This document shows positions 1 to 64,000 of a stretch of DNA of 64,000 nt, in pieces; position 1 is the stretch's first letter, and each line of letters opens with the position of its first letter. The position numbers and the translations under genes are program-made. The stretch is from assembly GCA_001723765.1 (NCBI GenBank), contig MAYW01000005.1:1-64000 (forward strand). The letters run 5' to 3'. This DNA is from Candidatus Scalindua rubra (lineage in GTDB: Bacteria; Planctomycetota; Brocadiia; Brocadiales; Scalinduaceae). A model generated the notes under the pieces. That model worked only from the letters and a program-made list of their open reading frames with translations. It did no database searches and was not told the origin of the DNA.

Positions 1-81
1 GAGTTTTTAATCTGGAGTTTTGCAGAATCAAAAAATATTGATGGAATTGGAAATAGACCCTAAAGAGGTCTTTGAAACTTG
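1..81 (+). pseudogene. Remnant of a Uma2-family endonuclease gene (3' end)
   Basis: The bases match the last part of the intact Uma2 gene at 3668-4222, but about 300 bases of its middle are missing. The left part (to about base 22) matches 3811-3832 and then jumps to the 3' end. The word GAGTTTTG stands at both sides of the missing part in the intact copy, so the loss looks like slippage between short direct repeats. The reading frame is broken. The 5' part may lie outside the window. Confidence 0.75.
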
Positions 82-174
82 AGAAGCAACACTTTAAAAA
101 CAAGACACGCAAAATTCGTTAAAGATAAAAAATAAGGACACTATGTTTCATTACCTTACAAACAGGAGGCTTAA

Positions 175-375
175 ATGGATTGGGCACAAGTCTTAGCAAT
201 AGTGTTGCCCGTGATGCTGGCAATTGTAAGCGGGCTATTTTATAGCAACCGCAGGTTTGATGACTTGAATCGCAGGATTGATGATACAAATCGCAGGATT
301 GATGACTTGAAGGCAGATATAAGAGAGATAAAAAACTTACTTTTGGATTTTCTGAAGAAAGAGGCAGGGGTGTAA
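175..375 (+). CDS. Small membrane-anchored coiled-coil protein, copy A (66 aa)
   Basis: No named family is recognised. The first 24 residues or so form one membrane helix. The rest is charged and built of seven-residue units of the form R-[RI]-[FI]-D-D-x-N, three here, then a short helix ending KKEAGV. Such a heptad pattern predicts a coiled coil, with the bulk probably cytoplasmic. AGGAGG seven bases before the ATG supports the start. The paralogue at 4315-4548 has more heptads, so the 21-base unit varies in number. In both copies the gene directly follows a Uma2 gene. Confidence 0.75.
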   Translation: MDWAQVLAIVLPVMLAIVSGLFYSNRRFDDLNRRIDDTNRRIDDLKADIREIKNLLLDFLKKEAGV

Positions 376-616
376 ATATGCTTGATACGGTCATGTCTCG
401 TAATAGTTCACCACAGAGTACAATAATAACTCACACAAAGACACAGCGCAGCATAGCCGCAACCGTTCGGCTGAGCTCACGCCGAAGCCAAAACTGCTCT
501 CGTCAAGTTCAGAGAAAAATTACAATAAACAAATTCCAAAATCTAATACCAAATGACCAAAACATTCGGTTTGTAATTTCTGAACTCTGGAGCCTATCAG
601 GAAAGGGTTTCGGTTT

Positions 617-3022
617 TCATTTAGACTTCAAAGTATAAACACCATCCCAATCTTCCGGAGGTGGTTCTTGTGCATAGATTTTACATCTTTCTATATATGT
701 CTGTGAAGGTCCATCATGTGTGTCTTTGTTCATGGCCTTTTGAAATAAACTTATAGCCTTTTGCCACTCTCTCTTTCGATATTCTCTTAGACCATCTTCA
801 TAAAGCTCTAATATCTCTCGTTGTGCTCCTGGCACTTCTCCTTTTCTATCAATTAGTTCATATACCTTAACCGGTTTTTCCTTACCGACAACCCGCAGCA
901 TGTCTAACTCTCTGGCCTCTATGTGATCTTTAGCCAGTTCGTAAGTTCTTTCGCTTATCATGGTATAAGTACCAAAATATTTGTTGGCTGCCTCCAGTCT
1001 TGCCCCAAGATTAACCTCGTCTCCAATTACAGTATATGAAAGCCTGTTTGAAGAACCCACATTACCTACAAGTACAGTACCAGAGTTCAGGCCAATCCTG
1101 GCCTTTATTTGCAGTCTTCCTTCTTCTTTAAATTTTTTGTTCAGTTCAATTAATCTTTTTTGATTTTCAATAGTAGCAAAACACGCCTTCACGGCATGAT
1201 CCGGCTGTGCCAAAGGGGCACCGAATGCCGCTACTATTGCATCACCGATATATTTATCCAGGAATCCGCCGTGATCGAGTATTATGTCTGTCATTTCACT
1301 TAAATATTCATTAAGGAGTTCGATTAATTCAACCGGCTGCAACTTCTCTGAAATGGCGCTGAATTTTTCAATATCTGAAAAATAAACTGTGACCTCTTTT
1401 TCTTCACCACCAAGCTTTACGTCCTCAGGCTCTTTTAGAACCTCTTGCACCACTTTAGGATCCATAAAGTTCTCAAATACACCTTTGACAACACGTTTTG
1501 CCCTTTCTGTAATAAAATATCTAAATAGCGATATTGACGAAAAGCACAAAAGCACTGCCGTAGTGGGATAAGTAACATTAATCCATAAACCATTAGTCAC
1601 AAAGTTGTAATAACAATAATAATAATATCCAAACAGCAAGGCGATACTGACCACTCCACCAATAGCTATAGGCACAAATGGCAAGATAATTCCTAATAAT
1701 AGACACAAACCGATAATATACTTAAATAAATGTCTATCCAGCACAATTAGGCCCATAAAAACTTCACTTTGATTCTTTTTAAGAAACTTTCCATGAATTA
1801 AGTTCTCTACAATGGTAGCCTGTTTTTCAACGCCCGGCAACATTGAAGAAAATGGATTTGAAACAAAGTCTCCTGCAGATGGCGTATTGTCTCCAAGAAA
1901 TACCACCTTGTCTTTAAATGCTTCCGGTTCAACTTTACCTTCATATACATCTATAAACGAGTAACTTGGGAAGGTATATGAAGGTCCGCAGTAGTTAATT
2001 ATCATACGATTTATATCGTCCAGGGGATACTCAAAATCCTTAATCTTCAACTTCTTAGTCAACCAAAACTGTAACTCTCCCGGCTGTACATCTAAAAATA
2101 TTCGGGCTGTTTGTATGCCTAAAGACGGATAAAAATCTCCCTTATACTGAATAGCTGCAAACTCATGACTTACGCCACCACTATAATTAACATTATGGTC
2201 AGTAAAACCCTGGTAAGTACACCACATTGCCAATTGATCAATAGCATTTAATATACCAACGCCACTTTTAGGAGGAAACATCTCTACCATCATCTCACGT
2301 ACCTGACTACGAATATCAGGTGTGATTTCTTCTTCACCAATTTGCTCTTTTACGAAATCTGGAATCTCCACATAAACAGGAAAATATGCTGAATCTTTTA
2401 ACAACATTTGCCCATCTTGTGATAATTCTTTTCCCGTAAACCCTGTCGTTTTTACCTCGTACTCACTTACGAATCTGAAGCCTATAACAATATTTACTCC
2501 CCTTTCCATCACGGCTCTTTCAAAAGAATTTTGCAACTCCTGATCTGCATCCGCTATAATTTTTTCTTGTTCCAACAGTGTAGCATATTGATCCAGACCT
2601 GTTTTGCCTTCTCCTTTTAGTGCAAGAAAGCCCTCTTTGAGACGCTCAAGACTTTGCAAATGAGATTCATTTTGATGCTCTGCATAAAGTAAATCTAATA
2701 CCAACACCCTGGCGCCTGAGTCAGCAATGATATCCACAAACTTTGCGACGTCCTGTCTTGGCAAGGGATACCTCCCCAACTTTTTTATACTGTTCTCATC
2801 AATCAGAACTATTGCTATTTCCTTTCCGGGGTCTCTCTTACCTCTGACGCTAAAAAATGAATCCAGAGCCTTTAACTCTGCAGTTTTAAAATACCTTAAG
2901 GGTTTAAAAATATCGCGGCTTTCAAGATTGAAAAGTGTTAAAACAAATGCAAAAACACCTACAGAAATAGCAACACTTATAATGTTATCTTTGGCCTTTT
3001 TAAGAAATTTTTTGAATTTCAT
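617..3022 (-). CDS. CHASE2-domain adenylate/guanylate cyclase
   Basis: This is a class III nucleotide cyclase expected to make cAMP (or cGMP) in response to an extracytoplasmic signal. Domain order: one N-terminal membrane helix, a large CHASE2 sensor (about residues 40-400), a block of three membrane helices, then the catalytic domain with the metal-binding FSDIEKFS and the GDAIVAAFGAP signature, and a short TPR-like tail. I chose the ATG at 3022. A TTG at 3073 would add 17 residues, but these come from the junction with a broken upstream duplicate. No clear Shine-Dalgarno precedes either start. It is a single-gene unit. The effector is not in view. Confidence 0.85.
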   Translation of the reverse strand: MKFKKFLKKAKDNIISVAISVGVFAFVLTLFNLESRDIFKPLRYFKTAELKALDSFFSVRGKRDPGKEIAIVLIDENSIKKLGRYPLPRQDVAKFVDIIADSGARVLVLDLLYAEHQNESHLQSLERLKEGFLALKGEGKTGLDQYATLLEQEKIIADADQELQNSFERAVMERGVNIVIGFRFVSEYEVKTTGFTGKELSQDGQMLLKDSAYFPVYVEIPDFVKEQIGEEEITPDIRSQVREMMVEMFPPKSGVGILNAIDQLAMWCTYQGFTDHNVNYSGGVSHEFAAIQYKGDFYPSLGIQTARIFLDVQPGELQFWLTKKLKIKDFEYPLDDINRMIINYCGPSYTFPSYSFIDVYEGKVEPEAFKDKVVFLGDNTPSAGDFVSNPFSSMLPGVEKQATIVENLIHGKFLKKNQSEVFMGLIVLDRHLFKYIIGLCLLLGIILPFVPIAIGGVVSIALLFGYYYYCYYNFVTNGLWINVTYPTTAVLLCFSSISLFRYFITERAKRVVKGVFENFMDPKVVQEVLKEPEDVKLGGEEKEVTVYFSDIEKFSAISEKLQPVELIELLNEYLSEMTDIILDHGGFLDKYIGDAIVAAFGAPLAQPDHAVKACFATIENQKRLIELNKKFKEEGRLQIKARIGLNSGTVLVGNVGSSNRLSYTVIGDEVNLGARLEAANKYFGTYTMISERTYELAKDHIEARELDMLRVVGKEKPVKVYELIDRKGEVPGAQREILELYEDGLREYRKREWQKAISLFQKAMNKDTHDGPSQTYIERCKIYAQEPPPEDWDGVYTLKSK

Positions 3023-3054
3023 AAAAGATATCAACAGATAATAAAAAAATGCCT

Positions 3055-3241
3055 GTGCTTCTTTTTCCCTCAATAGAAAAAAGAGAGTCCAGGGATTTTA
3101 AATCAGATGTTTTATAATAACTTAAAAACTTGGAAAAGTCACGACTTTCAAGTTTATAAAGAGTTAAAACAAATACAAAAAACACCCAGAGAAACAAAAA
3201 ACGCTCGATATCCTATCTTTAATCTTTCTAAAAAATTTCAT
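3055..3241 (-). pseudogene. 5' remnant of a second CHASE2 cyclase gene
   Basis: Directly upstream of the cyclase gene and on the same strand are about 60 codons similar to its own N-terminus: ATG at 3241 (MKFFRKIKD against MKFKKFLKK), then FVLTLYKLESRDFSKFL against FVLTLFNLESRDIFKPL, and SLFSIEGKR against SFFSVRGKR. Frameshifts lie in T-runs near 3200. The remnant stops where the intact gene begins, so a tandem duplication probably collapsed, leaving one whole gene and the head of the other. Confidence 0.8.
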
Positions 3242-3348
3242 GGGTATCTCAAAAGACCTTAACCAATAATACACTATTTCGTTAATAAGGCAACAGTTAC
3301 TCTGTATAAGACAAAAGCAAAAAAATTATTGTATTCTATATTATGGAC

Positions 3349-3438
3349 TTAGTGTTTTTCACCTGTATATTTACTTAAAACATCAACTCCTTCATGGCAT
3401 GATAAGCATCCTTCTTCATTTGCTTCACATCTTTTTCG
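3349..3438 (-). other. Short frame with a c-type heme motif (possible cytochrome relic)
   Basis: In the otherwise gene-free stretch 3242-3667 one minus-strand frame reads CEANEEGCLSCHEGVDVL and ends after 29 codons. CLSCH is a CxxCH heme-binding motif in a context typical of multiheme cytochromes. There is no start codon or export signal, and another frame over the same bases is also open, so this is a relic at best. I see nothing else in 3242-3667 except AT-rich sequence. Confidence 0.3.
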
Positions 3439-3667
3439 TTAAAGTGTTTTTCCTATTCTGGCAAGGTTTTAGGTTAATCTTCTAATATCCTTTATATTAT
3501 ATTTTGGAATTTGTCTAGTCAAGGGAGTATTTCCTTAAATATATACAAGAAATTATTTTTATTTACAATATACTTGGTGTTATCTATACTTATATACTAA
3601 TTAATGTTCCCTTTAAGCGTCTGTCCGCGTGCAGGGTGGATCATGTTTAATATGAAAGGAGTGAGCG

Positions 3668-4222
3668 ATGGTTATCACAACAGAGCATAAAAAAATGACT
3701 TATGCAGATTATTTAAAGATAGATGACAACAAACGGTATGAAATATTAGAAGGAGAATTGAAAATGATACCTGCACCTTCAACAGGACATCAAAGCGTAT
3801 CTCGTAATCTAGAGTTTTTAATCTGGAGTTTTGTAAAGGAAAAAGGAAAAGGTAAGGTTTTTTACGCTCCAATCGATGTTGTTTTGGATGTCGACCAGGT
3901 ATTGCAGCCGGATGTTGTCTTTATTAGGGGTAAAAATCAGAACATAATAGGCAAGAATGCAATTCAGGGAACACCTGACCTTGTCATTGAAATAGTCTCT
4001 CCATCCTCTGCTTTTTGTGATACGGTAGAAAAGAAAGAGATTTATCGAAAATATGGTGTGATGGAGTATTGGTTGGTATTCCCAGACGAAAAAGTTATAG
4101 AGGTATTTACCTTAGAAAAAGAAGAATACATAGAGTTTTGCAGATCAAAAAAAACAGGAAGAGTTAAATCAAAAATATTGATGGGATTGGAAATAGACCC
4201 TAAAGAGGTCTTTGAAACTTGA
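3668..4222 (+). CDS. Uma2-family (DUF820) PD-(D/E)XK endonuclease-like protein
   Basis: The 184-residue protein has the usual length and order for Uma2: N-terminal MTYADYL, then RYEILEGEL, the GHQ segment, the core QPDVVFI (catalytic Asp), PDLVIEIVSPS (Glu of ExK) and KKEIYRKYGVMEYWLVFP. The family has a restriction-endonuclease fold; its biological role is poorly known and copies are often many per genome. GAAAGGAG lies eight bases before the ATG. It is followed after 92 bases by the small coiled-coil gene, an arrangement duplicated at the left edge of the window. Confidence 0.88.
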   Translation: MVITTEHKKMTYADYLKIDDNKRYEILEGELKMIPAPSTGHQSVSRNLEFLIWSFVKEKGKGKVFYAPIDVVLDVDQVLQPDVVFIRGKNQNIIGKNAIQGTPDLVIEIVSPSSAFCDTVEKKEIYRKYGVMEYWLVFPDEKVIEVFTLEKEEYIEFCRSKKTGRVKSKILMGLEIDPKEVFET

Positions 4223-4614
4223 GAAGCAACACTTTAAAAACAAGACACGCAAAATTCGTTAAAGATAAAAAATAAGGACACTAGGTTTCATTACCTTACA
4301 AACAGGAGGCTTAAATGGATTGGGCACAAGTCTTAGCAATAGTCTTACCCGTGATGCTGGCAATTATAATCGGGCTATTTTATAGCAACCGCAGGTTTGA
4401 TGATGTGAACCGCAGGTTTGATGACATGAATCGTAGGATTGATGACACAAATCGCAAGATTGATGACCTGAAGACAGACTTAAAGGCAGATATAAGAGAG
4501 ATAAGAAACTTACTTTTGGATTTTCTGAAGAAAGAGGCAGGGGTGTAAATACGCTTGATACGGTCATGTCTCGTAATAGTTCACCACAGAGTACAATAAT
4601 AATAACTCACACAC
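3811..4614 (+). repeat. Duplicated segment, copy B
   Basis: This is the partner of bases 1-437. Copy B keeps the whole Uma2 reading frame and carries the longer version of the small coiled-coil gene. Similarity ends a few bases after the AATAACTCACAC run near 4610. Confidence 0.88.
4315..4548 (+). CDS. Small membrane-anchored coiled-coil protein, copy B (77 aa)
   Basis: This is the paralogue of the gene at 175-375, with the same N-terminal membrane helix and the same AGGAGG ribosome binding site. It carries four heptad units (RRFDDVN, RRFDDMN, RRIDDTN, RKIDDLK) plus an extra TDLKADI segment, so it has expanded or kept more 21-base units. The end KKEAGV is identical. Function is unknown. A membrane-tethered oligomer is the simplest reading of the heptads. 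Confidence 0.78.
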   Translation: MDWAQVLAIVLPVMLAIIIGLFYSNRRFDDVNRRFDDMNRRIDDTNRKIDDLKTDLKADIREIRNLLLDFLKKEAGV

Positions 4615-4684
4615 TCATATATCACATTGCATCTTTTATACTTACAACAACAACTCCCCACTAACCTTATTAAAAAAAATGAAA

Positions 4685-5213
4685 ATGACAGGCTCGAGGG
4701 TAAACTTCCATGATGAAGCAATCTCCCTCACTGAACGGGATGTATTGTCTTTTTCCCGGCCTTATTCATCATATTTAATATATTTTTATTTACAAAATAT
4801 ACGGTATTTTGTAAGAGAAGATTAAAAATGAATTAAAGAGGCTATATATCGAATATATATTATATGGCGGCTATCCAAGAATCGTTCTTGAAGAGTCGGT
4901 AAAAAAGAAAGAAACTTTTTTAAAACACATAATCACTACGTATATAAAGAAAGATATAAGGGACTTTCTAAACATCAATTATTGGAGAACAAATAAAGGA
5001 CAGGAAGTCGATTTTATTATCAATGAAGGTAAAAGGCTTGTCCCAATAGAAGTAAAGACAAAATTCGTATCTTCAGGCATGTCAAGCCTTAGGTATTTCC
5101 TGAATACGTATTCAGAAAGTAAAGGGCTTTGTGTTACCCTGGATATTGGCGTGAAATTTGACAATAAATCTATTGACATTATTTATCCCTGGAAATTGCT
5201 ACATTCCATGTAA
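4685..5213 (+). pseudogene. Decayed AAA-type ATPase with DUF4143 C-terminus
   Basis: From 4815 an open frame of 132 codons without a start reads YILYGGYPRIVLEE, then YIKKDIRDFL, then NYWRTNKGQEVDFII and VPIEVKTKF, ending in TAA at 5211-5213. These are hallmarks of DUF4143-containing ATPases, but the expected segment between KDIRDFL and NYWRT is missing, as is the ATPase domain. A short piece at 4685-4790 (MTGSRV, SLTERDVLSFSRPYS) may be the end of the ATPase core in another frame. The gene is dead by several deletions. Confidence 0.7.
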
Positions 5214-5224
5214 AAGTTCAGCTC

Positions 5225-5300
5225 ATCGCAAAGGCCCGTTAAAATACGAACGGGTAGACGCAAAGGCCTGCGCTGAACGCAGGTGAAGTGACGCAAAGGA
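5225..5300 (+). other. Possible structured RNA: two hairpins between three CGCAAAGG motifs
   Basis: The motif CGCAAAGG occurs three times (about 5227, 5259 and 5291). Between the copies lie two hairpins, CCCGTT/AACGGG and CCTGCG/CGCAGG. GACGCAAAG is also a core string of c-di-GMP-I (GEMM) riboswitches, but the rest does not fit that consensus well. It lies about 300 bases before the exported-protein gene at 5598. It could equally be a repeat element. Confidence 0.3.
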
Positions 5301-5504
5301 AAACTTGATGAACATCGTAGCTTGGGGCCAGGACTGTTGGCAATCCTAGAATTAAAGGCGGCCGATCGGATTTAACCAATTCATGAGGCACAACTCTTGA
5401 CGTACTTTTAGCCAGGAATTGATTCGAGCAAAACTCTCATTAAAAGGTCACCACAAAGTATAAAAACATGTCCCCGAATCGAGTTCAGGACAGGCACTGA
5501 CGAA

Positions 5505-5585
5505 AGTAATGTCATCCCCGTGAAACGGGAATCTGGAAATCAGAGGGACTAGATTCCCGCTAAACAGATTGCGGGAATGACAAGG
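5505..5585. repeat. Interspersed palindromic repeat (GTCATTCCCG family)
   Basis: The segment holds two inverted halves of the type TCATCCCCGTGAAACGGGAAT and GATTCCCGC...GCGGGAATGACA. Similar units lie at 13850-13890, 14397-14540 and 30095-30350. The remaining part of 5301-5597 holds fragments shared with those loci (CGAATCGAGTTCAGGACAGG) and no gene. The ATG at 5577 is part of the repeat and is a poor start for the next gene. Confidence 0.75.
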
Positions 5586-5597
5586 TGTACAAAAGTA

Positions 5598-6446
5598 ATG
5601 AAAAGATTATTTAATCCTCTAATAATATTAATGGTTGTTGTGCTGGGTATAATTTCGTATATCCCTTGTGTCGAGGGAAGTTTTATATCCATGGAGACAA
5701 CGGCCTCTGCAACCTTTCAGGAAAATACGCTAGTTGCCAAGGTAAGTGTAACAAACAAAGGTGATGAGCCTGCTTATAATGTACAAATTGGCATTGATGC
5801 ATTTAACAATGTAGCTTCAATACCGGTAAAGGATGTTATACAAATAAATGAGACCTATACCATAGAAAAAACACTAGCCATGGATATTCAAACAGTTGGA
5901 AGGTATCCATTGATTGTAACCGTTGACTATACCGACCTTAACCAATACCCTTTTTCAGCAATCTCAAGCTCTCACTTTATCTATAAGGAAGATGTGAGTC
6001 CGAAGATTCATGGAAAGATTGATAACGTGGGAATATTGGATAGTGGTATAATTATTTTATCACTAAAAAATTTACATGATTCGAAAAAAAAGATCAGGAT
6101 TAAATTGATTGTCCCAAAAGTACTTTCTGTAACAGAATCTATTAAGGATATTGAGCTTGATTCAGAATCAGAAGCGGAAATAAGATTTGGTATAAAGAAT
6201 TTCTCCGGACTATTAGGGAGCAGTTACCATGTTTTTGCTGTAATGGGATACAATGAAAACAAAAAGAACTGTACAGTTACAATACCGGGTGTAGTAAAAA
6301 TGATAGGAAGGACAGATTTTATTAGAAATTATTTGAGAAATTATAAATGGGTTTTCATTGGTATTGGGATAGCCCTTCTTGCGGTATTTCTCTGGCTTCA
6401 ATTTGGGGGCAAGAAAACTAGTTTTGAGAAATCAAACATAGTATAA
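5598..6446 (+). CDS. Exported protein with C-terminal membrane anchor
   Basis: I recognise no specific family. The protein begins MKRLFNPLIILMVVVLG, a signal peptide or membrane anchor, followed by about 210 residues of beta-rich sequence with a CARDB-like start (LVAKVSVTNKGDEPAYNVQI). A single hydrophobic helix near the C-terminus (WVFIGIGIALLAVFLWLQF) is followed by a short lysine-containing tail, so most of it should face the periplasm. An in-frame ATG at 5577 lies in an intergenic repeat, so I prefer 5598. It starts a plus-strand series with a glycosyltransferase and a radical SAM gene and may take part in surface-polymer assembly. Confidence 0.6.
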   Translation: MKRLFNPLIILMVVVLGIISYIPCVEGSFISMETTASATFQENTLVAKVSVTNKGDEPAYNVQIGIDAFNNVASIPVKDVIQINETYTIEKTLAMDIQTVGRYPLIVTVDYTDLNQYPFSAISSSHFIYKEDVSPKIHGKIDNVGILDSGIIILSLKNLHDSKKKIRIKLIVPKVLSVTESIKDIELDSESEAEIRFGIKNFSGLLGSSYHVFAVMGYNENKKNCTVTIPGVVKMIGRTDFIRNYLRNYKWVFIGIGIALLAVFLWLQFGGKKTSFEKSNIV

Positions 6447-6575
6447 TCTCCTTTACTTGAATAGAGAACTTAGTAACTATCTTAGGAAACTTCTCTCCCG
6501 CCCTTAATTTCTACCATAGAAACATTATGTCGATCAGAAAAATGATCTCCACTTTGTAAGTTACATAACTTTAAA

Positions 6576-7268
6576 ATGAATGGTGCGTCAATAATTATAC
6601 CAGTTTACAATGAAGAAGATATTATTGTATCAAACACAAATTCCCTCATAAAATACTTAAATTCATTAGGTATAGTATATGAGATAATCCTTTCCGGCAA
6701 TGGTTCGACTGATAAGACCGATGAATTAGGAAAGCAACTTACAGAACAAAACAGTGAAGTAAAAGCACTATCAACAAATGAAAAAGGCGTGGGCATCGCC
6801 TTCAAAAACGCTATTTCAGAGGCAAAATATGAAAAGATTGTTTCTCTCGATATGGATATGACTGTAAATTTATCCTTTGTAAAAAGGGCAATTGACCTAC
6901 TGGATACTCACGATATAATCATTGGTTCAAAGATTTTTGGTGTACAGAGAAGGTCGTTCGTTAGAAAGCTTGGTAGTCGCGTCTTTGTAATTATTGCTAG
7001 CATGTTGCTCAATCTTAAATTCAATGACTACTCGCCTTCCGGTAAGGCATATAGAAAAGGTGTCGTGCAAAAATACCTCAATCACACTGATAATGGCACG
7101 TCTTACGTCATTGAAACAATTTATAAGGCATTCAAAGACAACTACAGGATAATCCAGATTACAATAGACTGTGATGATAGGAGAAAAAGTAAATTTAATT
7201 TACTGCACGAAGGATTTTACAGATATTATCATCTCTTTAAACTGATTTTCGGCAGTTTGTCTAAATGA
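6576..7268 (+). CDS. Family 2 glycosyltransferase (dolichyl-phosphate-mannose-synthase type)
   Basis: The N-terminus ASIIIPVYNEEDIIV and the later GNGSTDKT and DMDMT motifs (nucleotide-sugar and metal binding) mark a GT-A fold family 2 enzyme. At 230 residues without membrane helices it resembles enzymes that charge polyprenyl phosphate with a sugar. The stop overlaps the next gene by the ATGA motif, so translation of the two is probably coupled. A broken relative of its C-terminus lies at 11504-11578. Sugar and acceptor cannot be told from the sequence. Confidence 0.85.
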   Translation: MNGASIIIPVYNEEDIIVSNTNSLIKYLNSLGIVYEIILSGNGSTDKTDELGKQLTEQNSEVKALSTNEKGVGIAFKNAISEAKYEKIVSLDMDMTVNLSFVKRAIDLLDTHDIIIGSKIFGVQRRSFVRKLGSRVFVIIASMLLNLKFNDYSPSGKAYRKGVVQKYLNHTDNGTSYVIETIYKAFKDNYRIIQITIDCDDRRKSKFNLLHEGFYRYYHLFKLIFGSLSK

Positions 7269-8638
7269 AAGCGCTTCTTATTAACCCTACATGGGAAACC
7301 TTTATTAGTCGCAAGGGAAAGAGATACAACAGACATTTCCCCCCATTAGATTTATTAAATTGTGCAGCTTTGCTTGAACAGAAAAAGATATATGTTGAGA
7401 TTCTTGATGCAAACATTTCCGATCTTTCACCATTAGAAATCGCTGACTACGCATCAAGATTCGATAAGGTGTTTATTACCTCTACTCCCTATTATAAGTG
7501 GCAGTGTCCCAACCTTGACTTCGACGCTTTCCTTAATTTTATCAAATTGTTTGATAAGCATAACCTCTACCTAATGGGAGCGCATTGTTCAATCTATCCA
7601 AAAAAGGTACTACAATTAACTGAAGCAATTGTAATTATCAGAGGAGAACCTGAATATACAGTTCTTGAGATTTGTCAAGGTAAAACATACAGAGACATAC
7701 ACGGTCTTACATTCAAACAGAACGGTAATGTTATTACTAATCCAGATAGGGATTTACTTTCTCTTGACCAACTACCCCTTCCAGCATACCACTTGGTAGA
7801 CCCGAAGAAATATGGGTATGAAATACTTGGTGATAATTTTATGATCTTTGAAGGTTCTCGTGGATGTCCATATAAATGTAATTTTTGCCTTCAAATTATG
7901 TACGGAAACAAATATAGAAAGAAAAGCGCTTCTAAATTAATTAACGAGGTTGACTATGCTATCCAGGAATCAGAAGTAGAAAATGGTTATTTCTATGATC
8001 TGGAATTTACACTGAACAAAGACCTTGTAAATAGACTTTGTGACTATTTGATTGAGAGAAAATACAATTTTTCGTGGACATGCCAGGCAAGGACTGACAC
8101 AGTTGATCCACAGATTTTAAAAAAGATGAAAGAAGCTGGCTGCAAGATAATACACTTTGGGGTTGAAACTGGTTCTAAAAAAATTCTTGAACTTATTAAT
8201 AAAAAGATTACTTTGCAGGAAATAGAAAAGGGAATAGGAATGACCAAACAAATCGGTATTGAAACGGTATGTTTTTTTATGTTTGGCCTTCCGGGAGAAA
8301 CGAAGGCGGATTTTCTGAAGACCATTAAGCTTGCTAAAAGGCTTAATCCAACTTATGCATCATTTCATGTAGCTACCCCGTATCCCGGGACAGAATTCTT
8401 CAATCTCTTTACATCCGCCCTTCCATCCCCATTTGAAGGGGAGGGTAATGAGGAAGCTAGCATTAGGTTTCCAGAAGCATATATAAAGGAACATTCCTTA
8501 AAGGAGTTGGAAGCTGTTACCCGAAAAGCATTCTTGCAATTTTACCTCAGACCGAAATACATCCTTTCAAGACTATGGACAAGAAATCCTGGTTCCTGGC
8601 TGAAACAACTTAAGCTATTTATTAATTTTGTAAGATAA
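7265..8638 (+). CDS. B12-binding-domain radical SAM protein
   Basis: The first 140 residues or so resemble a cobalamin-binding domain (KALLINPTWE, then PPLDLLNCAALLE). The radical SAM core follows with the cluster motif CPYKCNFC (GSRGCPYKCNFCLQ) and a conserved HFGVETGS. Such enzymes carry out methylations or rearrangements on lipids, hopanoids or natural products; the substrate here is unknown. It overlaps the glycosyltransferase gene by four bases. Around residues 382-396 the peptide TSALPSPFEGEG is out of character and is encoded by a palindromic CCATCCCCATTTGAAGGGG-type repeat, an in-frame repeat insertion. Confidence 0.85.
   Translation: MKALLINPTWETFISRKGKRYNRHFPPLDLLNCAALLEQKKIYVEILDANISDLSPLEIADYASRFDKVFITSTPYYKWQCPNLDFDAFLNFIKLFDKHNLYLMGAHCSIYPKKVLQLTEAIVIIRGEPEYTVLEICQGKTYRDIHGLTFKQNGNVITNPDRDLLSLDQLPLPAYHLVDPKKYGYEILGDNFMIFEGSRGCPYKCNFCLQIMYGNKYRKKSASKLINEVDYAIQESEVENGYFYDLEFTLNKDLVNRLCDYLIERKYNFSWTCQARTDTVDPQILKKMKEAGCKIIHFGVETGSKKILELINKKITLQEIEKGIGMTKQIGIETVCFFMFGLPGETKADFLKTIKLAKRLNPTYASFHVATPYPGTEFFNLFTSALPSPFEGEGNEEASIRFPEAYIKEHSLKELEAVTRKAFLQFYLRPKYILSRLWTRNPGSWLKQLKLFINFVR
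8411..8452. repeat. Palindromic repeat inserted in frame in the radical SAM gene
   Basis: The bases CCCATTTGAAGGGGAGGG form a partial palindrome inside a conserved part of the radical SAM gene and encode a Pro/Gly/Glu-rich peptide. The style resembles intergenic repeats of this window. The frame is kept. Confidence 0.45.
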
Positions 8639-8685
8639 TTAATCATCTTAAATATAAGAGGCATTACCGGAACAAATCGAAAAGT

Positions 8686-11439
8686 ATGTTGACCACAACT
8701 AATCATGCAGTGAACGAAACAAATCTAACAAAACGAAAATACATAATATGTGACGTTATTATCCTTATCCTTCTCGAAGCATTTATTCTGTCTTATCTTC
8801 ACCCTTCACTTCTTATTAAGGACACAATTATTACAGGAGGTGATACTGCCTCATATTTTCATCCACTTAAATATTTAAAGGAAACTCTACTGCCCAGCGG
8901 AAGACTCGTCGGGTGGGATCACGGAAACTTTGCCGGATATCCACTCTTTCAATTCTATTTCGTTGTACCTTTCCTATTTGCCGCAATACTGGGTTATTTT
9001 ATTAAGATTACGGTTGCATTGAAGATTGTAACCATTCTTGGGATTCTCATGCTCCCACTTTTTACATATTTCTCTTTCAGGAAGTTAAATTATTGTTTCC
9101 CAGTACCTGTTATAACTGCAATCCTCACCCTCGTTTTTCTCTTTCAAGAAGGTTACACCATATGGGGTGGTAACATCCTGAGCACACTTGCCGGAGAATT
9201 TTGCTACAGTATAAGCCTTTCTGTATTTGTTTTATATCTTGGACATTTATACAGAGGCATAAACGACGATAAAGGTATTGTAAAAAATGCATTCCTGCTG
9301 GCACTATGCGGACTTTGTCACAGCTTTGTATTTATTATTGCCGGAATGCTTTCCTTCTTCTTCCTTTTTTCCGGGATTACCTCAAACCTCTACCTTCGTA
9401 AATTCCTTCCTCTCACAAACTCACTTTCTCGTCCAACCCATATAGAGACAGAGAAGGATGGTAGAGATAAATTTATCAGGAAACTGAAATACGTAATAAA
9501 GCTTAATCTACTGACTTTCTTACTCTTAGGATTCTGGATTATACCTTTTATCACAAAATTAAATCACACAACCTCGTATTATTCAATCTGGCAATTTCAT
9601 AGCTGGAAAGAGTTACTTTCCTTCTCTTTATTACCATTTCTAATCCTCAGCATAATAAGGATTACCTTGCCAAGAAAGGTTCTGAAAGGCAATGACAAAG
9701 GAAGATGTACGTATCTTCTGTATATATGCTTTATTTCAATCATGCTGTATTGTAACGCACACCTTTACCAAGCTCCGGATATCAGATTTCTGCCAATCTT
9801 TTACTTAATGACAATCTTTATAACGGCAGACCTTATGGGCTGTCTCGTTCGCTATATTAGACCCAGGATTGTCTTCACCATCATGGTACTATTTGGGATA
9901 ACATTCTGGATTTTTAATCAAGGAGGAAGAGTAGAAAACTGGGCAAAATGGAACTATGAAGGGTACGAGTCAAAGGTAACATGGAAGACCTTTGAAAAGA
10001 TTAATTCATTTTTAAAAGGAGAGATTTCAGACCCCAGGGTTGCTTATGAAAAAACACACGCATATAAATCATTTGGCAGCGATAGAATATTTGAATCTCT
10101 TCCTCTTTTTAGTGGACGTCAGACCCTTGAAGGCATTCACTTTGCATCTTCTATCTCATCCAAGCATATCGTGTTCCTTCAAACGGAGCTTTCCAAAGAT
10201 ATCCTTGCCCCAATATTATATGTTTTTTCAAAGGTAAATATTGATGCACTGGATAAACATTTAAAAATGTTCAACATTAACCATTTACTTATAGTAACCG
10301 AGAAAATAAAGAACTCTCTCAGAAAAAACACCAATTTTAAAGAGGTGTTTAAGCTAAATAAATACAGTATCTTTGAGTTTAGGGGTAATACGGGTAATTA
10401 TGTTGAAATACCAAAATATCTTCCAGTGGTTTTTACAGGTAAAGATTGGAGGAAGCAGTTCTACGAGTGGTTTAAAATTCCGGAAACATTAGACGTTCCC
10501 TTGGTCCCATCGAGCTATATCAAGAGTAATGATTTGAAGGATTTTAAATCGTTTTCAGACAATATTCATGATATAAAGAGGTTCATGAACGATAACCTTT
10601 TGTTATTGCGAAATAAAGCCAAAGAAACCTCAAATTTTAATAAGATAACAGAAACAATCACACCATTTGAAATAAAATTCGTTACACCATTCAAAGGTAT
10701 GCCACACATAATAAAAGTTTCTTACTTCCCAAACTGGAAGGTTTCTGGAGCAGACAGGGTATATCCTGTCTCCCCATGCTTCATGCTCGTCATACCCAAC
10801 CAGAATGAGGTTATGCTAACATACGGACGTACTCCTGCTGATATTGTGGGAATAATTCTTACTTTAACAGGATTGATCATATGCGTTGCAGCATTGTGTG
10901 GTGTATGGAACAATACAGTATGGACAAAATCATCTGTCAATGCACAAAGCTGTAAATTTTGGGACTTTGTATATATGGTATTAAGACCGTGTATCCTGAT
11001 CGCCGCAATCATTATTCTGGCTATATCAACAACGTATTGCCTGATATACAGAAACTTTCCAATCAAAATATACCTTAAAGGTACGGACTTCTACGATAGT
11101 GGCAAATATGAGGATGCAATTAGGACATTTCAAAAGATAACCAGAGACAAAAAATACGATATAGTAGACGTCGTCCTCTCAATGCTCTTTGAGGCAAGAA
11201 GCTACACACACATGAATAAGTATGATGATGCCATTAAAACATTTCAGGACATAATTAACACATATCCATATAGCCGCTACGTGGCAGAAGCTTATTATGA
11301 AATAGGACTAATCTATGTGAAGCGAGATGATATTGAATTGGCAAGGACTGCGTTCAAAAAGGCAGTAGAAGCAGATGAATTTTCGATCTACACTAAGCAT
11401 GCAAAGAACAAGCTAGCGGAGTTAAAGAAAGATTCCTAA
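8686..11439 (+). CDS. Large multi-spanning membrane protein (PTPS-related/GT-C-like) with C-terminal TPRs
   Basis: The 917-residue protein has many membrane helices in its first 430 residues, a GGDTASYFHPLKYL motif after the first helix and WDHGNFAGYPLFQFYF, as in the 6-pyruvoyl-tetrahydropterin-synthase-related membrane family, which resembles lipid-linked-sugar glycosyltransferases. An extracytoplasmic domain and two more helices follow. The last 110 residues are TPR units (DSGKYEDAIRTFQKI, NKYDDAIKTFQDII). The segment NSLSRPTHIETEKDG near residue 245 may be another repeat-derived insertion. With the GT2 and radical SAM genes upstream it suggests synthesis and transfer of a lipid-linked sugar. 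It closes the series. Confidence 0.7.
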   Translation: MLTTTNHAVNETNLTKRKYIICDVIILILLEAFILSYLHPSLLIKDTIITGGDTASYFHPLKYLKETLLPSGRLVGWDHGNFAGYPLFQFYFVVPFLFAAILGYFIKITVALKIVTILGILMLPLFTYFSFRKLNYCFPVPVITAILTLVFLFQEGYTIWGGNILSTLAGEFCYSISLSVFVLYLGHLYRGINDDKGIVKNAFLLALCGLCHSFVFIIAGMLSFFFLFSGITSNLYLRKFLPLTNSLSRPTHIETEKDGRDKFIRKLKYVIKLNLLTFLLLGFWIIPFITKLNHTTSYYSIWQFHSWKELLSFSLLPFLILSIIRITLPRKVLKGNDKGRCTYLLYICFISIMLYCNAHLYQAPDIRFLPIFYLMTIFITADLMGCLVRYIRPRIVFTIMVLFGITFWIFNQGGRVENWAKWNYEGYESKVTWKTFEKINSFLKGEISDPRVAYEKTHAYKSFGSDRIFESLPLFSGRQTLEGIHFASSISSKHIVFLQTELSKDILAPILYVFSKVNIDALDKHLKMFNINHLLIVTEKIKNSLRKNTNFKEVFKLNKYSIFEFRGNTGNYVEIPKYLPVVFTGKDWRKQFYEWFKIPETLDVPLVPSSYIKSNDLKDFKSFSDNIHDIKRFMNDNLLLLRNKAKETSNFNKITETITPFEIKFVTPFKGMPHIIKVSYFPNWKVSGADRVYPVSPCFMLVIPNQNEVMLTYGRTPADIVGIILTLTGLIICVAALCGVWNNTVWTKSSVNAQSCKFWDFVYMVLRPCILIAAIIILAISTTYCLIYRNFPIKIYLKGTDFYDSGKYEDAIRTFQKITRDKKYDIVDVVLSMLFEARSYTHMNKYDDAIKTFQDIINTYPYSRYVAEAYYEIGLIYVKRDDIELARTAFKKAVEADEFSIYTKHAKNKLAELKKDS

Positions 11440-11503
11440 GCTATAAAACCAGCAATAATGGATTCAGTATAAATAAATGTCTGTATGATGTTATGATGTG
11501 AGA

Positions 11504-11578
11504 TAGAATAAGTTTAATTTACTCCATGAGGGAATATATCGTTTTACAAATCTATTTAGATTATGGCTAATTGGATAA
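11504..11578 (+). pseudogene. C-terminal remnant of a GT2 glycosyltransferase
   Basis: The frame after the stop at 11504 reads NKFNLLHEGIYRFTNLFRLW, clearly related to SKFNLLHEGFYRYYHLFKLI at the end of the glycosyltransferase at 6576-7268. Only about 23 codons remain before the stop at 11576. It indicates that a second glycosyltransferase of this kind once stood at the end of the cluster. Confidence 0.7.
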
Positions 11579-11955
11579 ATTGGCTCCGGTCGGTCGCCAA
11601 TTTATGCGTGTTTTGCTCCGCAAAACGTTAAGTGAAATAAATGCTTTTCATTCCGAGGACAGTGGTCAGATAACAATAGGCGTAGTTCTTTAGTACACGC
11701 ATTCATAAATATGGTTACGTATTTGTTTTTCAAGTAAGAGATTCTTCGTCACTTCATTCCTCAGCGAATGTCACTCTGAACGAAGTGAAGAGTCTATGTA
11801 TTATTCTACTCTAAATATGTCACCGAATTTACGAACAAGAGCACTTAGTATTATCTTTTTGACATTTTTAAGCAAAATCTTTTTTTTCTCTCTACTCTCT
11901 ACTTGCTACTTCTCTACCTTTTTACTTCCGACTTATTCGAGTAAGGAACTTTCAC
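11579..11955. other. Gene-free stretch with repeat fragments
   Basis: I find no coding region here. A compact hairpin TTTTGCTCCGCAAAA at about 11611 and the segment CACTCTGAACGAAGTGAAGAG near 11772 are pieces of the interspersed repeats found elsewhere in the window. The remainder is T-rich low-complexity sequence. Confidence 0.6.
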
Positions 11956-12118
11956 CTACACTTTCACTCTAAATATCATTTGTGCCTTACGTAAGGTTTT
12001 ATAAACTTTGGGTAGCCAGATTGGTTCTATATCAGAAATGTATACTTCTGCAGCGGCACCTTTTTGGAGCAGATCAATACGTATCACAATCTTGTAGTGA
12101 CCTTTTCTTTCTCTCATC
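11956..12118 (-). pseudogene. 3' fragment of a NusG/UpxY-like gene
   Basis: Codons for ERKGHYKIVIRIDLLQKG and AAAEVYISDIEPI repeat almost exactly the KOW-domain end of the intact NusG-like protein at 13208-13696. The fragment lacks the NGN domain and continues into an unrelated tail. The fragment and the intact gene bracket the MntA/HepT toxin-antitoxin pair, on the same strand, about 1.2 kb apart. Confidence 0.8.
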
Positions 12119-12158
12119 TTTTTAAATATTACACAAAGAAGTACAAGATTATTTCTGT

Positions 12159-12587
12159 TCACTCCAATTTGAAATAACCCACCACTGCCAGTAAATATTC
12201 ATCAATATCTTTTAGATGACTATGTACAATGTTATAAACTATGTCAAGGTTAATATCTTCATATTCATGAACCAATACATTTCTGAAACCGACCATAGAA
12301 ACCATTCTCTCAGCCAGCCCCCCTTTGATAACTCCCTTGGTCTGAAGGAGGTAGAAGATTTCATTAAGACTTCCTACAATACCCCATCCCTCATCTGAAA
12401 TGACATGGCTCCCAATATCAATGCAACCTTGAATAGCAAGCTGGAGATTACGCAATACAATGTCTTGTAAATCAAGATCATTCTTGAATGATTCTAAAAG
12501 TACATCCTTCTTATCCCTTAATCTTGACATATTGAGGCGAATATGGGAAATCTTCTTTAAGATGACTGATCTATTGACCAATAACAC
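12159..12587 (-). CDS. hepT: HEPN-domain toxin HepT
   Basis: The 142-residue HEPN (formerly DUF86) protein has the catalytic motif RX4HXY at R102, H107 and Y109 (RNVLVHEY). HEPN toxins cleave RNA; in MntA/HepT pairs the motif tyrosine is AMPylated by MntA, which silences the toxin. The start MLLVNRSVILKKI fits the family N-terminus and overlaps the upstream mntA by 17 bases. All motif residues are intact, so the toxin is probably functional. The pair stands between a NusG-like gene and a fragment of it, which suggests arrival by insertion. Confidence 0.9.
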   Translation of the reverse strand: MLLVNRSVILKKISHIRLNMSRLRDKKDVLLESFKNDLDLQDIVLRNLQLAIQGCIDIGSHVISDEGWGIVGSLNEIFYLLQTKGVIKGGLAERMVSMVGFRNVLVHEYEDINLDIVYNIVHSHLKDIDEYLLAVVGYFKLE

Positions 12588-13032
12588 TCCTCCTCATAGC
12601 TGCAATCATGCCTTTTTGCATCCGATTCTCCAGAAATTGGTAATCAAGACATTGGATAAGCCTAGTTGCCCTGAATGAGCGATGCATATTTCTGTCCCTT
12701 TCAAAGATAACTTTTCCCTCCCGCAGTATCTGAAATGCAAGAAGCTCACCAACTTCCTGCAGAAAAACCAGATCTACATCTTTCTTTATTAATCTAGAAA
12801 TATCTGTATGATATTTAACCCTTGCCTTATAGCTTTCAATATGATCTTTATATGGTGTAGTCAGTAATGCAATATCAACATCGCTGTCTTTAAGATCCCT
12901 TCCAATAACAATAGACCCGTATAGATAGGCAGCCTTGATTTCTTCTTTATCTTTAAAATACTTTTTTAGTAACTGTTTCATCCTTCTAATGAGTTCATGT
13001 TTTGAAGTTTTAACTTTGCTTGATTTAACCAT
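12571..13032 (-). CDS. mntA: MNT-domain antitoxin MntA (minimal nucleotidyltransferase)
   Basis: This 153-residue minimal nucleotidyltransferase has the complete GSX10DXD active site: G39-S40 and D51/D53 in GSIVIGRDLKDSDVD. By analogy with characterised MntA proteins it transfers AMP to the tyrosine of HepT. The C-terminal half (VDLVFLQE, LAFQILREGKVIFERD) is also typical. It is the first gene of the pair, overlapping hepT by 17 bases, as usual for this type VII toxin-antitoxin operon. Confidence 0.9.
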   Translation of the reverse strand: MVKSSKVKTSKHELIRRMKQLLKKYFKDKEEIKAAYLYGSIVIGRDLKDSDVDIALLTTPYKDHIESYKARVKYHTDISRLIKKDVDLVFLQEVGELLAFQILREGKVIFERDRNMHRSFRATRLIQCLDYQFLENRMQKGMIAAMRRSVIGQ

Positions 13033-13207
13033 CTTAAGCTTTCTACTCCCTTAAGCTTACCTTATCCAGATATTTGACTTTGTTCCTATTTCATAATGCA
13101 CATAATACCGTTTTAAAATTTCTTTTAATTTTAGTTCTTTGTAATAAAAAGATTTTCAAGCAATTTCTAAAATTTATAACAAAAAGGAAATCCTCTTTAC
13201 AATAGCT

Positions 13208-13696
13208 TTAGATAGGCTCTACATCAGCAATATATACTTCGGCAGCAGCACCCTTCTGAAGCAGATCAATACGTATCACAATCTTGTAGTGACCTTTCCT
13301 TTCAACAAGAATCCCTTCTACTCCCCTGAGTGGTCCTGCCTTTATCCTTACCCATCTACCTTTCTTAAGATAAGGAAAAGGGTCTAGTTTAACATCGGTT
13401 TCCATAATCGATTTAATATCCAGAATCTGTTTATCCGGTATTGGTGTTGGCTCATTTATGTCGGTGCCAATTATTCTTGCCACCCCTCTCGTATATTTAA
13501 CACTATCAAGGTGTTCTTTCTCTGCATAAACAAACAGATAACCAGGAAAAAGGGGTATGTCAACATATTTCTTCCTATCCCTCCTTCGGCTGAGAGTATG
13601 AATAAGAGGAAGAAATGTCTCTATCCCCTTTTCACTCAAAAACAAATCTACCTGTTTTTCGTGTCTGGAACGTGTATGGATTGCATACCAATTCAT
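13208..13696 (-). CDS. NusG/RfaH-like (UpxY-type) transcription antiterminator
   Basis: The 162-residue protein starts MNWYAIHTRSRHEKQV, has the NGN hallmark IPLFPGYLFVYAE and ends with a KOW domain (IKAGPLRGVEGILVERKG). Specialised NusG paralogues of this kind recruit to RNA polymerase and let it read through long polysaccharide operons. The glycan-like cluster at 5.6-11.4 kb lies nearby but on the other strand, so a link is only suggestive. A duplicate of its 3' end lies at 11956-12118. The bases 13033-13207 between it and mntA hold no gene. Confidence 0.85.
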   Translation of the reverse strand: MNWYAIHTRSRHEKQVDLFLSEKGIETFLPLIHTLSRRRDRKKYVDIPLFPGYLFVYAEKEHLDSVKYTRGVARIIGTDINEPTPIPDKQILDIKSIMETDVKLDPFPYLKKGRWVRIKAGPLRGVEGILVERKGHYKIVIRIDLLQKGAAAEVYIADVEPI

Positions 13697-13744
13697 GGGT
13701 TGTCATATATTACAGATTGAAGTAGAGTTGGTCAAGATATTTCG

Positions 13745-14165
13745 GCACGTATGCCTGCCTGATGGTAGGGAGGCCCGCCCTACCATTCTAATGAGATTCT
13801 GAAATAAGCATGTCCAAGTGGTATGTCAGGATTCAGAATGACATGGTATGGTGTCCCTGTCACCCTGAACCCCGTTTCAGGGTCCCGTACCTTCGCAGCA
13901 CATCCTGGAATTCAGCATTTCATAAGTTATATATAAGAGTTGACAAAGGTTATTTAAGTAAGTATATTTATGAATTAGCTCACTCCGTTCACTAATCCTG
14001 ACCTGTCGTCAGGACAGGTTTATGGTATTTTGCCCGTCCGAACGGATTCATCCGGGCGGGCTCCGCAAAATGAGATTCTCGTCCCTGATATTCATCAGGA
14101 CAAGCTTATTTGCGTGTTGAGTCTTACCTGCCTGTGCCGTAAGTACGGCAGATAGGTAAAATATC
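13745..14165. repeat. Cluster of interspersed palindromic repeats
   Basis: This gene-free stretch before tRNA-Arg holds several different short repeats: GTAGGGAGGCCCGCCCTAC near 13765, CACCCTGAACCCCGTTTCAGGGT near 13860, a CTCACTCCGTTCACT unit near 13980, and from about 14025 to 14072 the hairpin family ATTTTGCCCG...CGGGCGGGCTCCGCAAAAT also found at 27970 and 31390. I see no coding potential. Confidence 0.75.
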
Positions 14166-14228
14166 GAATAAGTCTCATAAGATGTATATTTCAACAGATT
14201 GTGGAATTTCCGATATATTTTAATTAAT

Positions 14229-14305
14229 GCGCCCGTAGCTCAATTGGATAGAGTAGTGGACTTCGAATCCAACGGTTGCAGGTTCGAGTCCTGCCGGGCG
14301 TGCCA
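14229..14305 (+). tRNA. tRNA-Arg (anticodon UCG)
   Basis: The acceptor GCGCCCG pairs with CGGGCGT, followed by G and an encoded CCA (14303-14305). The T arm is GCAGG-TTCGAGT-CCTGC. The anticodon loop CTTCGAA (14261-14267) gives TCG, reading CGA/CGG Arg codons. Confidence 0.93.
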
Positions 14306-14396
14306 TGTGTTCAATTTAGGAAATGTGATTATTGTCTTTTCATCCAAAATAATGTTTTTTACCTGGCACTTTCACACCTTAAATTTTGCTGTGAAA

Positions 14397-14540
14397 ATAG
14401 ATTCCCAATCGAGTTGGGAATGACAGATTACGTTTTATGTTATTCCTACAATCTCATTCACCTGTCATTCCCGTGAAAACGGGAATCTGATCCTGACTTT
14501 CGTCAGGACATGTTTTAATGATTCATAGCAACCTGAAGAG
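14397..14540. repeat. Interspersed palindromic repeat (GTCATTCCCG family)
   Basis: Two inverted units, GATTCCCAATCGAGTTGGGA and CATTCCCGTGAAAACGGGAA, are followed by a GGATCAGATTCCCG-related tail with TCCTGACTTTCGTCAGGA and an ending (CCTGAAGAGGCATGAAGGTTT) also seen at 30330. It fills the gap between the two tRNA genes. No gene is present. Confidence 0.8.
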
Positions 14541-14584
14541 GCATGAAGGTTTAACCCACAATTCCTAATCTATAAATTGTAATT

Positions 14585-14658
14585 GCGCCCTTAGCTCAGC
14601 CAGGCAGAGCAACTGACTCTTAATCAGTGGGTCGAAGGTTCGATTCCTTCAGGGCGCA
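14585..14658 (+). tRNA. tRNA-Lys (anticodon CUU)
   Basis: The acceptor GCGCCCT pairs with AGGGCGC, discriminator A, and CCA is not encoded. The loop CTCTTAA (14617-14623) between ACTGA and TCAGT gives anticodon CTT. An integrase relic begins only about 35 bases downstream, so this tRNA has probably served as an integration site. Confidence 0.93.
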
Positions 14659-14691
14659 CTTGTTATTTAAAGACTTATGACAATCACCCCC

Positions 14692-14951
14692 TCATGGAGA
14701 GTGTGAAATTGTGAAGTAATTGTGAAGTAAAATTTTACATTGACTCCATGACCCCCATTTTTTTGTTGTGGATAACTCCTCTCTTTCACCATTAGTCCCT
14801 GTATTCTTATCAAGCGTTTTCACCGCTTTTACTTTATGACTGGGTGCAAGGTGTGCATATCTCAATGTCATGCCTCTTTGGATAGGAATCTAAGCCTACG
14901 ATTATTTTCAGGTGTAAGTTTAACCTTTCTTATTTTCTTTAATACTTCATC
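14692..14951 (-). pseudogene. Tyrosine integrase relic beside tRNA-Lys
   Basis: Reading from 14951 leftwards, one frame gives VLKKIRKVKLTPENN and RRLRFLSKEA, as in the middle of tyrosine integrases. In another frame from the ATG at 14871 it continues MTLRYAHLAPSHKVKAVKTL, which is the integrase end containing the YAH nucleophile region. The catalytic core between is deleted. The relic points towards tRNA-Lys, and the toxin-antitoxin genes follow it upstream, so this looks like the eroded end of an old island. Confidence 0.75.
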
Positions 14952-14952
14952 T

Positions 14953-15279
14953 TTATACAGACAAACTGAGCTGTAGCATTACTGCTTTACTTACTTTTTG
15001 CATGTCTGCACTTGACAGCCTTCCTTCCAAATTTATTAAGCGCAACTTACTCATTGTTGTTAGTTGATCAGCCATAGCCTTGCATTTCTTTTTCTTTACC
15101 GTTACATAGGCTTCACTTGGGTATAACCGATCAATATTAGTCGTAAGTGGTACCACTTGCACCCTGTTTAAAAACCTGTTTGAAGCATCATTGCTGATAA
15201 TTACGGTGGGTCTTTTCTTCCGAATCTCACCACCAACCGTTTGTTCAAAATTCACCCACCATACTTCACTTCGCTTCAT
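14953..15279 (-). CDS. MazF/PemK-type toxin (endoribonuclease)
   Basis: The protein begins [21 protein letters not shown], then [21 protein letters not shown] and a C-terminal [12 protein letters not shown], the standard order of MazF/PemK mRNA interferases. I prefer the ATG at 15279 to the one three codons earlier because the family starts with KR/RGE-V-W. It overlaps the antitoxin by 14 bases and is co-transcribed behind it. The gene ends only a few bases before the integrase relic. Confidence 0.87.
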
Positions 15280-15496
15280 CACCAACATCTCCTATCGTTG
15301 CTTCTGACCATTCCAATGCTTCAGATTCACGCTCCTCATCTTTTGCCATCTTTTTATAAGCGGTCATAAGACTCTTTTTAGAAATGTATGGACGAACTAA
15401 TTCCTCAATGAACTGACTGATATTGCCCCGGCCAACTTTCTTGTGCAATCCTTTATAGACTTTTTCGTCTATAGTGATAGTTAATTTCTTATGCAT
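15266..15496 (-). CDS. Ribbon-helix-helix antitoxin of the MazF-type pair
   Basis: The first 45 residues ([19 protein letters not shown], then [13 protein letters not shown]) form a ribbon-helix-helix DNA-binding fold; the acidic C-terminus should bind and block the toxin. AAGGAGG lies shortly before the ATG. As in most type II systems, the antitoxin comes first and likely represses its own operon. Confidence 0.85.
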
Positions 15497-15613
15497 GATA
15501 GTCCCTCCTTTAATATACTTATCTTATACGTATAATAAGTTACACTTGAAAGAAACACAAGAATATTTTCATGCCCTGGAAAGATATTTGAAACTCCCTA
15601 AAATTCTTTAAGG

Positions 15614-15670
15614 TACAAGATATGGCTTTTGATTAAAGAGAACGTCGAACCATTCAATCCATATCTTGTA
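15614..15670. repeat. 12-bp inverted repeat
   Basis: TACAAGATATGG (15614-15625) and CCATATCTTGTA (15659-15670) are perfect inverted copies 33 bases apart. They lie in the otherwise gene-free region between the toxin-antitoxin pair and the VapB-like gene. Function is unknown. Confidence 0.6.
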
Positions 15671-15786
15671 TAGCTGGATTAAAGTTTTGAACAGTCTCTA
15701 AACCATGTACGAGCTTGTTTGCACAAGCCAGAGGGGAGATTTGACGAAGCCTGATTTGTGTAGATAAAGGTAAGAACTACTTAGGT

Positions 15787-15987
15787 TCATGCCTTTTTTC
15801 TTTGAACCTTGTAATCATATTTAGGGTCATAGTCAATTTTACCAAACAAACTCAAGACCTTGATTTGCTCCATGCGTTGTATATACTCCTTAAGCGCCTG
15901 GGTAACTGCAGCTTTTTTCGTTTTATGCCTACCCAATTTCAAAGCCTTAACAATTAAACGGTCATCAATTTGTAAATTAGTTGCCAT
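15787..15987 (-). CDS. Orphan VapB-type antitoxin
   Basis: The 66-residue protein reads MATNLQIDDRLIVKALKLG and KAAVTQALKEYIQR, the DUF2191/VapB N-terminus with its RHH-like fold, and ends with FGKIDYDPKYDYK. A VapC toxin normally follows immediately downstream, but the bases 15530-15786 contain no PIN-domain frame. It is therefore an orphan antitoxin or a leftover of a lost pair. Confidence 0.8.
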   Translation of the reverse strand: MATNLQIDDRLIVKALKLGRHKTKKAAVTQALKEYIQRMEQIKVLSLFGKIDYDPKYDYKVQRKKA

Positions 15988-16254
15988 CTTTGTCGCCTCA
16001 CTTTTTACGTATTATCACGCATGGTGTTGTGTGTTGTCAAGGTTGTTTTTAACTTCTTTTGATAACAGTACAGCCTTTTATGTATTCAGAATAAGTCGTA
16101 TCGGCTGATTTTATTTGTAGATTTTTTGTTGAGATTTTGCAATTACTGGGGAAATTTTAGAGTGAGTTTATGCCACGATGTTTATGCAAGATATTAAGGG
16201 GGTATGAAAACACACCAAACCGCTCTATACATGGAATGATGGAATACCTTCCCG

Positions 16255-16346
16255 ACGAATGCCCGCCTGTCGAACGTACAGGGCAGGCCTGACCGACTAA
16301 GCCATTCCAACCATGATGCTGGACTGGCAGGCGGGTTGGAATAATG
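16255..16346. repeat. Palindromic repeat unit downstream of smc
   Basis: ATTCCAACC (from about 16304) pairs with GGTTGGAAT (to about 16345), and CCCGCCTGTC has an inverted partner in the same unit. It is related to the CCCGCC-rich repeats elsewhere. The rest of the 15988-16379 gap contains nothing I can identify. Confidence 0.55.
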
Positions 16347-16379
16347 TTTTTTAAGACGGAGTTTTGATAACGGGGCTAT

Positions 16380-19300
16380 TCATGCAACCTGCTTTACTGC
16401 TTCTTCAAATTTAACTGAAATTTTCTTTGATACTCCCGCCTCCTCCATCGTAACGCCATACAGCACGTCCGCTATACCCATAGTTTGCTTGCTATGTGTT
16501 ATAATAACAAACTGAGAGTTCCTTGCAAAATCCTTAAGTATGCCGATAAAACGGTTAATGTTATTTTCGTCTAAGGCTGCATCAACCTCATCAAGTATAC
16601 AGAATGGACTCGGTTTAGTTTGAAAAATCGCAAATAATAGCGCAATTGTCGTCAAAACTTTTTCTCCTCCCGAAAAAAGTGTAATTGATTTGAGATCTTT
16701 TCCGGGAGGTTGAGCAACAATGTCTATGCCTGCATCCAACATATCAACACCTTCCTCTAAGATAATATCCGCTCTACCTCCGCCAAACAATTTGCGAAAC
16801 ATTTCATGAAAATTATTTCTTATTTCATGAAAGGTTTTTTCAAATAATTCTCGACTTGTATGATTTATCTTTTTTATGATGTCCTTCAAAGTCCTCTCTG
16901 ATTTCTGGAGGTCTTCCATCTGGCTCAAGAGATGCGCTTCCCTGGTTTCAAGTTCTTTCAGCTCCTGAATAGCTTCCAAATTAACATTACCCATTCTTTC
17001 TATCTTGCCTTTTAATTGATCAATCTCTTGAGGAACATTTTCCCAATCAAGAGATTCACTTTCTTCTTCTTTATACTCTAAATCGTATTCAGAAAGTTCA
17101 ACTTGATAATCATCGCGAATTCTCTCCTCTAAATCTGCAATCTTTACCTTAAATTCATTCTCCTTTAACCTCAAATCATTTATCCTTTGCTCATAGCTTC
17201 TATATTCTTCTCTACATTCATCAATTTGTCCGTTAACTACTGTCATCTGTTCATTATAGTCACTCTGCTTTTCATTTAGGCTTATGATGTCTTTTTCCAG
17301 TGTAAGTTTTTCGTTCTTAAGCTCTTCAAGCATTTTATTCAAATTCATAATTCCTTTTTCACATTCAGTAGTCTTTTCCTGGCAGTTTCTTATTTCGTTA
17401 TAAGCCGATGTGAGATCTTCTTTATTATCTTGAAGTTCTTTCTTTAACTTTTCTATTGATATATTGATACTGCCTTTTCTCTCCTCCTGTTGGGCTATAA
17501 CAACCTTAAGCTCTGTTATTTCATTTTGAACATTGGCCTTGCTAGTTTCCTTTTGCATTCTTTCATTATCAGAAACCACAACCTCGTTCTCCAAACTATT
17601 TCGCTGATCGTTCAATATCCTTATCTCGTCATTAATTTTAGCTTCCCTTTGGTTGAGGCTTTCGATGTGCTCATTTATTTCATTAATTTCACTTTCATTA
17701 ACATCCATTTCATCCTTAAGCTCAACAACCTTAAATCCTTCTTTTTGAAGATCATTTTCCTTTGAAGCTTTAAGAGTGTTTTCTGCATCTATTCTCTTTC
17801 TAATCTCATCTGCCTCTTTAATAAGGTTTGCAATGCTTTCGGTCTTAATTTTCTTTTCGTTGATACATTTTTCGATTCCATCCTCTATCTTTAAAAGCTC
17901 TGATTTAATGCTTTCAAGCTCAATCTTGCGGGAAATAAGCCCAACCTGCATATTACCTTTGCCAACAAGAATTGTTCCACCTGGCTCAATTACCTCTCCA
18001 TCCAATGTTACAATACATTTCACCCCATTTTTATGACCGGCAAGTTTCAATGCTGTATCAAAATCTTCAACAACAATCGTATCTCTAAAAATATAGTCAA
18101 TTAATGAACTGAAACAATCTTTGCTTTTTACCAGATCAACCATTCTTCCTATAACACCTGGAATATTTAAATCAGTAGAGACCGCAGATTTCTTTACTTT
18201 AATTTCATCAAGTGGAAGAAATTTGACATAACCTTTATCATGCGTTTTTAAAAAGTCTATTGCCTGAATTATTTCTTTTAGTGAATTAGTTACGATTATT
18301 TGTGTTCTATCTCCCAGGATTGCCTCTATTGCGGGTACATAGGCAGTATCTATTTTTATCAAATCAGCGACCATTCCATAAATCCCACTTATCGATCCAT
18401 TATTCTTTCTGTATTCTTCCAGAATCATCTTCACACCAGAACTCACACCTTCAAGACGTTTCTCGAGATCCTCTAATGTTTCTAAACGAGATTCTTTACG
18501 ACTTCGCAATTGTTGCTGGTTGTTTATATTATTATCAAAAGATTGAATCTCAGCATTTAAAACCGTTGTCTGCTCATTAATGTTATTTAAACAAGTCTCA
18601 AGATCTTCAATCTTTTTTAATACATTATCTCTTTGTTCTGTAAGGCCTTGTCTTGCATACTCTATACGCTCTAATTCCGATGATATTTCTTCCTGACGTT
18701 TTAACAATTTTGTTTTCCTGTTGCCAATTGTATCTCCCTCTGCGCTTAAACTACCTATCTCATTTTGAAGGCTAGACCCCCTATGCAGCATATCTATTAC
18801 TTTCTTTTTATTCTCATCTATCTTTTGCTGGAGCATGTCACATTCAAATAAATATTGTTTTAATTCTGTTTCTTTTGTTGACAAGCAATCGACCTTTTCC
18901 GATATATCTTTCTGAATGTCTTCTAGCCTCTGAGTCAAATCACAAACACCACTTTCTGCTTCTTTAATTTTGTTTTTGAGTATGTTAATCTGTCTCTCAT
19001 ATTTGTCCTTTTGGGTATTGAGTTCCTCTATCGTTTTATGGTTAAATTCTATCTTATCATGCGCACTAGTAATTTTTGCATCAAGATTGGTCAAACCAAG
19101 CTGCGACTGTTCAAGACTAGAAGTAAGTTTATTTATATAATTTTGTAAACTATCCCTTTTAGTCTCCATATCTTCAATTTTAGAAAGCACACCCTGGCAT
19201 TGATTCTCCACCTGTTGTATATTTTCCAGAATATTTGCTCTTTCAGTCTTAAAAATTCTATATTTCTTTAAGGAGAGCCTTAATCTTAAATCTTTCAATC

Positions 19301-19961
19301 TGGTTACATACTCATTATATTTGCGAGCCTTTGCCGCTTGAAGTTTTACAGAGCGAAGTTGTTTCTGTACCTCTTCAATTATATCGTTTAAGCGGAGTAA
19401 ATTTTGCTCAACCTTTTCTAACTTTAACATGGCCTCCCTTTTTTTGGTTTTATATTTACTAATACCTGCCGCTTCTTCAAAAACAAAACGTCTCTCTTGA
19501 GCATTTGCCTGCAATAAGATATCTACCTTGCCCTGTTCTATAAGCGAATAACAATTGCCCCCTACTCCAGTATCTAAAAAAAGTTCTTTAATATCTTTTA
19601 AACGACAAAGTTGCTTATTTATTAAGTATTCGGACTCTCCTGTATTATAAAGACGTCTTGTAATACACACTTCATCGTATTCTATTGGTAACATATTTTT
19701 GTCATTCAAAATAGTTATTGAAGCTTCTGCATATCCCATAGAGGGGCGTTTGTTCGTTCCGTTAAATATTACATCCGACATCTCATTACCTCTAAGTGAT
19801 TTTGCGCTTTGCTCCCCAAGTATCCACTTAATAGCGTCAACTACGTTACTTTTACCGCATCCATTAGGGCCTACGATACCATTAATCCCTCTTTCAAACG
19901 TGAAACTCGTCTTATCTGAAAACGACTTAAAACCAAATAATTCTAATTTTTTTAACAACAT
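16380..19961 (-). CDS. smc: Chromosome segregation protein SMC
   Basis: At 1193 residues it has the full SMC layout: Walker A GPNGCGKSN (residues 31-39), a long coiled coil, a hinge around residues 510-660, the second coiled coil, and the C-terminal signature LFSGGEK with Walker B CILDEVDAALD. With ScpA (at 28376-29122) it forms the condensin that organises the chromosome. The leader before the start is TTAGGAGCTAATTTATT-ATG, shared almost letter for letter with two other genes of the window. A terminator separates it from the small basic gene upstream. Confidence 0.97.
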   Translation of the reverse strand: MLLKKLELFGFKSFSDKTSFTFERGINGIVGPNGCGKSNVVDAIKWILGEQSAKSLRGNEMSDVIFNGTNKRPSMGYAEASITILNDKNMLPIEYDEVCITRRLYNTGESEYLINKQLCRLKDIKELFLDTGVGGNCYSLIEQGKVDILLQANAQERRFVFEEAAGISKYKTKKREAMLKLEKVEQNLLRLNDIIEEVQKQLRSVKLQAAKARKYNEYVTRLKDLRLRLSLKKYRIFKTERANILENIQQVENQCQGVLSKIEDMETKRDSLQNYINKLTSSLEQSQLGLTNLDAKITSAHDKIEFNHKTIEELNTQKDKYERQINILKNKIKEAESGVCDLTQRLEDIQKDISEKVDCLSTKETELKQYLFECDMLQQKIDENKKKVIDMLHRGSSLQNEIGSLSAEGDTIGNRKTKLLKRQEEISSELERIEYARQGLTEQRDNVLKKIEDLETCLNNINEQTTVLNAEIQSFDNNINNQQQLRSRKESRLETLEDLEKRLEGVSSGVKMILEEYRKNNGSISGIYGMVADLIKIDTAYVPAIEAILGDRTQIIVTNSLKEIIQAIDFLKTHDKGYVKFLPLDEIKVKKSAVSTDLNIPGVIGRMVDLVKSKDCFSSLIDYIFRDTIVVEDFDTALKLAGHKNGVKCIVTLDGEVIEPGGTILVGKGNMQVGLISRKIELESIKSELLKIEDGIEKCINEKKIKTESIANLIKEADEIRKRIDAENTLKASKENDLQKEGFKVVELKDEMDVNESEINEINEHIESLNQREAKINDEIRILNDQRNSLENEVVVSDNERMQKETSKANVQNEITELKVVIAQQEERKGSINISIEKLKKELQDNKEDLTSAYNEIRNCQEKTTECEKGIMNLNKMLEELKNEKLTLEKDIISLNEKQSDYNEQMTVVNGQIDECREEYRSYEQRINDLRLKENEFKVKIADLEERIRDDYQVELSEYDLEYKEEESESLDWENVPQEIDQLKGKIERMGNVNLEAIQELKELETREAHLLSQMEDLQKSERTLKDIIKKINHTSRELFEKTFHEIRNNFHEMFRKLFGGGRADIILEEGVDMLDAGIDIVAQPPGKDLKSITLFSGGEKVLTTIALLFAIFQTKPSPFCILDEVDAALDENNINRFIGILKDFARNSQFVIITHSKQTMGIADVLYGVTMEEAGVSKKISVKFEEAVKQVA

Positions 19962-19978
19962 AATAAATTAGCTCCTAA

Positions 19979-20012
19979 TAAAAAAAGAGCGCCCTAATTT
20001 TGGGGCGCCCCA
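19979..20012 (-). terminator. Rho-independent terminator upstream of smc
   Basis: On the minus strand GCGCCCC-AAAATTA-GGGCGC is followed by TCTTTTTTT. It should end transcription of the lysine-rich small gene before smc. Confidence 0.75.
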
Positions 20013-20150
20013 TTTACTCTCTCAAAATATTTGGTCCCATAAATAAACTAAAAAACTATGCATTTAAAAAACTCTTAAAGCCTTTAGCTAGTAATATTCG
20101 CAAAATTAAAACCTTACTTTAGTCTACAATTAATTTAGTCTAACCAGACT

Positions 20151-20288
20151 CTATTTTTTTCTTTTGGCTTTCTTCTTTGTAGTTTTCTTCTTTGCTGTAG
20201 TTTTTTTCTTTGTTGCACATGCTTTCTTCTTAGTTGCCGTTTTTTTCTTAACTGCGCTCTTCTTTCGAGAAGCTTTCTTTACTGCCAT
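20151..20288 (-). CDS. Small lysine-rich, histone H1-like protein (45 aa)
   Basis: The gene encodes 45 residues, over half of them lysine, alternating with Ala and Thr (MAVKKASRKKSAVKKKTATK and onward to KKKAKRKK). The ribosome binding site AAAGGAGGTGAT is a nearly perfect anti-16S match, so the gene is surely expressed. Such tails resemble Hc1/AlgP-like nucleoid proteins and would bind DNA or RNA without sequence preference. It lies between nrdG and smc and ends before a terminator. Confidence 0.8.
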   Translation of the reverse strand: MAVKKASRKKSAVKKKTATKKKACATKKKTTAKKKTTKKKAKRKK

Positions 20289-20342
20289 ATTGTATCACCT
20301 CCTTTTAGGTGTAAAGGGGACCAAAATATTTTGAAGAGTCCA

Positions 20343-21077
20343 TCACCAATTACAGCTTAAGGCCTTCATCTCTTCGCCTCTAATATAACAATTTCTTATA
20401 AACTTCCTTGCACCCACAGCAAAATCTTTCATTTCATCTTCTGAGTATGGCTCGACATTTAACATTTTGCTGTCCAAACAATTATTCGGCCTAAAGGTTT
20501 GTAAAATATACCTCTCAGCTCCAGCAATACTTTGTGCAATTTCAACTATATCCGACTCATCTAAAAATGTAGGACAAACTGTAGTCCGAAATTCATATTC
20601 TATTCCACTTTCCATTATTAATTTTATACTCTTTTCAATATCCGACAAATTACACGAGGCTCCAGCAGCTATTCTATATTTCTCTTCTCTTAAAGGCGCC
20701 TTTATATCCATAGCTACGCAATCAATTAACTCTCTTTGTATCAAATCCTCCAATCTAGCGGGATTTGTACCATTCGTATCTATCCTAACCTTTAAACCCT
20801 TATTTTTGAAAATTTTTATCAACAAATCTATTTGTTCATGGAACGTGGGTTCCCCACCCGTAATAACAACACCATCCAACCAGCTCTCATTTTGTGTAAT
20901 CCTTCTCACTACTACCTCTAATGGAATACTTTCAAGTTCGTTAGGTCTCTTAACTAAATGAGTAGCATGACAATATGGACATCTCAAATTACAATGCGGA
21001 AGAAAGAGAATAGAAACGATGTGCCCTTCCCATTCTATTAAACTACTTTCTATAAATCCTTTTATTGTTATCGCCAT
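20343..21077 (-). CDS. nrdG: Anaerobic ribonucleotide reductase activating enzyme (radical SAM)
   Basis: The cluster motif is CNLRCPYC, preceded by GFIESSLIEWEGHIVSILF and followed by VVITGGEPTFH, as in the NrdG/PflA-like activase subfamily of about 230-240 residues. It uses S-adenosylmethionine to make a glycyl radical on its reductase. It directly follows nrdD, separated by a repeat. The neighbouring NrdD seems to lack the usual glycyl-radical motif, so its target deserves a second look. Confidence 0.88.
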   Translation of the reverse strand: MAITIKGFIESSLIEWEGHIVSILFLPHCNLRCPYCHATHLVKRPNELESIPLEVVVRRITQNESWLDGVVITGGEPTFHEQIDLLIKIFKNKGLKVRIDTNGTNPARLEDLIQRELIDCVAMDIKAPLREEKYRIAAGASCNLSDIEKSIKLIMESGIEYEFRTTVCPTFLDESDIVEIAQSIAGAERYILQTFRPNNCLDSKMLNVEPYSEDEMKDFAVGARKFIRNCYIRGEEMKALSCNW

Positions 21078-21084
21078 CCTATTC

Positions 21085-21200
21085 CCAATCCCCCTTAGTC
21101 CCCCCGCTGCTTTCTTGCGAAAGCAAGAAGCGGGGGGGGGAAGCAGGGGATTTGTTATTTATCATTAGTCCTTCTTGCCCGTTTGTCTTTTAACGGGCCT
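21085..21200. repeat. Interspersed repeat (CCCCCTTAGTCCCC family)
   Basis: The unit AATCCCCCTTAGTCCCCCC...GGGGGGGAAGCAGGGGATTTG is an imperfect palindrome. A hairpin CCCGTT/AACGGG follows. Related units lie at 37570-37622 and 60745-60816. Confidence 0.75.
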
Positions 21201-21206
21201 AAGCGT

Positions 21207-23601
21207 CTACTTACAACCACTCTTTGAAACTTTATAATTCTCCTCGTGTCTACTAACTAATTCATGCATCTTAGTCCTGTCCCAATTGTTGATTTGATTG
21301 TGCGCTTCACGCTTTCTTATCCCATAAAAGTTTGATGAATCGCAGAAATAACACACATCCGCTAACCTAGGAGTAACACGGTTGCATTCATTACAGATAG
21401 TAAATTCTGGCGATATGGTTAATTGTGCTGCCTGTGTATTTTCAAAAGTCTTTCGAACTAAATTCATAATGCTGGAAGCTGGTGGTCTCTCTTCACCTAC
21501 AAACGCATGTATTATTGCACCAGATTCAATCATACTATGAAATTTACTCTGTACCTCTATTCTCGTAATCATATTTACATGTGCATCCGGACGCAAATGA
21601 ACGCTATTTGTATAGTAGTACTCATCTCTCTCTATGTTACCTTTAACCAATTCCACAGCTTCTTTGTAATTTCGGACATCAATTTTGGCAAGTCTTCTAC
21701 TTGCGCTTTCAGCAGGCGATTCTTCCAGTGAAAATTTTAAATTGTGTTTTTTACCTTCTTCCTTAACCCTGAAATACATATGAGAAATAATACGTAACCC
21801 GAGTTTAAGAATGTCATCACCCTCGTGTAATTCTTTACCAGTCATATATTGCAGACATTCGTTCAGACCTATAATACCGACAATGTAAGTCGCCGCTTCC
21901 AAATCTACATACGGCCTGCCATCTTTGGCCGTTTTACCAATTTCCCACAACGGCATTTCAGGTACCGACATCAGCCTGGTAATGAACTTCTTTTTCTGGA
22001 AATGAGCCTTGACGGCGATATCTATGCCCCTATCAATCTCTTGATAAAGTTTATCAAAGTTCCCCCTGCCAGCTCGGTAAGCTGCCTGAGGAAGACTTAC
22101 AGTTACATTCTGGAATCCACAAAATCTCATGCTCTCCGGATGGTTAATCATATAATTATCTGATATAGTCGTACGCAGTCGACAACATGCTGACAAGGTT
22201 ATTTCATCCCTATCAAATACAAAATACGGCACCCCGTTTTCACTGGCAATCTGAGCCGCATACCCCAAAAGTTCATATTGTTTAGGATCTTTGTATGTAT
22301 CATGGCTTATATGCAAATCACATTTAGGAAATGCAAATACATGCCCATAACAATCACCCTCACGCCATACATCAAGCATGGCCTTTGTAAACCGCTGTGA
22401 AGCTAATTCATATTCTCCATACGGCCTACCCGTAGGTTTTCCACCCGGACCAATAGCCTGTATCTTTTTCAGATAATTTGGTATGCCTGTGTGTATGTTG
22501 AAATCCAGGAATAACGTCTGGCCCCCTCGAGAGAAAGCACTTTGTGAACCACTAAAGATTAAGTGTTGAGCTTCCTGTTTCATTTCATCATAACCCATAT
22601 TTTCTACATATGGAGCATACATTATATTTATATAGCCTATTCCTAAAGCTCCAGCATAATAAGCCTGCATTGAAGCAAGAAATGTATTTAGATGACCCGT
22701 AAGCGTTCGGGCATGTTTAGCAGGGGCAGAAGATGTGTCTAAATTTTCCAGCGACAATCCATATTTTTTCAAGTACTCAAGCGAATGAGACGAACAATAT
22801 ACCCTGGTTGGATAACCAAGGTCATGAATATGAACCATCCCGGAAGTATGTGCATCTGCAACATCTTTAGAAAAGACTTCTTGGAGAGCATATTGTTTTA
22901 AAGTATTTTCGGCAACAGCAAGGTTAATTGCTTCAGGATTATTTGATGCAATGTTGCTGTTTTCCTTATTTTTAGAGTATAAGAGTTGTTCGATATCATA
23001 CTTTGGCATGCCTAGACTAGTTTGTTTTTCAAGTTTTGCATTGTATCCTCTCTCAAAGAGTTCATTATCAACTAATTCACGAATCAGCGATGTAGATATT
23101 CTGTTTAAACCTGATGCAAAGATGCGATTCTCAACAGCATTTGCAACTTTCTGAGCAATCTCACCTGTCAAATCCGCTTCCTTCTCCAGGGCTAACGCAA
23201 TTTTTTCTTTTGTCCCAGGGAAATGATTCATCTTTAGTAACAAGATCAACCATTAATGCCGCATCGGTCGTATCATTACCTTTCCTGACCTGTTTGCTAA
23301 CGCGAAGTGATTTGCGAATTCTTCCTCTCTTTTCTCGATACAATATAAAAGCTTTTGCTGTCTTTGCATGTCCATTCTTTATCAAAATCTCTTCAACTAA
23401 ATCTTGAATATCTTCTATTCCTGGAATTTTGTCTTTAAATTTTTTTTGTAGAAAATGAGTAACAACACTTGCAAGCTCCTCTGCAATAGATATATCTTCA
23501 CCACCAACAGCTTTTGCAGCCTTGAAGATAGCATCTGCTATCTTGCTTTCATCAAAAGGCACCAATCTACCATCACGTTTTTGAACCATTTCAATCGTCA
23601 T
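21207..23601 (-). CDS. nrdD: Anaerobic ribonucleoside-triphosphate reductase, frame broken at an A6 run
   Basis: Two overlapping frames make one NrdD. The first (23601-23161) carries the N-terminal ATP-cone (VQKRDGRLVPFDESKIADAI). The second (to 21207) has the catalytic part and a four-Cys zinc site (CNEC...CYFC). At the A6 run (plus 23201-23206) dropping one A joins FPWDKRK to IALALEKEADL in the expected way. The enzyme makes dNTPs without oxygen. The C-terminus reads FYGIRKREAHNQINNWDR, where relatives have an RxxGY glycyl-radical loop, so the radical glycine seems absent. It follows nrdR closely and should be in its operon. Confidence 0.85.
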
Positions 23602-23621
23602 AGTAAAACTTCCCCTCCTTT

Positions 23622-24104
23622 TTATTCAGATTTCTTCTTTTTCGGCTTCTTAGTCGAAGACATTAAAGGTTTCAACTCATTAATAAATTCATTTATATCT
23701 TTAAACTCTCTATATACTGATGCAAATCTGACATAAGCCACCTTGTCCAAGATTTTTAGGTTCTGCATAACAAGCTCACCAATAAACTTTGTTTCAACCT
23801 CTCTTTCAAACTTGTCGTATATTATCCTTTCTATTTCAGAAACAATGTTTTCGAGTGTTTCAGTAGATACGGGTCTCTTTTCACACGCCTTGTGCAATCC
23901 TATTAATATCTTATTACGATCAAAGTTAATCCTGCTCCCATCTTTCTTTATCACCCTTACAGGACTTTCTTCAACCCTCTCGTAAGTTGTAAACCTTCTC
24001 CCACAGTTCAAACACTCGCGCCTTCTCTTTACACTAAAACCATCTGTTGATGCTCTTGAATTAATAACTCTATCATTATCAACCTTGCAAAATAAACACT
24101 GCAT
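23622..24104 (-). CDS. nrdR: Transcriptional repressor NrdR
   Basis: The zinc ribbon (CLFC, then CLNCGRRFTTYERVE) and the following ATP-cone (VIKKDGSRINFDRNKI) are complete, and the length of 160 residues is typical. NrdR senses ATP/dATP through the cone and represses ribonucleotide reductase genes. It is the first gene of nrdR-nrdD-nrdG, and two candidate NrdR boxes precede it, so autoregulation is likely. The tail is lysine-rich (KKPKKKKSE). Confidence 0.96.
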   Translation of the reverse strand: MQCLFCKVDNDRVINSRASTDGFSVKRRRECLNCGRRFTTYERVEESPVRVIKKDGSRINFDRNKILIGLHKACEKRPVSTETLENIVSEIERIIYDKFEREVETKFIGELVMQNLKILDKVAYVRFASVYREFKDINEFINELKPLMSSTKKPKKKKSE

Positions 24105-24153
24105 AAATATAAACTGTTAAAAAATCAAACATGCAAAAGTAATTTTACAATCA

Positions 24154-24194
24154 CAACATCTTGAATGATAAATAAATTAGCATACAATATATTG
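24154..24194 (-). promoter_or_regulatory. Tandem NrdR-box-like sites upstream of nrdR
   Basis: CAATATATTG (24185-24194) and CAACATCTTG (24154-24163) are two palindrome-like decamers whose starts are 31 bp apart, three helical turns, the spacing known for NrdR box pairs. They lie 50-90 bases before the nrdR start. Confidence 0.6.
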
Positions 24195-24228
24195 AATGTC
24201 AAGCAGATTTTTGAAAATCATTAAGTTT

Positions 24229-25659
24229 TTATTTGCCAATACAAAATTCTGAAAATACTATATCCAAAATATCATCTGTTAACACTTCCCCTGTAACTTC
24301 ACCAATGGTATCCATCACTCTTTGTAAATCTATTGCAACGAGTTCATGGGCAATTTTTTCGTCCAATGAACTTAAAACATAATCTAAAATTTCATATGCT
24401 CGACAAAGTATAATTTTCTGCCTCGTATTAAAAACAATGTTTGAAGCAGAAGTGTCAATATTATTTTTAAAGATATTAGAAACCATTATTTTTTTTAAAT
24501 TATCTAATCCTTCACCAGTAACTACAGATGTCTTAACTATTGGATAACCCTTCATCACAGAGGGGAGATCTTTATAATCAATTTTTTGTTGTAAATCATT
24601 TTTATTAATTACTATTATCTTGTTTTTTGTAGCTATGGTTTCGAAAAACTTTATCTGTTCACTACATATCTCCATACATCCATCCATAACAAACAAAATA
24701 ATTTGAGCATTCTCTGTAGAATCATATGTTCTTTGTACAATTATAGACTCCAGCTCGTCCTTCCCTTCTACAATTCCTGCAGAATCTACAATTCGAAAAT
24801 TTATTCCATCCAAATTTAAGTCAGCTTCTAATGTATCTCTAGTTGTGCCATGGATTGATGTTACTATTGCCCTTGAGCGATTTAATAATTTATTAAACAA
24901 ACTTGATTTGCCAACATTCGGCCAACCAACAAAAACGGTTTTTACACCGTAATAAGAAATTCTTGATATTTGGTCTCTCTCAACAACCATGCACAGTCGC
25001 TCTTTTATGTTCTCAAGCTGTTTCCTTATTTCATTAAACGAGATTAATTCAATATCCTGATCAAAGAAGTCAATAGCTGCTTCTATTCTAGCGCACAGAC
25101 TCATCAGTTCTCCTTGTATCTCATTCATAAACCCAGTCAGTCTCCCTTTTAGATTTGAAACGGCAATTAACAACTCGGAATCTGTTTGAGAACGTATTAT
25201 ATGCAATACAGATTCTGCCTCTGCAAGACTTATTCTTCCATTTAGAAATGCTCTTTTGGTAAACTCTCCGGGTTCTGCGATCCTAATTCGCCCTTCATTC
25301 TCATCACTCCCTTCGAAATTATTCTCTCTTTTCATTGAAAGCAGTGTTTCCATTAGCATTTCAAGTAACGGAGGTGAGCCAAAAGTATGAATTTCTACAA
25401 CATCTTCCCTCGTGTATGAATTTGGCGCCTTCATGTTATAAATACATGCGGGAATGTTAATTTCCTCTTTTTCAATATAAATATTGCCTTGATAAGAATT
25501 AAAACCTTTCTTATATACAATCTCTTCACAATCATCAAAAACAAAAATATTTCTTATACAATTAAATACGTCTTTACCGCTAAGTCTGATAATAGCTCTT
25601 AAAGATTTGCCAGAAGGTGTGGAGATTGCCAATATACTATCGTTAAGATTAAAGGACAT
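24229..25659 (-). CDS. mnmE: tRNA modification GTPase MnmE
   Basis: All MnmE parts are present in 476 residues: N-terminal TrmE domain (DSILAISTPSGKSLRAIIRL, then FTKRAFLNGRISLAEAE), GTPase domain with Walker A GWPNVGKSS, DSAG and NKND, and the C-terminal CIGK motif whose cysteine is essential. With MnmG it modifies the wobble uridine of certain tRNAs. It stands next to yidC, as in many bacteria. A second, divergent MnmE-like gene begins at 62851. Confidence 0.97.
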   Translation of the reverse strand: MSFNLNDSILAISTPSGKSLRAIIRLSGKDVFNCIRNIFVFDDCEEIVYKKGFNSYQGNIYIEKEEINIPACIYNMKAPNSYTREDVVEIHTFGSPPLLEMLMETLLSMKRENNFEGSDENEGRIRIAEPGEFTKRAFLNGRISLAEAESVLHIIRSQTDSELLIAVSNLKGRLTGFMNEIQGELMSLCARIEAAIDFFDQDIELISFNEIRKQLENIKERLCMVVERDQISRISYYGVKTVFVGWPNVGKSSLFNKLLNRSRAIVTSIHGTTRDTLEADLNLDGINFRIVDSAGIVEGKDELESIIVQRTYDSTENAQIILFVMDGCMEICSEQIKFFETIATKNKIIVINKNDLQQKIDYKDLPSVMKGYPIVKTSVVTGEGLDNLKKIMVSNIFKNNIDTSASNIVFNTRQKIILCRAYEILDYVLSSLDEKIAHELVAIDLQRVMDTIGEVTGEVLTDDILDIVFSEFCIGK

Positions 25660-25689
25660 GATTTATTGATTACTTCTTACAGAAGTGAG

Positions 25690-25835
25690 TACCCGAACGA
25701 GTCAGAATTATAATATTGAGGAATTGAGGGATTACGGATTCGACAGGCTCACCGCCCTGAGTATATCGAAGGGAGGAATTCCTGAATTCCCCAATTCCTG
25801 AATTCTTAATTTTTTTACCAAAGCTTGTGCTGAAC
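25690..25835. repeat. Intergenic repeat between mnmE and yidC
   Basis: The stretch contains GGAATTCCTGAATTCCCCAA and TTCCTGAATTC, a tandem of AATTCCTG words with inverted partners, and the TCGACAGGCTCACCGCCCTGAG segment known from repeat families. No gene is seen. Confidence 0.55.
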
Positions 25836-25872
25836 TTGATTCAGTAATGGTCAAAAAAATTTTATTAAGAGA

Positions 25873-27612
25873 CTATTTTACCTTTACCTTGCCCTTCGTT
25901 ACCCTTTTACCTTTATAATAAATATCGATCTTCTTAACGCTTCTTCTGATAAGTATTTGTTCGCCGATACTAATCAATGTACTAGTTGTCCAGTAAAGGG
26001 TAAGACCTGAAGGAAAGGTGTAAAGTATTAAAGGAAATATGAGGGGCATCATTTGCATCATTCTCCGCTGCATCCTTGCCTGAGGGTCGTCTCCTATAGC
26101 AGTCTTTGGTGTTAGTTTCATTTGAACAAATGACGCAATACCCATTATTATTGGTAAGATGTTAAACCAATCTCCAAGAAATGGAATGCTGAAAGGTAGT
26201 TGAAATAATTTATCAGGTTGGGACAAATCATTAACCCATGATACAAAGGGCGCCTGTCTCATCTCAAAAGAAGATTGAAGTGTTCTGAATAATGCAAAGA
26301 ATACGGGCATTTGAAGCATTATAGGAAAGCAACCACTCATTGGATTTACCCCATGTTGCTTAAACAGCTTCATTTGCTCTTGCCCCATCTTCTGTTTGTC
26401 TCCTTTATATTTTTCTTTTAATTTACCAATGAGGGGTGAAAGTTGCTGCATCCTGAACATCGACATCTGACTTTTTCTTGTTAACGGAAATAATATCAAC
26501 TTTACCAAAAAGGTTAATAAAAGAATGGAAACTCCATAATTAGGAATAGCCTTATAAAAGGTATTTAATATTTCTACAAGTATCTTACAAATAGATCTTG
26601 TCATTCCATAATCATAATCTAAAAGCGCCAAAAGACCTTTGCATTGTTTTAAAATATCTCTCTTCTTAGGTCCGAGAAAGAAAACATAATCATCTCGCTG
26701 TTCACCCTGAGGTGGTATAATAATTCTTTTAATCTGTAGATTTACAACAAAATCATCCTCATAGAAAGGGTCCGGGTTTTCGATTGACTCAAATGTTGTA
26801 GTAGCTATCCTGCCGTCTGACAAAGATTTCAAAACAGCCGCAAAGTATTTATTAACGGAACCTGACCATAAAATACCTACAGATTCGTTTTTATCCGGCA
26901 TATCCTCAACCTTTACATGTATAGCTTTTATTTTATCTCGCCCCATATCTATTCCAACTACCGAAGCAAGGCCGGAACCATAATGGTAAGGGTCCTCTTC
27001 TGGATAAACGCCACTAGTTGTAGTTATTGAATATGAGGTGGCAATATCGGAATCCGTGGTGTTTTCCAGGGTTATTACAACATCAAAATAATATTTCCCA
27101 TCTTGTAATGATATGTTCTTTGTTATTCGAGTTCCATTCTCTAAAAGGATAGTAAAAACAACCTTATTGATTCCTCTCTCAACCACCTTATATCTACGAC
27201 TTTTTGATTGATATCTTCCGCCTAATAAATCTATACTTAAAGGTAATGAATCTTTTCTTGACGGTTTAAGTAATTCTAAATCCTGTGTTCTTTCTGGATT
27301 CTTGAATTCTGTTAATATTGCAGATTTTAAAGCTGCGCCTTCATTAGTCCATACTGTTTTAATCACGTCATTTTGTATTACTATGTAGTCTTGTAATTCT
27401 ATTTCTTCTTGAACAATTTGTTCAATCTTTCGCTCTTGTATCTCTTCTTCTGTCCTTATTTCTTTCTCTAACCTCTCCTTTTCAATAGTTTCTTCTGCTA
27501 TTTCTTCCTTCTTTTGTTCCTCATCAGGACGTTGAACTGGCTGTGTCATATAAAAGAAATAAAGCATTATTATTGCAATAAGGACAAAAGCCAGTAATGT
27601 TTTATTATCCAC
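25873..27612 (-). CDS. yidC: Membrane protein insertase YidC
   Basis: The 579-residue protein has the N-terminal membrane helix of Gram-negative YidC, an acidic linker, the large periplasmic beta domain (about 70-370) and the conserved C-terminal insertase region with five helices (YGVSILLLTFLVKLILFPLT, PMIFPLILYTFPSGLTLYW). It inserts proteins into the inner membrane, alone or with Sec. It lies upstream of mnmE. The presence of the periplasmic domain supports a diderm host. Confidence 0.96.
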   Translation of the reverse strand: MDNKTLLAFVLIAIIMLYFFYMTQPVQRPDEEQKKEEIAEETIEKERLEKEIRTEEEIQERKIEQIVQEEIELQDYIVIQNDVIKTVWTNEGAALKSAILTEFKNPERTQDLELLKPSRKDSLPLSIDLLGGRYQSKSRRYKVVERGINKVVFTILLENGTRITKNISLQDGKYYFDVVITLENTTDSDIATSYSITTTSGVYPEEDPYHYGSGLASVVGIDMGRDKIKAIHVKVEDMPDKNESVGILWSGSVNKYFAAVLKSLSDGRIATTTFESIENPDPFYEDDFVVNLQIKRIIIPPQGEQRDDYVFFLGPKKRDILKQCKGLLALLDYDYGMTRSICKILVEILNTFYKAIPNYGVSILLLTFLVKLILFPLTRKSQMSMFRMQQLSPLIGKLKEKYKGDKQKMGQEQMKLFKQHGVNPMSGCFPIMLQMPVFFALFRTLQSSFEMRQAPFVSWVNDLSQPDKLFQLPFSIPFLGDWFNILPIIMGIASFVQMKLTPKTAIGDDPQARMQRRMMQMMPLIFPLILYTFPSGLTLYWTTSTLISIGEQILIRRSVKKIDIYYKGKRVTKGKVKVK

Positions 27613-27722
27613 TTATTTATTCCCCAAAATACGCTTTTACAAAAAAAAAATCTTGTTATACACGCAATAAAAACAACTTGTGACGTCACATTCCATCTTC
27701 CAATAATGCTCTATGTAAAAAA

Positions 27723-27908
27723 CTATATGGAATCAGTTTGTTTCTTATCTTCTGGCAATTCCGCTTCGTCAATTAGCATTACTGGAATGTCATCCTTTAT
27801 CGGATACCTCCTCCCGCAATTTGTACAAACTATCTTGTCATTTTCAAGTCTTACCTCTGTCTTACAAAGTGGGCAGGCAAGTATTTCTAATAATTCTTTA
27901 TCAATCAT
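27723..27908 (-). CDS. Trm112-family zinc-ribbon protein
   Basis: The 61-residue protein reads MIDKELLEILACPLCKTEV and IVCTNCGRRYPIKDDIPVML, the Trm112/YcaR fold with a CxxC...CxxC zinc site. Bacterial members are often found near lipopolysaccharide or methyltransferase genes and may act as small partner subunits. The leader AAAGGAGCTAATTTATT-ATG is shared with smc and cobA/hemD. The role here is not known. Confidence 0.88.
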   Translation of the reverse strand: MIDKELLEILACPLCKTEVRLENDKIVCTNCGRRYPIKDDIPVMLIDEAELPEDKKQTDSI

Positions 27909-27944
27909 AATAAATTAGCTCCTTTAAGTCGCCAATCCTGACCT

Positions 27945-28035
27945 ATCCCTGATTTTCATCAGGACAGGCTCTAGGACAGGTTTATGGCGTTTTGCCCGCC
28001 TGAAAGACTTAGTCGGGCAGGCTGCGCAAAATTAG
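27945..28035. repeat. Interspersed hairpin repeat (TTTTGCCCG...GCAAAA family)
   Basis: The unit contains TCCTGACCTATCCCTGATTT followed by the hairpin GTTTTGCCCGCC...GGGCAGGCTGCGCAAAA. Related copies are at 14025-14072 and 31375-31462. Confidence 0.75.
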
Positions 28036-28059
28036 CTTTTTCACGTCTTGTCGTTTCCT

Positions 28060-28362
28060 TTATTTTTTAACTGCCTCCTTTACCTCACGAACATCCCTAC
28101 TTAAGTCCCCAAAGCCTTTTTTCAATAACTCAACTACATCCTGATGTTGTTGCTTCGACAACTCAACTACATCTTGATGTTGCTGCTTCAGGGTTGCCAT
28201 AACCTCCTGATGTTTCTGTTCCGCTACTCTTTGCATCTCATGAGTTGTTATATGCATCTCTCGGATTAATCTTCTAGTTCCATTGAATACATATGCCACA
28301 ACTCCCGATACTGATGCTACTGTTCCAAAGATAGTAATTAATGCAATGGTTAACTCATTCAT
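28060..28362 (-). CDS. Small membrane-anchored coiled-coil protein with QQHQDVVEL repeats
   Basis: The 100-residue protein has one N-terminal membrane helix (LTIALITIFGTVASVSGVVA) and then a charged helix with three near repeats, KQQHQDVVEL, KQQHQDVVEL and an earlier KHQEVMATL, ending in GFGDLSRDVREVKEAV. Family is not recognised. The layout (membrane helix plus repeated heptads) mirrors the small proteins at 175-375 and 4315-4548. It lies just downstream of scpA (13 bases) and may be co-transcribed. Confidence 0.7.
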   Translation of the reverse strand: MNELTIALITIFGTVASVSGVVAYVFNGTRRLIREMHITTHEMQRVAEQKHQEVMATLKQQHQDVVELSKQQHQDVVELLKKGFGDLSRDVREVKEAVKK

Positions 28363-28375
28363 TTCTTACTCTCTT

Positions 28376-29122
28376 TTAACTTATATTTGATATTATCCGG
28401 ATTTCATCAAAATCCTGAAATTGTTCAAGTCTAATTTTTCTTAAGCGCACTAATTCGAGTAAAGCGAGAAAAATGCCTATAATCTCTTTCTTGCCATTAT
28501 TGTCAAATAAAAACTCCTTAAATGAGATAGTACAAGTATTAGCCAGGCTATTTATAACCCTATCCATATATACCTGTACAGGAGTATCGTCGTAGACGAT
28601 TTTCGTAATCACGTCTCCCATGGTCTGTTTCATAAAGATTGAAAATAATTGTGCAAGTTTCCACACGTCTATCTCATCTAAATGCAATTTTTCAACTTCT
28701 TCTTCATCCAATAGTCTTTTAGATTCGCTTCGCTCACTACATGCTTTTGGTCTTGAAAATCTTTTGCTCATGTCTTCTGACAATTTTGTCATTGCTTTAG
28801 CAACTTCCTTATATCTTTTGTATTCAAGAAGTTGTTTCACCAGCTCTAACCTTGGGTCTTCTTCATCCTCACCATCAACTATTTCACTGCGAGGTAAAAG
28901 TGTCTGAGATTTTATGTACATTAGAGTTGAGGCCATAACCAAAAAATCTCCAGCCAATCCAATATCTACCTTTTGTAATTTCTCTAGATACATCATATAC
29001 TGGTCGGTAACCTCAGCAATTGGAATATCATATATATCAACCTCTTCCATGCGTATTAAATAAAGAAGCAGGTCTAATGGGCCATTGTAAGCATCAAGGT
29101 CAATTTTATATTCTGTTTGCAT
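28376..29122 (-). CDS. scpA: Segregation and condensation protein A
   Basis: The 248-residue protein has the ScpA N-terminus (YNGPLDLLLYLIRMEEVDIYD), the middle FLVMASTLMYIKSQTLLP and the C-terminal winged helix (IIGIFLALLELVRLRKI). It is the kleisin that bridges the SMC dimer heads. Near residues 126-134 the peptide ACSERSESK interrupts the variable linker; its DNA contains the repeat unit TTCGCTTCGCTCACT, so it looks like a repeat inserted in frame. An M50 protease gene precedes it by 19 bases; smc is 8 kb away on the same strand. Confidence 0.94.
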   Translation of the reverse strand: MQTEYKIDLDAYNGPLDLLLYLIRMEEVDIYDIPIAEVTDQYMMYLEKLQKVDIGLAGDFLVMASTLMYIKSQTLLPRSEIVDGEDEEDPRLELVKQLLEYKRYKEVAKAMTKLSEDMSKRFSRPKACSERSESKRLLDEEEVEKLHLDEIDVWKLAQLFSIFMKQTMGDVITKIVYDDTPVQVYMDRVINSLANTCTISFKEFLFDNNGKKEIIGIFLALLELVRLRKIRLEQFQDFDEIRIISNIS

Positions 29123-29141
29123 TTAATCTCTTAAACAAAAA

Positions 29142-29777
29142 CTATATGCCAGCAAAAATTTTAAAAAAGAAAATCATTGGTGGTAATATTATATAAGATA
29201 ATATCGGTATATTAGCGAAATTGCCAAGAAGTATTAATCCTAACAAGATAAAAGGACTATACCTACACACATTCTCATACTTAGGAAGCATATTACGAGG
29301 TAAAAATCCTTTCATAATGTGCGAACCGTCTAATGGATAAAGTGGAATAAAATTAAAAATGGCTAATAACAAATTTATTTGAATTGCCATTAATAACAAG
29401 TTGCGAATATCATTAATTAAATAACTATTATCTCCTGTGAACTTGTAAGATATTTGAAAAATTAAACCAAAAAAGAATGCCGAAACAAAATTAGAAATAG
29501 GACCCGCAGCAGAAACAAGCACATCATCACGCCTGGGGTGTTTGAAATAATTGGGGTTTACGGGTACAGGTTTTCCCCATCCAAAGTGAGCAACAATGAA
29601 GCATATTGTTCCAACAGGATCAAGATGCGCTATTGGATTAAGTGTTAGACGGCCCTGCATCTTTGCCGTCGGGTCGCCTAATTTGTTAGCAGTCCAGGCA
29701 TGAAAAAATTCATGAATGGTCAATGCGTACAAAATTGTAATCGCTAAAACCAGTATACTTTTGAAATCAAACATCAA
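29142..29777 (-). CDS. Site-2-protease-like membrane metalloprotease (M50)
   Basis: HEFFH near residue 22 gives the zinc-binding HExxH, and FIPLYPLDGS near residue 150 the third ligand aspartate. Five or six membrane helices surround them. The short form of 211 residues without PDZ matches the Rip/YwhC-like group that is usually encoded next to scpA, as here. It would cleave membrane-embedded substrates, possibly anti-sigma factors, but the substrate is unknown. Confidence 0.9.
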   Translation of the reverse strand: MMFDFKSILVLAITILYALTIHEFFHAWTANKLGDPTAKMQGRLTLNPIAHLDPVGTICFIVAHFGWGKPVPVNPNYFKHPRRDDVLVSAAGPISNFVSAFFFGLIFQISYKFTGDNSYLINDIRNLLLMAIQINLLLAIFNFIPLYPLDGSHIMKGFLPRNMLPKYENVCRYSPFILLGLILLGNFANIPILSYIILPPMIFFFKIFAGI

Positions 29778-30358
29778 TCATCTAAAAGTTATAAGAAATG
29801 TGAGTATATTATCACGCTTCTCAAATTATGTCAAGCAAAGAACAACACCTACACATATAGCAGTTATTTTACACTGCCAAAACTTCTTTTCCCCATTCCA
29901 GAACCTTTAAGAGTTTGTCCTCATGAAAACATGTCCTCATGTAAAAAACACATAATGAGTGGTAGATAAAAGCCTCTACCCGAACTTTCCAAAGGGGATT
30001 ACGTGAGGACAAGTTTTTATAAGTTTCGCTTGAATAAAAAATACTTGTGCATATAATCATATAATACAAAAGAATTTACACTTAGCCTTTATTTAAAACG
30101 AAAATAGATTCCCGACGTGAGCTAAGCTCAGCTTTGTCGGAGTCGGGAATGACACTTTGTTACCCTTTATGTCATTCCCGCAAAGCTGAGCTTAGCTCTG
30201 TGGTTTTAGCCCTTATAGCAAGGAAACAGGGAATCTGATCCTGTCCCCATCTTCATGGGGATGACATTACTTTTGTCAGTGCCTGTCCTGAACTCGATTC
30301 AGGAACATGTTTTCATGATTCGTGGTGCCCTGAAAGGGCATGAAGGTTTGATCTGAAA
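29778..30358. repeat. Gene-free divergent region with GTCATTCCCG-family repeats
   Basis: Between the leftward M50 protease and rightward kdsD lies 580 bases of noncoding DNA. From about 30095 to 30350 it is filled with inverted units (GATTCCCGACGTGAGCTAAG, GAGTCGGGAATGACA, GTCATTCCCGCAAAGCTGAG, CCCCATCTTCATGGGG) and ends with AGGGCATGAAGGTTTGATC, as at 14540. Promoters for both directions should lie here, but I cannot place them with confidence. Confidence 0.75.
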
Positions 30359-31331
30359 ATGAAAACAAATTTAAGAGATATAGAATATGGTAAAGATGTC
30401 GTAGAGATTGAGGTAAATGCCCTTAGAAACCTTATTCACCATATTGATAACAACTTTCGGAAAGCAGTTGACTTAATCATTAAATGTAACGGAAGGATAG
30501 TCGTAACCGGGATTGGCAAAGCAGGCATAATAGGCCAAAAAATATCAGCTACATTAGCCAGTACAGGTACCCCATCTTATTGGATACATTCTTCTGAGGC
30601 AAAGCACGGTGACCTTGGAAGGGTAGTTGCAGAGGATGTGGTTTTAGCTCTCTCAAATAGTGGCGAAACTGAAGTTACTCAACTCATACCATTTTTAAAA
30701 AAAAATTGGCGCAAAGATTATTGCAATAACAGGTAATAATAAATCCAACCTGGCAAAATATAGTGACATAGTCCTTTATATAGGCAACATAGACGAAGCT
30801 TGCCCTTTAGGTCTTGCTCCCTCAGCAAGTTCCACAACCATGCTTGTATTGGGTGATGCTCTAGCATTAACAGTTTTCAAGAAAAGGAACTTAAGTAAAG
30901 AAGAATACGTCTTTTATCACCCAGGTGGAGATATCGGAAGGAATCTTCTCACTGTGGATGCAATAATGCGAAAAGATAGAGAAAATCCAGTAACAAATGA
31001 AGATACCATTGTAACAGACGCACTTAAAATTATGACAAGCACAAAAGGCAAACCTGGAGCTGTAAGTATCATTGACTTAAACAAAACACTGGCTGGCTTT
31101 TTTACAGATGGCGACCTTAGAAGACATCTTCATAAAGGCACATCTTTTCTTAAATATTCTATCAAAGATGTTATGACTAAAAAACCAAAATCCATTAAAA
31201 CTGGTTGCCTGGCATCAGAAGCATACAAGATATTACGGGAAAATAAAATAGACCAACTCCCTGTCGTAGACGATAACAACACCCCCATTGGTATAATTGA
31301 TGTACAGGACCTACTTGACGCAGGATATTAA
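30359..31331 (+). CDS. kdsD: Arabinose-5-phosphate isomerase KdsD/KpsF, frame broken at an A9 run
   Basis: The SIS domain (GRIVVTGIGKAGIIGQKI, then SNSGETEV) and two CBS domains are all present, but the frame changes at the A9 run 30697-30705. Removing one A turns FLKK-NWRKDY into FLKKIGAKIIAITGNNKSNL, which is what the family has, and leads without a stop to 31331. The enzyme makes arabinose 5-phosphate for KDO of lipopolysaccharide. kdsC follows, then an LPS-export gene. A run of nine A is a plausible site of transcriptional slippage, so the gene may still yield full-length protein. Confidence 0.87.
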
Positions 31332-31374
31332 ATAAATTAGTTCACTTCCCGCCAAAAGACGTGTCGGGCAAGCT

Positions 31375-31462
31375 TTCACTTATTTATAGCATTTTGCCCG
31401 TCCCCGCCAGAATGATGTCGGGCTGGCGAACGGATTCATCCGGGCGGGCTTCGCAAAATAAA
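31375..31462. repeat. Interspersed hairpin repeat between kdsD and kdsC
   Basis: The unit ATTTTGCCCGTCCCCGCC...CGGATTCATCCGGGCGGGCTTCGCAAAAT is an extended hairpin of the same family as 14025-14072 and 27970-28032. It could attenuate or stabilise the message between kdsD and kdsC. Confidence 0.75.
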
Positions 31463-31520
31463 TTATACCTCGTTTTTTCAAGATATCTAGAAGTGGATTT
31501 AAAATTGAGGTCTAGAAATA

Positions 31521-32021
31521 TTGAAAAATGTAAAAATAGTTATCATTGATGTAGATGGTGTGCTCACAGATGGCAAAATCATTTTAGACTCAAATGGTAA
31601 TGAATCAAAAACCTTCTATGTACAAGATGGTACAGGCATTACTTATTTACACCGAGCAGGTATAAAGACGGCAATTATTAGTGGAAGAAAAAGCAAGGTT
31701 GTTGAGCATCGAGCCAGAGAACTTTGTATAGAAGACGTATACCAGGATGTACACAACAAACTAGAAGTTTATGAAAAAATCCTCAAAAAACATAAAATAA
31801 ATGATAATGAAATTTGTTATATCGGTGATGATCTTATTGATCTGCCGATCTTGAGAAAAGTTGGTTTTTCAGTTGCCGTACCAAACGCACCCGTAGAAGT
31901 AAAAGAAAGCGCTTCTTATATAACCAATGCACCTGGAGGATATGGCGCTATACGTGAAGTAGCAGAAAAAATCCTGAAATCACAAGGCAAATGGGACATG
32001 ATAATCTCAAGATATTACTGA
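31521..32021 (+). CDS. kdsC: 3-deoxy-D-manno-octulosonate 8-phosphate phosphatase
   Basis: The HAD-superfamily motifs are IDVDGVLTDGKI near the start, ISGRKS and YIGDDLIDLPIL, and the 166-residue length without cap domain is that of KdsC. It removes the phosphate from KDO 8-phosphate. Translation begins at a TTG: no ATG or GTG precedes the core motif, and GAGG lies upstream. It follows kdsD in the same direction, separated by a hairpin repeat. Confidence 0.93.
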   Translation: MKNVKIVIIDVDGVLTDGKIILDSNGNESKTFYVQDGTGITYLHRAGIKTAIISGRKSKVVEHRARELCIEDVYQDVHNKLEVYEKILKKHKINDNEICYIGDDLIDLPILRKVGFSVAVPNAPVEVKESASYITNAPGGYGAIREVAEKILKSQGKWDMIISRYY

Positions 32022-32052
32022 AATTTTAAAATTTCTAAGAATAGCCTAAAAT

Positions 32053-34035
32053 ATGAAGAAAAAAAGTCTCGCTTTTTTAGGAATTGTAATTATTTGCTTT
32101 TGTTTCTTAGCTCTCTCAATCTCTGGCATGATTGACTATACCACTTACGTCAAGAGAGAAGAGAAACCCATGTTAAAGAAAATTATAGATGAAGACTCCA
32201 AAAAAAAACAGAGACTAACTCAAGAATCTAATTTGAAAGATATAACTCAGGAAATTTACGGCCTTCGTTTGCCAAACTACGATAAAAATGGAAAGGAAGT
32301 TTCAATAATTCGAGGCGCTTATACTGTCTTTCTCAAAAATAGAATCTACAGAATTTCAAAACCAGAAATCGAATTTATAGGCACTGGTAATAAAGATAAC
32401 AACCAACCAAAGAACATAATCATAACCTCAGACTTTGGAGAAATAGACAAGACGACTAATAAGGGGTTGCTTTATGAAAATGTAATAACCAGATTAGAGA
32501 AAGATTTTAAAATATATACCGATGATTTAAAATACTTACCTGATGAGAAAATAGTTAATACCGACGGTTCGGTTACAGTTAAAGGTAATAACATGAAGAT
32601 TACGGGAACTGGTTTTGAAATTAATTTATCTGATTCAAAAGCATTGATAAAAAACGACCCTGAAATGGAAATAGAAAGCGATAGAGATGGTTTGTTCTTT
32701 TTCTCCACAAATGAAACCGCTACTCCAGATCCTAAAAGTCAAACAAGCATTACAAATAGAAATATTGCGGATAATATCTTTATACGATCCAGTGGAGAAT
32801 TGGTATTCGAGAACAAAGAAAGACTGGCCGTATTTAATGAAAACGTACGCATTTCAAGAGGTAAATCCACTATTTTCGCTGATAAATTAACAGTCCCTTT
32901 CGACTCGGATATGGAAAACTTAAAGAAGATAATAGCAAGTGGAAATGTTCTGGCATCTGATGGTAATAAGAATGCAAAAGGAGAAAAATTATCGTGGGAT
33001 GGAGAAAAACAAATCGCAACGTTAGAAGATGACCCTGTAGCTGAATTCTTCGATGATAAGGTATCAATAACTGCTGCCAAAATCATGTTCTCTAAAGTTT
33101 ATGGTAGAATGGATGTTCCAGTAAGTGGACAACTAACTACTATTGTCAGCTTAAATAGCAATAAGCAAGATGAGAACAAAGAAACAGAATTAATTCTCGC
33201 TTCCCCTAAAGACCCGGCTTATGAAAGCATCACAATAACCTGGAAGGGCAGAATGACTTTTCAACAGAACATAAACCGGGCATTATTTGAAGATGATGTT
33301 GTCGTAAATAAAGAAGGAACAAAATTATATTGTGAAAAATTGGTAATAAAATTTGATGATCAAAATAGCACAATGAAGCATTTGGAAGCTACAAAGGATG
33401 TACACCTAATTGAAAAAAGAGAGGATTATTATAGAGAAGCGCGAGGAGAAAAACTTATATGGGCATCTAAAGAAAATTATACTGAATTATACGGAAACCC
33501 ACTCGCCTCAGTTAGAGATGGTGAAAGACAAATATCAGCGCCAAAAATCTCTTTCTCAGAAGATGAAAAAAAAATACTTGCAGAAGGAAAAGGGTATCTA
33601 TTAGCTAAATCTCATACAGAAAAGGAAGAAAAGGATACTGAATTCATCGACATTAACTGGAACAAAAAAATGATCTATAACGGTAAAAAAAAGACTGCAA
33701 ACTTCTATGAGATGGTTAAGGCTATTAAAGGAGACGATAAACTCGACTGTGATAGATTAGACGTACTCTTCCATGATAAAGACAAAATCAAAAAAATCAC
33801 TGCGTTAGGAAATGTTTATATTGCAAGCCCAAATTCAGAGAATACAGAAGGAGTAGGAACTTTACTTGTATGGGATTTGATGAAAGACATGGCAGTGCTT
33901 ACGGGAAATCCTCTTGCAGAATTAAGGCGTTCAGGCGCTCGAACTTTCTCTGAAAAGATATACTTTGATATAAATTCAAAAAGAGTACACTGGGAAGGAA
34001 AGCCACACTGGCAAATCTATGAAGGAGTTCAATAA
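32053..34035 (+). CDS. LPS-transport protein with LptC-like and LptA/OstA-like regions
   Basis: A single N-terminal membrane helix (SLAFLGIVIICFCFLALSIS) is followed by an LptC-type domain (TSDFGEIDKTTNKGLLYENV, then GNNMKITGTGFEI) and by at least three OstA/LptA-like beta-jellyroll stretches (TIFADKLTVPF, TKLYCEKLVIKF, KLDCDRLDVLF). In Lpt systems LptC anchors in the inner membrane and LptA forms the periplasmic bridge; here both seem fused in 660 residues. It follows kdsC by 31 bases and overlaps the next gene by 17, forming an envelope operon. Confidence 0.8.
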   Translation: MKKKSLAFLGIVIICFCFLALSISGMIDYTTYVKREEKPMLKKIIDEDSKKKQRLTQESNLKDITQEIYGLRLPNYDKNGKEVSIIRGAYTVFLKNRIYRISKPEIEFIGTGNKDNNQPKNIIITSDFGEIDKTTNKGLLYENVITRLEKDFKIYTDDLKYLPDEKIVNTDGSVTVKGNNMKITGTGFEINLSDSKALIKNDPEMEIESDRDGLFFFSTNETATPDPKSQTSITNRNIADNIFIRSSGELVFENKERLAVFNENVRISRGKSTIFADKLTVPFDSDMENLKKIIASGNVLASDGNKNAKGEKLSWDGEKQIATLEDDPVAEFFDDKVSITAAKIMFSKVYGRMDVPVSGQLTTIVSLNSNKQDENKETELILASPKDPAYESITITWKGRMTFQQNINRALFEDDVVVNKEGTKLYCEKLVIKFDDQNSTMKHLEATKDVHLIEKREDYYREARGEKLIWASKENYTELYGNPLASVRDGERQISAPKISFSEDEKKILAEGKGYLLAKSHTEKEEKDTEFIDINWNKKMIYNGKKKTANFYEMVKAIKGDDKLDCDRLDVLFHDKDKIKKITALGNVYIASPNSENTEGVGTLLVWDLMKDMAVLTGNPLAELRRSGARTFSEKIYFDINSKRVHWEGKPHWQIYEGVQ

Positions 34036-35861
34036 TAAAAAGATGCTGAATAAGTTATCTTGCAAAATTTTCTTAATTATACTAGTTTTTATAATACATT
34101 CAAGTACAGCAATCCCTGCAGAATTATCCAAAAATATAATAATTATAGCACGGCACGGCTCATTAGAAGATACCCCAGAAAATACATTTGCCGCCTTTGA
34201 AAAGGCAATAAATATAGGAGTAGGCGGTTTAGAGATAGATGTAAGAAAAACGAAAGATGACAAATTAATCTTGATGCATGATGATACGATTGACCGCACA
34301 ACCGATGGTAAGGGCTACGTAAACAAATTATTTTACGATGAGATAAAACAATACGATGCAGGCGCATGGAAAGGAGAAGAATTCGTGGGAGAAAAAGCGC
34401 CGCTTTTATCTGATGTCTTACAATTTGCCAAAGAGAAAAATATCAAAATTATTCTGAATGTTAAAGAAAACGGCATTGAGCAAAAAATATTATCTTTTAT
34501 TAGAGAATACGATATGATAAATCAAATATACTTTGGTGGAAGGTTAGATGCAATCCGTAATACAGAAATAGGCATTCAGGGAGCACAGCTAATATTCTTC
34601 CAACCAGGTGAATTAACAAACGATATAATAGAATTTGTTCACGAAAAACATAACCATGTTGGAACAAGTCTTTTTGGTACAGATAATAGAGATAAAATGG
34701 AAGAGAGAATGATTAAGGGTGTTGATGTTATTCTGACTGACTATCCAAGTGTTGCGATTGATCTCTTGCATTATAAGACAACAAATGAGCCAAAGAACAA
34801 AAAAATAAAAAATGAATTACAAATGGAAATGAACGGCAATATAGAACAAGTTAATGTCCTCATCGATACAATGATACATGGACCCCCTGACAATTCGAGA
34901 ATGGCTGCATTAATATTAAGCGCCTTACCACAAGAACTTTCTACTCACCCATTGATTGAACTTTTAACCTATAAAAAGACTCGCAAGCGTTTCAATCCTA
35001 TCAAAAAAATTATCTCAATCTTTAAAAAGGAAGAAAAAGAAATCTTAATTCCTGCAATTATAGTTAAAAGAAACGCTGCTTGGTCCTTAGGCCTTATCAA
35101 AGATAAACGTGCGGTAATACCGCTTATTAAGCAATTAGAAACTGATGATTCAGAATTGAAGAGAGAAATCACACTGGCACTCAAAAGGATTGCAGATAAG
35201 CAAACTGTCCCTATATTAAACAAGATATTGCTAAGTGAGGAAGACCCCTATGTAAGATATGATGCTGCAAGAGCTTTAGGCGAAATAAAAGATTCCCATT
35301 CTATTTATACCTTGATAACAGCGCTTAAAAATGATAACAACTGGATGGTTAAGGGAGGGTGTGCTGGTACCTTAGGGAAAAATTGGTAACAAAAAAGCCG
35401 TAGACGCGCTTAAAACCCTTCTAAATATCGATGCAGGTGAAGAAGCTTCATGGGCACGTGATAGAGCCTCATGGGCATTGGAAAAAATAGGGACAGGCGG
35501 AATAGATGCTCTTGTATCTTCACTAGGTGCTAATGGAAAAAGTACACGTAGAAGAGCTAGCTGGGCCCTTATAAAGAGCGGGGATCCTGCAGTGCCAAAA
35601 CTAATTTCAGCGCTAAGAGACGTTAATAAATTAGCTCGTAAAAGAGCTGCAATGGTACTGGGATGGATAGGAGACAAAAGAGCAATAGTCCCTCTAACAT
35701 GGGCACTTGGAGACGAAGATCCAAATGTAAGAAAAATGGCAGCCTGGGCGCTTGGTAAGATTGGAGGAACAAAAGCAAATAAGGCCCTTAAGCAAGTACT
35801 TAGTGACCAGGATGAAGATGTAGTAGAATATGCAAAAGAAGCAATACAAAGAACGAGTTAA
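34019..35861 (+). CDS. Exported glycerophosphodiester phosphodiesterase with HEAT repeats, frame broken at an A5 run
   Basis: A signal peptide (KIFLIILVFIIHSSTAIPA) leads into a GDPD domain with PENTFAAFEKA, LEIDVRKTKDD and MHDDTIDRTTDGKG. The first motif reads ARHGS, whereas the family has HRG with a catalytic histidine; the order is swapped here. From about residue 260 HEAT/PBS-lyase repeats follow (DDSELKREITLALKRI). At 35378-35382 an A5 run breaks the frame: without one A, GTLGK continues as IGNKKAVDALKTLL and on to 35861. It overlaps the LPS-transport gene by 17 bases. Confidence 0.8.
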
Positions 35862-35985
35862 GCGCATCCTGCGCAACTCTTTCAAAATGCTACAACGACA
35901 TCCATGTCGTTGCTTCACGCCATTTTGGATATGTGCTTGCGCACAAAAAATATGATTTTGAAATTCCTAAACATTAAATTAGCTA
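35862..35985. repeat. Intergenic hairpin unit
   Basis: CAAAATG...CATTTTG flanks an inner hairpin CAACGACAT-CC-ATGTCGTTG at about 35893-35913. It may act as a terminator-like or mRNA-stabilising structure after the HEAT gene. No gene lies here. Confidence 0.6.
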
Positions 35986-36002
35986 CTGAAAGGAGCTAAT
36001 TT

Positions 36003-37517
36003 ATGAGCAAAAATATCGTTTACCTCGTTGGGTCTGGTCCCGGAGATCCAGGGTTAATTACCGTAAAAGGTCTTGAGTGTATCAAAAAGGCCGATGTCAT
36101 TATTTACGACTATCTTGTTAACACTTCTCTGTTAAAAAAGGCCAGAGACGATGCTGAGCTAATTTACGTTGGAAAACAAGGAAGTAAACACACAATGGAA
36201 CAGGAAGACATTAATAGACTGATTGTAAACAAGGCCGGGGAAAATAAAATTGTGACTAGATTAAAAGGTGGAGATCCATATGTATTTGGCAGAGGAGGGG
36301 AAGAAGCGATATTTTTGAAAGAAAATAATATACCTTTTGAAGTTATCCCTGGTATAACTGCAGCTATTGCCACACCTGCTTATGCTGGTATACCAGTAAC
36401 ACACCGTTCTTATACATCTACATTTGGTCTTATCACAGGCCATGAAGATCCGACAAAAGACCAAAGCGAAATCGATTGGGAAAAAATAAGTACTGGTGTA
36501 GGCACACTAACATTCTATATGGGTATCAAAAATCTTCCAAATATAGTTGAGCAACTTATTAAACATGGTCGTTCCAAGGACACGCCTGTTGCCGTAATTA
36601 GATGGGGAACCACTCCAGCACAGAAAACAGTAACTGGCACACTATCAAATATTGTAGAAAAGACAAAAGATATCAAACCCCCTGCCATCACAATAGTAGG
36701 AGAAGTTGTAAAACTCAGAAATGAACTAAATTGGTTTGAAACAAAGCCTCTTTTCAGTAATACCATAATAGTTACCCGCTCAAGAGACCAGGCAAGTGAG
36801 TTTTCTGAAAAGCTTGCTGATCTTGGCGCAAATGTCTTGGAGTTCCCTACCATAAATATAATTAATCCTGACAATTTCGACCCATTGGATAAAGAGCTAA
36901 AAAGACTGGAATCCACTGATTGGATTATTTTTACGAGTGTGAACGGTGTCGAATCCTTCTTTAACAGATTGCTTGACCTGGGTGGTGACATTAGGGATCT
37001 TAAGGGAGTAAAGATATGTGCTATAGGTCCAGCAACAGCAGAAAAGGTAAAAGAATTTCATATCAGAGTGGATTGTCAACCACCTAAATACGTTGCCGAG
37101 AGCGTAGTTGAAGTATTCAAAAAGATTGAAGACCTTAAAGGAAAGCAAATCTTAATGCCACGAGCTGACATCGCACGAAGCTATCTTCCTGAAGAACTGC
37201 AAAAATTGGGGGCAGATGTTGTGGATATTATTGCCTATAAAACAGTTGCTGCAAGTAACGGAGATGACACAATCTTAGAAAAACTAAAAAATGGAATGGT
37301 CGATATTGTAACTTTCACAAGTTCTTCAACCGTAAGAAATTTTGTCAAGATTGTAGGTAAAGATAACCTAACTGCCTTTAAGGAAAAAGTTCAGTTTGCA
37401 AGCATAGGACCAATAACCACTAAGACAGCAGAAGAAATGGATATTGAGGTTTCTATAAAAGCTGATGAATATACAATTCCCGGACTGGTAAAGGCGATAG
37501 TAGAAGGAATAAGTTAA
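36003..37517 (+). CDS. Fused uroporphyrinogen-III C-methyltransferase / uroporphyrinogen-III synthase
   Basis: Residues 1-245 are a SUMT (VYLVGSGPGDPGLITVKGLE, VTRLKGGDPYVFGRGGEE, HRSYTSTFGLITGHE) that methylates uroporphyrinogen III to precorrin-2. Residues 255-504 are a HemD domain (VTRSRDQASEFSEKL, WIIFTSVNGVESFF, LMPRADIARSYLPEEL) that closes the ring. Such CobA-HemD fusions occur in several anaerobes. The product feeds siroheme, B12 and possibly heme made through siroheme. The leader GAAAGGAGCTAATTT-ATG is shared with smc and the Trm112-like gene. Confidence 0.94.
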   Translation: MSKNIVYLVGSGPGDPGLITVKGLECIKKADVIIYDYLVNTSLLKKARDDAELIYVGKQGSKHTMEQEDINRLIVNKAGENKIVTRLKGGDPYVFGRGGEEAIFLKENNIPFEVIPGITAAIATPAYAGIPVTHRSYTSTFGLITGHEDPTKDQSEIDWEKISTGVGTLTFYMGIKNLPNIVEQLIKHGRSKDTPVAVIRWGTTPAQKTVTGTLSNIVEKTKDIKPPAITIVGEVVKLRNELNWFETKPLFSNTIIVTRSRDQASEFSEKLADLGANVLEFPTINIINPDNFDPLDKELKRLESTDWIIFTSVNGVESFFNRLLDLGGDIRDLKGVKICAIGPATAEKVKEFHIRVDCQPPKYVAESVVEVFKKIEDLKGKQILMPRADIARSYLPEELQKLGADVVDIIAYKTVAASNGDDTILEKLKNGMVDIVTFTSSSTVRNFVKIVGKDNLTAFKEKVQFASIGPITTKTAEEMDIEVSIKADEYTIPGLVKAIVEGIS

Positions 37518-37529
37518 TTATGACAAACC

Positions 37530-37625
37530 ACAAAGACCTGCCCGACCACGTCATTAGGTCAGGCACTACCCCCGCCACTTCTTTAATTCCCCCTTTCTTA
37601 AAGGGGGACTAAGGGGATTTTACCA
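37530..37625. repeat. Two interspersed repeats after cobA/hemD
   Basis: ACCTGCCCGACCACGTCATTAGGTCAGG is the same kind of unit that interrupts the thiamine-binding gene at 59811. It is followed by the palindrome CCCCCTTTCTTAAAGGGGGACTAAGGGG. The two lie between converging genes. Confidence 0.75.
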
Positions 37626-37711
37626 ATCAATATTCCTGTTTCCGCAACCAGGGTAAAAATCGGGTTTTTGGCAAGTAGCTATAGACAAGACCAAGACTTT
37701 TAAGTGATTCT

Positions 37712-39118
37712 TTATTTTGCATTTATTTCATTCTGCCAGTCTTTGACTGATTCTCTTATAATTTTACTTCCAATTTCTTGGGCAGAGGTTAATTCTGTTG
37801 CAGATTTGCTAGTCTTCTCCCATAGAGTGTTTAAGTTATCAACAAGGCTTTGATCTTCTATATAAATTTGATCTTCAGCAAAATTCATTTTCTCATGGTG
37901 ATTAAGTATGAATTCATAAAATTCGCTTAAATCACTAACGTATTTCTCTTCCAATTTTTCCATAAATTGCAAAGCAGTTCCAGAGAGCCTTTCATCCTGC
38001 TTAGATGCATAATTAAGTTTTCCCCTGTATTTCTTTAATAAGTTATCCGTTGAGTCATAATAGATCTTTCTAATATCAATGTATTTTCGCAAATTGTTTT
38101 TTAGTTGTAACACATCTTCCTTGTTTTTTAATTCAGTGAAAGTTGCAAACTCAAAAGCTCCAATATTGGATATTTTATCACTTGTGTCCATATTGAGTTG
38201 ATTGTATTCCTTCATCATATTTGACAAGATTGACTGGGTTTCGTTTTGAGGAATGTCTGGTTTTACTTCTCCAGTATCTACATCAAATCCTTTTACGATA
38301 TATTCAGCATCCTGTTTACTAACAATCGTTTCTGCTACTGCTACTAAGGCAGAAAGCTTTTCTTCAAAATAATTATCTACGTATCCTTGATTCCTCGCTT
38401 TTTCCATCATCTCTACTGCTGCTTGCTGGACTTGCTGTTGAATATCTTCAGTTAATAAACTCATTACAATCGCTATTGTTTCGGGGTCTTCTGACAAAAT
38501 TGTTGCTACAACATCTTCTTTTCTGATGGGACTTCTTTCCCTCAATATCTGCGCCATTACAGGAATGTAGTATTTCCTAACAAGTTGTTTATGCAATTCA
38601 TCTGCTTTCTCTATGGTTTCCAATGCGTTCTGATCGTTTGAAAAGGCCTTATGCATGGCCGCTATCAGGGCTTCTCTAACGAGGTCTGCTGCCTTTGCAG
38701 TCTGGTTTGCACGTCCACCGACACCTATAGAAAACAATATCAAGTCATCAATGCGTTCCCGCAACTTATTCGTCTCTTCGACTGTGATAAAAGAATCCAG
38801 AGCCTCAAAAGATTTTACTAGCTGGGCAAGCTGTTCTTCGGCCAAAAGATAATCGTTGTTATCAATTGCTCGTGCTTCGAGTAATTCTTCTTCAGAAACC
38901 GCTTGTAAATGAGCAGGAAAATAAGGATTGTTGCATCTACGAACCAAATGAGCTTCGTATGCACCCGGATTATCTGACCATTCAAAATCCGAACACATAG
39001 CGACATTTGTATCTAATGGCAACTCCTTACTAAAAGGATCCTCAATTCCCTCAAAAATCTTATAGGCTAGATCAACAGGAATAGTTGCTCCATATTTATC
39101 ACGAAAATCCTGCTTCAA
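37712..39118 (-). CDS. C-terminal part of a large ClpP-like/MORN protein (frameshifted), helical
   Basis: The 468-residue frame (first ATG at 39118) is helical and acidic and matches no family I know. The frame stays open upstream to 39232 and there encodes plausible protein (ISDKILESLDELKTSYDGD) without a start codon, overlapping the end of the next gene. It therefore seems to be the tail of that protein: one extra A in the A5 run (plus 39221-39225) would join them into about 1200 residues. An initiation within the segment cannot be excluded. Confidence 0.65.
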   Translation of the reverse strand: MKQDFRDKYGATIPVDLAYKIFEGIEDPFSKELPLDTNVAMCSDFEWSDNPGAYEAHLVRRCNNPYFPAHLQAVSEEELLEARAIDNNDYLLAEEQLAQLVKSFEALDSFITVEETNKLRERIDDLILFSIGVGGRANQTAKAADLVREALIAAMHKAFSNDQNALETIEKADELHKQLVRKYYIPVMAQILRERSPIRKEDVVATILSEDPETIAIVMSLLTEDIQQQVQQAAVEMMEKARNQGYVDNYFEEKLSALVAVAETIVSKQDAEYIVKGFDVDTGEVKPDIPQNETQSILSNMMKEYNQLNMDTSDKISNIGAFEFATFTELKNKEDVLQLKNNLRKYIDIRKIYYDSTDNLLKKYRGKLNYASKQDERLSGTALQFMEKLEEKYVSDLSEFYEFILNHHEKMNFAEDQIYIEDQSLVDNLNTLWEKTSKSATELTSAQEIGSKIIRESVKDWQNEINAK

Positions 39119-39171
39119 TTTATCAATTACAGCAAAGTATTCTTCTGGATTATCACCATCGTAAGAGGTCT

Positions 39172-41319
39172 TTAGCTCGTCAAGACTTTCCAGTATCTTG
39201 TCGCTGATATTATATCGCCATTTTTCGCTCCTTCATCTATTATTTCCTGCTTTCTTGCTTTTATCCTCGCAATTTCTTTATTTGTTGATTCTTGCATTAA
39301 CTTAAGTTGTTCTTTTGATAATTGGCCTTCTTGTTTAAACTCATCATTATGAGCAACGTCATTTATCTTTCTATCAGCTTCGGTCTGAAATTTCAAATTA
39401 CCCTGTGCATCTGTATAAGCCCATTTCCTGCTACCATCAGTTAAATAATGCCATCCACCAATCGCATTGTTATCCTTAAACTCTCCTACATATTTAGAGC
39501 CATCAGGCCAAGTATTTGTTCCATAGCCACTTTTCACGTTATCCTTCCACTCTCCTATATACGTTTCACCGTCTGCCCATACATATGTTCCTTGGCCTGT
39601 TTTCATGCCATTTTCGAACCCACCCACATACTTGTCACCATTCGAAAGAATATATGTTCCCTGGCCATTAAGATTATCATTTTTAAATTCACCTATATAT
39701 ATATCACCGTTTGCCCAAGTGTATGTTCCATTGCCATGCATTTTGCCACCCACAATATCCCCATCGTAACTGCCATCATCGGATGCACTACCATCAGTTG
39801 CGGCTTGAGCAAACATATAACGAAGCATATTAGCTGCCATTCTTTTATCCTCGGCCAATATGAGTTCAAAAAAGCTGATTTGGGCGTCACAATATCGTTT
39901 ATACTGATCGCTGTTCTGCAATTTCTCGTGACCAATGGCAATGTATAATGCATCATCTCCGAGTTGAAGGGCAATTTTCTGTATTTGAAGTTCGACCGCT
40001 TCTAAATCAACCAATGGAATTTCCTTCTCATATGCATCAGTAATTATATTACTTACCACATCATTGAATAACTCCTCCACCTCCTGTGGGAAATATTTTA
40101 AAATGTCGAGAGTCCCATATTGCTCAGGATAAAGCCATTTTAAACAAAGCAATGGATCTTTTTCTACAAGCTTTTTTAATGTGTCAATCATAATCTGAGC
40201 GAAACCAATCAACGTCTCATTACTAGACATTGGCAGTAACCGATTAGCCAATACCATAATATGATTTGCTCCAGTTTCTTGTAATTTAATTAGAGTGGAT
40301 CCATTCTTGTACTGTTCATTAATATCAGTTATGATTTGCTCAAAAACTTCTGGTTCATATTTTTGAATGGTTCTGTAAACAGGTATATCAAGAAATTCTT
40401 CTCTAACATTAATGTCTTCCATACGTTCTAATGGTGTTAAATCTGAAGGGTTAACAACTCCATGTATTACACCAGCACTCAACAGTTCATCTCTAGATGG
40501 AAACCATAGGTCTTCGCCAGATGCAGCATAAAGCTTCTCAAGGAATTCCTTCTTAATGCCTTTACGTTTGAAAATGCGCAAATCTTTTTCTTGCTCTTTT
40601 TTTAAGTTTACAAATTTATCAATATCTTCGTAGTACAGGTGGTATTGATGGAATCCCAGACTGGCTCCTGTACCCAGAAACCTGTTTGTGCCTGAAACAA
40701 ATGCCATTGTACTTGCGGAATAACATCCTTTTAAGGAATAAGTATCAAGACCATAAATTAGGATCAACTTTGAAAGCTCTCGTCCTTCATAAATTCTACC
40801 ACCAACGCAGTCTAGTATGATTCCTTTTATATCTGGGTGATCTTTCAATAGTGTGGCAACATCTTTCGAGACGCCAAACCTAAGCCCACCTTCCAAATGT
40901 ATAAGTGAGTCATTATTTCTTAGTGTAAGTGTATAAGCAGATGTCGTGTCCTTCTGGAATCCTAATTGATAAAGCGTCTTGTAAATTTTCCAAGATGAAC
41001 TTATTGATCCTAAAGATGCGATAAGACCTAGAACAACGATTGTTTGTGCAGTACGTGCCCAGAATGCTCTCCCGTTTACCGCCACATGCCTATCACAAGC
41101 TCGCCACAAACCTACTATTTGCCAAGCGAAAATAAATAATTGTATAATTACTATAATGATTGTTACACGAGCGGAAATGACTGGATGAGTGATTGGTGAA
41201 CTCTGAACAAGCCAATTATTAAGAAACAGGAGGGCAATGTTTACAAGAAAAACGTTAACCCAAAATGATACAGCAAGGGATAACTCTCCACGCCAGTGTT
41301 TAAGAATATAGTTCATCAA
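39172..41319 (-). CDS. Membrane protein with ClpP/SDH-like serine protease domain and MORN repeats
   Basis: Three membrane helices in the first 130 residues are followed by a ClpP/crotonase-fold domain: DIKGIILDCVGGRIYEG, then GCYSASTMAFVSGTNRFLG, where the Ser of SAST would be the nucleophile, and ASLGFHQYH with a candidate His. A long helical middle comes next, then five MORN repeats of the pattern GKMHGNGTYTWANGDIYIGE (about residues 535-640) and a charged helix. The combination is unusual; MORN repeats often bind membranes or other proteins. The stop at 39172 probably results from a frameshift. Confidence 0.75.
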   Translation of the reverse strand: MMNYILKHWRGELSLAVSFWVNVFLVNIALLFLNNWLVQSSPITHPVISARVTIIIVIIQLFIFAWQIVGLWRACDRHVAVNGRAFWARTAQTIVVLGLIASLGSISSSWKIYKTLYQLGFQKDTTSAYTLTLRNNDSLIHLEGGLRFGVSKDVATLLKDHPDIKGIILDCVGGRIYEGRELSKLILIYGLDTYSLKGCYSASTMAFVSGTNRFLGTGASLGFHQYHLYYEDIDKFVNLKKEQEKDLRIFKRKGIKKEFLEKLYAASGEDLWFPSRDELLSAGVIHGVVNPSDLTPLERMEDINVREEFLDIPVYRTIQKYEPEVFEQIITDINEQYKNGSTLIKLQETGANHIMVLANRLLPMSSNETLIGFAQIMIDTLKKLVEKDPLLCLKWLYPEQYGTLDILKYFPQEVEELFNDVVSNIITDAYEKEIPLVDLEAVELQIQKIALQLGDDALYIAIGHEKLQNSDQYKRYCDAQISFFELILAEDKRMAANMLRYMFAQAATDGSASDDGSYDGDIVGGKMHGNGTYTWANGDIYIGEFKNDNLNGQGTYILSNGDKYVGGFENGMKTGQGTYVWADGETYIGEWKDNVKSGYGTNTWPDGSKYVGEFKDNNAIGGWHYLTDGSRKWAYTDAQGNLKFQTEADRKINDVAHNDEFKQEGQLSKEQLKLMQESTNKEIARIKARKQEIIDEGAKNGDIISATRYWKVLTS

Positions 41320-41630
41320 TGTTCCTTTAACACGTAGTTAACAAGTTGATGTAATGCTTAGAGACAATAATACTATCTTATTTATAGAAAAGCATATCCA
41401 TCAACTGATGGAATAAATGTCTGTGTGGTATGAAATCTAGTAGATTGTAGAAATACTAAGGATTATAATACTCAGGTAATTACTGAAATCAAGAGTAAAA
41501 ATGATGCGATTTCACAATCACCAACACAAACTACATAAAGAAGATATGGTATTTATATTTACCAAATAGGTTCAGTTGAAGAAGAAATAAACTCTGGAGA
41601 TTATCTTTAATATATGTTACTGTTTTTCGT
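41320..41630. other. Gene-free spacer
   Basis: Nothing identifiable is present in these 311 bases between divergent genes; promoters for both are expected here. Confidence 0.5.
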
Positions 41631-42188
41631 ATGTGGAATTTATTCATGAATAATAAGAACGACAAGTCCAAGACTCTGAATCAAGAGGCTAAGAAGGATC
41701 GTAAAGAGGCCGAAAAAAGGAGGAAAAAAGCAAAAATGATGGGTATACCAGAACTCATTAGTGGCTTGTATCACGATAACATCAAATATTATCCAAGCTG
41801 GATTAATCATTCACGTGAATATGTTCCTACTATAGTGGAGAGAGCGCATAAACAGGAAGATGGTTATAATAAAGAAAAAGTAGAGATAGTTCTCAATAAC
41901 AAAATATGTTTATTTAAGTATCAGAAACCATTAATCACAGATTATGGCCAGTTGAAATTATATATAGATGGTAAAAAAGTATTCGCAGTTTCAGAAGAAG
42001 AATATCACGATGAGTATTATGATAATTATCATCCAATATTAGTTGATGCTTTTGTAGAAGGAGAGTGGATAAATGATTTTCAGCAATTAGATAAACAAAT
42101 AAAAATACTTGAGGAAAAGAGAGCAAAGGAGGGATTTGAAAACTCAGCAGAAATATCTAAGTTGAAAAAAGACTTTGGCTTAAAGTAA
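41631..42188 (+). CDS. Hypothetical acidic/basic protein (185 aa)
   Basis: I recognise no family. The N-terminus is very basic and helical (KKDRKEAEKRRKKAKMMG), the middle is aromatic (YYPSWINHSREYVPTI) and includes acidic YHDEYYDNYHP, and the end is a short coiled coil. A second ATG at 41646 is possible; neither has a clear ribosome binding site. It stands alone between oppositely oriented genes. Confidence 0.55.
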   Translation: MWNLFMNNKNDKSKTLNQEAKKDRKEAEKRRKKAKMMGIPELISGLYHDNIKYYPSWINHSREYVPTIVERAHKQEDGYNKEKVEIVLNNKICLFKYQKPLITDYGQLKLYIDGKKVFAVSEEEYHDEYYDNYHPILVDAFVEGEWINDFQQLDKQIKILEEKRAKEGFENSAEISKLKKDFGLK

Positions 42189-42273
42189 TTTAAACATCGG
42201 GATATACAGGGATATTACTGGTGAGATGTGGTTTGGGGTGGACATGTTAGAAGAATGATTTGTACACATTATC

Positions 42274-42997
42274 TTATTGTTGCAAATTTTTCGCCAATTT
42301 CTTTAAAAAAGAAGCCAAGGCTAAATAACCAAGTTCTATGCCACTTCCTTCCCATTCTGTAATATGTTTTTTAATATCTCCATTGATAACCATTGCTATA
42401 TTAAGGGCTTGATTGACAGTAATCTCCTCAGATGAAAGTCGTGTTGCAATTTCCATCACTTTTTCTGAAACGCCCTTGTTAGTAAGCACTTTTCGATATC
42501 TTTCTTCATACCTGATTTTCACATAAGGCACTTCAACAATCTCTATCCCATATAGCTCCACAAAACTATCTTTGTTTTTGAGATTTGTTGAAAGATAATC
42601 TTTAAGTTTCTGGGCTCTATTATGAATCTCAATTGCTTCGCTTCCAATAGAATGGTTTGCAATAAAAGAACATACATGGCTACTTATAATACTTAACATG
42701 CCTTCATTAAGCACTGTTTTATCAATAGAAATATAAGTTGGAAGCCTATTAAGCAAGGGTTTATATTGCAAAGAGAACGTCACTGATACCTTTGGGCCTT
42801 CCTTGGAAGGAAATAGTCCATCAAAAGGAAGATGCCGAATGCGCATATCAATATTTTCATGTGTTAACTGTTCCCAAGGGACGCAAAAATGTCCACCAGG
42901 GCCATATGTTTTATGTTTCCCACTAACTAAACTAAACAATCCTTTTTGCCATATTTTTTACCTGTTCCAACATGTTCCTTTGAGATTCCTCTGCCAT
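42274..42997 (-). CDS. SPFH/band-7-like protein, frame broken at an A5 run
   Basis: The main frame (to 42274) reads GLFSLVSGKHKTYGPGGHF, a typical SPFH/prohibitin-type start, then IRHLPFDGLFPSKEGPKVSV and helical sequence. Its natural beginning is in another frame: ATG at 42997 after the strong site GGGAGGAAGG gives MAEESQRNMLEQVKNMAK and stops after 21 residues. Removing one A from the A5 run (plus 42943-42947) fuses the two as KNMAKGLFSLVSGK. SPFH proteins form membrane-associated rings. It overlaps the zinc-ribbon gene upstream. Confidence 0.65.
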
Positions 42998-43250
42998 AAC
43001 CTTCCTCCCGCTTTGTAAAAAGACGAATGTACCATGGTAGATGGGTGCATCCCATAGGACAATGTTGACCCGCTAAAGCATTCCTTCTGCAACATGGCAG
43101 TCTCTGCAATGAAAGTTCATCAACTATAGCAATCCATTCATGATCACAACTGGAGCAACGAAATGTATACATGTATGTTTGGACATATGGACTCGCTTTC
43201 CAGCCCTTGGTTTTTCTATGATATTCTCCTAGGTTTGCTTCCCAGCTCAT
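42927..43250 (-). CDS. Small zinc-ribbon protein upstream of the SPFH gene
   Basis: The 107-residue frame contains FRCSSCDHEWIAIVDEL and CCRRNALAGQHCPMGC, enough cysteines for one or two zinc sites. It starts MSWEANLGEYHRKTKGWK and has no membrane helix. Its 3' end runs over the start of the SPFH gene in another frame, so the true C-terminus is uncertain. The pair probably forms an operon. Function is unknown. Confidence 0.55.
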   Translation of the reverse strand: MSWEANLGEYHRKTKGWKASPYVQTYMYTFRCSSCDHEWIAIVDELSLQRLPCCRRNALAGQHCPMGCTHLPWYIRLFTKREEGYGRGISKEHVGTGKKYGKKDCLV

Positions 43251-43496
43251 GGTTTTTCTATAATATTTTTCTTAAAGTTTCACAGCTTTTTCTCCAATAC
43301 TACAATATACATTCAAATAGTAAAATATTGAAGCTTAGAAATCAACAAAAATGAGGTTATAAGAACATCCCAGCTTTACCACCTGATTACGCTTGATATG
43401 TAAAACTTTTAATTGACATGGAAATGATAGAGGATAATATTTGCAGTGAACAGAATATAAAATTATAGTTCGTAAAATTAAAGTTGATTAATACAA

Positions 43497-44025
43497 ATGG
43501 CAGTTTACATTTCTATAATAGCATTAATTTTTTCTGGTGTAGCAATTTATTGCAGTTGGATTGTTCATAAACAAAACCAAAAGGTCTTGGCTGCCCAAAA
43601 GAAAACAGAACTACTGCAAAAAATAGATACGGAAATTTTTAAAAATCAAATCTCTTGAAGTATTATTACAAGAAATGGTATTCATGTTCAAATATGACAA
43701 AGAATATCATGATTTCTTAATTAGAAATTTAGATAAAAATACATTAAATAATATTAATAACATAGATAAAGGAACGGAAGGATTGAGGAAAGAAATCAAA
43801 GAATATATAAAAGAAATGTCTGATACTAGAGAATCATTTAGAAAAATTGATATAAACATAAATCCAGTGCTTTTTGAGGAAAAACTTCAGCATGCAAATC
43901 GACAGTTATTAAGCGCAGAGCATATAATAAGTAAAGCGGAAAAAGTGAAAAAACAAAGACAAGATGCAAAAGACGAATACCTTAAGCTTAAGAAAAAGAT
44001 CCTTAATAATAAAAAAAGTGATTAA
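43497..44025 (+). CDS. Single-TM coiled-coil protein, frame broken at an A5 run
   Basis: An ATG at 43497 opens a frame with one membrane helix (VYISIIALIFSGVAIYCSWIV) and a charged helix, but it stops at 43656-43658. Removing one A from the run 43641-43645 turns EIFKN-QIS into EIFKIKSLEVLLQEMVFMF and joins the downstream frame to 44025, giving about 175 residues of membrane anchor plus coiled coil. The N-terminal part is too short to be noticed alone. No family is recognised. Confidence 0.6.
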
Positions 44026-44083
44026 TCGAGAATATCCTGAATTAATAGGAAAATCAAGATTACCCATTTTCATACCATGAGGG

Positions 44084-44174
44084 GTCTGGTGACGGTATTT
44101 TTTGTATGTAAAAAGTCGTAAGTATTTGGTATAATTAATTTAATTAATTGCGGAAGGGGGGATTTGAACCCCCA
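44084..44174. repeat. Left attachment-site repeat of the tRNA-Leu element
   Basis: These 91 bases match 59343-59433 with six mismatches; the last 26 (44149-44174) are identical to the acceptor/T-arm end of tRNA-Leu. The repeat begins with GTCTGGTGACGGT. Nearby, 44230-44247 holds GGTGACGGTCTGGTGACG, which looks like repeated integrase arm sites. Confidence 0.88.
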
Positions 44175-44265
44175 TAATGCGACTATAAGTAGTTACTATA
44201 TAAGCACTTATAAATGCTATTATCCTTTTGGTGACGGTCTGGTGACGCTTTCAATAATTTCATTC

Positions 44266-44601
44266 TCAAATTTGAGAGTTATCCACATTTTTCTCTTTCG
44301 CCAGTTTAGTTACTTTTTCTTCCAATGATAGATTAGAAATATCAATTTTTAATTTTTCCAAATCACTATGTAGATATTTCTCTGTGGTTTTTATATTGGA
44401 ATGACCTAGAAGGTGAGAGACACTATAAACAGACACTCCAGAATTGATTATCTGACTAGCAAAACTATGTCTGGCCGCTTCGTACAACCTTACACTCCTG
44501 TCTAACCCCGCCTTCTCACGTACAACACTCCACATTCTTTGTAATCTGCTCTCAGAGTAATGTCTACCCGTTTCACCAACGAATATGTACGCCTCCGGCA
44601 A
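44266..44601 (-). pseudogene. Tyrosine integrase, C-terminal part (split)
   Basis: The frame carries the end of the catalytic domain: AARHSFASQIINSG (box II Arg), VSHLLGHSNIKTTEKYLH with the tyrosine nucleophile. The N-terminal part lies 1.1 kb upstream at 45729-46670, separated by an IS91-family remnant. Both halves together would make a complete integrase of about 425 residues. Confidence 0.85.
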
Positions 44602-44650
44602 ATTGTTTTAGTATCGGAATTTCAAAAATTTTACTATAAATATAAAATAA

Positions 44651-44695
44651 ACCACAGATTTCGCAGATTACTCAGATTTTCTTATCTGTGGAATC
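44651..44695. repeat. Short repeat (ACCACAGATTTCGCAGATTA family)
   Basis: This unit begins ACCACAGATTTCGCAGATTA and ends ATCTGTGGAAT. An inverted copy lies at 45624-45675 and a related palindrome at 45281-45351. The outer two frame the IS91 remnant. Confidence 0.75.
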
Positions 44696-44991
44696 TAAAA
44701 TATTAAGTTTGTACAAAAATACTCAGATAAATATACAATTTCATCAATCATGTTTTGTCTTTTTTCTGTTATAAATAAACTACCCCTATAAGCCTGAATG
44801 CATTCTTTAAATAAAATGCTTTTTCATTAACCAGTATCTGGTATAAGTTTAATTTGTTTTAAAGGAATTCTTTCGCTGTTACTAATTCCCAATTTCGTAA
44901 ACCAACGTTCTTCAGACTTAAAGCAAGCAAAAATCAATATCATTTCTAATGAACAATTTTCACAAACTAAAGGATCATTACCTGTATATTA

Positions 44992-45090
44992 ACCCTGTTA
45001 GATAAATATTTAAAAATTATGATAACCATTCTCAAAGGATTATGTATCATTGTCCCTTCTAAAAAGTATAAGATGCCTATCTAACAGGGT
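44992..45090. mobile_element. 99-bp miniature element with 13-bp inverted termini
   Basis: ACCCTGTTAGATA (44992-45004) and TATCTAACAGGGT (45078-45090) are perfect inverted repeats around an AT-rich core. It interrupts the IS91 transposase. I cannot define a target duplication. Confidence 0.7.
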
Positions 45091-45280
45091 AAAAATGAGG
45101 ATTGAACTTTATATTACTTCCAAATGTATGGAGTACTATGTAAATACCTGGGACACAGCCTCCAAATTCTTTTGTCCAACTCTGTATCGCCAAAGATGCT
45201 GATGTAAATAATAACTGAAACATTACTTGTCTATTGAGTAAACATATAGCTCTTAACTGCCAGGGAAGTGTAAATACCAT

Positions 45281-45351
45281 AACACAGATGACACAGATTT
45301 TAGATAGATTACACTGATTAATTCATCTTAATAATCTGTGCAATCTGTGTT
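45281..45351. repeat. 71-bp palindromic element inside the IS91 remnant
   Basis: AACACAGATGACACAGATT and AATCTGTGCAATCTGTGTT are inverted halves. The element stands exactly between transposase codons ATDK and VFTLPW, replacing about 20 codons. It belongs with the CACAGATT repeats at 44651 and 45624. Confidence 0.7.
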
Positions 45352-45623
45352 CTCATTTATCCGTTGCTATTTTCCCACACGAAGAACAAAAGCGGGATTT
45401 ACAACTATGGGGAATTAATCTAACATCTCTACATCTTGGACATTGGTATAAATGATAGCCTAATTGTGGTGTACGACACGCTAATATCTTTTTAATATTC
45501 TCATATACTGTAGGACGAATTACTCCTTTGTACCAATCACAATAAGCTAGCCAATGGATAGTAAATATTGCTTGTAATGTTGTAACACCTGTTATATACT
45601 CCATAGCTATTGATTAACTCATA

Positions 45624-45675
45624 ATTCCACAGATTTTACTATAAAAAAATCGGTGTAATCTGCGAAATCTGTGGT
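45624..45675. repeat. Short repeat (inverted copy of 44651-44695)
   Basis: On the minus strand this reads ACCACAGATTTCGCAGATTA and ends ATCTGTGGAAT. It lies between the IS91 remnant and the N-terminal integrase part. Confidence 0.75.
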
Positions 45676-45728
45676 TCCATTCCTGAAATGAATTCAGGAC
45701 AGGTCTTTTCATTAATCAACTTGCGTAG

Positions 45729-46670
45729 CTATGTTCTAAACTCAAATATCTCTTGATGGATTGGTATAATAGCCTTCTTTGACCGCTTCCCCTTCCTTTT
45801 TTGCCTATAAACAGTATCAGAAAAGGTCGCAGAGATAGTAATCAACCCATGTTCTAAATCTACGTCTTTGCATTTTAAAGCTCTAGCCTCCCCTGGCCTG
45901 CAACCTGACAACATAAGAAAGGCTATTATGGGTTTGTCTATATCGGGTACATAACTAAACACGGCTTTTTGTGTTTCCGGTGTAAGCCAAGTAGTTTTTG
46001 GAGGGGTAATCTCAATTATAGGGAAATGTGGAACTACTTTCAATAACTCCAAATCATTTTTCAGATACATTAGAAATGTTTTGAATATATCAAGGCAATT
46101 CTTTAAGGTCTTATTACTAAAATTATAATTTTCGCTGACATAAGCCTGATAATTTACAATATCCAGCTTCCGTAAATCCCTCACGTCCCTTGTGCCAAAA
46201 TAATCTTTAGCAATCCCCACATAGCGTTTATAATGTCGAATATAACTTGGTGCTATTTTATCGGCAGTTAATTTTAACTCAAGAAAACCGTCAAGCAATC
46301 TTTCTATATAAAACTTTTCCAACTCCTGCTTTATATAATTCGAGGAATCGAACGTTTTGCTTTTTATCTCATGATTAATGCGGCTTAAGAGTTCTCTGCC
46401 ACGTTGATATGAATCAAGTATTTGCCCTTGCTTATCTGAAAATAATCTTAGTCGTTGGCCTTGATGGAAGAAATCAATATAAAACCGCTGCGGTGTGATC
46501 TGATGCTCTGGACAAATAAACCCCAGCTTCTTTATCTCGGCAAACTTGCCATGACAAACCGGACATTTTCCTTTTACTCTGATAGTCCCATTCATAATCT
46601 CGCTCTCCTCGGTAAGAAGATACGAGATTGAGTCCTGAAATGTCAAGGTATTTTCAAATAAATCGTTCAT
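45729..46670 (-). pseudogene. Tyrosine integrase, N-terminal part (split)
   Basis: The frame has an N-terminal zinc-ribbon (CPVCHGKFAEIKKLGFICPEH region), an arm/core-binding domain (APSYIRHYKRYVGIAKDYFG) and the first half of the catalytic domain with the box I arginine (LSGCRPGEARALKCKDVDLE). It ends abruptly after IPIHQEIFEF, where the C-terminal part should follow. The insertion replaced the junction; the separated C-terminal half is at 44266-44601. Confidence 0.87.
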
Positions 46671-46694
46671 TATGGGGTATATGTTTTTATCTTT

Positions 46695-47165
46695 TTAACG
46701 CGCGCTCTCTCTCAGTATCTTCTCTCTCAGCTTAACTCGCTCGGCCTCGTAATCCACTCCAGTTATTTCAGACATGCTTTCCTCTAATTCTATCCTTCTT
46801 TCTTCCCTGGCTTCCTTATCGGCATCCAGCTTTTCCATTGATATGTTTTCGGTACTCTCGTTCCTGAGAAGCCGCATTTTATCAGTGCAAATCCCAGAGG
46901 CTATGGTCCTTTGATAGGCATTTAATTTATTTATGTCATCATCCGTAATTGAATCTATCATTCTCCGGCTTAGGCTTTCATATTGATCGGCCAGCACTTC
47001 CTGAATTTCTATAATCTCTGAGGCTATTATTGGATCAAGACAGGCTTTCTTGACCGTCTTCGGGTCTCTGTTAATCTTTAGCGAAATGGCATGAAAGGTT
47101 AACCCATTTGCTCGTAACAACTTAACCGTCTCAATTTCATCGAAGTTTAGTGGTGTACCGCTCAT
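46695..47165 (-). CDS. Helix-turn-helix protein, terminase-small-subunit-like
   Basis: Residues 7-36 (FDEIETVKLLRANGLTFHAI, then INRDPKTVKKA) form a helix-turn-helix. The rest is helical and charged, as in small terminase subunits or element regulators. It lies directly upstream of the integrase in the same direction. Its identity as terminase is a guess; no large subunit is present in the element. Confidence 0.6.
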   Translation of the reverse strand: MSGTPLNFDEIETVKLLRANGLTFHAISLKINRDPKTVKKACLDPIIASEIIEIQEVLADQYESLSRRMIDSITDDDINKLNAYQRTIASGICTDKMRLLRNESTENISMEKLDADKEAREERRIELEESMSEITGVDYEAERVKLREKILRESAR

Positions 47166-47234
47166 ATTTTGTCCTTAAATTTGGGTTCTTAATACAAATA
47201 ACTCCCAATATAAAAAGTATAAAAAGGGTATTTG

Positions 47235-47649
47235 TTAAATTTTATCCTGCTCATTTTCTATATTCTCAACCGTAGCTCCGGTAAAGGACTTTTTAACTTT
47301 ATGAATTACTTTTAAGCCCTCTTTTGATACACATTCATCTATCATTCTTGATACTTCCTCTTGGGTGTATATGACATCTTTAACACCCTCAGTAACCAGC
47401 TCTTGCAGTTCTTTACCATTAGCCACAATCCAGAGATAGTCATCAAGGATTTTTGAATATATTTTGTAGGTTTTACGAATCTGTTTAAGTTCTTTGATTG
47501 CTTCTTTATTATTGGCAATAGTGGAAAACAATCCTTCAGCTATAAAAGGCACTTCAGCAACACGGTTATTTATATCAATTTTTTACTCCTGGACACTGCT
47601 TCAGTTCTTCAATCTGCCTGTCTGAAATATTTTGAATTGAATAAATCAT
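47235..47649 (-). CDS. Hypothetical element protein, frame broken at an A6 run
   Basis: A frame from the ATG at 47649 reads MIYSIQNISDRQIEELKQCP and stops soon after GVKN. Removing one A from the A6 run (plus 47579-47584) continues it as GVKIDINNRVAEVPFIAEGL into the long frame that ends at 47235, about 137 residues in total. Read as is, the downstream frame would need a GTG at 47552. It is helical; no family is recognised. It lies between the primase and the HTH gene. Confidence 0.55.
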
Positions 47650-47679
47650 TTGTCGTAAATTCTTTATTTTTGTTAAAAA

Positions 47680-47806
47680 TGGTGAACAAGGTGACTCTGG
47701 TTAACGTGTTTTCAATTAAATATAATTTTCAAAACTCTCGATATATTGAAGTATATAGTAAAGTATCATTAGTACAAACACGTTCACCTTGTTCACCATG
47801 TTAACC
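47680..47806. repeat. Inverted repeats around an AT-rich core (possible replication origin)
   Basis: GGTGAACAAGGTGA...GTTAACGTGTTT (47681-47711) is matched in inverted sense by AAACACGTTCACCTTGTTCACC...GTTAACC (47776-47806), with about 65 very AT-rich bases between. It sits beside the primase-helicase gene, as origins of P4-type elements often do. Confidence 0.45.
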
Positions 47807-47807
47807 T

Positions 47808-49835
47808 TTATTCTTTAAGTTTTACTCCCAGAACAAACCTCTTACCTTGACCTCGTGGATCAATTTCGAAACCCAGATCCTTAATAGATGAATCAAAGCG
47901 TCTTTTAGGTTCTGGTGGAATTTGATATTCTTTGCAATATAAGATATATTCCCGATATAGTTTTGGTAATTCTATATTTGCCATACAATCTGAATTATCA
48001 GCTCTTTCGTCCATAAATGATTCAATACTTGAACAACGAACCTTGAAAGTATTCTTTAACTTTTCTACCTGCTCGGAATGGCAGAAACCTTTATTTTTAA
48101 GTAAATCTTTCAGTCCATATACAGCCCATAAGAAAATTCCATCTAGCTCTTTCTTCAGTTCCGGTTCTAAAAACGTATCTCTAACTAGACAGGCTTCTTT
48201 TAATCCGTCGTCTTCCAGAGTTTCAATTTCTTTTTGTTCCAGAAATATTCTGTGAAATGGAATAATCTTAAACCGTGAGAAAAACCCCAAACTTTTATCC
48301 CTGCTTCGTGGTAGATTGTTAGTTGTGATTATGTGTTTTGCAAATGGCCTAAAGTCAAATGCTGGTTGATGCTTTCGCTGTGCTCTGAGTTCATCACCTG
48401 CAATAATACCTTTAATACGTCCATCAGAAATCCTTGCATTAACACCAAACTCACTTGAAACATTAACGAGTTTTCCCGCTAAATCTGCAGTAGCAAATCT
48501 ATCTTCTCCTATATCCTCGAAATGAACTTGTGAAATAAGCCCTTTAAATAACTCTATTATCACGAAAACTAACACACTCTTACCATTACGACCTACTCCA
48601 TACAGCATCATACACTCATGAAACGGTGTCTTTGTATAAAGACAATAACCAATGTATTGCTGTATGATACGTATAATTTCATAGTCTGGTTCTAGATTAT
48701 CTTCCTTCACCAAAACTTCTTTTAAGAATCTCTCAAATCTTTCACATTTAGCCTCTGGGTTATAGTTTGCATTAATCTGATATGTAAATATCTCTTCTGG
48801 TGTATGTGGTAGCAACTCAAAGTTGTCTATGTTCAAAATCCCATTTCTAGCGTTAATTAACTTTGGTTTTAAGTTTATATGTTGGGTTTTTTTATAAAGA
48901 TTATCTTTAAGTACATCTAATATTTCTTTTGCTTTATTTCTACGCCCGTTAAAGGAATCTTCGATCTGCTTTTCAATCAGTTTTAAGTAATATCTATCAT
49001 CAAATTCTTGATACCAACCATCCTGATACATCAAGATCTGTTGGTTCAAGAAAATAAGATGTTTACCTTCCTTAAAAATTCTAGCTTCTAGTAAAGGTTT
49101 AAAAATAGATTTACCACCCTCGCTAAACTTTCTTTGTCTCTTTCTGATTTCATGGGTTGGAAGTATTTTAAGTTCTTCCATTGAGTGTTTACATAAATAA
49201 TCATCAAGCCCAACCTTTTCCCCAGTCTCTACAGGTAGCTCTCTCCAGTAAACCTTAGCCCCTCTATCTGTCAACAAATATGCCAATTGATGAACAGCTT
49301 GCTTAAGATTCTTTCTTTCACCATTCTTATCTGGCTTCAACCAGTCATTATCAGGATTAATGGCTATAGTTCTGCCTACCAAAGAAATCTGGCCAAAGTC
49401 CGGTATCAGTTTGTTTTCATCTTTGATTTTCCAATTCCACAGTCCAGTTATTCCAATGCAAAATAAGCCTTCCTGGCATCCTTTGAGTGACTTCTTTTCG
49501 CCCTCTGTTATATCAAGCGGAATTGATACATCTTCTAGAACTGGCTTAACCCTTACTGGTATGTAAAGCCGATTACCAGAATCTTTTCTCACTAAGTATT
49601 TCGGCTTCTTGTTGCCATCCTTGATGAATCCTTTACCATTTTCATAAAACGCTTTGAAACGGCTATAATCTTCCTCGAAAGAAATTTCATACATTGAGAT
49701 AAGCCCGTCTACATTAAAACCCAACTTCTTATTAATCTGGTCTGGTGGAACTGATTTAATACCAGCTTCCTTGATGGTGTCATCTGAAAGTCCAGATTTC
49801 TTCAGGTCTTGATAGTGTTCTGGTGCTAGAGCCAT
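47808..49835 (-). CDS. P4/D5-type primase-helicase
   Basis: The 675-residue protein has an N-terminal toprim-like DUF3854 region (DITEGEKKSLKGCQEG, TIAINPDNDW), a D5_N segment (NARNGILNIDNFELLPHTPE) and an SF3 helicase with Walker A GVGRNGKSV, a sensor region (HIITTNNLPRSRD) and a C-terminal winged helix. Such proteins start replication of phages, satellites and plasmids. Its start overlaps the small RHH gene upstream by ten bases. A possible origin lies just after its stop. Confidence 0.9.
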   Translation of the reverse strand: MALAPEHYQDLKKSGLSDDTIKEAGIKSVPPDQINKKLGFNVDGLISMYEISFEEDYSRFKAFYENGKGFIKDGNKKPKYLVRKDSGNRLYIPVRVKPVLEDVSIPLDITEGEKKSLKGCQEGLFCIGITGLWNWKIKDENKLIPDFGQISLVGRTIAINPDNDWLKPDKNGERKNLKQAVHQLAYLLTDRGAKVYWRELPVETGEKVGLDDYLCKHSMEELKILPTHEIRKRQRKFSEGGKSIFKPLLEARIFKEGKHLIFLNQQILMYQDGWYQEFDDRYYLKLIEKQIEDSFNGRRNKAKEILDVLKDNLYKKTQHINLKPKLINARNGILNIDNFELLPHTPEEIFTYQINANYNPEAKCERFERFLKEVLVKEDNLEPDYEIIRIIQQYIGYCLYTKTPFHECMMLYGVGRNGKSVLVFVIIELFKGLISQVHFEDIGEDRFATADLAGKLVNVSSEFGVNARISDGRIKGIIAGDELRAQRKHQPAFDFRPFAKHIITTNNLPRSRDKSLGFFSRFKIIPFHRIFLEQKEIETLEDDGLKEACLVRDTFLEPELKKELDGIFLWAVYGLKDLLKNKGFCHSEQVEKLKNTFKVRCSSIESFMDERADNSDCMANIELPKLYREYILYCKEYQIPPEPKRRFDSSIKDLGFEIDPRGQGKRFVLGVKLKE

Positions 49836-50005
49836 TTTCTATCATCCCTCCGTTCGCTGGTATTATTAGGCTTATCCAATAATAGATTGATAGCTTGACG
49901 CACAATCTCAGCAATTGAACAATCGTTTTGTTTGCTTATTGCTTCCAGCTCTGCATACTTCTTGTAAGGCATTTGAAAATTAAAAAATCTACTCGGTTCT
50001 CTCAT
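49826..50005 (-). CDS. Small ribbon-helix-helix regulator (59 aa)
   Basis: The frame ATG 50005 to TAG 49826 reads MREPSRFFNFQMPYKKYAEL, then ISKQNDCSIAEIVRQAINLLL, a clear CopG/Arc-type ribbon-helix-helix. GGAG lies nine bases before the ATG. It overlaps the primase start by ten bases and probably controls primase expression or copy number. Confidence 0.8.
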   Translation of the reverse strand: MREPSRFFNFQMPYKKYAELEAISKQNDCSIAEIVRQAINLLLDKPNNTSERRDDRKWL

Positions 50006-50021
50006 GTCAAATTCTCCGATA

Positions 50022-50076
50022 AAAAAAGGGTCATAAAAGACAAATATTTCTTGCTCTTATGACCCTTTTTTAATTA
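50022..50076. terminator. Bidirectional rho-independent terminator
   Basis: AAAAAAGGGTCATAAAAG and CTCTTATGACCCTTTTTT form a long stem with an A-run before and a T-run after it, so it can end transcription in both directions. It separates the 307-residue gene from the RHH-primase operon. Confidence 0.85.
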
Positions 50077-50187
50077 ATTGGCTGAGTGATTAAAACTTAA
50101 CGAAAATCTTAACGTTTTTCTTAATTTTGTAAGACTTGATAATTGAGAGCTTTAAACTAACAATTTTTTTTAAAATTAAGAATTCTG

Positions 50188-51111
50188 TTAAGAATGTTTA
50201 AGGTTTAAAGTTTTCTTCTCAATGTTTATTGAAAGCTTAAAGGCTTTCTTTATATCTCCTTGTTTTATTATCAAATCTCCTATCCCAAATGGTTTACATT
50301 TTTTGTTTATACTTGCTTTGTATACATCAAATAGACCTCTATCACTCCTAGATATCGACTTGTTCTTTTCTTCTAATGTGGGTTTGATAGTTATCTCAGT
50401 ATTTATTTCATTAATGTTTTTCTGATGCTTATAAGGTTCTGTAAGCTCTTTTTTAAAATGGTCAGTCAGTATCTGCTCCAGTTCATATACATTCTGTTTG
50501 CGCATGTATTCTATAAGTTTTATTTCTTCTGGTTTTAAGGTAACTATTTTCTTTTTATCAAAAAACAGGGCATTTTTCTGAACATCCATAAAAAGGATAT
50601 TGGGTGTAAAATCTTTTTTGTCCTGGATTGCCCCCAACAATGCCATTTTTGCTTCTTCAAGATCCATGCCCTCCGTGTATTTATAGAAGTGGCGACAGTT
50701 ACTGCGGTCTGTTTTAACTATTATTTTATGTCTTCCTTCATCCGTCCTTAAATCTAGTGCACCCATCGACTCTTTCTCCCTCCAGTGGCTTTTGGGTGCG
50801 TAACAGCACAACAAATCCAACTCACCAAATAATTCTGAACACTTCATCTTTTCTTTAATTGCTTCTCTAAAAAACATTTCAATTTCCTGTGACCTATAAT
50901 CAATGCCGTCAATTTTGACTTTTCGTATCTGCGGGTCTTGGAGGTCTGCCTTACTATATTTATAACTGATGACATCTTCGGGAGACATGGTATCTTCTTC
51001 GGAATACGGCGTTGATGGTAACCAAATAAAGAAATGACAGTCCGCACAACACCTGTGCATTTTGTTTAACTCGGCAGGTTCCTTTGAAGCCTCGATTTGT
51101 TTCTCAGACAT
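50188..51111 (-). CDS. Hypothetical cysteine-containing element protein (307 aa)
   Basis: I recognise no family. The N-terminal half has a cysteine group (MHRCCADCHFF, then LDLLCCYAPKSHW and CRHFYKY) that could bind zinc or a cluster. The C-terminal half is basic and helical. Its position upstream of the RHH-primase unit and its start AGGAG before ATG 51111 support a real gene. It might act in element replication or regulation, but nothing in the sequence shows it. Confidence 0.65.
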   Translation of the reverse strand: MSEKQIEASKEPAELNKMHRCCADCHFFIWLPSTPYSEEDTMSPEDVISYKYSKADLQDPQIRKVKIDGIDYRSQEIEMFFREAIKEKMKCSELFGELDLLCCYAPKSHWREKESMGALDLRTDEGRHKIIVKTDRSNCRHFYKYTEGMDLEEAKMALLGAIQDKKDFTPNILFMDVQKNALFFDKKKIVTLKPEEIKLIEYMRKQNVYELEQILTDHFKKELTEPYKHQKNINEINTEITIKPTLEEKNKSISRSDRGLFDVYKASINKKCKPFGIGDLIIKQGDIKKAFKLSINIEKKTLNLKHS

Positions 51112-51332
51112 ATGCTATTCTCCTGTAGCTCTCCAATGATGTTAAATAGGGCGAGGCTGGTGGAGTGCCAACCGTTCGGGTGCTACCCTAGCCCTAATTG
51201 TATGCAATAAAGAAAGAGAAAGTTCGCCTTTCCTTCTTAATTGTAAAAAACAGGATTATAATTGCAACTAGTAATTATTAATATATAATGCCTGGATATA
51301 AGATAATTCAGGGCACAGGGCAAGGATATTTC

Positions 51333-52025
51333 ATGCAGAAAATAATAATATATTTCTTTTTAGTTGTATTTCTTCTGCCAAATGTTGCAAGAGCCACAGA
51401 GGCTTATAATTTCATGACTGCAATCATTGAAAGTCTACAGTCTGTTAAAATTGCAGATGATCGCGGAGTTCCCAATTTAAATGATAATGATCATGAAGTA
51501 ATAATAATGAAGGATATAATGGTTTATAACAATGAATTAAAAAAGGCATCTAGTTTTATAAAACCATATACGTCAAGCAAAAGTGAAATCATAAAACTAG
51601 CAGCTACAACATTCTATGAACTCTATTCACTAATCATTCTAAACAATGAGAGTGTGCTCAGTCTTTATGAGAATACATTAAACAACATTGAAGATTTAGC
51701 TACTAAACGGGGTACATTATCGAGAAAATTAAGTGAAATTGGTGCTTCAAATGACATGTTGTATAGGAAGATCCCTGAAGTAACAGCCTTGTCTACACAT
51801 GCTTTGGTTGACAAAAAAAGGTCACTGGAAGATGGAAAGGTTATGTTTTTGAAGATAAGCCCGGATGAGATAGAATCTCTAATTGATCAACTTGTTAGTG
51901 CATTTGGAGAGGGCATCAAAAGCGAACCTAAAGCAGGCATACTCCCGCTTGATTTTTCTGCGACTTTACTTTATTCATTCTTTGCCAATGGTGACAAAGG
52001 TTGGAAACCTGCTGATGCTAAATGA
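51333..52025 (+). CDS. Exported hypothetical protein (230 aa)
   Basis: The ATG at 51333 follows AAGGA by eight bases and gives a good signal peptide (MQKIIIYFFLVVFLLPNVARA) with cleavage after ARA or TEA. An ATG at 51288 would put 15 polar residues before it and is less likely. The mature part is helical (SSFIKPYTSSKSEIIKLAAT). No family is recognised. It opens the cargo half of the element. Confidence 0.65.
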   Translation: MQKIIIYFFLVVFLLPNVARATEAYNFMTAIIESLQSVKIADDRGVPNLNDNDHEVIIMKDIMVYNNELKKASSFIKPYTSSKSEIIKLAATTFYELYSLIILNNESVLSLYENTLNNIEDLATKRGTLSRKLSEIGASNDMLYRKIPEVTALSTHALVDKKRSLEDGKVMFLKISPDEIESLIDQLVSAFGEGIKSEPKAGILPLDFSATLLYSFFANGDKGWKPADAK

Positions 52026-52883
52026 GATAAAAATCCCAAACCACATTTATTTGTTACATCTGTGTATACTGATGTAGACTATTCACATATTCAATTTGTT
52101 AATAGGTAAATTTGTATCCTTCTGACATAAAGATAAACAATACAAGAAGGGTATACTCCGAAAGCCGCAAAATATACATGCACAAATGAGGCAATAGCCG
52201 AAAAAAATCAAAAGAGCCAGGCAGGTAAAGTGTATGTACGTGGTGAAGGTAACATAAAGTACTATTATGTTAACCCAAAGGGCGTAGTGTGGGGGAAGGC
52301 AAGAGGCTATGTCTGATAATAAGCTATTATCAGATGTCGCCTCGGTCTTTTTGTCGAGTGTGTGAGGTAAAAAGATGCCTTTTCCCACACGGAGCTTCAA
52401 CTCTTACATGCACTTTACCTGTCTGGCGATCCTTATTCTTCTAACTATAAACTCACCTGTTCGTATTGTAGTGTAGCGGAAATACGATCTGGTGAATGTC
52501 CTTTCTCCAGTTATTTGATATGCCTTTTATATCAATTAACGTCTTTAGGGCTTAGACAAATATCCATAGGTGTTCTTTAAAGGAATCTTTTATGAACACA
52601 GTCCACCGACTCCGCCTCACCCACCACAATAAAAAAAACTACACATGCACAGAGATAATGAATTAAGTAGAAATATACAAATCCTATCAAGAGGGTGGGT
52701 GTATTTGGGCGGGGGATGGTGCAGGGGCTTATCACATGTGAGCGTAAGCGACACCGTATTTGCTTGTTTCGAAATCTCTTTTCAATTAAGGAAGTCTTTT
52801 TTATTTGTTACTAATATGAGGGAAAGGATGTTCTATTCTACCCCTTACTAAGGTAGTGTACTAAGAGAATGTGAATTTGGCAA
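52026..52883. other. Long region without a convincing gene
   Basis: A plus-strand frame without a start (52137-52316) reads YTPKAAKYTCTNEAIAEK, then GKVYVRGEGNIKYYYVN and GVVWGKARGYV before TGA. It looks like the end of a real, now truncated protein. Its stop lies in a perfect hairpin TCTGATAATA-AGC-TATTATCAGA (52312-52334). I find nothing else in this 858-base stretch except short unsupported frames. Confidence 0.45.
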
Positions 52884-53897
52884 TCATGGGTTACATTCAG
52901 GACATGGTTTTCCACTGTCTCTTATTGCATCCTCTCTAGATGGAAATGTTATTAAATCGCCATCTTTAGAGCCTAGTCCGTTACAATCAGGACGGTGGAA
53001 TAAACGTGAATACCCTGTAGAGTAGACTGCTCCACTCCAAGGTTTTATAGCAGGTAAGTATTTCTTTTTGGGCACATTATAAATTGGTAAACCAAACATC
53101 TCGCGTAACTCTTCCACATGTACAGCTACAGCATCTCCCGATTCTACGAACTGACCTTTTATTATTCCTACTACTTCCCCTTTCATGTTCAAGACAGGAC
53201 TTCCACTACTACCAGGAGCATTTTTAATAATCAATTCTATATGTTTAGCCTTCCCACTATTAAATATACGATTAACCCTGCCTATTGCGGGTGTAAACTT
53301 CTTCGATTTGGGATGACCTAAGGAAACAACTTGTTCGTCTATTTTCACTTCTTTGGCAAGGGGTAGTGAAAAAGCTCCAGGTATCTTCACTTGTATTAAT
53401 GCCAAATCTATACCCATACCTCCCCAATCGTATATAGTAGCTTCTTTAGATGTGGTTTGTATCAATTTGGCGTTATGCATAGGTATATGTTTATCTTTAC
53501 ATTTTATCCTATTTATTTTTTTAATGTGGTAATGTGATCTGTAGAATGTTGTTAATACTGCTTTGGTTTTATCATCCATAACGTGAGAATTTGTTACTAC
53601 TCCCCACTTAGTCTGAAAACCAGTTCCAATATTTTTTTCTGTATGAACAGGTACGGCACTGCCGACTCCAAAAGAACCTGTACCCGCTACTTGACCGGCA
53701 ACAAAAGCAGCAAATCTTAAAGCATCCCAAATAGAAGTCTTTATCTTCTTATGCGTAATTAGTACAACTGAAGAATAAAGATTATCAGCTATCGTTGATG
53801 AAAGGTTATCACTATGACATATTTTTGTTTGAAGTGTTGGAAATGAGCTTAAAACAGTGATCAATAAGGTAAGAATGACAGGTTTTAGGTACTTCAT
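52884..53897 (-). CDS. Exported trypsin-like serine protease with C-terminal Cys/His motif
   Basis: Counting from a TTG at 53927, the catalytic triad is H115 (VVTNSHVM), D174 (GIDLALIQV) and S241 (APGSSGSPVL). I prefer the ATG at 53897, ten codons in, where an export signal begins (KYLKPVILTLLITVLSSFP). After the protease comes a 45-residue domain with FHRPDC (H311, C315), the FPSREDAIRDSG stretch and PCPEC (C342, C345), the FHxxxC...PCxxC layout known as a small C-terminal domain in some nucleases. It should be secreted or periplasmic. It is transcribed away from the csrA-like gene. Confidence 0.82.
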   Translation of the reverse strand: MKYLKPVILTLLITVLSSFPTLQTKICHSDNLSSTIADNLYSSVVLITHKKIKTSIWDALRFAAFVAGQVAGTGSFGVGSAVPVHTEKNIGTGFQTKWGVVTNSHVMDDKTKAVLTTFYRSHYHIKKINRIKCKDKHIPMHNAKLIQTTSKEATIYDWGGMGIDLALIQVKIPGAFSLPLAKEVKIDEQVVSLGHPKSKKFTPAIGRVNRIFNSGKAKHIELIIKNAPGSSGSPVLNMKGEVVGIIKGQFVESGDAVAVHVEELREMFGLPIYNVPKKKYLPAIKPWSGAVYSTGYSRLFHRPDCNGLGSKDGDLITFPSREDAIRDSGKPCPECNP

Positions 53898-53996
53898 GTA
53901 TACAGCCCATAAAAGACCAGTAAACAATAGAATAGCATATGCTGTTAGATTTGCTTGTCAAGGGCAAAATAAGGTTTGATTTTAGGTTTCTGCCAT

Positions 53997-54027
53997 TCAG
54001 GGTTGACTATCATTTTTCCTCTTGATT
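53997..54027 (+). repeat. Direct repeat upstream of the csrA-like gene
   Basis: GGGTTGACTATCATTTTTCC and the following CTTGA are repeated nearly identically at 57671-57697, after the J-domain gene. The two copies bracket the cassette. The unit also offers -35-like TTGACT/TTGATT words; TTGATT at 54022 with TATTAT at 54044 (16-base gap) is a possible promoter of the cassette. Confidence 0.55.
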
Positions 54028-54110
54028 TTGATAATTACTTGAGTATTATAACCATCGTATTATATACTCAACAAATCATATCCCATAGAGCAACACTAGA
54101 AGGGTTTCAA

Positions 54111-54254
54111 ATGCTCGTATTAACAAGGAAGTTAGGCAAAAGTTTAATAAACGGAGACGACATAAAAATTACCGTTGAAAAAATAAATAAGAGTCAAATC
54201 AAGTTAAGCATTGATGCACCTAAGAACGTAACCATAAACAATGTTCAACTTTGA
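54111..54254 (+). CDS. csrA: Short CsrA-like RNA-binding protein (47 aa)
   Basis: The ATG at 54111, after AGAAGGG, gives [20 protein letters not shown], then [19 protein letters not shown], the CsrA beta strands. CsrA binds GGA motifs in mRNA leaders and blocks translation. Normal CsrA runs to about 60 residues with an R in VHREEIY that contacts RNA; this one stops after INNVQL and lacks both that arginine and the last helix. Its last 14 bases overlap the J-domain gene, so the two are co-translated. It may control or be controlled with that gene, or be a non-binding relic. Confidence 0.75.
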
Positions 54255-57200
54255 TAATCCGTATTATTACGATATCTTAGAAGTCGGTAAACATGCAAGT
54301 CAGGAAGAAATCATTGAATCTTTTAGACGACTGGCTAAGGAACACCATCCAGATAGGATGCCCTTCCAATCTCCTTCACAAAAGCATGAGGCACAAGAAA
54401 AATTTAAGCTAATCAATGATGCATATCAAATCCTAAAAGACCCAACAAAGCGAGCTGAATATGATACTTTCTTGAATTACATAATTTGGGAGCAAGTAGT
54501 TGATGCAGAAGCAGACACAGAAGAAGAATATCGCTACGAAGATGAAACAAATAAAATCATTATCGACTGCCCTAATTGCAATCAAAGCCTCAGGGTAGTA
54601 AATGGATTATCTTTAAAAGTTACATGCCCATCTTGTAATCACTCTTTTGATTATCCATTTTTCTATAAGGATTATAATTCGGATGTCGGCGATAAAACAC
54701 CTAAATCGCAACCTCAAGAAACTAATGGTCTAAAAGGGAAATTAAAAACAGCACAAAAGAAGATACGAAACGCATGGATTGCGGGAGTAATCTTTGGCTC
54801 CTTAGGTTTAATTTATTCTATGGTATCAAATATTGCTTGGGTAGGAACATATCATGCATCTTTCAATACGATTTTTTATATTTTTTTAGTCGGGTTTTCT
54901 TTTGGCATATATAAGCGTAGCCGTACCTTTGCTTTTACTATGTTTATAATGCTTCTATTTCTGTTTCTGGTTTCTGGTTTCTCTGGAGAATTGATAACTA
55001 TTTATCTTAGTATGCTTAGCATACCGTTTGTTATACTAATTGTTTTTCTTTATTTCTCTTTTGAAGGAATTAGAGGTACGATCACTTACCACAGGTTACG
55101 ATATGAAGAAGATTCGAATTACAGACCTGCTTCTAAAAAATTCTACTTTATTGGACTCCCACTACTTATCCATCCAATAGTTCTTTACTGCGTTGCTATT
55201 TTGGTAGCATATGGTGTTTCACCGTCAACTTCTAGCAGGCAAGATTCCCTAGTAAGCACTCCACAAAAACAGCCTGAGCCGACAAGTGAAGAACTGTCTT
55301 TACTAAATCCTGTATTTGAAAAGATGGCAACAGCGCCTTTTAACGAAGAAGACTTGGAAAATATCAGGCGTTTTCGAAGGAGTTATACAAAGCGTACAGG
55401 TAATAATCTCACAGAAAAGGAAATTGGATTAGTAACAGAATACTTTAAAGTGATACAGCGATATAATGATGAATATTACAAATGCCTTCTAAACTCATTT
55501 GATACTGAAACCACTTATATATCTGATAAATTGAAAAAACTGCGTAAAGAATTAGAGAATTCGGGAAATATTTCTAAATCTAAATTTGATTTGGATTTTC
55601 AGTTGTTAAATTCTGTAGCAAAAGATGAAATATGGATAGACGATTTAGGACAAGAACATGAGCCACTTACACGGGAAGAAATATTAGTATATGCTGAATC
55701 CGTAGAGATGATAAAAGATAATTTGGATAAATTCCTTGATGCCGCTATAAACTACGATGAACAGCCAAAAACAAACCTTACACAAACTCAAGAGTATGAG
55801 TCAACTATTAACAAATTAACATTAAAAGCAAATTACGAGAAAAACAATGACGCAGTAGTGTTAATTAGAATATATGGCGAGAATGGTAATGTAGTATCAT
55901 TTGGAAGTGGAGTATGTATACATCCTAATGGGGCAATCATAACTAACTTTCATGTTTTAAATAGTGATAGCTTTTATTTTGATATAAAGTTTCAGAAACA
56001 TGGAGTTTATGAAGATGCATATATATCAGGAATTAGCCCTATCTTAGAGGATTATATAATACTAAGAGTGGATGGAAAGGATTTGCCAAGTGTGAATGTT
56101 TCACCGAGGAATGAATATGAGGTTGGTGAAAAGATAATTACTATAGGAAATCCACAAGGGCTGACAAATTCTTTAAGTGAAGGGGTAGTTAGTGGGAGAA
56201 GATTTTATGGCGATTATGAATATTACCAAATGACGGCTCCTATCTCTCAAGGAAGCAGTGGTGGTGCGGTATTTGATGAACACGGATATTTAATTGGTAT
56301 TAGCACTGCAATTCTTGAAGAAGGACAAAACCTAAACTTTTTCCTCCCTATTTATAGAATTACGAATAATGCAGAAGTTTTTGATACATTTTTAACAATA
56401 TCAGAATTCAATAGTTTGCGTAGGAAGAGAGCAAAAGAATACAAGAAAACAGGTGATCAATATTTATTGTCTAAAGATTATGAGCAGGCAAATAATAATT
56501 ATGAAATCTCTTTAAAGTATTACGATAGTGATGCGGACGCTTATTATGCGAAGTCAACGGCTGAATATCAACTAGGCTTGGTAGATGAGGCATCGGTAGA
56601 CCTCTTTATGGCTGCAGCATTTTATTATCTTAATGATAAGAAGGGCAAATTGATAAATGTAAAAAGAAGAGCGAAAGAAATGTCTCTCCCCGCAGAGGTT
56701 GTGGACATATTTGATATACAAAATATGGAAAACATATTTAAAGGCTATAACAAAGGTGATGATTTAAGGAAACAGTTTACGAGTAAAAATAACTTAACAA
56801 AAGATATTCCGCCATTAAAAGAGAAATCAACAATAGACACTACACCTCTTGTATCTGAGGAACTACAGGAAGAAGCTAAGTTAGAGAAATCAGATGGAAA
56901 CGAAGTATTACAGAAGTTAGAACCATTTTTTTCTGGATTGGTTGTATCGGAAAAAGAACATGGTGTAAAGATTGTTGAAATTACACAAGGATGTATAGGT
57001 TTTGATGCAGGATTAAGGACTGGTGATGTGATCACTGAAATTGATGGTAAAAAAATTAAATCCCTTGATGATTATGTAAAGATAACGCAAGAACTTAACA
57101 AAACAAGAAGGTTAGAGATAGCATTGGTAGTTAATAGACAAGAGGTTTTATATGATGTTATTATTAGAAGACATAAAAAGCCTATAGAGCAACCATCAGT

Positions 57201-57609
57201 AACCACCCACAAGCAGCCTAAAGACTATTCTGGTGCTTATGTGAAAGATAAGGTAACTGTAAATGAACAGTTATGGAGTAATTATTTAGAGAGCAAATTA
57301 TATTTAGGATCGGTCAAATACAAAAATAATAATTTTTTACTGGAATTATATTTTACAAATACAAGCTCCTATTATAGAAAATATGGATATTCTATAAAAA
57401 TTGATAATATTTATGTTAAGGATTATTTGCCTGTCAAAGTAAAGGGAATAAAAATTGGTAAAGTTTATAATCAAACAGGTGAAAGAAAGTTTACTATTCT
57501 TGTTCCATCATCATACGATAAGTTATTTATTAGCGGTATCGGGAGTGATAATTATAATACACAAATTGATTTAAAGAAACTAGGAAAGATACTAGGCATA
57601 GAACATTAG
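54241..57609 (+). CDS. J-domain / zinc-ribbon / five-TM / trypsin / TPR / PDZ fusion protein (1122 aa)
   Basis: Order: J-domain (7-75, HPD at 36-38), zinc ribbon (C110, C113, C129, C132), about five membrane helices (178-325), a linker, a trypsin-like domain (about 540-715; H571 in TNFHVL, D604, S673 in SQGSSGGAV), TPR-like helices (about 735-830), a PDZ domain (about 890-980, [19 protein letters not shown]) and a beta-rich end. Five helices would place the J-domain inside and the HtrA-like protease outside. This would couple cytoplasmic Hsp70 recruitment to envelope proteolysis. All catalytic residues are present. It overlaps the csrA-like gene by 14 bases. I know no characterised protein of this order. 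Confidence 0.88.
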
Positions 57610-57670
57610 AAGAGATTGAAAAAATATTGTATAAGTGTGAAAGTACGGAATTGTTTGTTTTGAGCCAGTT

Positions 57671-57697
57671 TGGGTTGACTATCATTTTCCCCCTTGA
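57671..57697 (+). repeat. Direct repeat after the J-domain/protease gene
   Basis: GGGTTGACTATCATTTTCCC and the following CTTGA repeat 53999-54025. The pair encloses csrA and the fusion gene, suggesting past acquisition as a cassette or a duplicated promoter. Confidence 0.55.
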
Positions 57698-57729
57698 CTT
57701 CATTTCAAAAAAGGAGTAATGTAATGACA

Positions 57730-57893
57730 CCTTAGAAGCATACACAACGAATTACTTTTGATAACGACAAAGCCGGTTCCTTCTGAGGATTCCGGCTTTT
57801 TTTGTTGTTATCAAGTACGCCCGTGAACCTGGTGGAAGGAGAAATCCCCACGGAGAGTGTATGCTTTCTAAGGCAGGTGAACACGGGCTTTTT
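57730..57893 (+). ncRNA. Strongly structured segment with nested hairpins (candidate RNA or recombination site)
   Basis: The outer inverted repeat is CCTTAGAAGCATACAC (57730-57745) with GTGTATGCTTTCTAAGG (57857-57873). Inside is a terminator-like hairpin, GATAACGACAAAGCCGG...CCGGCTTTTTTTGTTGTTATC (about 57759-57811). A second one, GCCCGTG...ACCTG...CAGGT...CACGGGCTTTTTT, spans about 57818-57893. Either a small RNA ends at the last T-run, or the outer repeats are sites for the resolvase gene that follows 28 bases later. The 57610-57729 part holds only the direct repeat. Confidence 0.5.
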
Positions 57894-57920
57894 TATTGAT
57901 ATGAGAGGGGGTGAAAAGAA

Positions 57921-58508
57921 ATGAGGAAGGATAGGAAAGTTGCTATTTACGTTAGAGTCTCAACCAAAGACCAGAGTGTTGGTATGCAACTTAACGATCT
58001 TGAGAGATATTCACGAGAAAGAGGTTTTAAGGTGTTCAAGGTTTATCAAGATAATGGTGTATCCGGTACGAAGGAATCTAGGCCAGCACTCAGTGAACTG
58101 ATGAACGATGCAAAGAAGCGTAAGTTTGATATTGTACTTGTTTGGAGGTTCGACAGATTCGCACGTAGCACAAAACACCTTGTAAATGCCCTGTATGAGT
58201 TCAGAAACTTAGGCATAGACTTTATATCGTATCAGGAGAACATTGACACGTCTAGCCCACTAGGAGAGGCTATATTCACGATTATAAGCGCAATAAGCAA
58301 GCTTGAGAGGGATATTATAGCAGAACGTGTTAAGGGTGGACTTAGGAAGGCTAAGGCCAACGGTAAGAAGCTGGGTAGACCTAAAAATGATGTGAATACA
58401 GATAAGGTAAATGGATATAGAAAGCAGGATAAGTCAATCAGACAGATTGCCAGTGAAATGAGTCTATCCAGAGGAACGGTTGAGAGAACTTTGAAGATGT
58501 ATTGTTAG
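57921..58508 (+). CDS. Serine recombinase (resolvase/invertase family)
   Basis: The catalytic serine lies in YVRVSTKDQSVGMQ; VWRFDRFARSTKHLV and LERDIIAERVKGGLRKAKANG are further hallmarks, and a C-terminal helix-turn-helix (KSIRQIASEMSLSRGTVERT) binds DNA. At 195 residues it is a small resolvase/invertase. The inverted repeats just upstream are candidate targets. GGGGGTG precedes the ATG. It belongs to the integrated element. Confidence 0.93.
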   Translation: MRKDRKVAIYVRVSTKDQSVGMQLNDLERYSRERGFKVFKVYQDNGVSGTKESRPALSELMNDAKKRKFDIVLVWRFDRFARSTKHLVNALYEFRNLGIDFISYQENIDTSSPLGEAIFTIISAISKLERDIIAERVKGGLRKAKANGKKLGRPKNDVNTDKVNGYRKQDKSIRQIASEMSLSRGTVERTLKMYC

Positions 58509-58677
58509 GCAAAGCTGAGCTTAGCTCATGCCTGCCTGTCGGCAGACAGGTGTCCCAAAAACCCTTGAAATTAGCATGTTGTAAGTATAAGATTTTCAAT
58601 AATCCAGATTCATAGTTTTGTGTGTCCCAAATACAGGTGTTTTTGAGACAGATTCTTACCTGTAGAAAGAGTTTAAT
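58509..58677 (+). other. Leader of the ORF6N gene with repeats
   Basis: The stretch begins with palindromic GCTGAGCTTAGCTC and CTGCCTGTCGGCAGACAG units. It then has two GTGTCCCAAA words (58549 and 58621), with CAGGTGTTTTTGAGACA near the second. These last words could be binding sites for the ORF6N protein. Confidence 0.4.
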
Positions 58678-59208
58678 ATGAAGAAATCAAAGACAGCTTT
58701 AATACCACAAGAGACAATAGAAGGTAAGATACTGCTTATCAGGGGTAAAAAGGTAATGCTTGATAGGGATTTGGCTATGCTTTATGGAGTAGAGACAGGG
58801 ATTTTAAAAAGGGCTGTAAGTAGAAATATAGAGCGTTTTCCAGACGATTTTATGTTTTGCTTAACTAAAGAAGAATTTAATAACTTGAGATGCCAATTTG
58901 GCACCTCAAGTTGGGGAGGTGCAAGGTATCTTCCTTACGCTTTTACAGAACAAGGCGTAGCCATGCTTTCAAGCGTACTCCGTAGTAAAATAGCCGTACA
59001 GGTAAACATCCAGATTATGCGAGCCTTTGTTAAGTTAAGGGAAATTCTTTCTACTAATAAGGAACTTGCTCATAAATTAAGTCAGCTTGAGAGAAAGATA
59101 GAGAGACACGATGTAGAGATACAAGCAATTTTTAAGGCAATTCGCCAATTAATGACACCACCAGAAAAGCCAAAAGGTAAAATATGTTTTCGTATAGATA
59201 AAAAGTAA
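58678..59208 (+). CDS. ORF6N-domain (phage antirepressor-like) protein
   Basis: The N-terminal domain reads KVMLDRDLAMLYGVETGILK, RNIERFPDDFMFCLTKEEF and YAFTEQGVAMLSSVLRSKIA, the standard ORF6N pattern. A coiled coil (LAHKLSQLERKIERHD) follows. These proteins are common on phages and islands and probably bind DNA. The AGTTTAAT leader has no strong ribosome binding site. It is the last gene before the right attachment repeat. Confidence 0.9.
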   Translation: MKKSKTALIPQETIEGKILLIRGKKVMLDRDLAMLYGVETGILKRAVSRNIERFPDDFMFCLTKEEFNNLRCQFGTSSWGGARYLPYAFTEQGVAMLSSVLRSKIAVQVNIQIMRAFVKLREILSTNKELAHKLSQLERKIERHDVEIQAIFKAIRQLMTPPEKPKGKICFRIDKK

Positions 59209-59342
59209 GGGGGGGTATGTTCCCTGTCTCTTACTGATCATTAATATAATATCCTTCACATAGTCTGAACACGATAAAAGGGCTTTTAAAAACGAGTTAT
59301 CCCCACCATCACCCTATAAACTCAAATTCCCTTCTGGTGACA

Positions 59343-59407
59343 GTCTGGTGACGGTAATTTTTGTATGTAAAAAGTTGTAAGTCTTTGATATAATTAATTT
59401 GGTTAAT

Positions 59408-59433
<26 letters not shown>
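59343..59433. repeat. Right attachment-site repeat of the element
   Basis: This 91-bp copy matches 44084-44174. Bases 59408-59433 lie in the intact tRNA-Leu gene. Just before it, TCTGGTGACAGTCTGGTGACGG (59332-59354) repeats the CTGGTGACGG word seen beside the integrase. Confidence 0.88.
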
Positions 59434-59493
<60 letters not shown>

Positions 59494-59582
59494 TTAAGAC
59501 TATGTCAAGACAAAATCCATTTTAATCCTATACAAACAAAAGTCAAATATGTTTCTGAATAATTTTAATAAGGAGATAACAG

Positions 59583-59915
59583 ATGATCGTAAACTTCAGT
59601 ATCGTACCAATAGGTAAGGGAAGTAGCTTAAGTACACAGGTAGCCGAAGTATTAAAGATTGTTAATGAAAGTGGAATAAATTATAAGCTACATGCAATGG
59701 GTACTATTTTAGAAGGTGACTGGGATAAGATATTGAGACTCATAAAGAAATGTCACAAAAAGATTCTAAAAAGCTCGGATCGCGTACTAACCACAATAAT
59801 AATAGATGATCGCACCTGCCCGACTACGTCATTCAGGCGGGAAGGTAAAAAAAACAGAATCGTCGGAAAGGTTCAGTCTGTAGAAAGAAAATTGGGGAAA
59901 AAATTAAAGTCATAA
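59583..59915 (+). CDS. MTH1187-family thiamine-binding protein
   Basis: The start MIVNFSIVPIGKGSSLSTQV and the KLHAMGTILEGDWDKIL segment identify the MTH1187/YkoF-like family of about 100 residues, whose members bind thiamine. After IIIDDR the family continues to the final helix, but here eight to ten extra residues (TCPTTSFRRE) stand between; their DNA (59815-59843) is the TGCCCGACTACGTCATTCAG unit also found in noncoding DNA at 37534. The insertion keeps the frame and precedes GKVQSVERKLG. Confidence 0.85.
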   Translation: MIVNFSIVPIGKGSSLSTQVAEVLKIVNESGINYKLHAMGTILEGDWDKILRLIKKCHKKILKSSDRVLTTIIIDDRTCPTTSFRREGKKNRIVGKVQSVERKLGKKLKS

Positions 59916-60176
59916 ACGTAATTGCTCAACAACTTGTGGAAGTCAAACATTCATACACATGACAAACCTTGCTCTCGCAAGGAATCCAGCACTGGAATCC
60001 TCCCGAAAGGGAGATGATTAAGGGGAGGGTTCCTCTACTTATTGAGAACCAACACGTAAACTTATAAGGAAAATTCTTTTGACAGAATAAAAAATAAATT
60101 TATATTGAAATTTACACAAAAATTTGTTTTTTTATTAAGCCAAATTCTGGGATAAAACAATATAAAAAGGTGCAAA

Positions 60177-60719
60177 ATGATTCCAAAAATGGTTTTCTTC
60201 ACAAAGGGTGTAGGCAAGCACAAAGAAAAGTTACAGTCTCTCGAACTTGCCTTACGAAAGGCCGGCATAGAGAAGTGCAACCTTGTTAAAGTTTCAAGCA
60301 TTTTTCCACCAAATTGTAGGATTATATCAAAAGCTCAAGGTGTTAAACTCATAAAACCCGGTCAAATAGTATTCTGCGTAATGAGTATCAATTCAACTAA
60401 TGAACCAAATAGAATGGTATCCGCATCAGTCGGTTTAGCAATACCTGCCGAACCTAATCATTACGGATATTTAAGTGAACATCATGCATATGGCGAAACA
60501 GATGAAAAATCTGGAGATTATGCGGAAGACCTGGCTGCCACCATGCTTGCTAGCACATTAGGTATCGAATTTGACCCTGAAAAGAACTATGACGAACGGA
60601 AAGAGATTTATCGCATGAGTGGCAAAATAGTGAAATCAAGAAATACTACCCAATCGGCCATTGGTGATAAAAGCGGCTTGTGGTCGACAGTCGTGTCCGC
60701 CGCTGTTTTCCTCCTTTAA
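60177..60719 (+). CDS. Pyruvoyl-dependent arginine decarboxylase
   Basis: The 180-residue proenzyme has the self-cleavage site VSS (S40-S41 in [12 protein letters not shown]), where the second serine becomes the pyruvoyl group. [20 protein letters not shown] and the final helix with [13 protein letters not shown] also fit the family. It makes agmatine, the first step to polyamines in archaea and some bacteria. AAAAGGTG lies before the ATG. The gene is a single unit upstream of argJ. Confidence 0.93.
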
Positions 60720-60744
60720 CTTTATATTAAGCGAAAAAAGCAAT

Positions 60745-60816
60745 TTGACAAATCCCCCTTTTTCCCCCTATGGAGTGGCGTAGACTACTCCACAGGGGGG
60801 AGATAGGGGGATTTTC
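60745..60816. repeat. Palindromic repeat (CCCCCTTTTT...GGGGGGA family)
   Basis: AAATCCCCCTTTTTCCCCCT and AGGGGGGAGATAGGGGGATTT form an imperfect hairpin around TGGAGTGG...CTACTCCA. It sits between the decarboxylase and argJ and may act as terminator. It belongs with 21085-21150 and 37570-37622. Confidence 0.75.
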
Positions 60817-60854
60817 TAACTTTGAAAAAGGAGCTAATCTCTAAGGAATAATTT

Positions 60855-62072
60855 ATGATTAAGACAATCCCTGGTGGAGTTATTGCTCCAAAGGGTTTCA
60901 AAGCAGGCTCAGTACATTGTGGCATAAAAAGAAATATCAAAAATCATGATATTGGTATCATATTCTCAGAGGAATCATGTAAGGCTGCTGCACTTTTTAC
61001 GACAAACCAAATAGTTGCTGCACCAATAAAATACTGCAGAAAGATTATACAAAATGGCGCTGTACATGCCATTGTCGTAAACAGCGGAAACGCCAATGCT
61101 TGTACTGGTAAGAAAGGTTACAACGATGCTGAAAAAATGGCGCACCTAACTTCAAAACACCTGAACATCAAATCAAATGAAGTTATAGTTGCATCTACAG
61201 GCATAATTGGACGTCTCCTTCCCATGAAGAAGATACAATCTGGCATAAGCAAATCCATTGCACATCTAGGAAACCAAAACACCCATTCATTAAATATTGC
61301 AAAAGCCATAATGACAACCGATATCGTACCAAAACATATCGCCGTTAAAACACGATTAGGTAGAAAAGAGGTTACTATCGGGGCGATAGCCAAAGGGTCC
61401 GGCATGATCTCGCCAAAAATGGCTACAATGTTTTGCTTTATCACTACTGATGCCTCGATCTCCTTAAACACCTTAAGGTCTTGCATCAAAAAGTCTGTAG
61501 AAGATTCTTTTAACCAAATCACAATCGATGGTCACATGAGTACGAGTGATATGGTCGCTATTCTTGCAAATGGTATGGCACACAATCAGAACATAACATC
61601 CTCAAGCAAGCATAATCTTACACTATTTCAGAAGGCTCTTGATTATGTAACCTTACACATGGCGAAGGCAATAGTAAAGGATGGTGAAGGCGCAACAAAA
61701 TTTGTTCAGGTTGAGATAAATGAAGCAAAATCGATTTCAGATGCAAGGAAAATTGCACGAATGATAGCAGAGTCTCCACTGGTTAAGACCGCCATAAATG
61801 GTGAGGATCCCAATTGGGGAAGGATTATCTCGGCGGCGGGTTATGCAGACGTCACTCTTGATGAATCCAGGCTAAAACTGTTCATTAACAAAATAACGAT
61901 ATATAAAAACGGTTTGCCAGTTACACCCATTCCAAAAAGATTACTGAGTGAAATGAAGAAGGATGAAATCAAAATTCAATTACATCTGGGAATGGGTAAC
62001 AAAAGTACTACATTATGGACGTGTGATTTATCGAAAGAATACGTGAAAATCAACGCTGAATACCATACATAA
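60855..62072 (+). CDS. argJ: Bifunctional glutamate N-acetyltransferase/ornithine acetyltransferase
   Basis: The protein starts IPGGVIAPKGFKAGSVHCGI and has VVNSGNANACTGKKG and the self-cleavage site KGSGMISPKMATMFCFITTD, where T191 becomes the nucleophile of the beta chain. HTDPNWGR-type INGEDPNWGRIISAAGYA also fits. It recycles the acetyl group in arginine synthesis. Length (405) is typical. The leader has AAAGGAGCTAATC, akin to the leaders of smc and cobA/hemD, but further from the ATG. It is followed by the transposase unit. Confidence 0.96.
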   Translation: MIKTIPGGVIAPKGFKAGSVHCGIKRNIKNHDIGIIFSEESCKAAALFTTNQIVAAPIKYCRKIIQNGAVHAIVVNSGNANACTGKKGYNDAEKMAHLTSKHLNIKSNEVIVASTGIIGRLLPMKKIQSGISKSIAHLGNQNTHSLNIAKAIMTTDIVPKHIAVKTRLGRKEVTIGAIAKGSGMISPKMATMFCFITTDASISLNTLRSCIKKSVEDSFNQITIDGHMSTSDMVAILANGMAHNQNITSSSKHNLTLFQKALDYVTLHMAKAIVKDGEGATKFVQVEINEAKSISDARKIARMIAESPLVKTAINGEDPNWGRIISAAGYADVTLDESRLKLFINKITIYKNGLPVTPIPKRLLSEMKKDEIKIQLHLGMGNKSTTLWTCDLSKEYVKINAEYHT

Positions 62073-62081
62073 GTAAAAAGT

Positions 62082-62846
62082 AAAAGGGGACAGATTTATT
62101 TTGTTGTAACATTAGAGTATATAAGTAAAATGTTACCATGCCGAGAACCTCAAGGGTAGTGTTGCCAAACCATCCGCACCATATCATTCAACGTGGTCAT
62201 AACAGACAGGTAGTCTTTGTTTCTGACAAGGATTATAATTATTACTTAGAGAATCTTAAGGAATGGAAGTATACGTTGGGTTGTAAGATTTATGCTTATT
62301 GCCTCATGACTAATCACATCCACCTCATAGTGGACCCGGGGAAAAAGATAGAAAACTTATCATTACTGATGAAGCGTGTTTCCGGTCGTCAAACACGTTA
62401 TGTTAATAAACTGGAGAAACGAAGTGGGACCTTGTGGGAGGGACGATATAAATCCAGCCCTATTAATAAAAATGAATACCTTTTAGCCTGCTGTCGGTAT
62501 GTGGAGCTTAATCCCGTAAGGGCCGCAATAGTGAATGAACCCGAAAAATACAAGTGGTCAAGCTATAGATACAAAGTCGGCATGGAAGATCATTACTGGT
62601 TGGATTTAGATCAAAGTTACATGGATTTGGGATTGACAAAGAAAGAGCGTGAGGCAAGATACAAGGAGTGGGTGAAGGACGCTATTCCAGATGGAGAATG
62701 TGAGCTGATTAGAAAAGCAGTTCTGAGGGGTCAATTGACAGGGAGTCATCGGTTTGTTGAAGACGTTGCAGAAAAGATTGGCAGGCGGATTAAATTTCAA
62801 GGTCAGGGGCGACCAAAGAAGAAATAAAATAAATCTGTCCCCTTTT
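62082..62846. mobile_element. REP-type transposase unit with perfect 21-bp inverted repeats
   Basis: AAAAGGGGACAGATTTATTTT (62082-62102) and its exact inverse (62826-62846) enclose one transposase gene. The unit lies in the 778-base gap between argJ and the MnmE-like gene. The right end stops four bases before the ATG of the latter. Confidence 0.88.
62138..62827 (+). CDS. REP-associated tyrosine transposase (Y1/IS200-like)
   Basis: MPRTSRVVLPNHPHHIIQRG, AYCLMTNHIHLIVDP (HUH motif HIH) and the tyrosine region SGRQTRYVNK mark a TnpA_REP (RAYT) enzyme; RYVELNPVRAAIV and YKWSSYRY are also standard. Such single-strand transposases mobilise or copy short palindromic repeats, and this window is rich in them. 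All catalytic motifs are intact. The start follows no clear ribosome binding site. Confidence 0.92.
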   Translation: MPRTSRVVLPNHPHHIIQRGHNRQVVFVSDKDYNYYLENLKEWKYTLGCKIYAYCLMTNHIHLIVDPGKKIENLSLLMKRVSGRQTRYVNKLEKRSGTLWEGRYKSSPINKNEYLLACCRYVELNPVRAAIVNEPEKYKWSSYRYKVGMEDHYWLDLDQSYMDLGLTKKEREARYKEWVKDAIPDGECELIRKAVLRGQLTGSHRFVEDVAEKIGRRIKFQGQGRPKKK

Positions 62847-62850
62847 CACT

Positions 62851-64000
62851 ATGAATAAAAAAACTATTGCATCTATTACTACGCCTATCGGTGAGGGCGG
62901 TATAGGCGTAATACAGGTATCTGGACCAAACTCACTCAAAATCGTAAACGCAGTATTTAAGGGAAAGAAACTCAAAGACCTGAGAAATGCTGAGTCAAAA
63001 AGACTTTATTATGGCGAGATTCACCTAAATGGCTCTCCCGTTGATGAGGTTATCGTAAATGTACTTAGAAAAGAAAATAGCTTCACCGGAGAAGATTTAG
63101 TAGAAGTTAACTGTCATGGCGGTATCCAGGCGGTTAAGAAGACACTTGAATGTATTGTCCATGCAGGAGCTAAGGAAGTTCATTGGGAAGAATTAGCCAG
63201 GCGTTCTCTTGTAAATAATAAGATTGACCTCATACAAAAAGAGGCGCTGATAGAAATACCTGAAGCAAAAACAAAATTAGGCGTTAAAGTCCTTCTCGAT
63301 CAGTATAATGGTGCATTAAGTTCATTTATTAACAAACTAATTAAAAAGATAGAGAACAGTGATAATATTAAAAACCAATTTAATTATATTCATGATAAAT
63401 TAAGAGAAATATCAGAAACTGCCGTCTTCGGCTGTGCGATTACGTTACCTCAAAGACTAATCATCACGGGAAAGCCCAACGTTGGCAAATCAACATTAAT
63501 TAATGCCTTACTTAGAGAAGATAGATCAATCGTACACATAGAGCCCGGTACAACAAGAGATGCCATTGACGATATGATCTCAATTGATGGCATACCCTTA
63601 GTCATTGTCGATACTGCTGGCATTAGAAAAACAAATCACAAAGTAGAAAAACTCGGTGTTTCAGAAAGTAAAAGACAGCTAAAACAGGCAGACAAAATCA
63701 TCATCATGTTTGATAACTCAAAACCTCTAGAAAAGGAAGATAAAGAATTAACAAAATTTATAATGCATAAACTTGAGTTGCGTAAAAGAGACAACTCTCA
63801 TAAAATACCTGTTTTCCCCGTAATAAATAAAACAGATTTACCCAGTAAATTGAATCTGTCAACACTTGGAGAAAAACAATTAGAACCGATATGTAAAATC
63901 TCTGCTCTGAAAGGTGATGGTCTTTCAATTCTTGAAGAGAGTTTAGTTTCTGAGTTTAAGAAGTACACAAAATATGTACCCAAAAGGCCCACAATCTTCA
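62851..64000 (+). CDS. Divergent MnmE/TrmE-like GTPase (runs off the window)
   Basis: The frame is open from ATG 62851 to the window end (383 codons). The N-terminus (TIASITTPIGEGGIGVIQVS, GEDLVEVNCHGGIQAV) is TrmE-like, and the GTPase domain has Walker A GKPNVGKST, DTAG and NKTD. Yet the central helical domain is shortened and lacks the FLNGRxDLxQAE motif that the first MnmE (24229-25659) has. The gene may be a paralogue with another role. The transposase unit ends four bases before its ATG, so its promoter and ribosome binding site must lie in the inserted end. Confidence 0.85.
   Translation, partial: MNKKTIASITTPIGEGGIGVIQVSGPNSLKIVNAVFKGKKLKDLRNAESKRLYYGEIHLNGSPVDEVIVNVLRKENSFTGEDLVEVNCHGGIQAVKKTLECIVHAGAKEVHWEELARRSLVNNKIDLIQKEALIEIPEAKTKLGVKVLLDQYNGALSSFINKLIKKIENSDNIKNQFNYIHDKLREISETAVFGCAITLPQRLIITGKPNVGKSTLINALLREDRSIVHIEPGTTRDAIDDMISIDGIPLVIVDTAGIRKTNHKVEKLGVSESKRQLKQADKIIIMFDNSKPLEKEDKELTKFIMHKLELRKRDNSHKIPVFPVINKTDLPSKLNLSTLGEKQLEPICKISALKGDGLSILEESLVSEFKKYTKYVPKRPTIF

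Follow-up and report, generated by a model that had tools for sequence, protein, structure and literature searches.

SppA and the other S49 peptidases are membrane-anchored hydrolases of the ClpP/crotonase fold that use a Ser/Lys pair. A second group of ClpP-like proteins, secreted and encoded by Ruegeria, Tritonibacter, Sphingopyxis and phage Atu_ph08, is presumably COG3904. MORN proteins, as described in PMC7725318, dimerize in the solved eukaryotic cases, and MORN repeats are regarded there as dimer or oligomer modules. Here we analyze a locus in which a putative membrane-anchored ClpP-like domain and MORN repeats precede a frame junction. It lies on the minus strand of a 64,000-nucleotide stretch of Candidatus Scalindua rubra DNA (the window), and the source genome is a 5.19-Mb assembly of 443 contigs, 88% complete with 5.4% contamination. 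According to our analysis, the two open frames at this locus most likely form one gene, and we consider it rather likely that they specify a single composite protein of the envelope, about 1,200 residues long, whose frame is split by the loss of one base inside a short module and not by recoding.

Open frames and the frame junction

The two overlapping open frames reported in the first-pass annotation are present on the minus strand, where they share 39172-39232 and stand in a relative -1 register.

39172..41316, minus strand: ORF1, 714 aa from ATG; membrane helices, ClpP-like domain, helical domain, MORN repeats and first half of the junction module
37712..39232, minus strand: ORF2, open from stop to stop; second half of the junction module and helical C-terminus

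Both frames are real coding sequence. In their own frame only, their codon usage follows that of the window's clear genes, with in-frame scores of 0.25 and 0.31 bits per codon against about 0 in the other frames. At the local composition, an open run of 506 codons would arise by chance with a probability of about 1e-16. ORF1 can start with TTG at 41319 or, better, with the ATG at 41316, which has AAAGGA upstream, and it stops at 39172. Inspection of ORF2 for starts found no ATG before codon 79 and none with a spaced Shine-Dalgarno sequence; the first candidates are TTG at 39118 without a Shine-Dalgarno sequence, TTG at 39022 abutting AAGGAG, and ATG at 38998, all three of which would cut or skip a conserved module that spans the junction.

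39038..39336, minus strand: module of about 100 aa spanning the junction, homologous to single-frame proteins
39202..39207, minus strand: one-base length difference from both module relatives in DNA alignments (frame junction)

When 59 relatives were searched with each of the two halves, two module relatives besides the window were found (L034 and L036). One is a 128-aa protein encoded on another contig of the same genome (C268), which matches the ORF1 end at 59% and the ORF2 start at 81%; the other is a 251-aa protein of Candidatus Scalindua MAG OFTM180 (G015), a genome of the same family, which matches the ORF2 start at 69% and, by alignment, also the ORF1 end. A two-row profile of the module matched 155 stretches in genome contigs, of which only the OFTM180 locus was confirmed, and a single one of 294 phylum genomes, the window's own. 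In both module relatives (2/2) the junction stretch is one open frame, and neither encodes two separate proteins here. That two genes are present, with ORF2 translated alone, is improbable in our view: the C-terminal domain of ORF2 does occur without ClpP or MORN parts in Legionella and Paraburkholderia proteins, but ORF2 opens inside the module begun by ORF1, and a second gene with a proper start was rejected as no plausible ORF2 start was found. Since no complete relative occurs among the sequences searched, the claim of a single gene rests on the module, the codon usage and the missing second start.

The first-pass annotation had joined the frames by a -1 shift at GCGAAAAATGG (GCG-AAA-AAT-GG), with AAGGAG beside it. 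Both elements lie where it put them (39218-39228 and 39228-39233, respectively), yet the DNA alignments to the two module relatives move the break 11-16 nt further downstream, with the window one base short at 39203/39202 or 39207/39206. At the protein level, the BLOSUM score of the joined sequence against the own-genome paralogue peaks at 377 for switches at 39203-39211, and that against the G015 protein at 312 for switches at 39197-39199, whereas joins at 39218-39226 reach only 351-359 and 280-288, respectively. The ORF1 tail 'TRYWKVLTS' and the ORF2 stretch 'RSEKWRYNIS' have no counterpart in either module relative, and the junction is not inside a homopolymer.

A programmed -1 frameshift, by which the ribosome would pass into the second frame in a fixed fraction of rounds and a ClpP-MORN protein would be made both in a short form and in a long form that includes the C-terminal domain, has in its favor the direction required, which is -1, and the AAGGAG just upstream of GCGAAAAATGG. 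Against it, the module relatives are single-frame and lack AAGGAG at the corresponding place in the DNA alignment, and a join at GCGAAAAATGG fits them clearly worse than one further downstream. No X-XXY-YYZ heptamer is available, since neither G-AAA-AAT nor 39202-39207 qualifies, and the RNA downstream of the junction is not more stable than shuffled sequences (z = -0.61). AAGGAG itself is weak evidence because it is common in the window, with 48 copies against 35.1 (sd 5.75) in shuffles. On the frames of the relatives, the DNA alignment, the AAGGAG frequency and the RNA fold, programmed frameshifting at GCGAAAAATGG was rejected, and we deem it highly improbable; the recoding interpretation was wrong both in place and in kind. 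The alternative offered at the same time, another indel between frames that belong together, is instead supported by the one-frame module relatives and the one-base deficit. We interpret the junction as the place where a single gene is short of one base, on account of the single-frame relatives, the displaced break, the unconserved and common AAGGAG, and the ordinary RNA; as judged from sequence comparison, the frame was most likely lost by one missing base, through either a real mutation or an assembly error, with no recoding site.

If the base was really lost, the locus may be a decaying pseudogene that yields the truncated ORF1 product at most. We lean against this reading but give it some weight: the composite is unique and near a stretch with integrase-like genes, and the break lies outside a homopolymer and is therefore less typical of sequencing error, but about 1,200 codons run without further stops or breaks, the codon bias is intact and the candidate catalytic Ser and His are kept.

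Other frame-broken loci in the window

The kdsD/kpsF gene (arabinose-5-phosphate isomerase; 30344-31328, plus strand) is split by one base too many at an A9 tract (~30697-30709), and a search of the genome for kdsD returned no other full-length match. Either an assembly error or slippage at A tracts accounts for this split; since a housekeeping-type gene is also frame-broken, indels of some origin occur in the window. One base too many is likewise found in a GDPD/HEAT gene (33974-35858, plus strand), split at AAAAATTGG (~35378-35386), the same motif as at the kdsD break, of which the window holds 6 copies against 2.9 expected. The direction of the ORF1/ORF2 junction had been called opposite to that of the A-tract cases, which proved right for the two checked, kdsD and GDPD/HEAT, as here one base is missing. 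Because of this opposite direction and the lack of a homopolymer, the junction need not share the cause of the A-tract breaks.

Three further loci and a group of genes were observed in the window. At the anaerobic ribonucleotide reductase locus (21210-23625, minus strand), possibly another broken gene, the ORFs for the ATP cone and for NrdD lie in different frames and overlap near AAAGAAAAAATTG (~23164-23252). Two overlapping frames at 42277-43250 (minus strand), with a junction at 42927-42957, stand in the same -1 register as ORF1 and ORF2 and have no match outside their own genome among 59 genomes. An MntA/HepT type VII toxin-antitoxin pair lies at 12162-13050 (minus strand), and integrase-like genes lie near the composite gene at 44266-47174.

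Membrane region and ClpP-like domain

The N-terminal part of ORF1 comprises the following features.

40966..41277, minus strand: membrane region by hydropathy; of three hydrophobic helices, two are clear and one is weaker
40450..40911, minus strand: ClpP-like domain, from profile searches via relatives
40717..40719, minus strand: codon of Ser201, candidate nucleophile, aligned to the ClpP catalytic Ser (34/34 relatives)
40648..40650, minus strand: codon of His224, aligned to the ClpP catalytic His (33/34 relatives)

Of the three membrane helices claimed earlier, two are clear (residues 15-38 and 41-65), while the third (~90-112) remains under the hydropathy threshold. Charges counted by eye around the hydrophobic segments are positive at the N-terminus and in the second loop, so that, provided the weak third helix exists, the ClpP-like domain would lie on the extracytoplasmic side. 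Several relatives have signal-like N-termini, in line with this location, and hydrophobic N-termini are also present in three proteobacterial relatives and in G346.

The window's ClpP-like domain gave no PF00574 match up to an E value of 5 and matched no Pfam protease family and no NCBIfam model; the ClpP-like call holds through its relatives. Two weak relatives of the domain were found in 392 phylum genomes, and the G352 relative hits PF00574 at 8.1e-8, above the cut-off. The family profile retrieved ClpP structures from the PDB (best E value, 2.3e-4), nearly all of the matches listed being Clp subunits, and hhalign against the ClpPs of the organism's own order gave an E value of 4.3e-5 with a probability of only 69%. 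Plasmid and phage relatives comprise Ruegeria, Sphingopyxis and Tritonibacter proteins and a 'putative periplasmic protein' of phage Atu_ph08. A six-sequence profile matched 155 of the 392 phylum genomes, the window's own included; its strongest matches are open frames of 178-458 aa, mostly of families f31 and f74, and many of the weaker ones are probably ordinary ClpP. The evidence for the predicted fold consists entirely of profile comparisons, and structure predictions made without alignments for residues 1-504 and for the C-terminal part of ORF2 had pLDDT values of 41 and 43. A single-sequence scan of genome contigs with ORF1 residues 1-504 gave 18 pattern matches, none of which was confirmed; PHROGs yielded nothing below an E value of 0.1, and NCBIfam and PADLOC hold no families for ORF1 or ORF2.

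Conservation was assessed in 34 aligned relatives: the 29 planctomycete loci with the best scores, G346, and four plasmid/phage hits out of six. The window's own locus, weaker planctomycete loci, H4 and a duplicate phage record were left out. Ser201 is conserved in 34, His224 in 33, Gly173 in 33, Gly174 in 34 and Cys199 in 33, counts that are favored by the fact that the relatives were found with profiles already holding the Ser and the His. Ser201 (CYSAST) and His224 (GFHQ) are in register with the catalytic pair of the own-genome ClpP. The catalytic Ser had been sought in the motif SAST, of which the first Ser is supported and the second is not, the latter being Ala, Cys or Gly in all 34 relatives. 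For a Ser-His-Asp arrangement, the alignment gives no firm third residue: the position of the ClpP catalytic Asp (Asp171) is not acidic in the window or in most relatives. Candidate third acids are Asp170 (29/34) and the position of Glu258 (acidic in 32/34). In the Sphingopyxis relative, Asp stands in place of the His.

This replacement and the absence of a conserved acid where ClpP has its Asp both fit a pseudo-enzyme scaffold, in which a non-catalytic ClpP-like domain would only organize membrane complexes, but the near-invariant Ser and His together with the Gly-Gly motif argue against it, and we consider such a scaffold unlikely, if worth bearing in mind. The composite is probably a membrane-anchored Ser/His hydrolase.

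Domains downstream of the ClpP-like domain

The remainder of the composite consists of the following parts.

39808..40410, minus strand: middle helical domain, which by homology searches exists elsewhere as a separate membrane-anchored protein
39496..39768, minus strand: four MORN repeats with a 69-nt period, over the Pfam cut-off (best, 9.4e-8)
39427..39492, minus strand: fifth, degenerate MORN repeat (YVGEFKDNNAIGGWHYL..), read from the sequence and not called by Pfam
38324..39001, minus strand: C-terminal helical domain (WSxxPG..E..L....NNPxF), common to Legionella and Paraburkholderia plasmid proteins
37715..38323, minus strand: predicted helical tail from low-confidence structure prediction, relatives not found

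Residues 304-504, which form the middle domain, match stand-alone membrane-anchored proteins of two genomes of the same family (L017 and L018) with 25% identity and E values of 4e-19 and 8e-21. The domain also occurs in a 323-aa protein of G043 (L098), in a search in which two of 314 genomes matched, the window's own included. The neighbors of L017 and L018 are biotin-ligase-like and rhodanese-like genes, named by eye from their sequences. By eye, the middle domain also seemed related to the C-terminal part of the Sphingopyxis protein, but comparison gave this no support.

Five MORN repeats had been announced; four score over the Pfam gathering threshold, and the degenerate fifth is seen by reading only. 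They are the only MORN matches in the whole genome. Among 59 genomes searched, MORN repeats account for the matches in 14 of the 16 matching genomes besides the window's own, and the remaining two (G004 and G006) match the middle domain only. A viral scan with ORF1 found one locus, matching in the MORN part only (L096:3554-4063, IMG/VR), which encodes a 169-aa protein almost entirely made of MORN repeats.

ORF2 residues ~82-296 are matched by two Paraburkholderia plasmid proteins and one Legionella plasmid protein (E values from 5e-10 to 8e-9), and among 343 phylum genomes the C-terminal domain turned up solely in that of the window, which together suggests lateral transfer. One of the two Paraburkholderia proteins (L101:3392-4699) carries the annotation 'tryptophan leader peptide', which is clearly wrong for a protein of 435 aa. 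Scans of viral sequences gave no relatives for the ClpP-like profile, for ORF2 or for the C-terminal domain, and the middle and C-terminal domain profiles had chance-level matches only in the PDB.

Proposed function

The composite would thus be arranged as membrane helices, ClpP-fold Ser/His hydrolase, helical domain, MORN array, short helical module and C-terminal helical domain. We propose that the membrane helices anchor the ClpP-like domain, probably to the outer face of the cytoplasmic membrane, and that the MORN array and the helices drive oligomer formation. Given that solved eukaryotic MORN proteins dimerize (PMC7725318), the MORN array probably oligomerizes the composite. The Ser/His pair may then cleave peptide bonds in proteins of the membrane or the envelope independently of any Clp ATPase, in a mode closer to that of SppA than to that of ClpXP. 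As Clp ATPases would be out of reach of an extracytoplasmic domain, the likeliest function is that of a Ser/His hydrolase that acts close to the membrane and needs no ATP.

No sequence covered by our same-genome, family, phylum, plasmid and viral searches has all parts of this architecture, and none of the titles listed by the literature searches describes it. The best reading is that of an unusual architecture, a new combination of known kinds of parts. More speculatively, it may be a new envelope protease assembly, a membrane ClpP-fold Ser/His hydrolase on its own oligomerizing MORN rod with helical domains, built in an anammox-family bacterium from separately existing parts of which the last came perhaps from Proteobacteria; this we put forward tentatively.

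The locus illustrates how a short module spanning the junction can decide the case of a suspected recoding site. A membrane ClpP-like domain with MORN repeats would widen the range of roles that the ClpP fold has apart from Clp machines. If active, it would be a membrane protease that works without ATP, from a lineage on which little work has been done. In addition, two uncharacterized helical domains are outlined, one common to proteins of the anammox order and the other to proteobacterial plasmid proteins.

Comparison with known systems

The stand-alone membrane proteins (L017, L018 and the 323-aa L098 of G043) are homologous to residues 304-504 but lack the ClpP, MORN and C-terminal parts. 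With MORN proteins (PF02493) the composite shares four repeats over the Pfam cut-off with a 23-residue period, although here the array makes up one segment of a ClpP-like membrane protein. The likeness to ClpP (PF00574) extends to the Gly-Gly motif, the Ser in (C)xSA, the His in (F/I)HQ and the order of these elements, and includes the PF00574 match of the G352 relative. The window protein differs from ClpP in being predicted to be membrane anchored and fused to MORN and helical domains, and in having no Pfam match of its own and no aligned catalytic Asp. The secreted ClpP-like group shows 27-30% identity, C-x-S-A/S, mostly GFH, and W-F/Y-P near the end in three of four members; these proteins, however, are about 216-401 aa long and lack MORN repeats, and most of them begin with a signal-like segment. 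In SppA and the S49 peptidases the catalytic pair differs from the Ser/His candidate proposed here, and the window protein has no S49 Pfam match; as membrane-anchored hydrolases of the ClpP/crotonase fold, they nevertheless provide the working analogy for how this composite might act.
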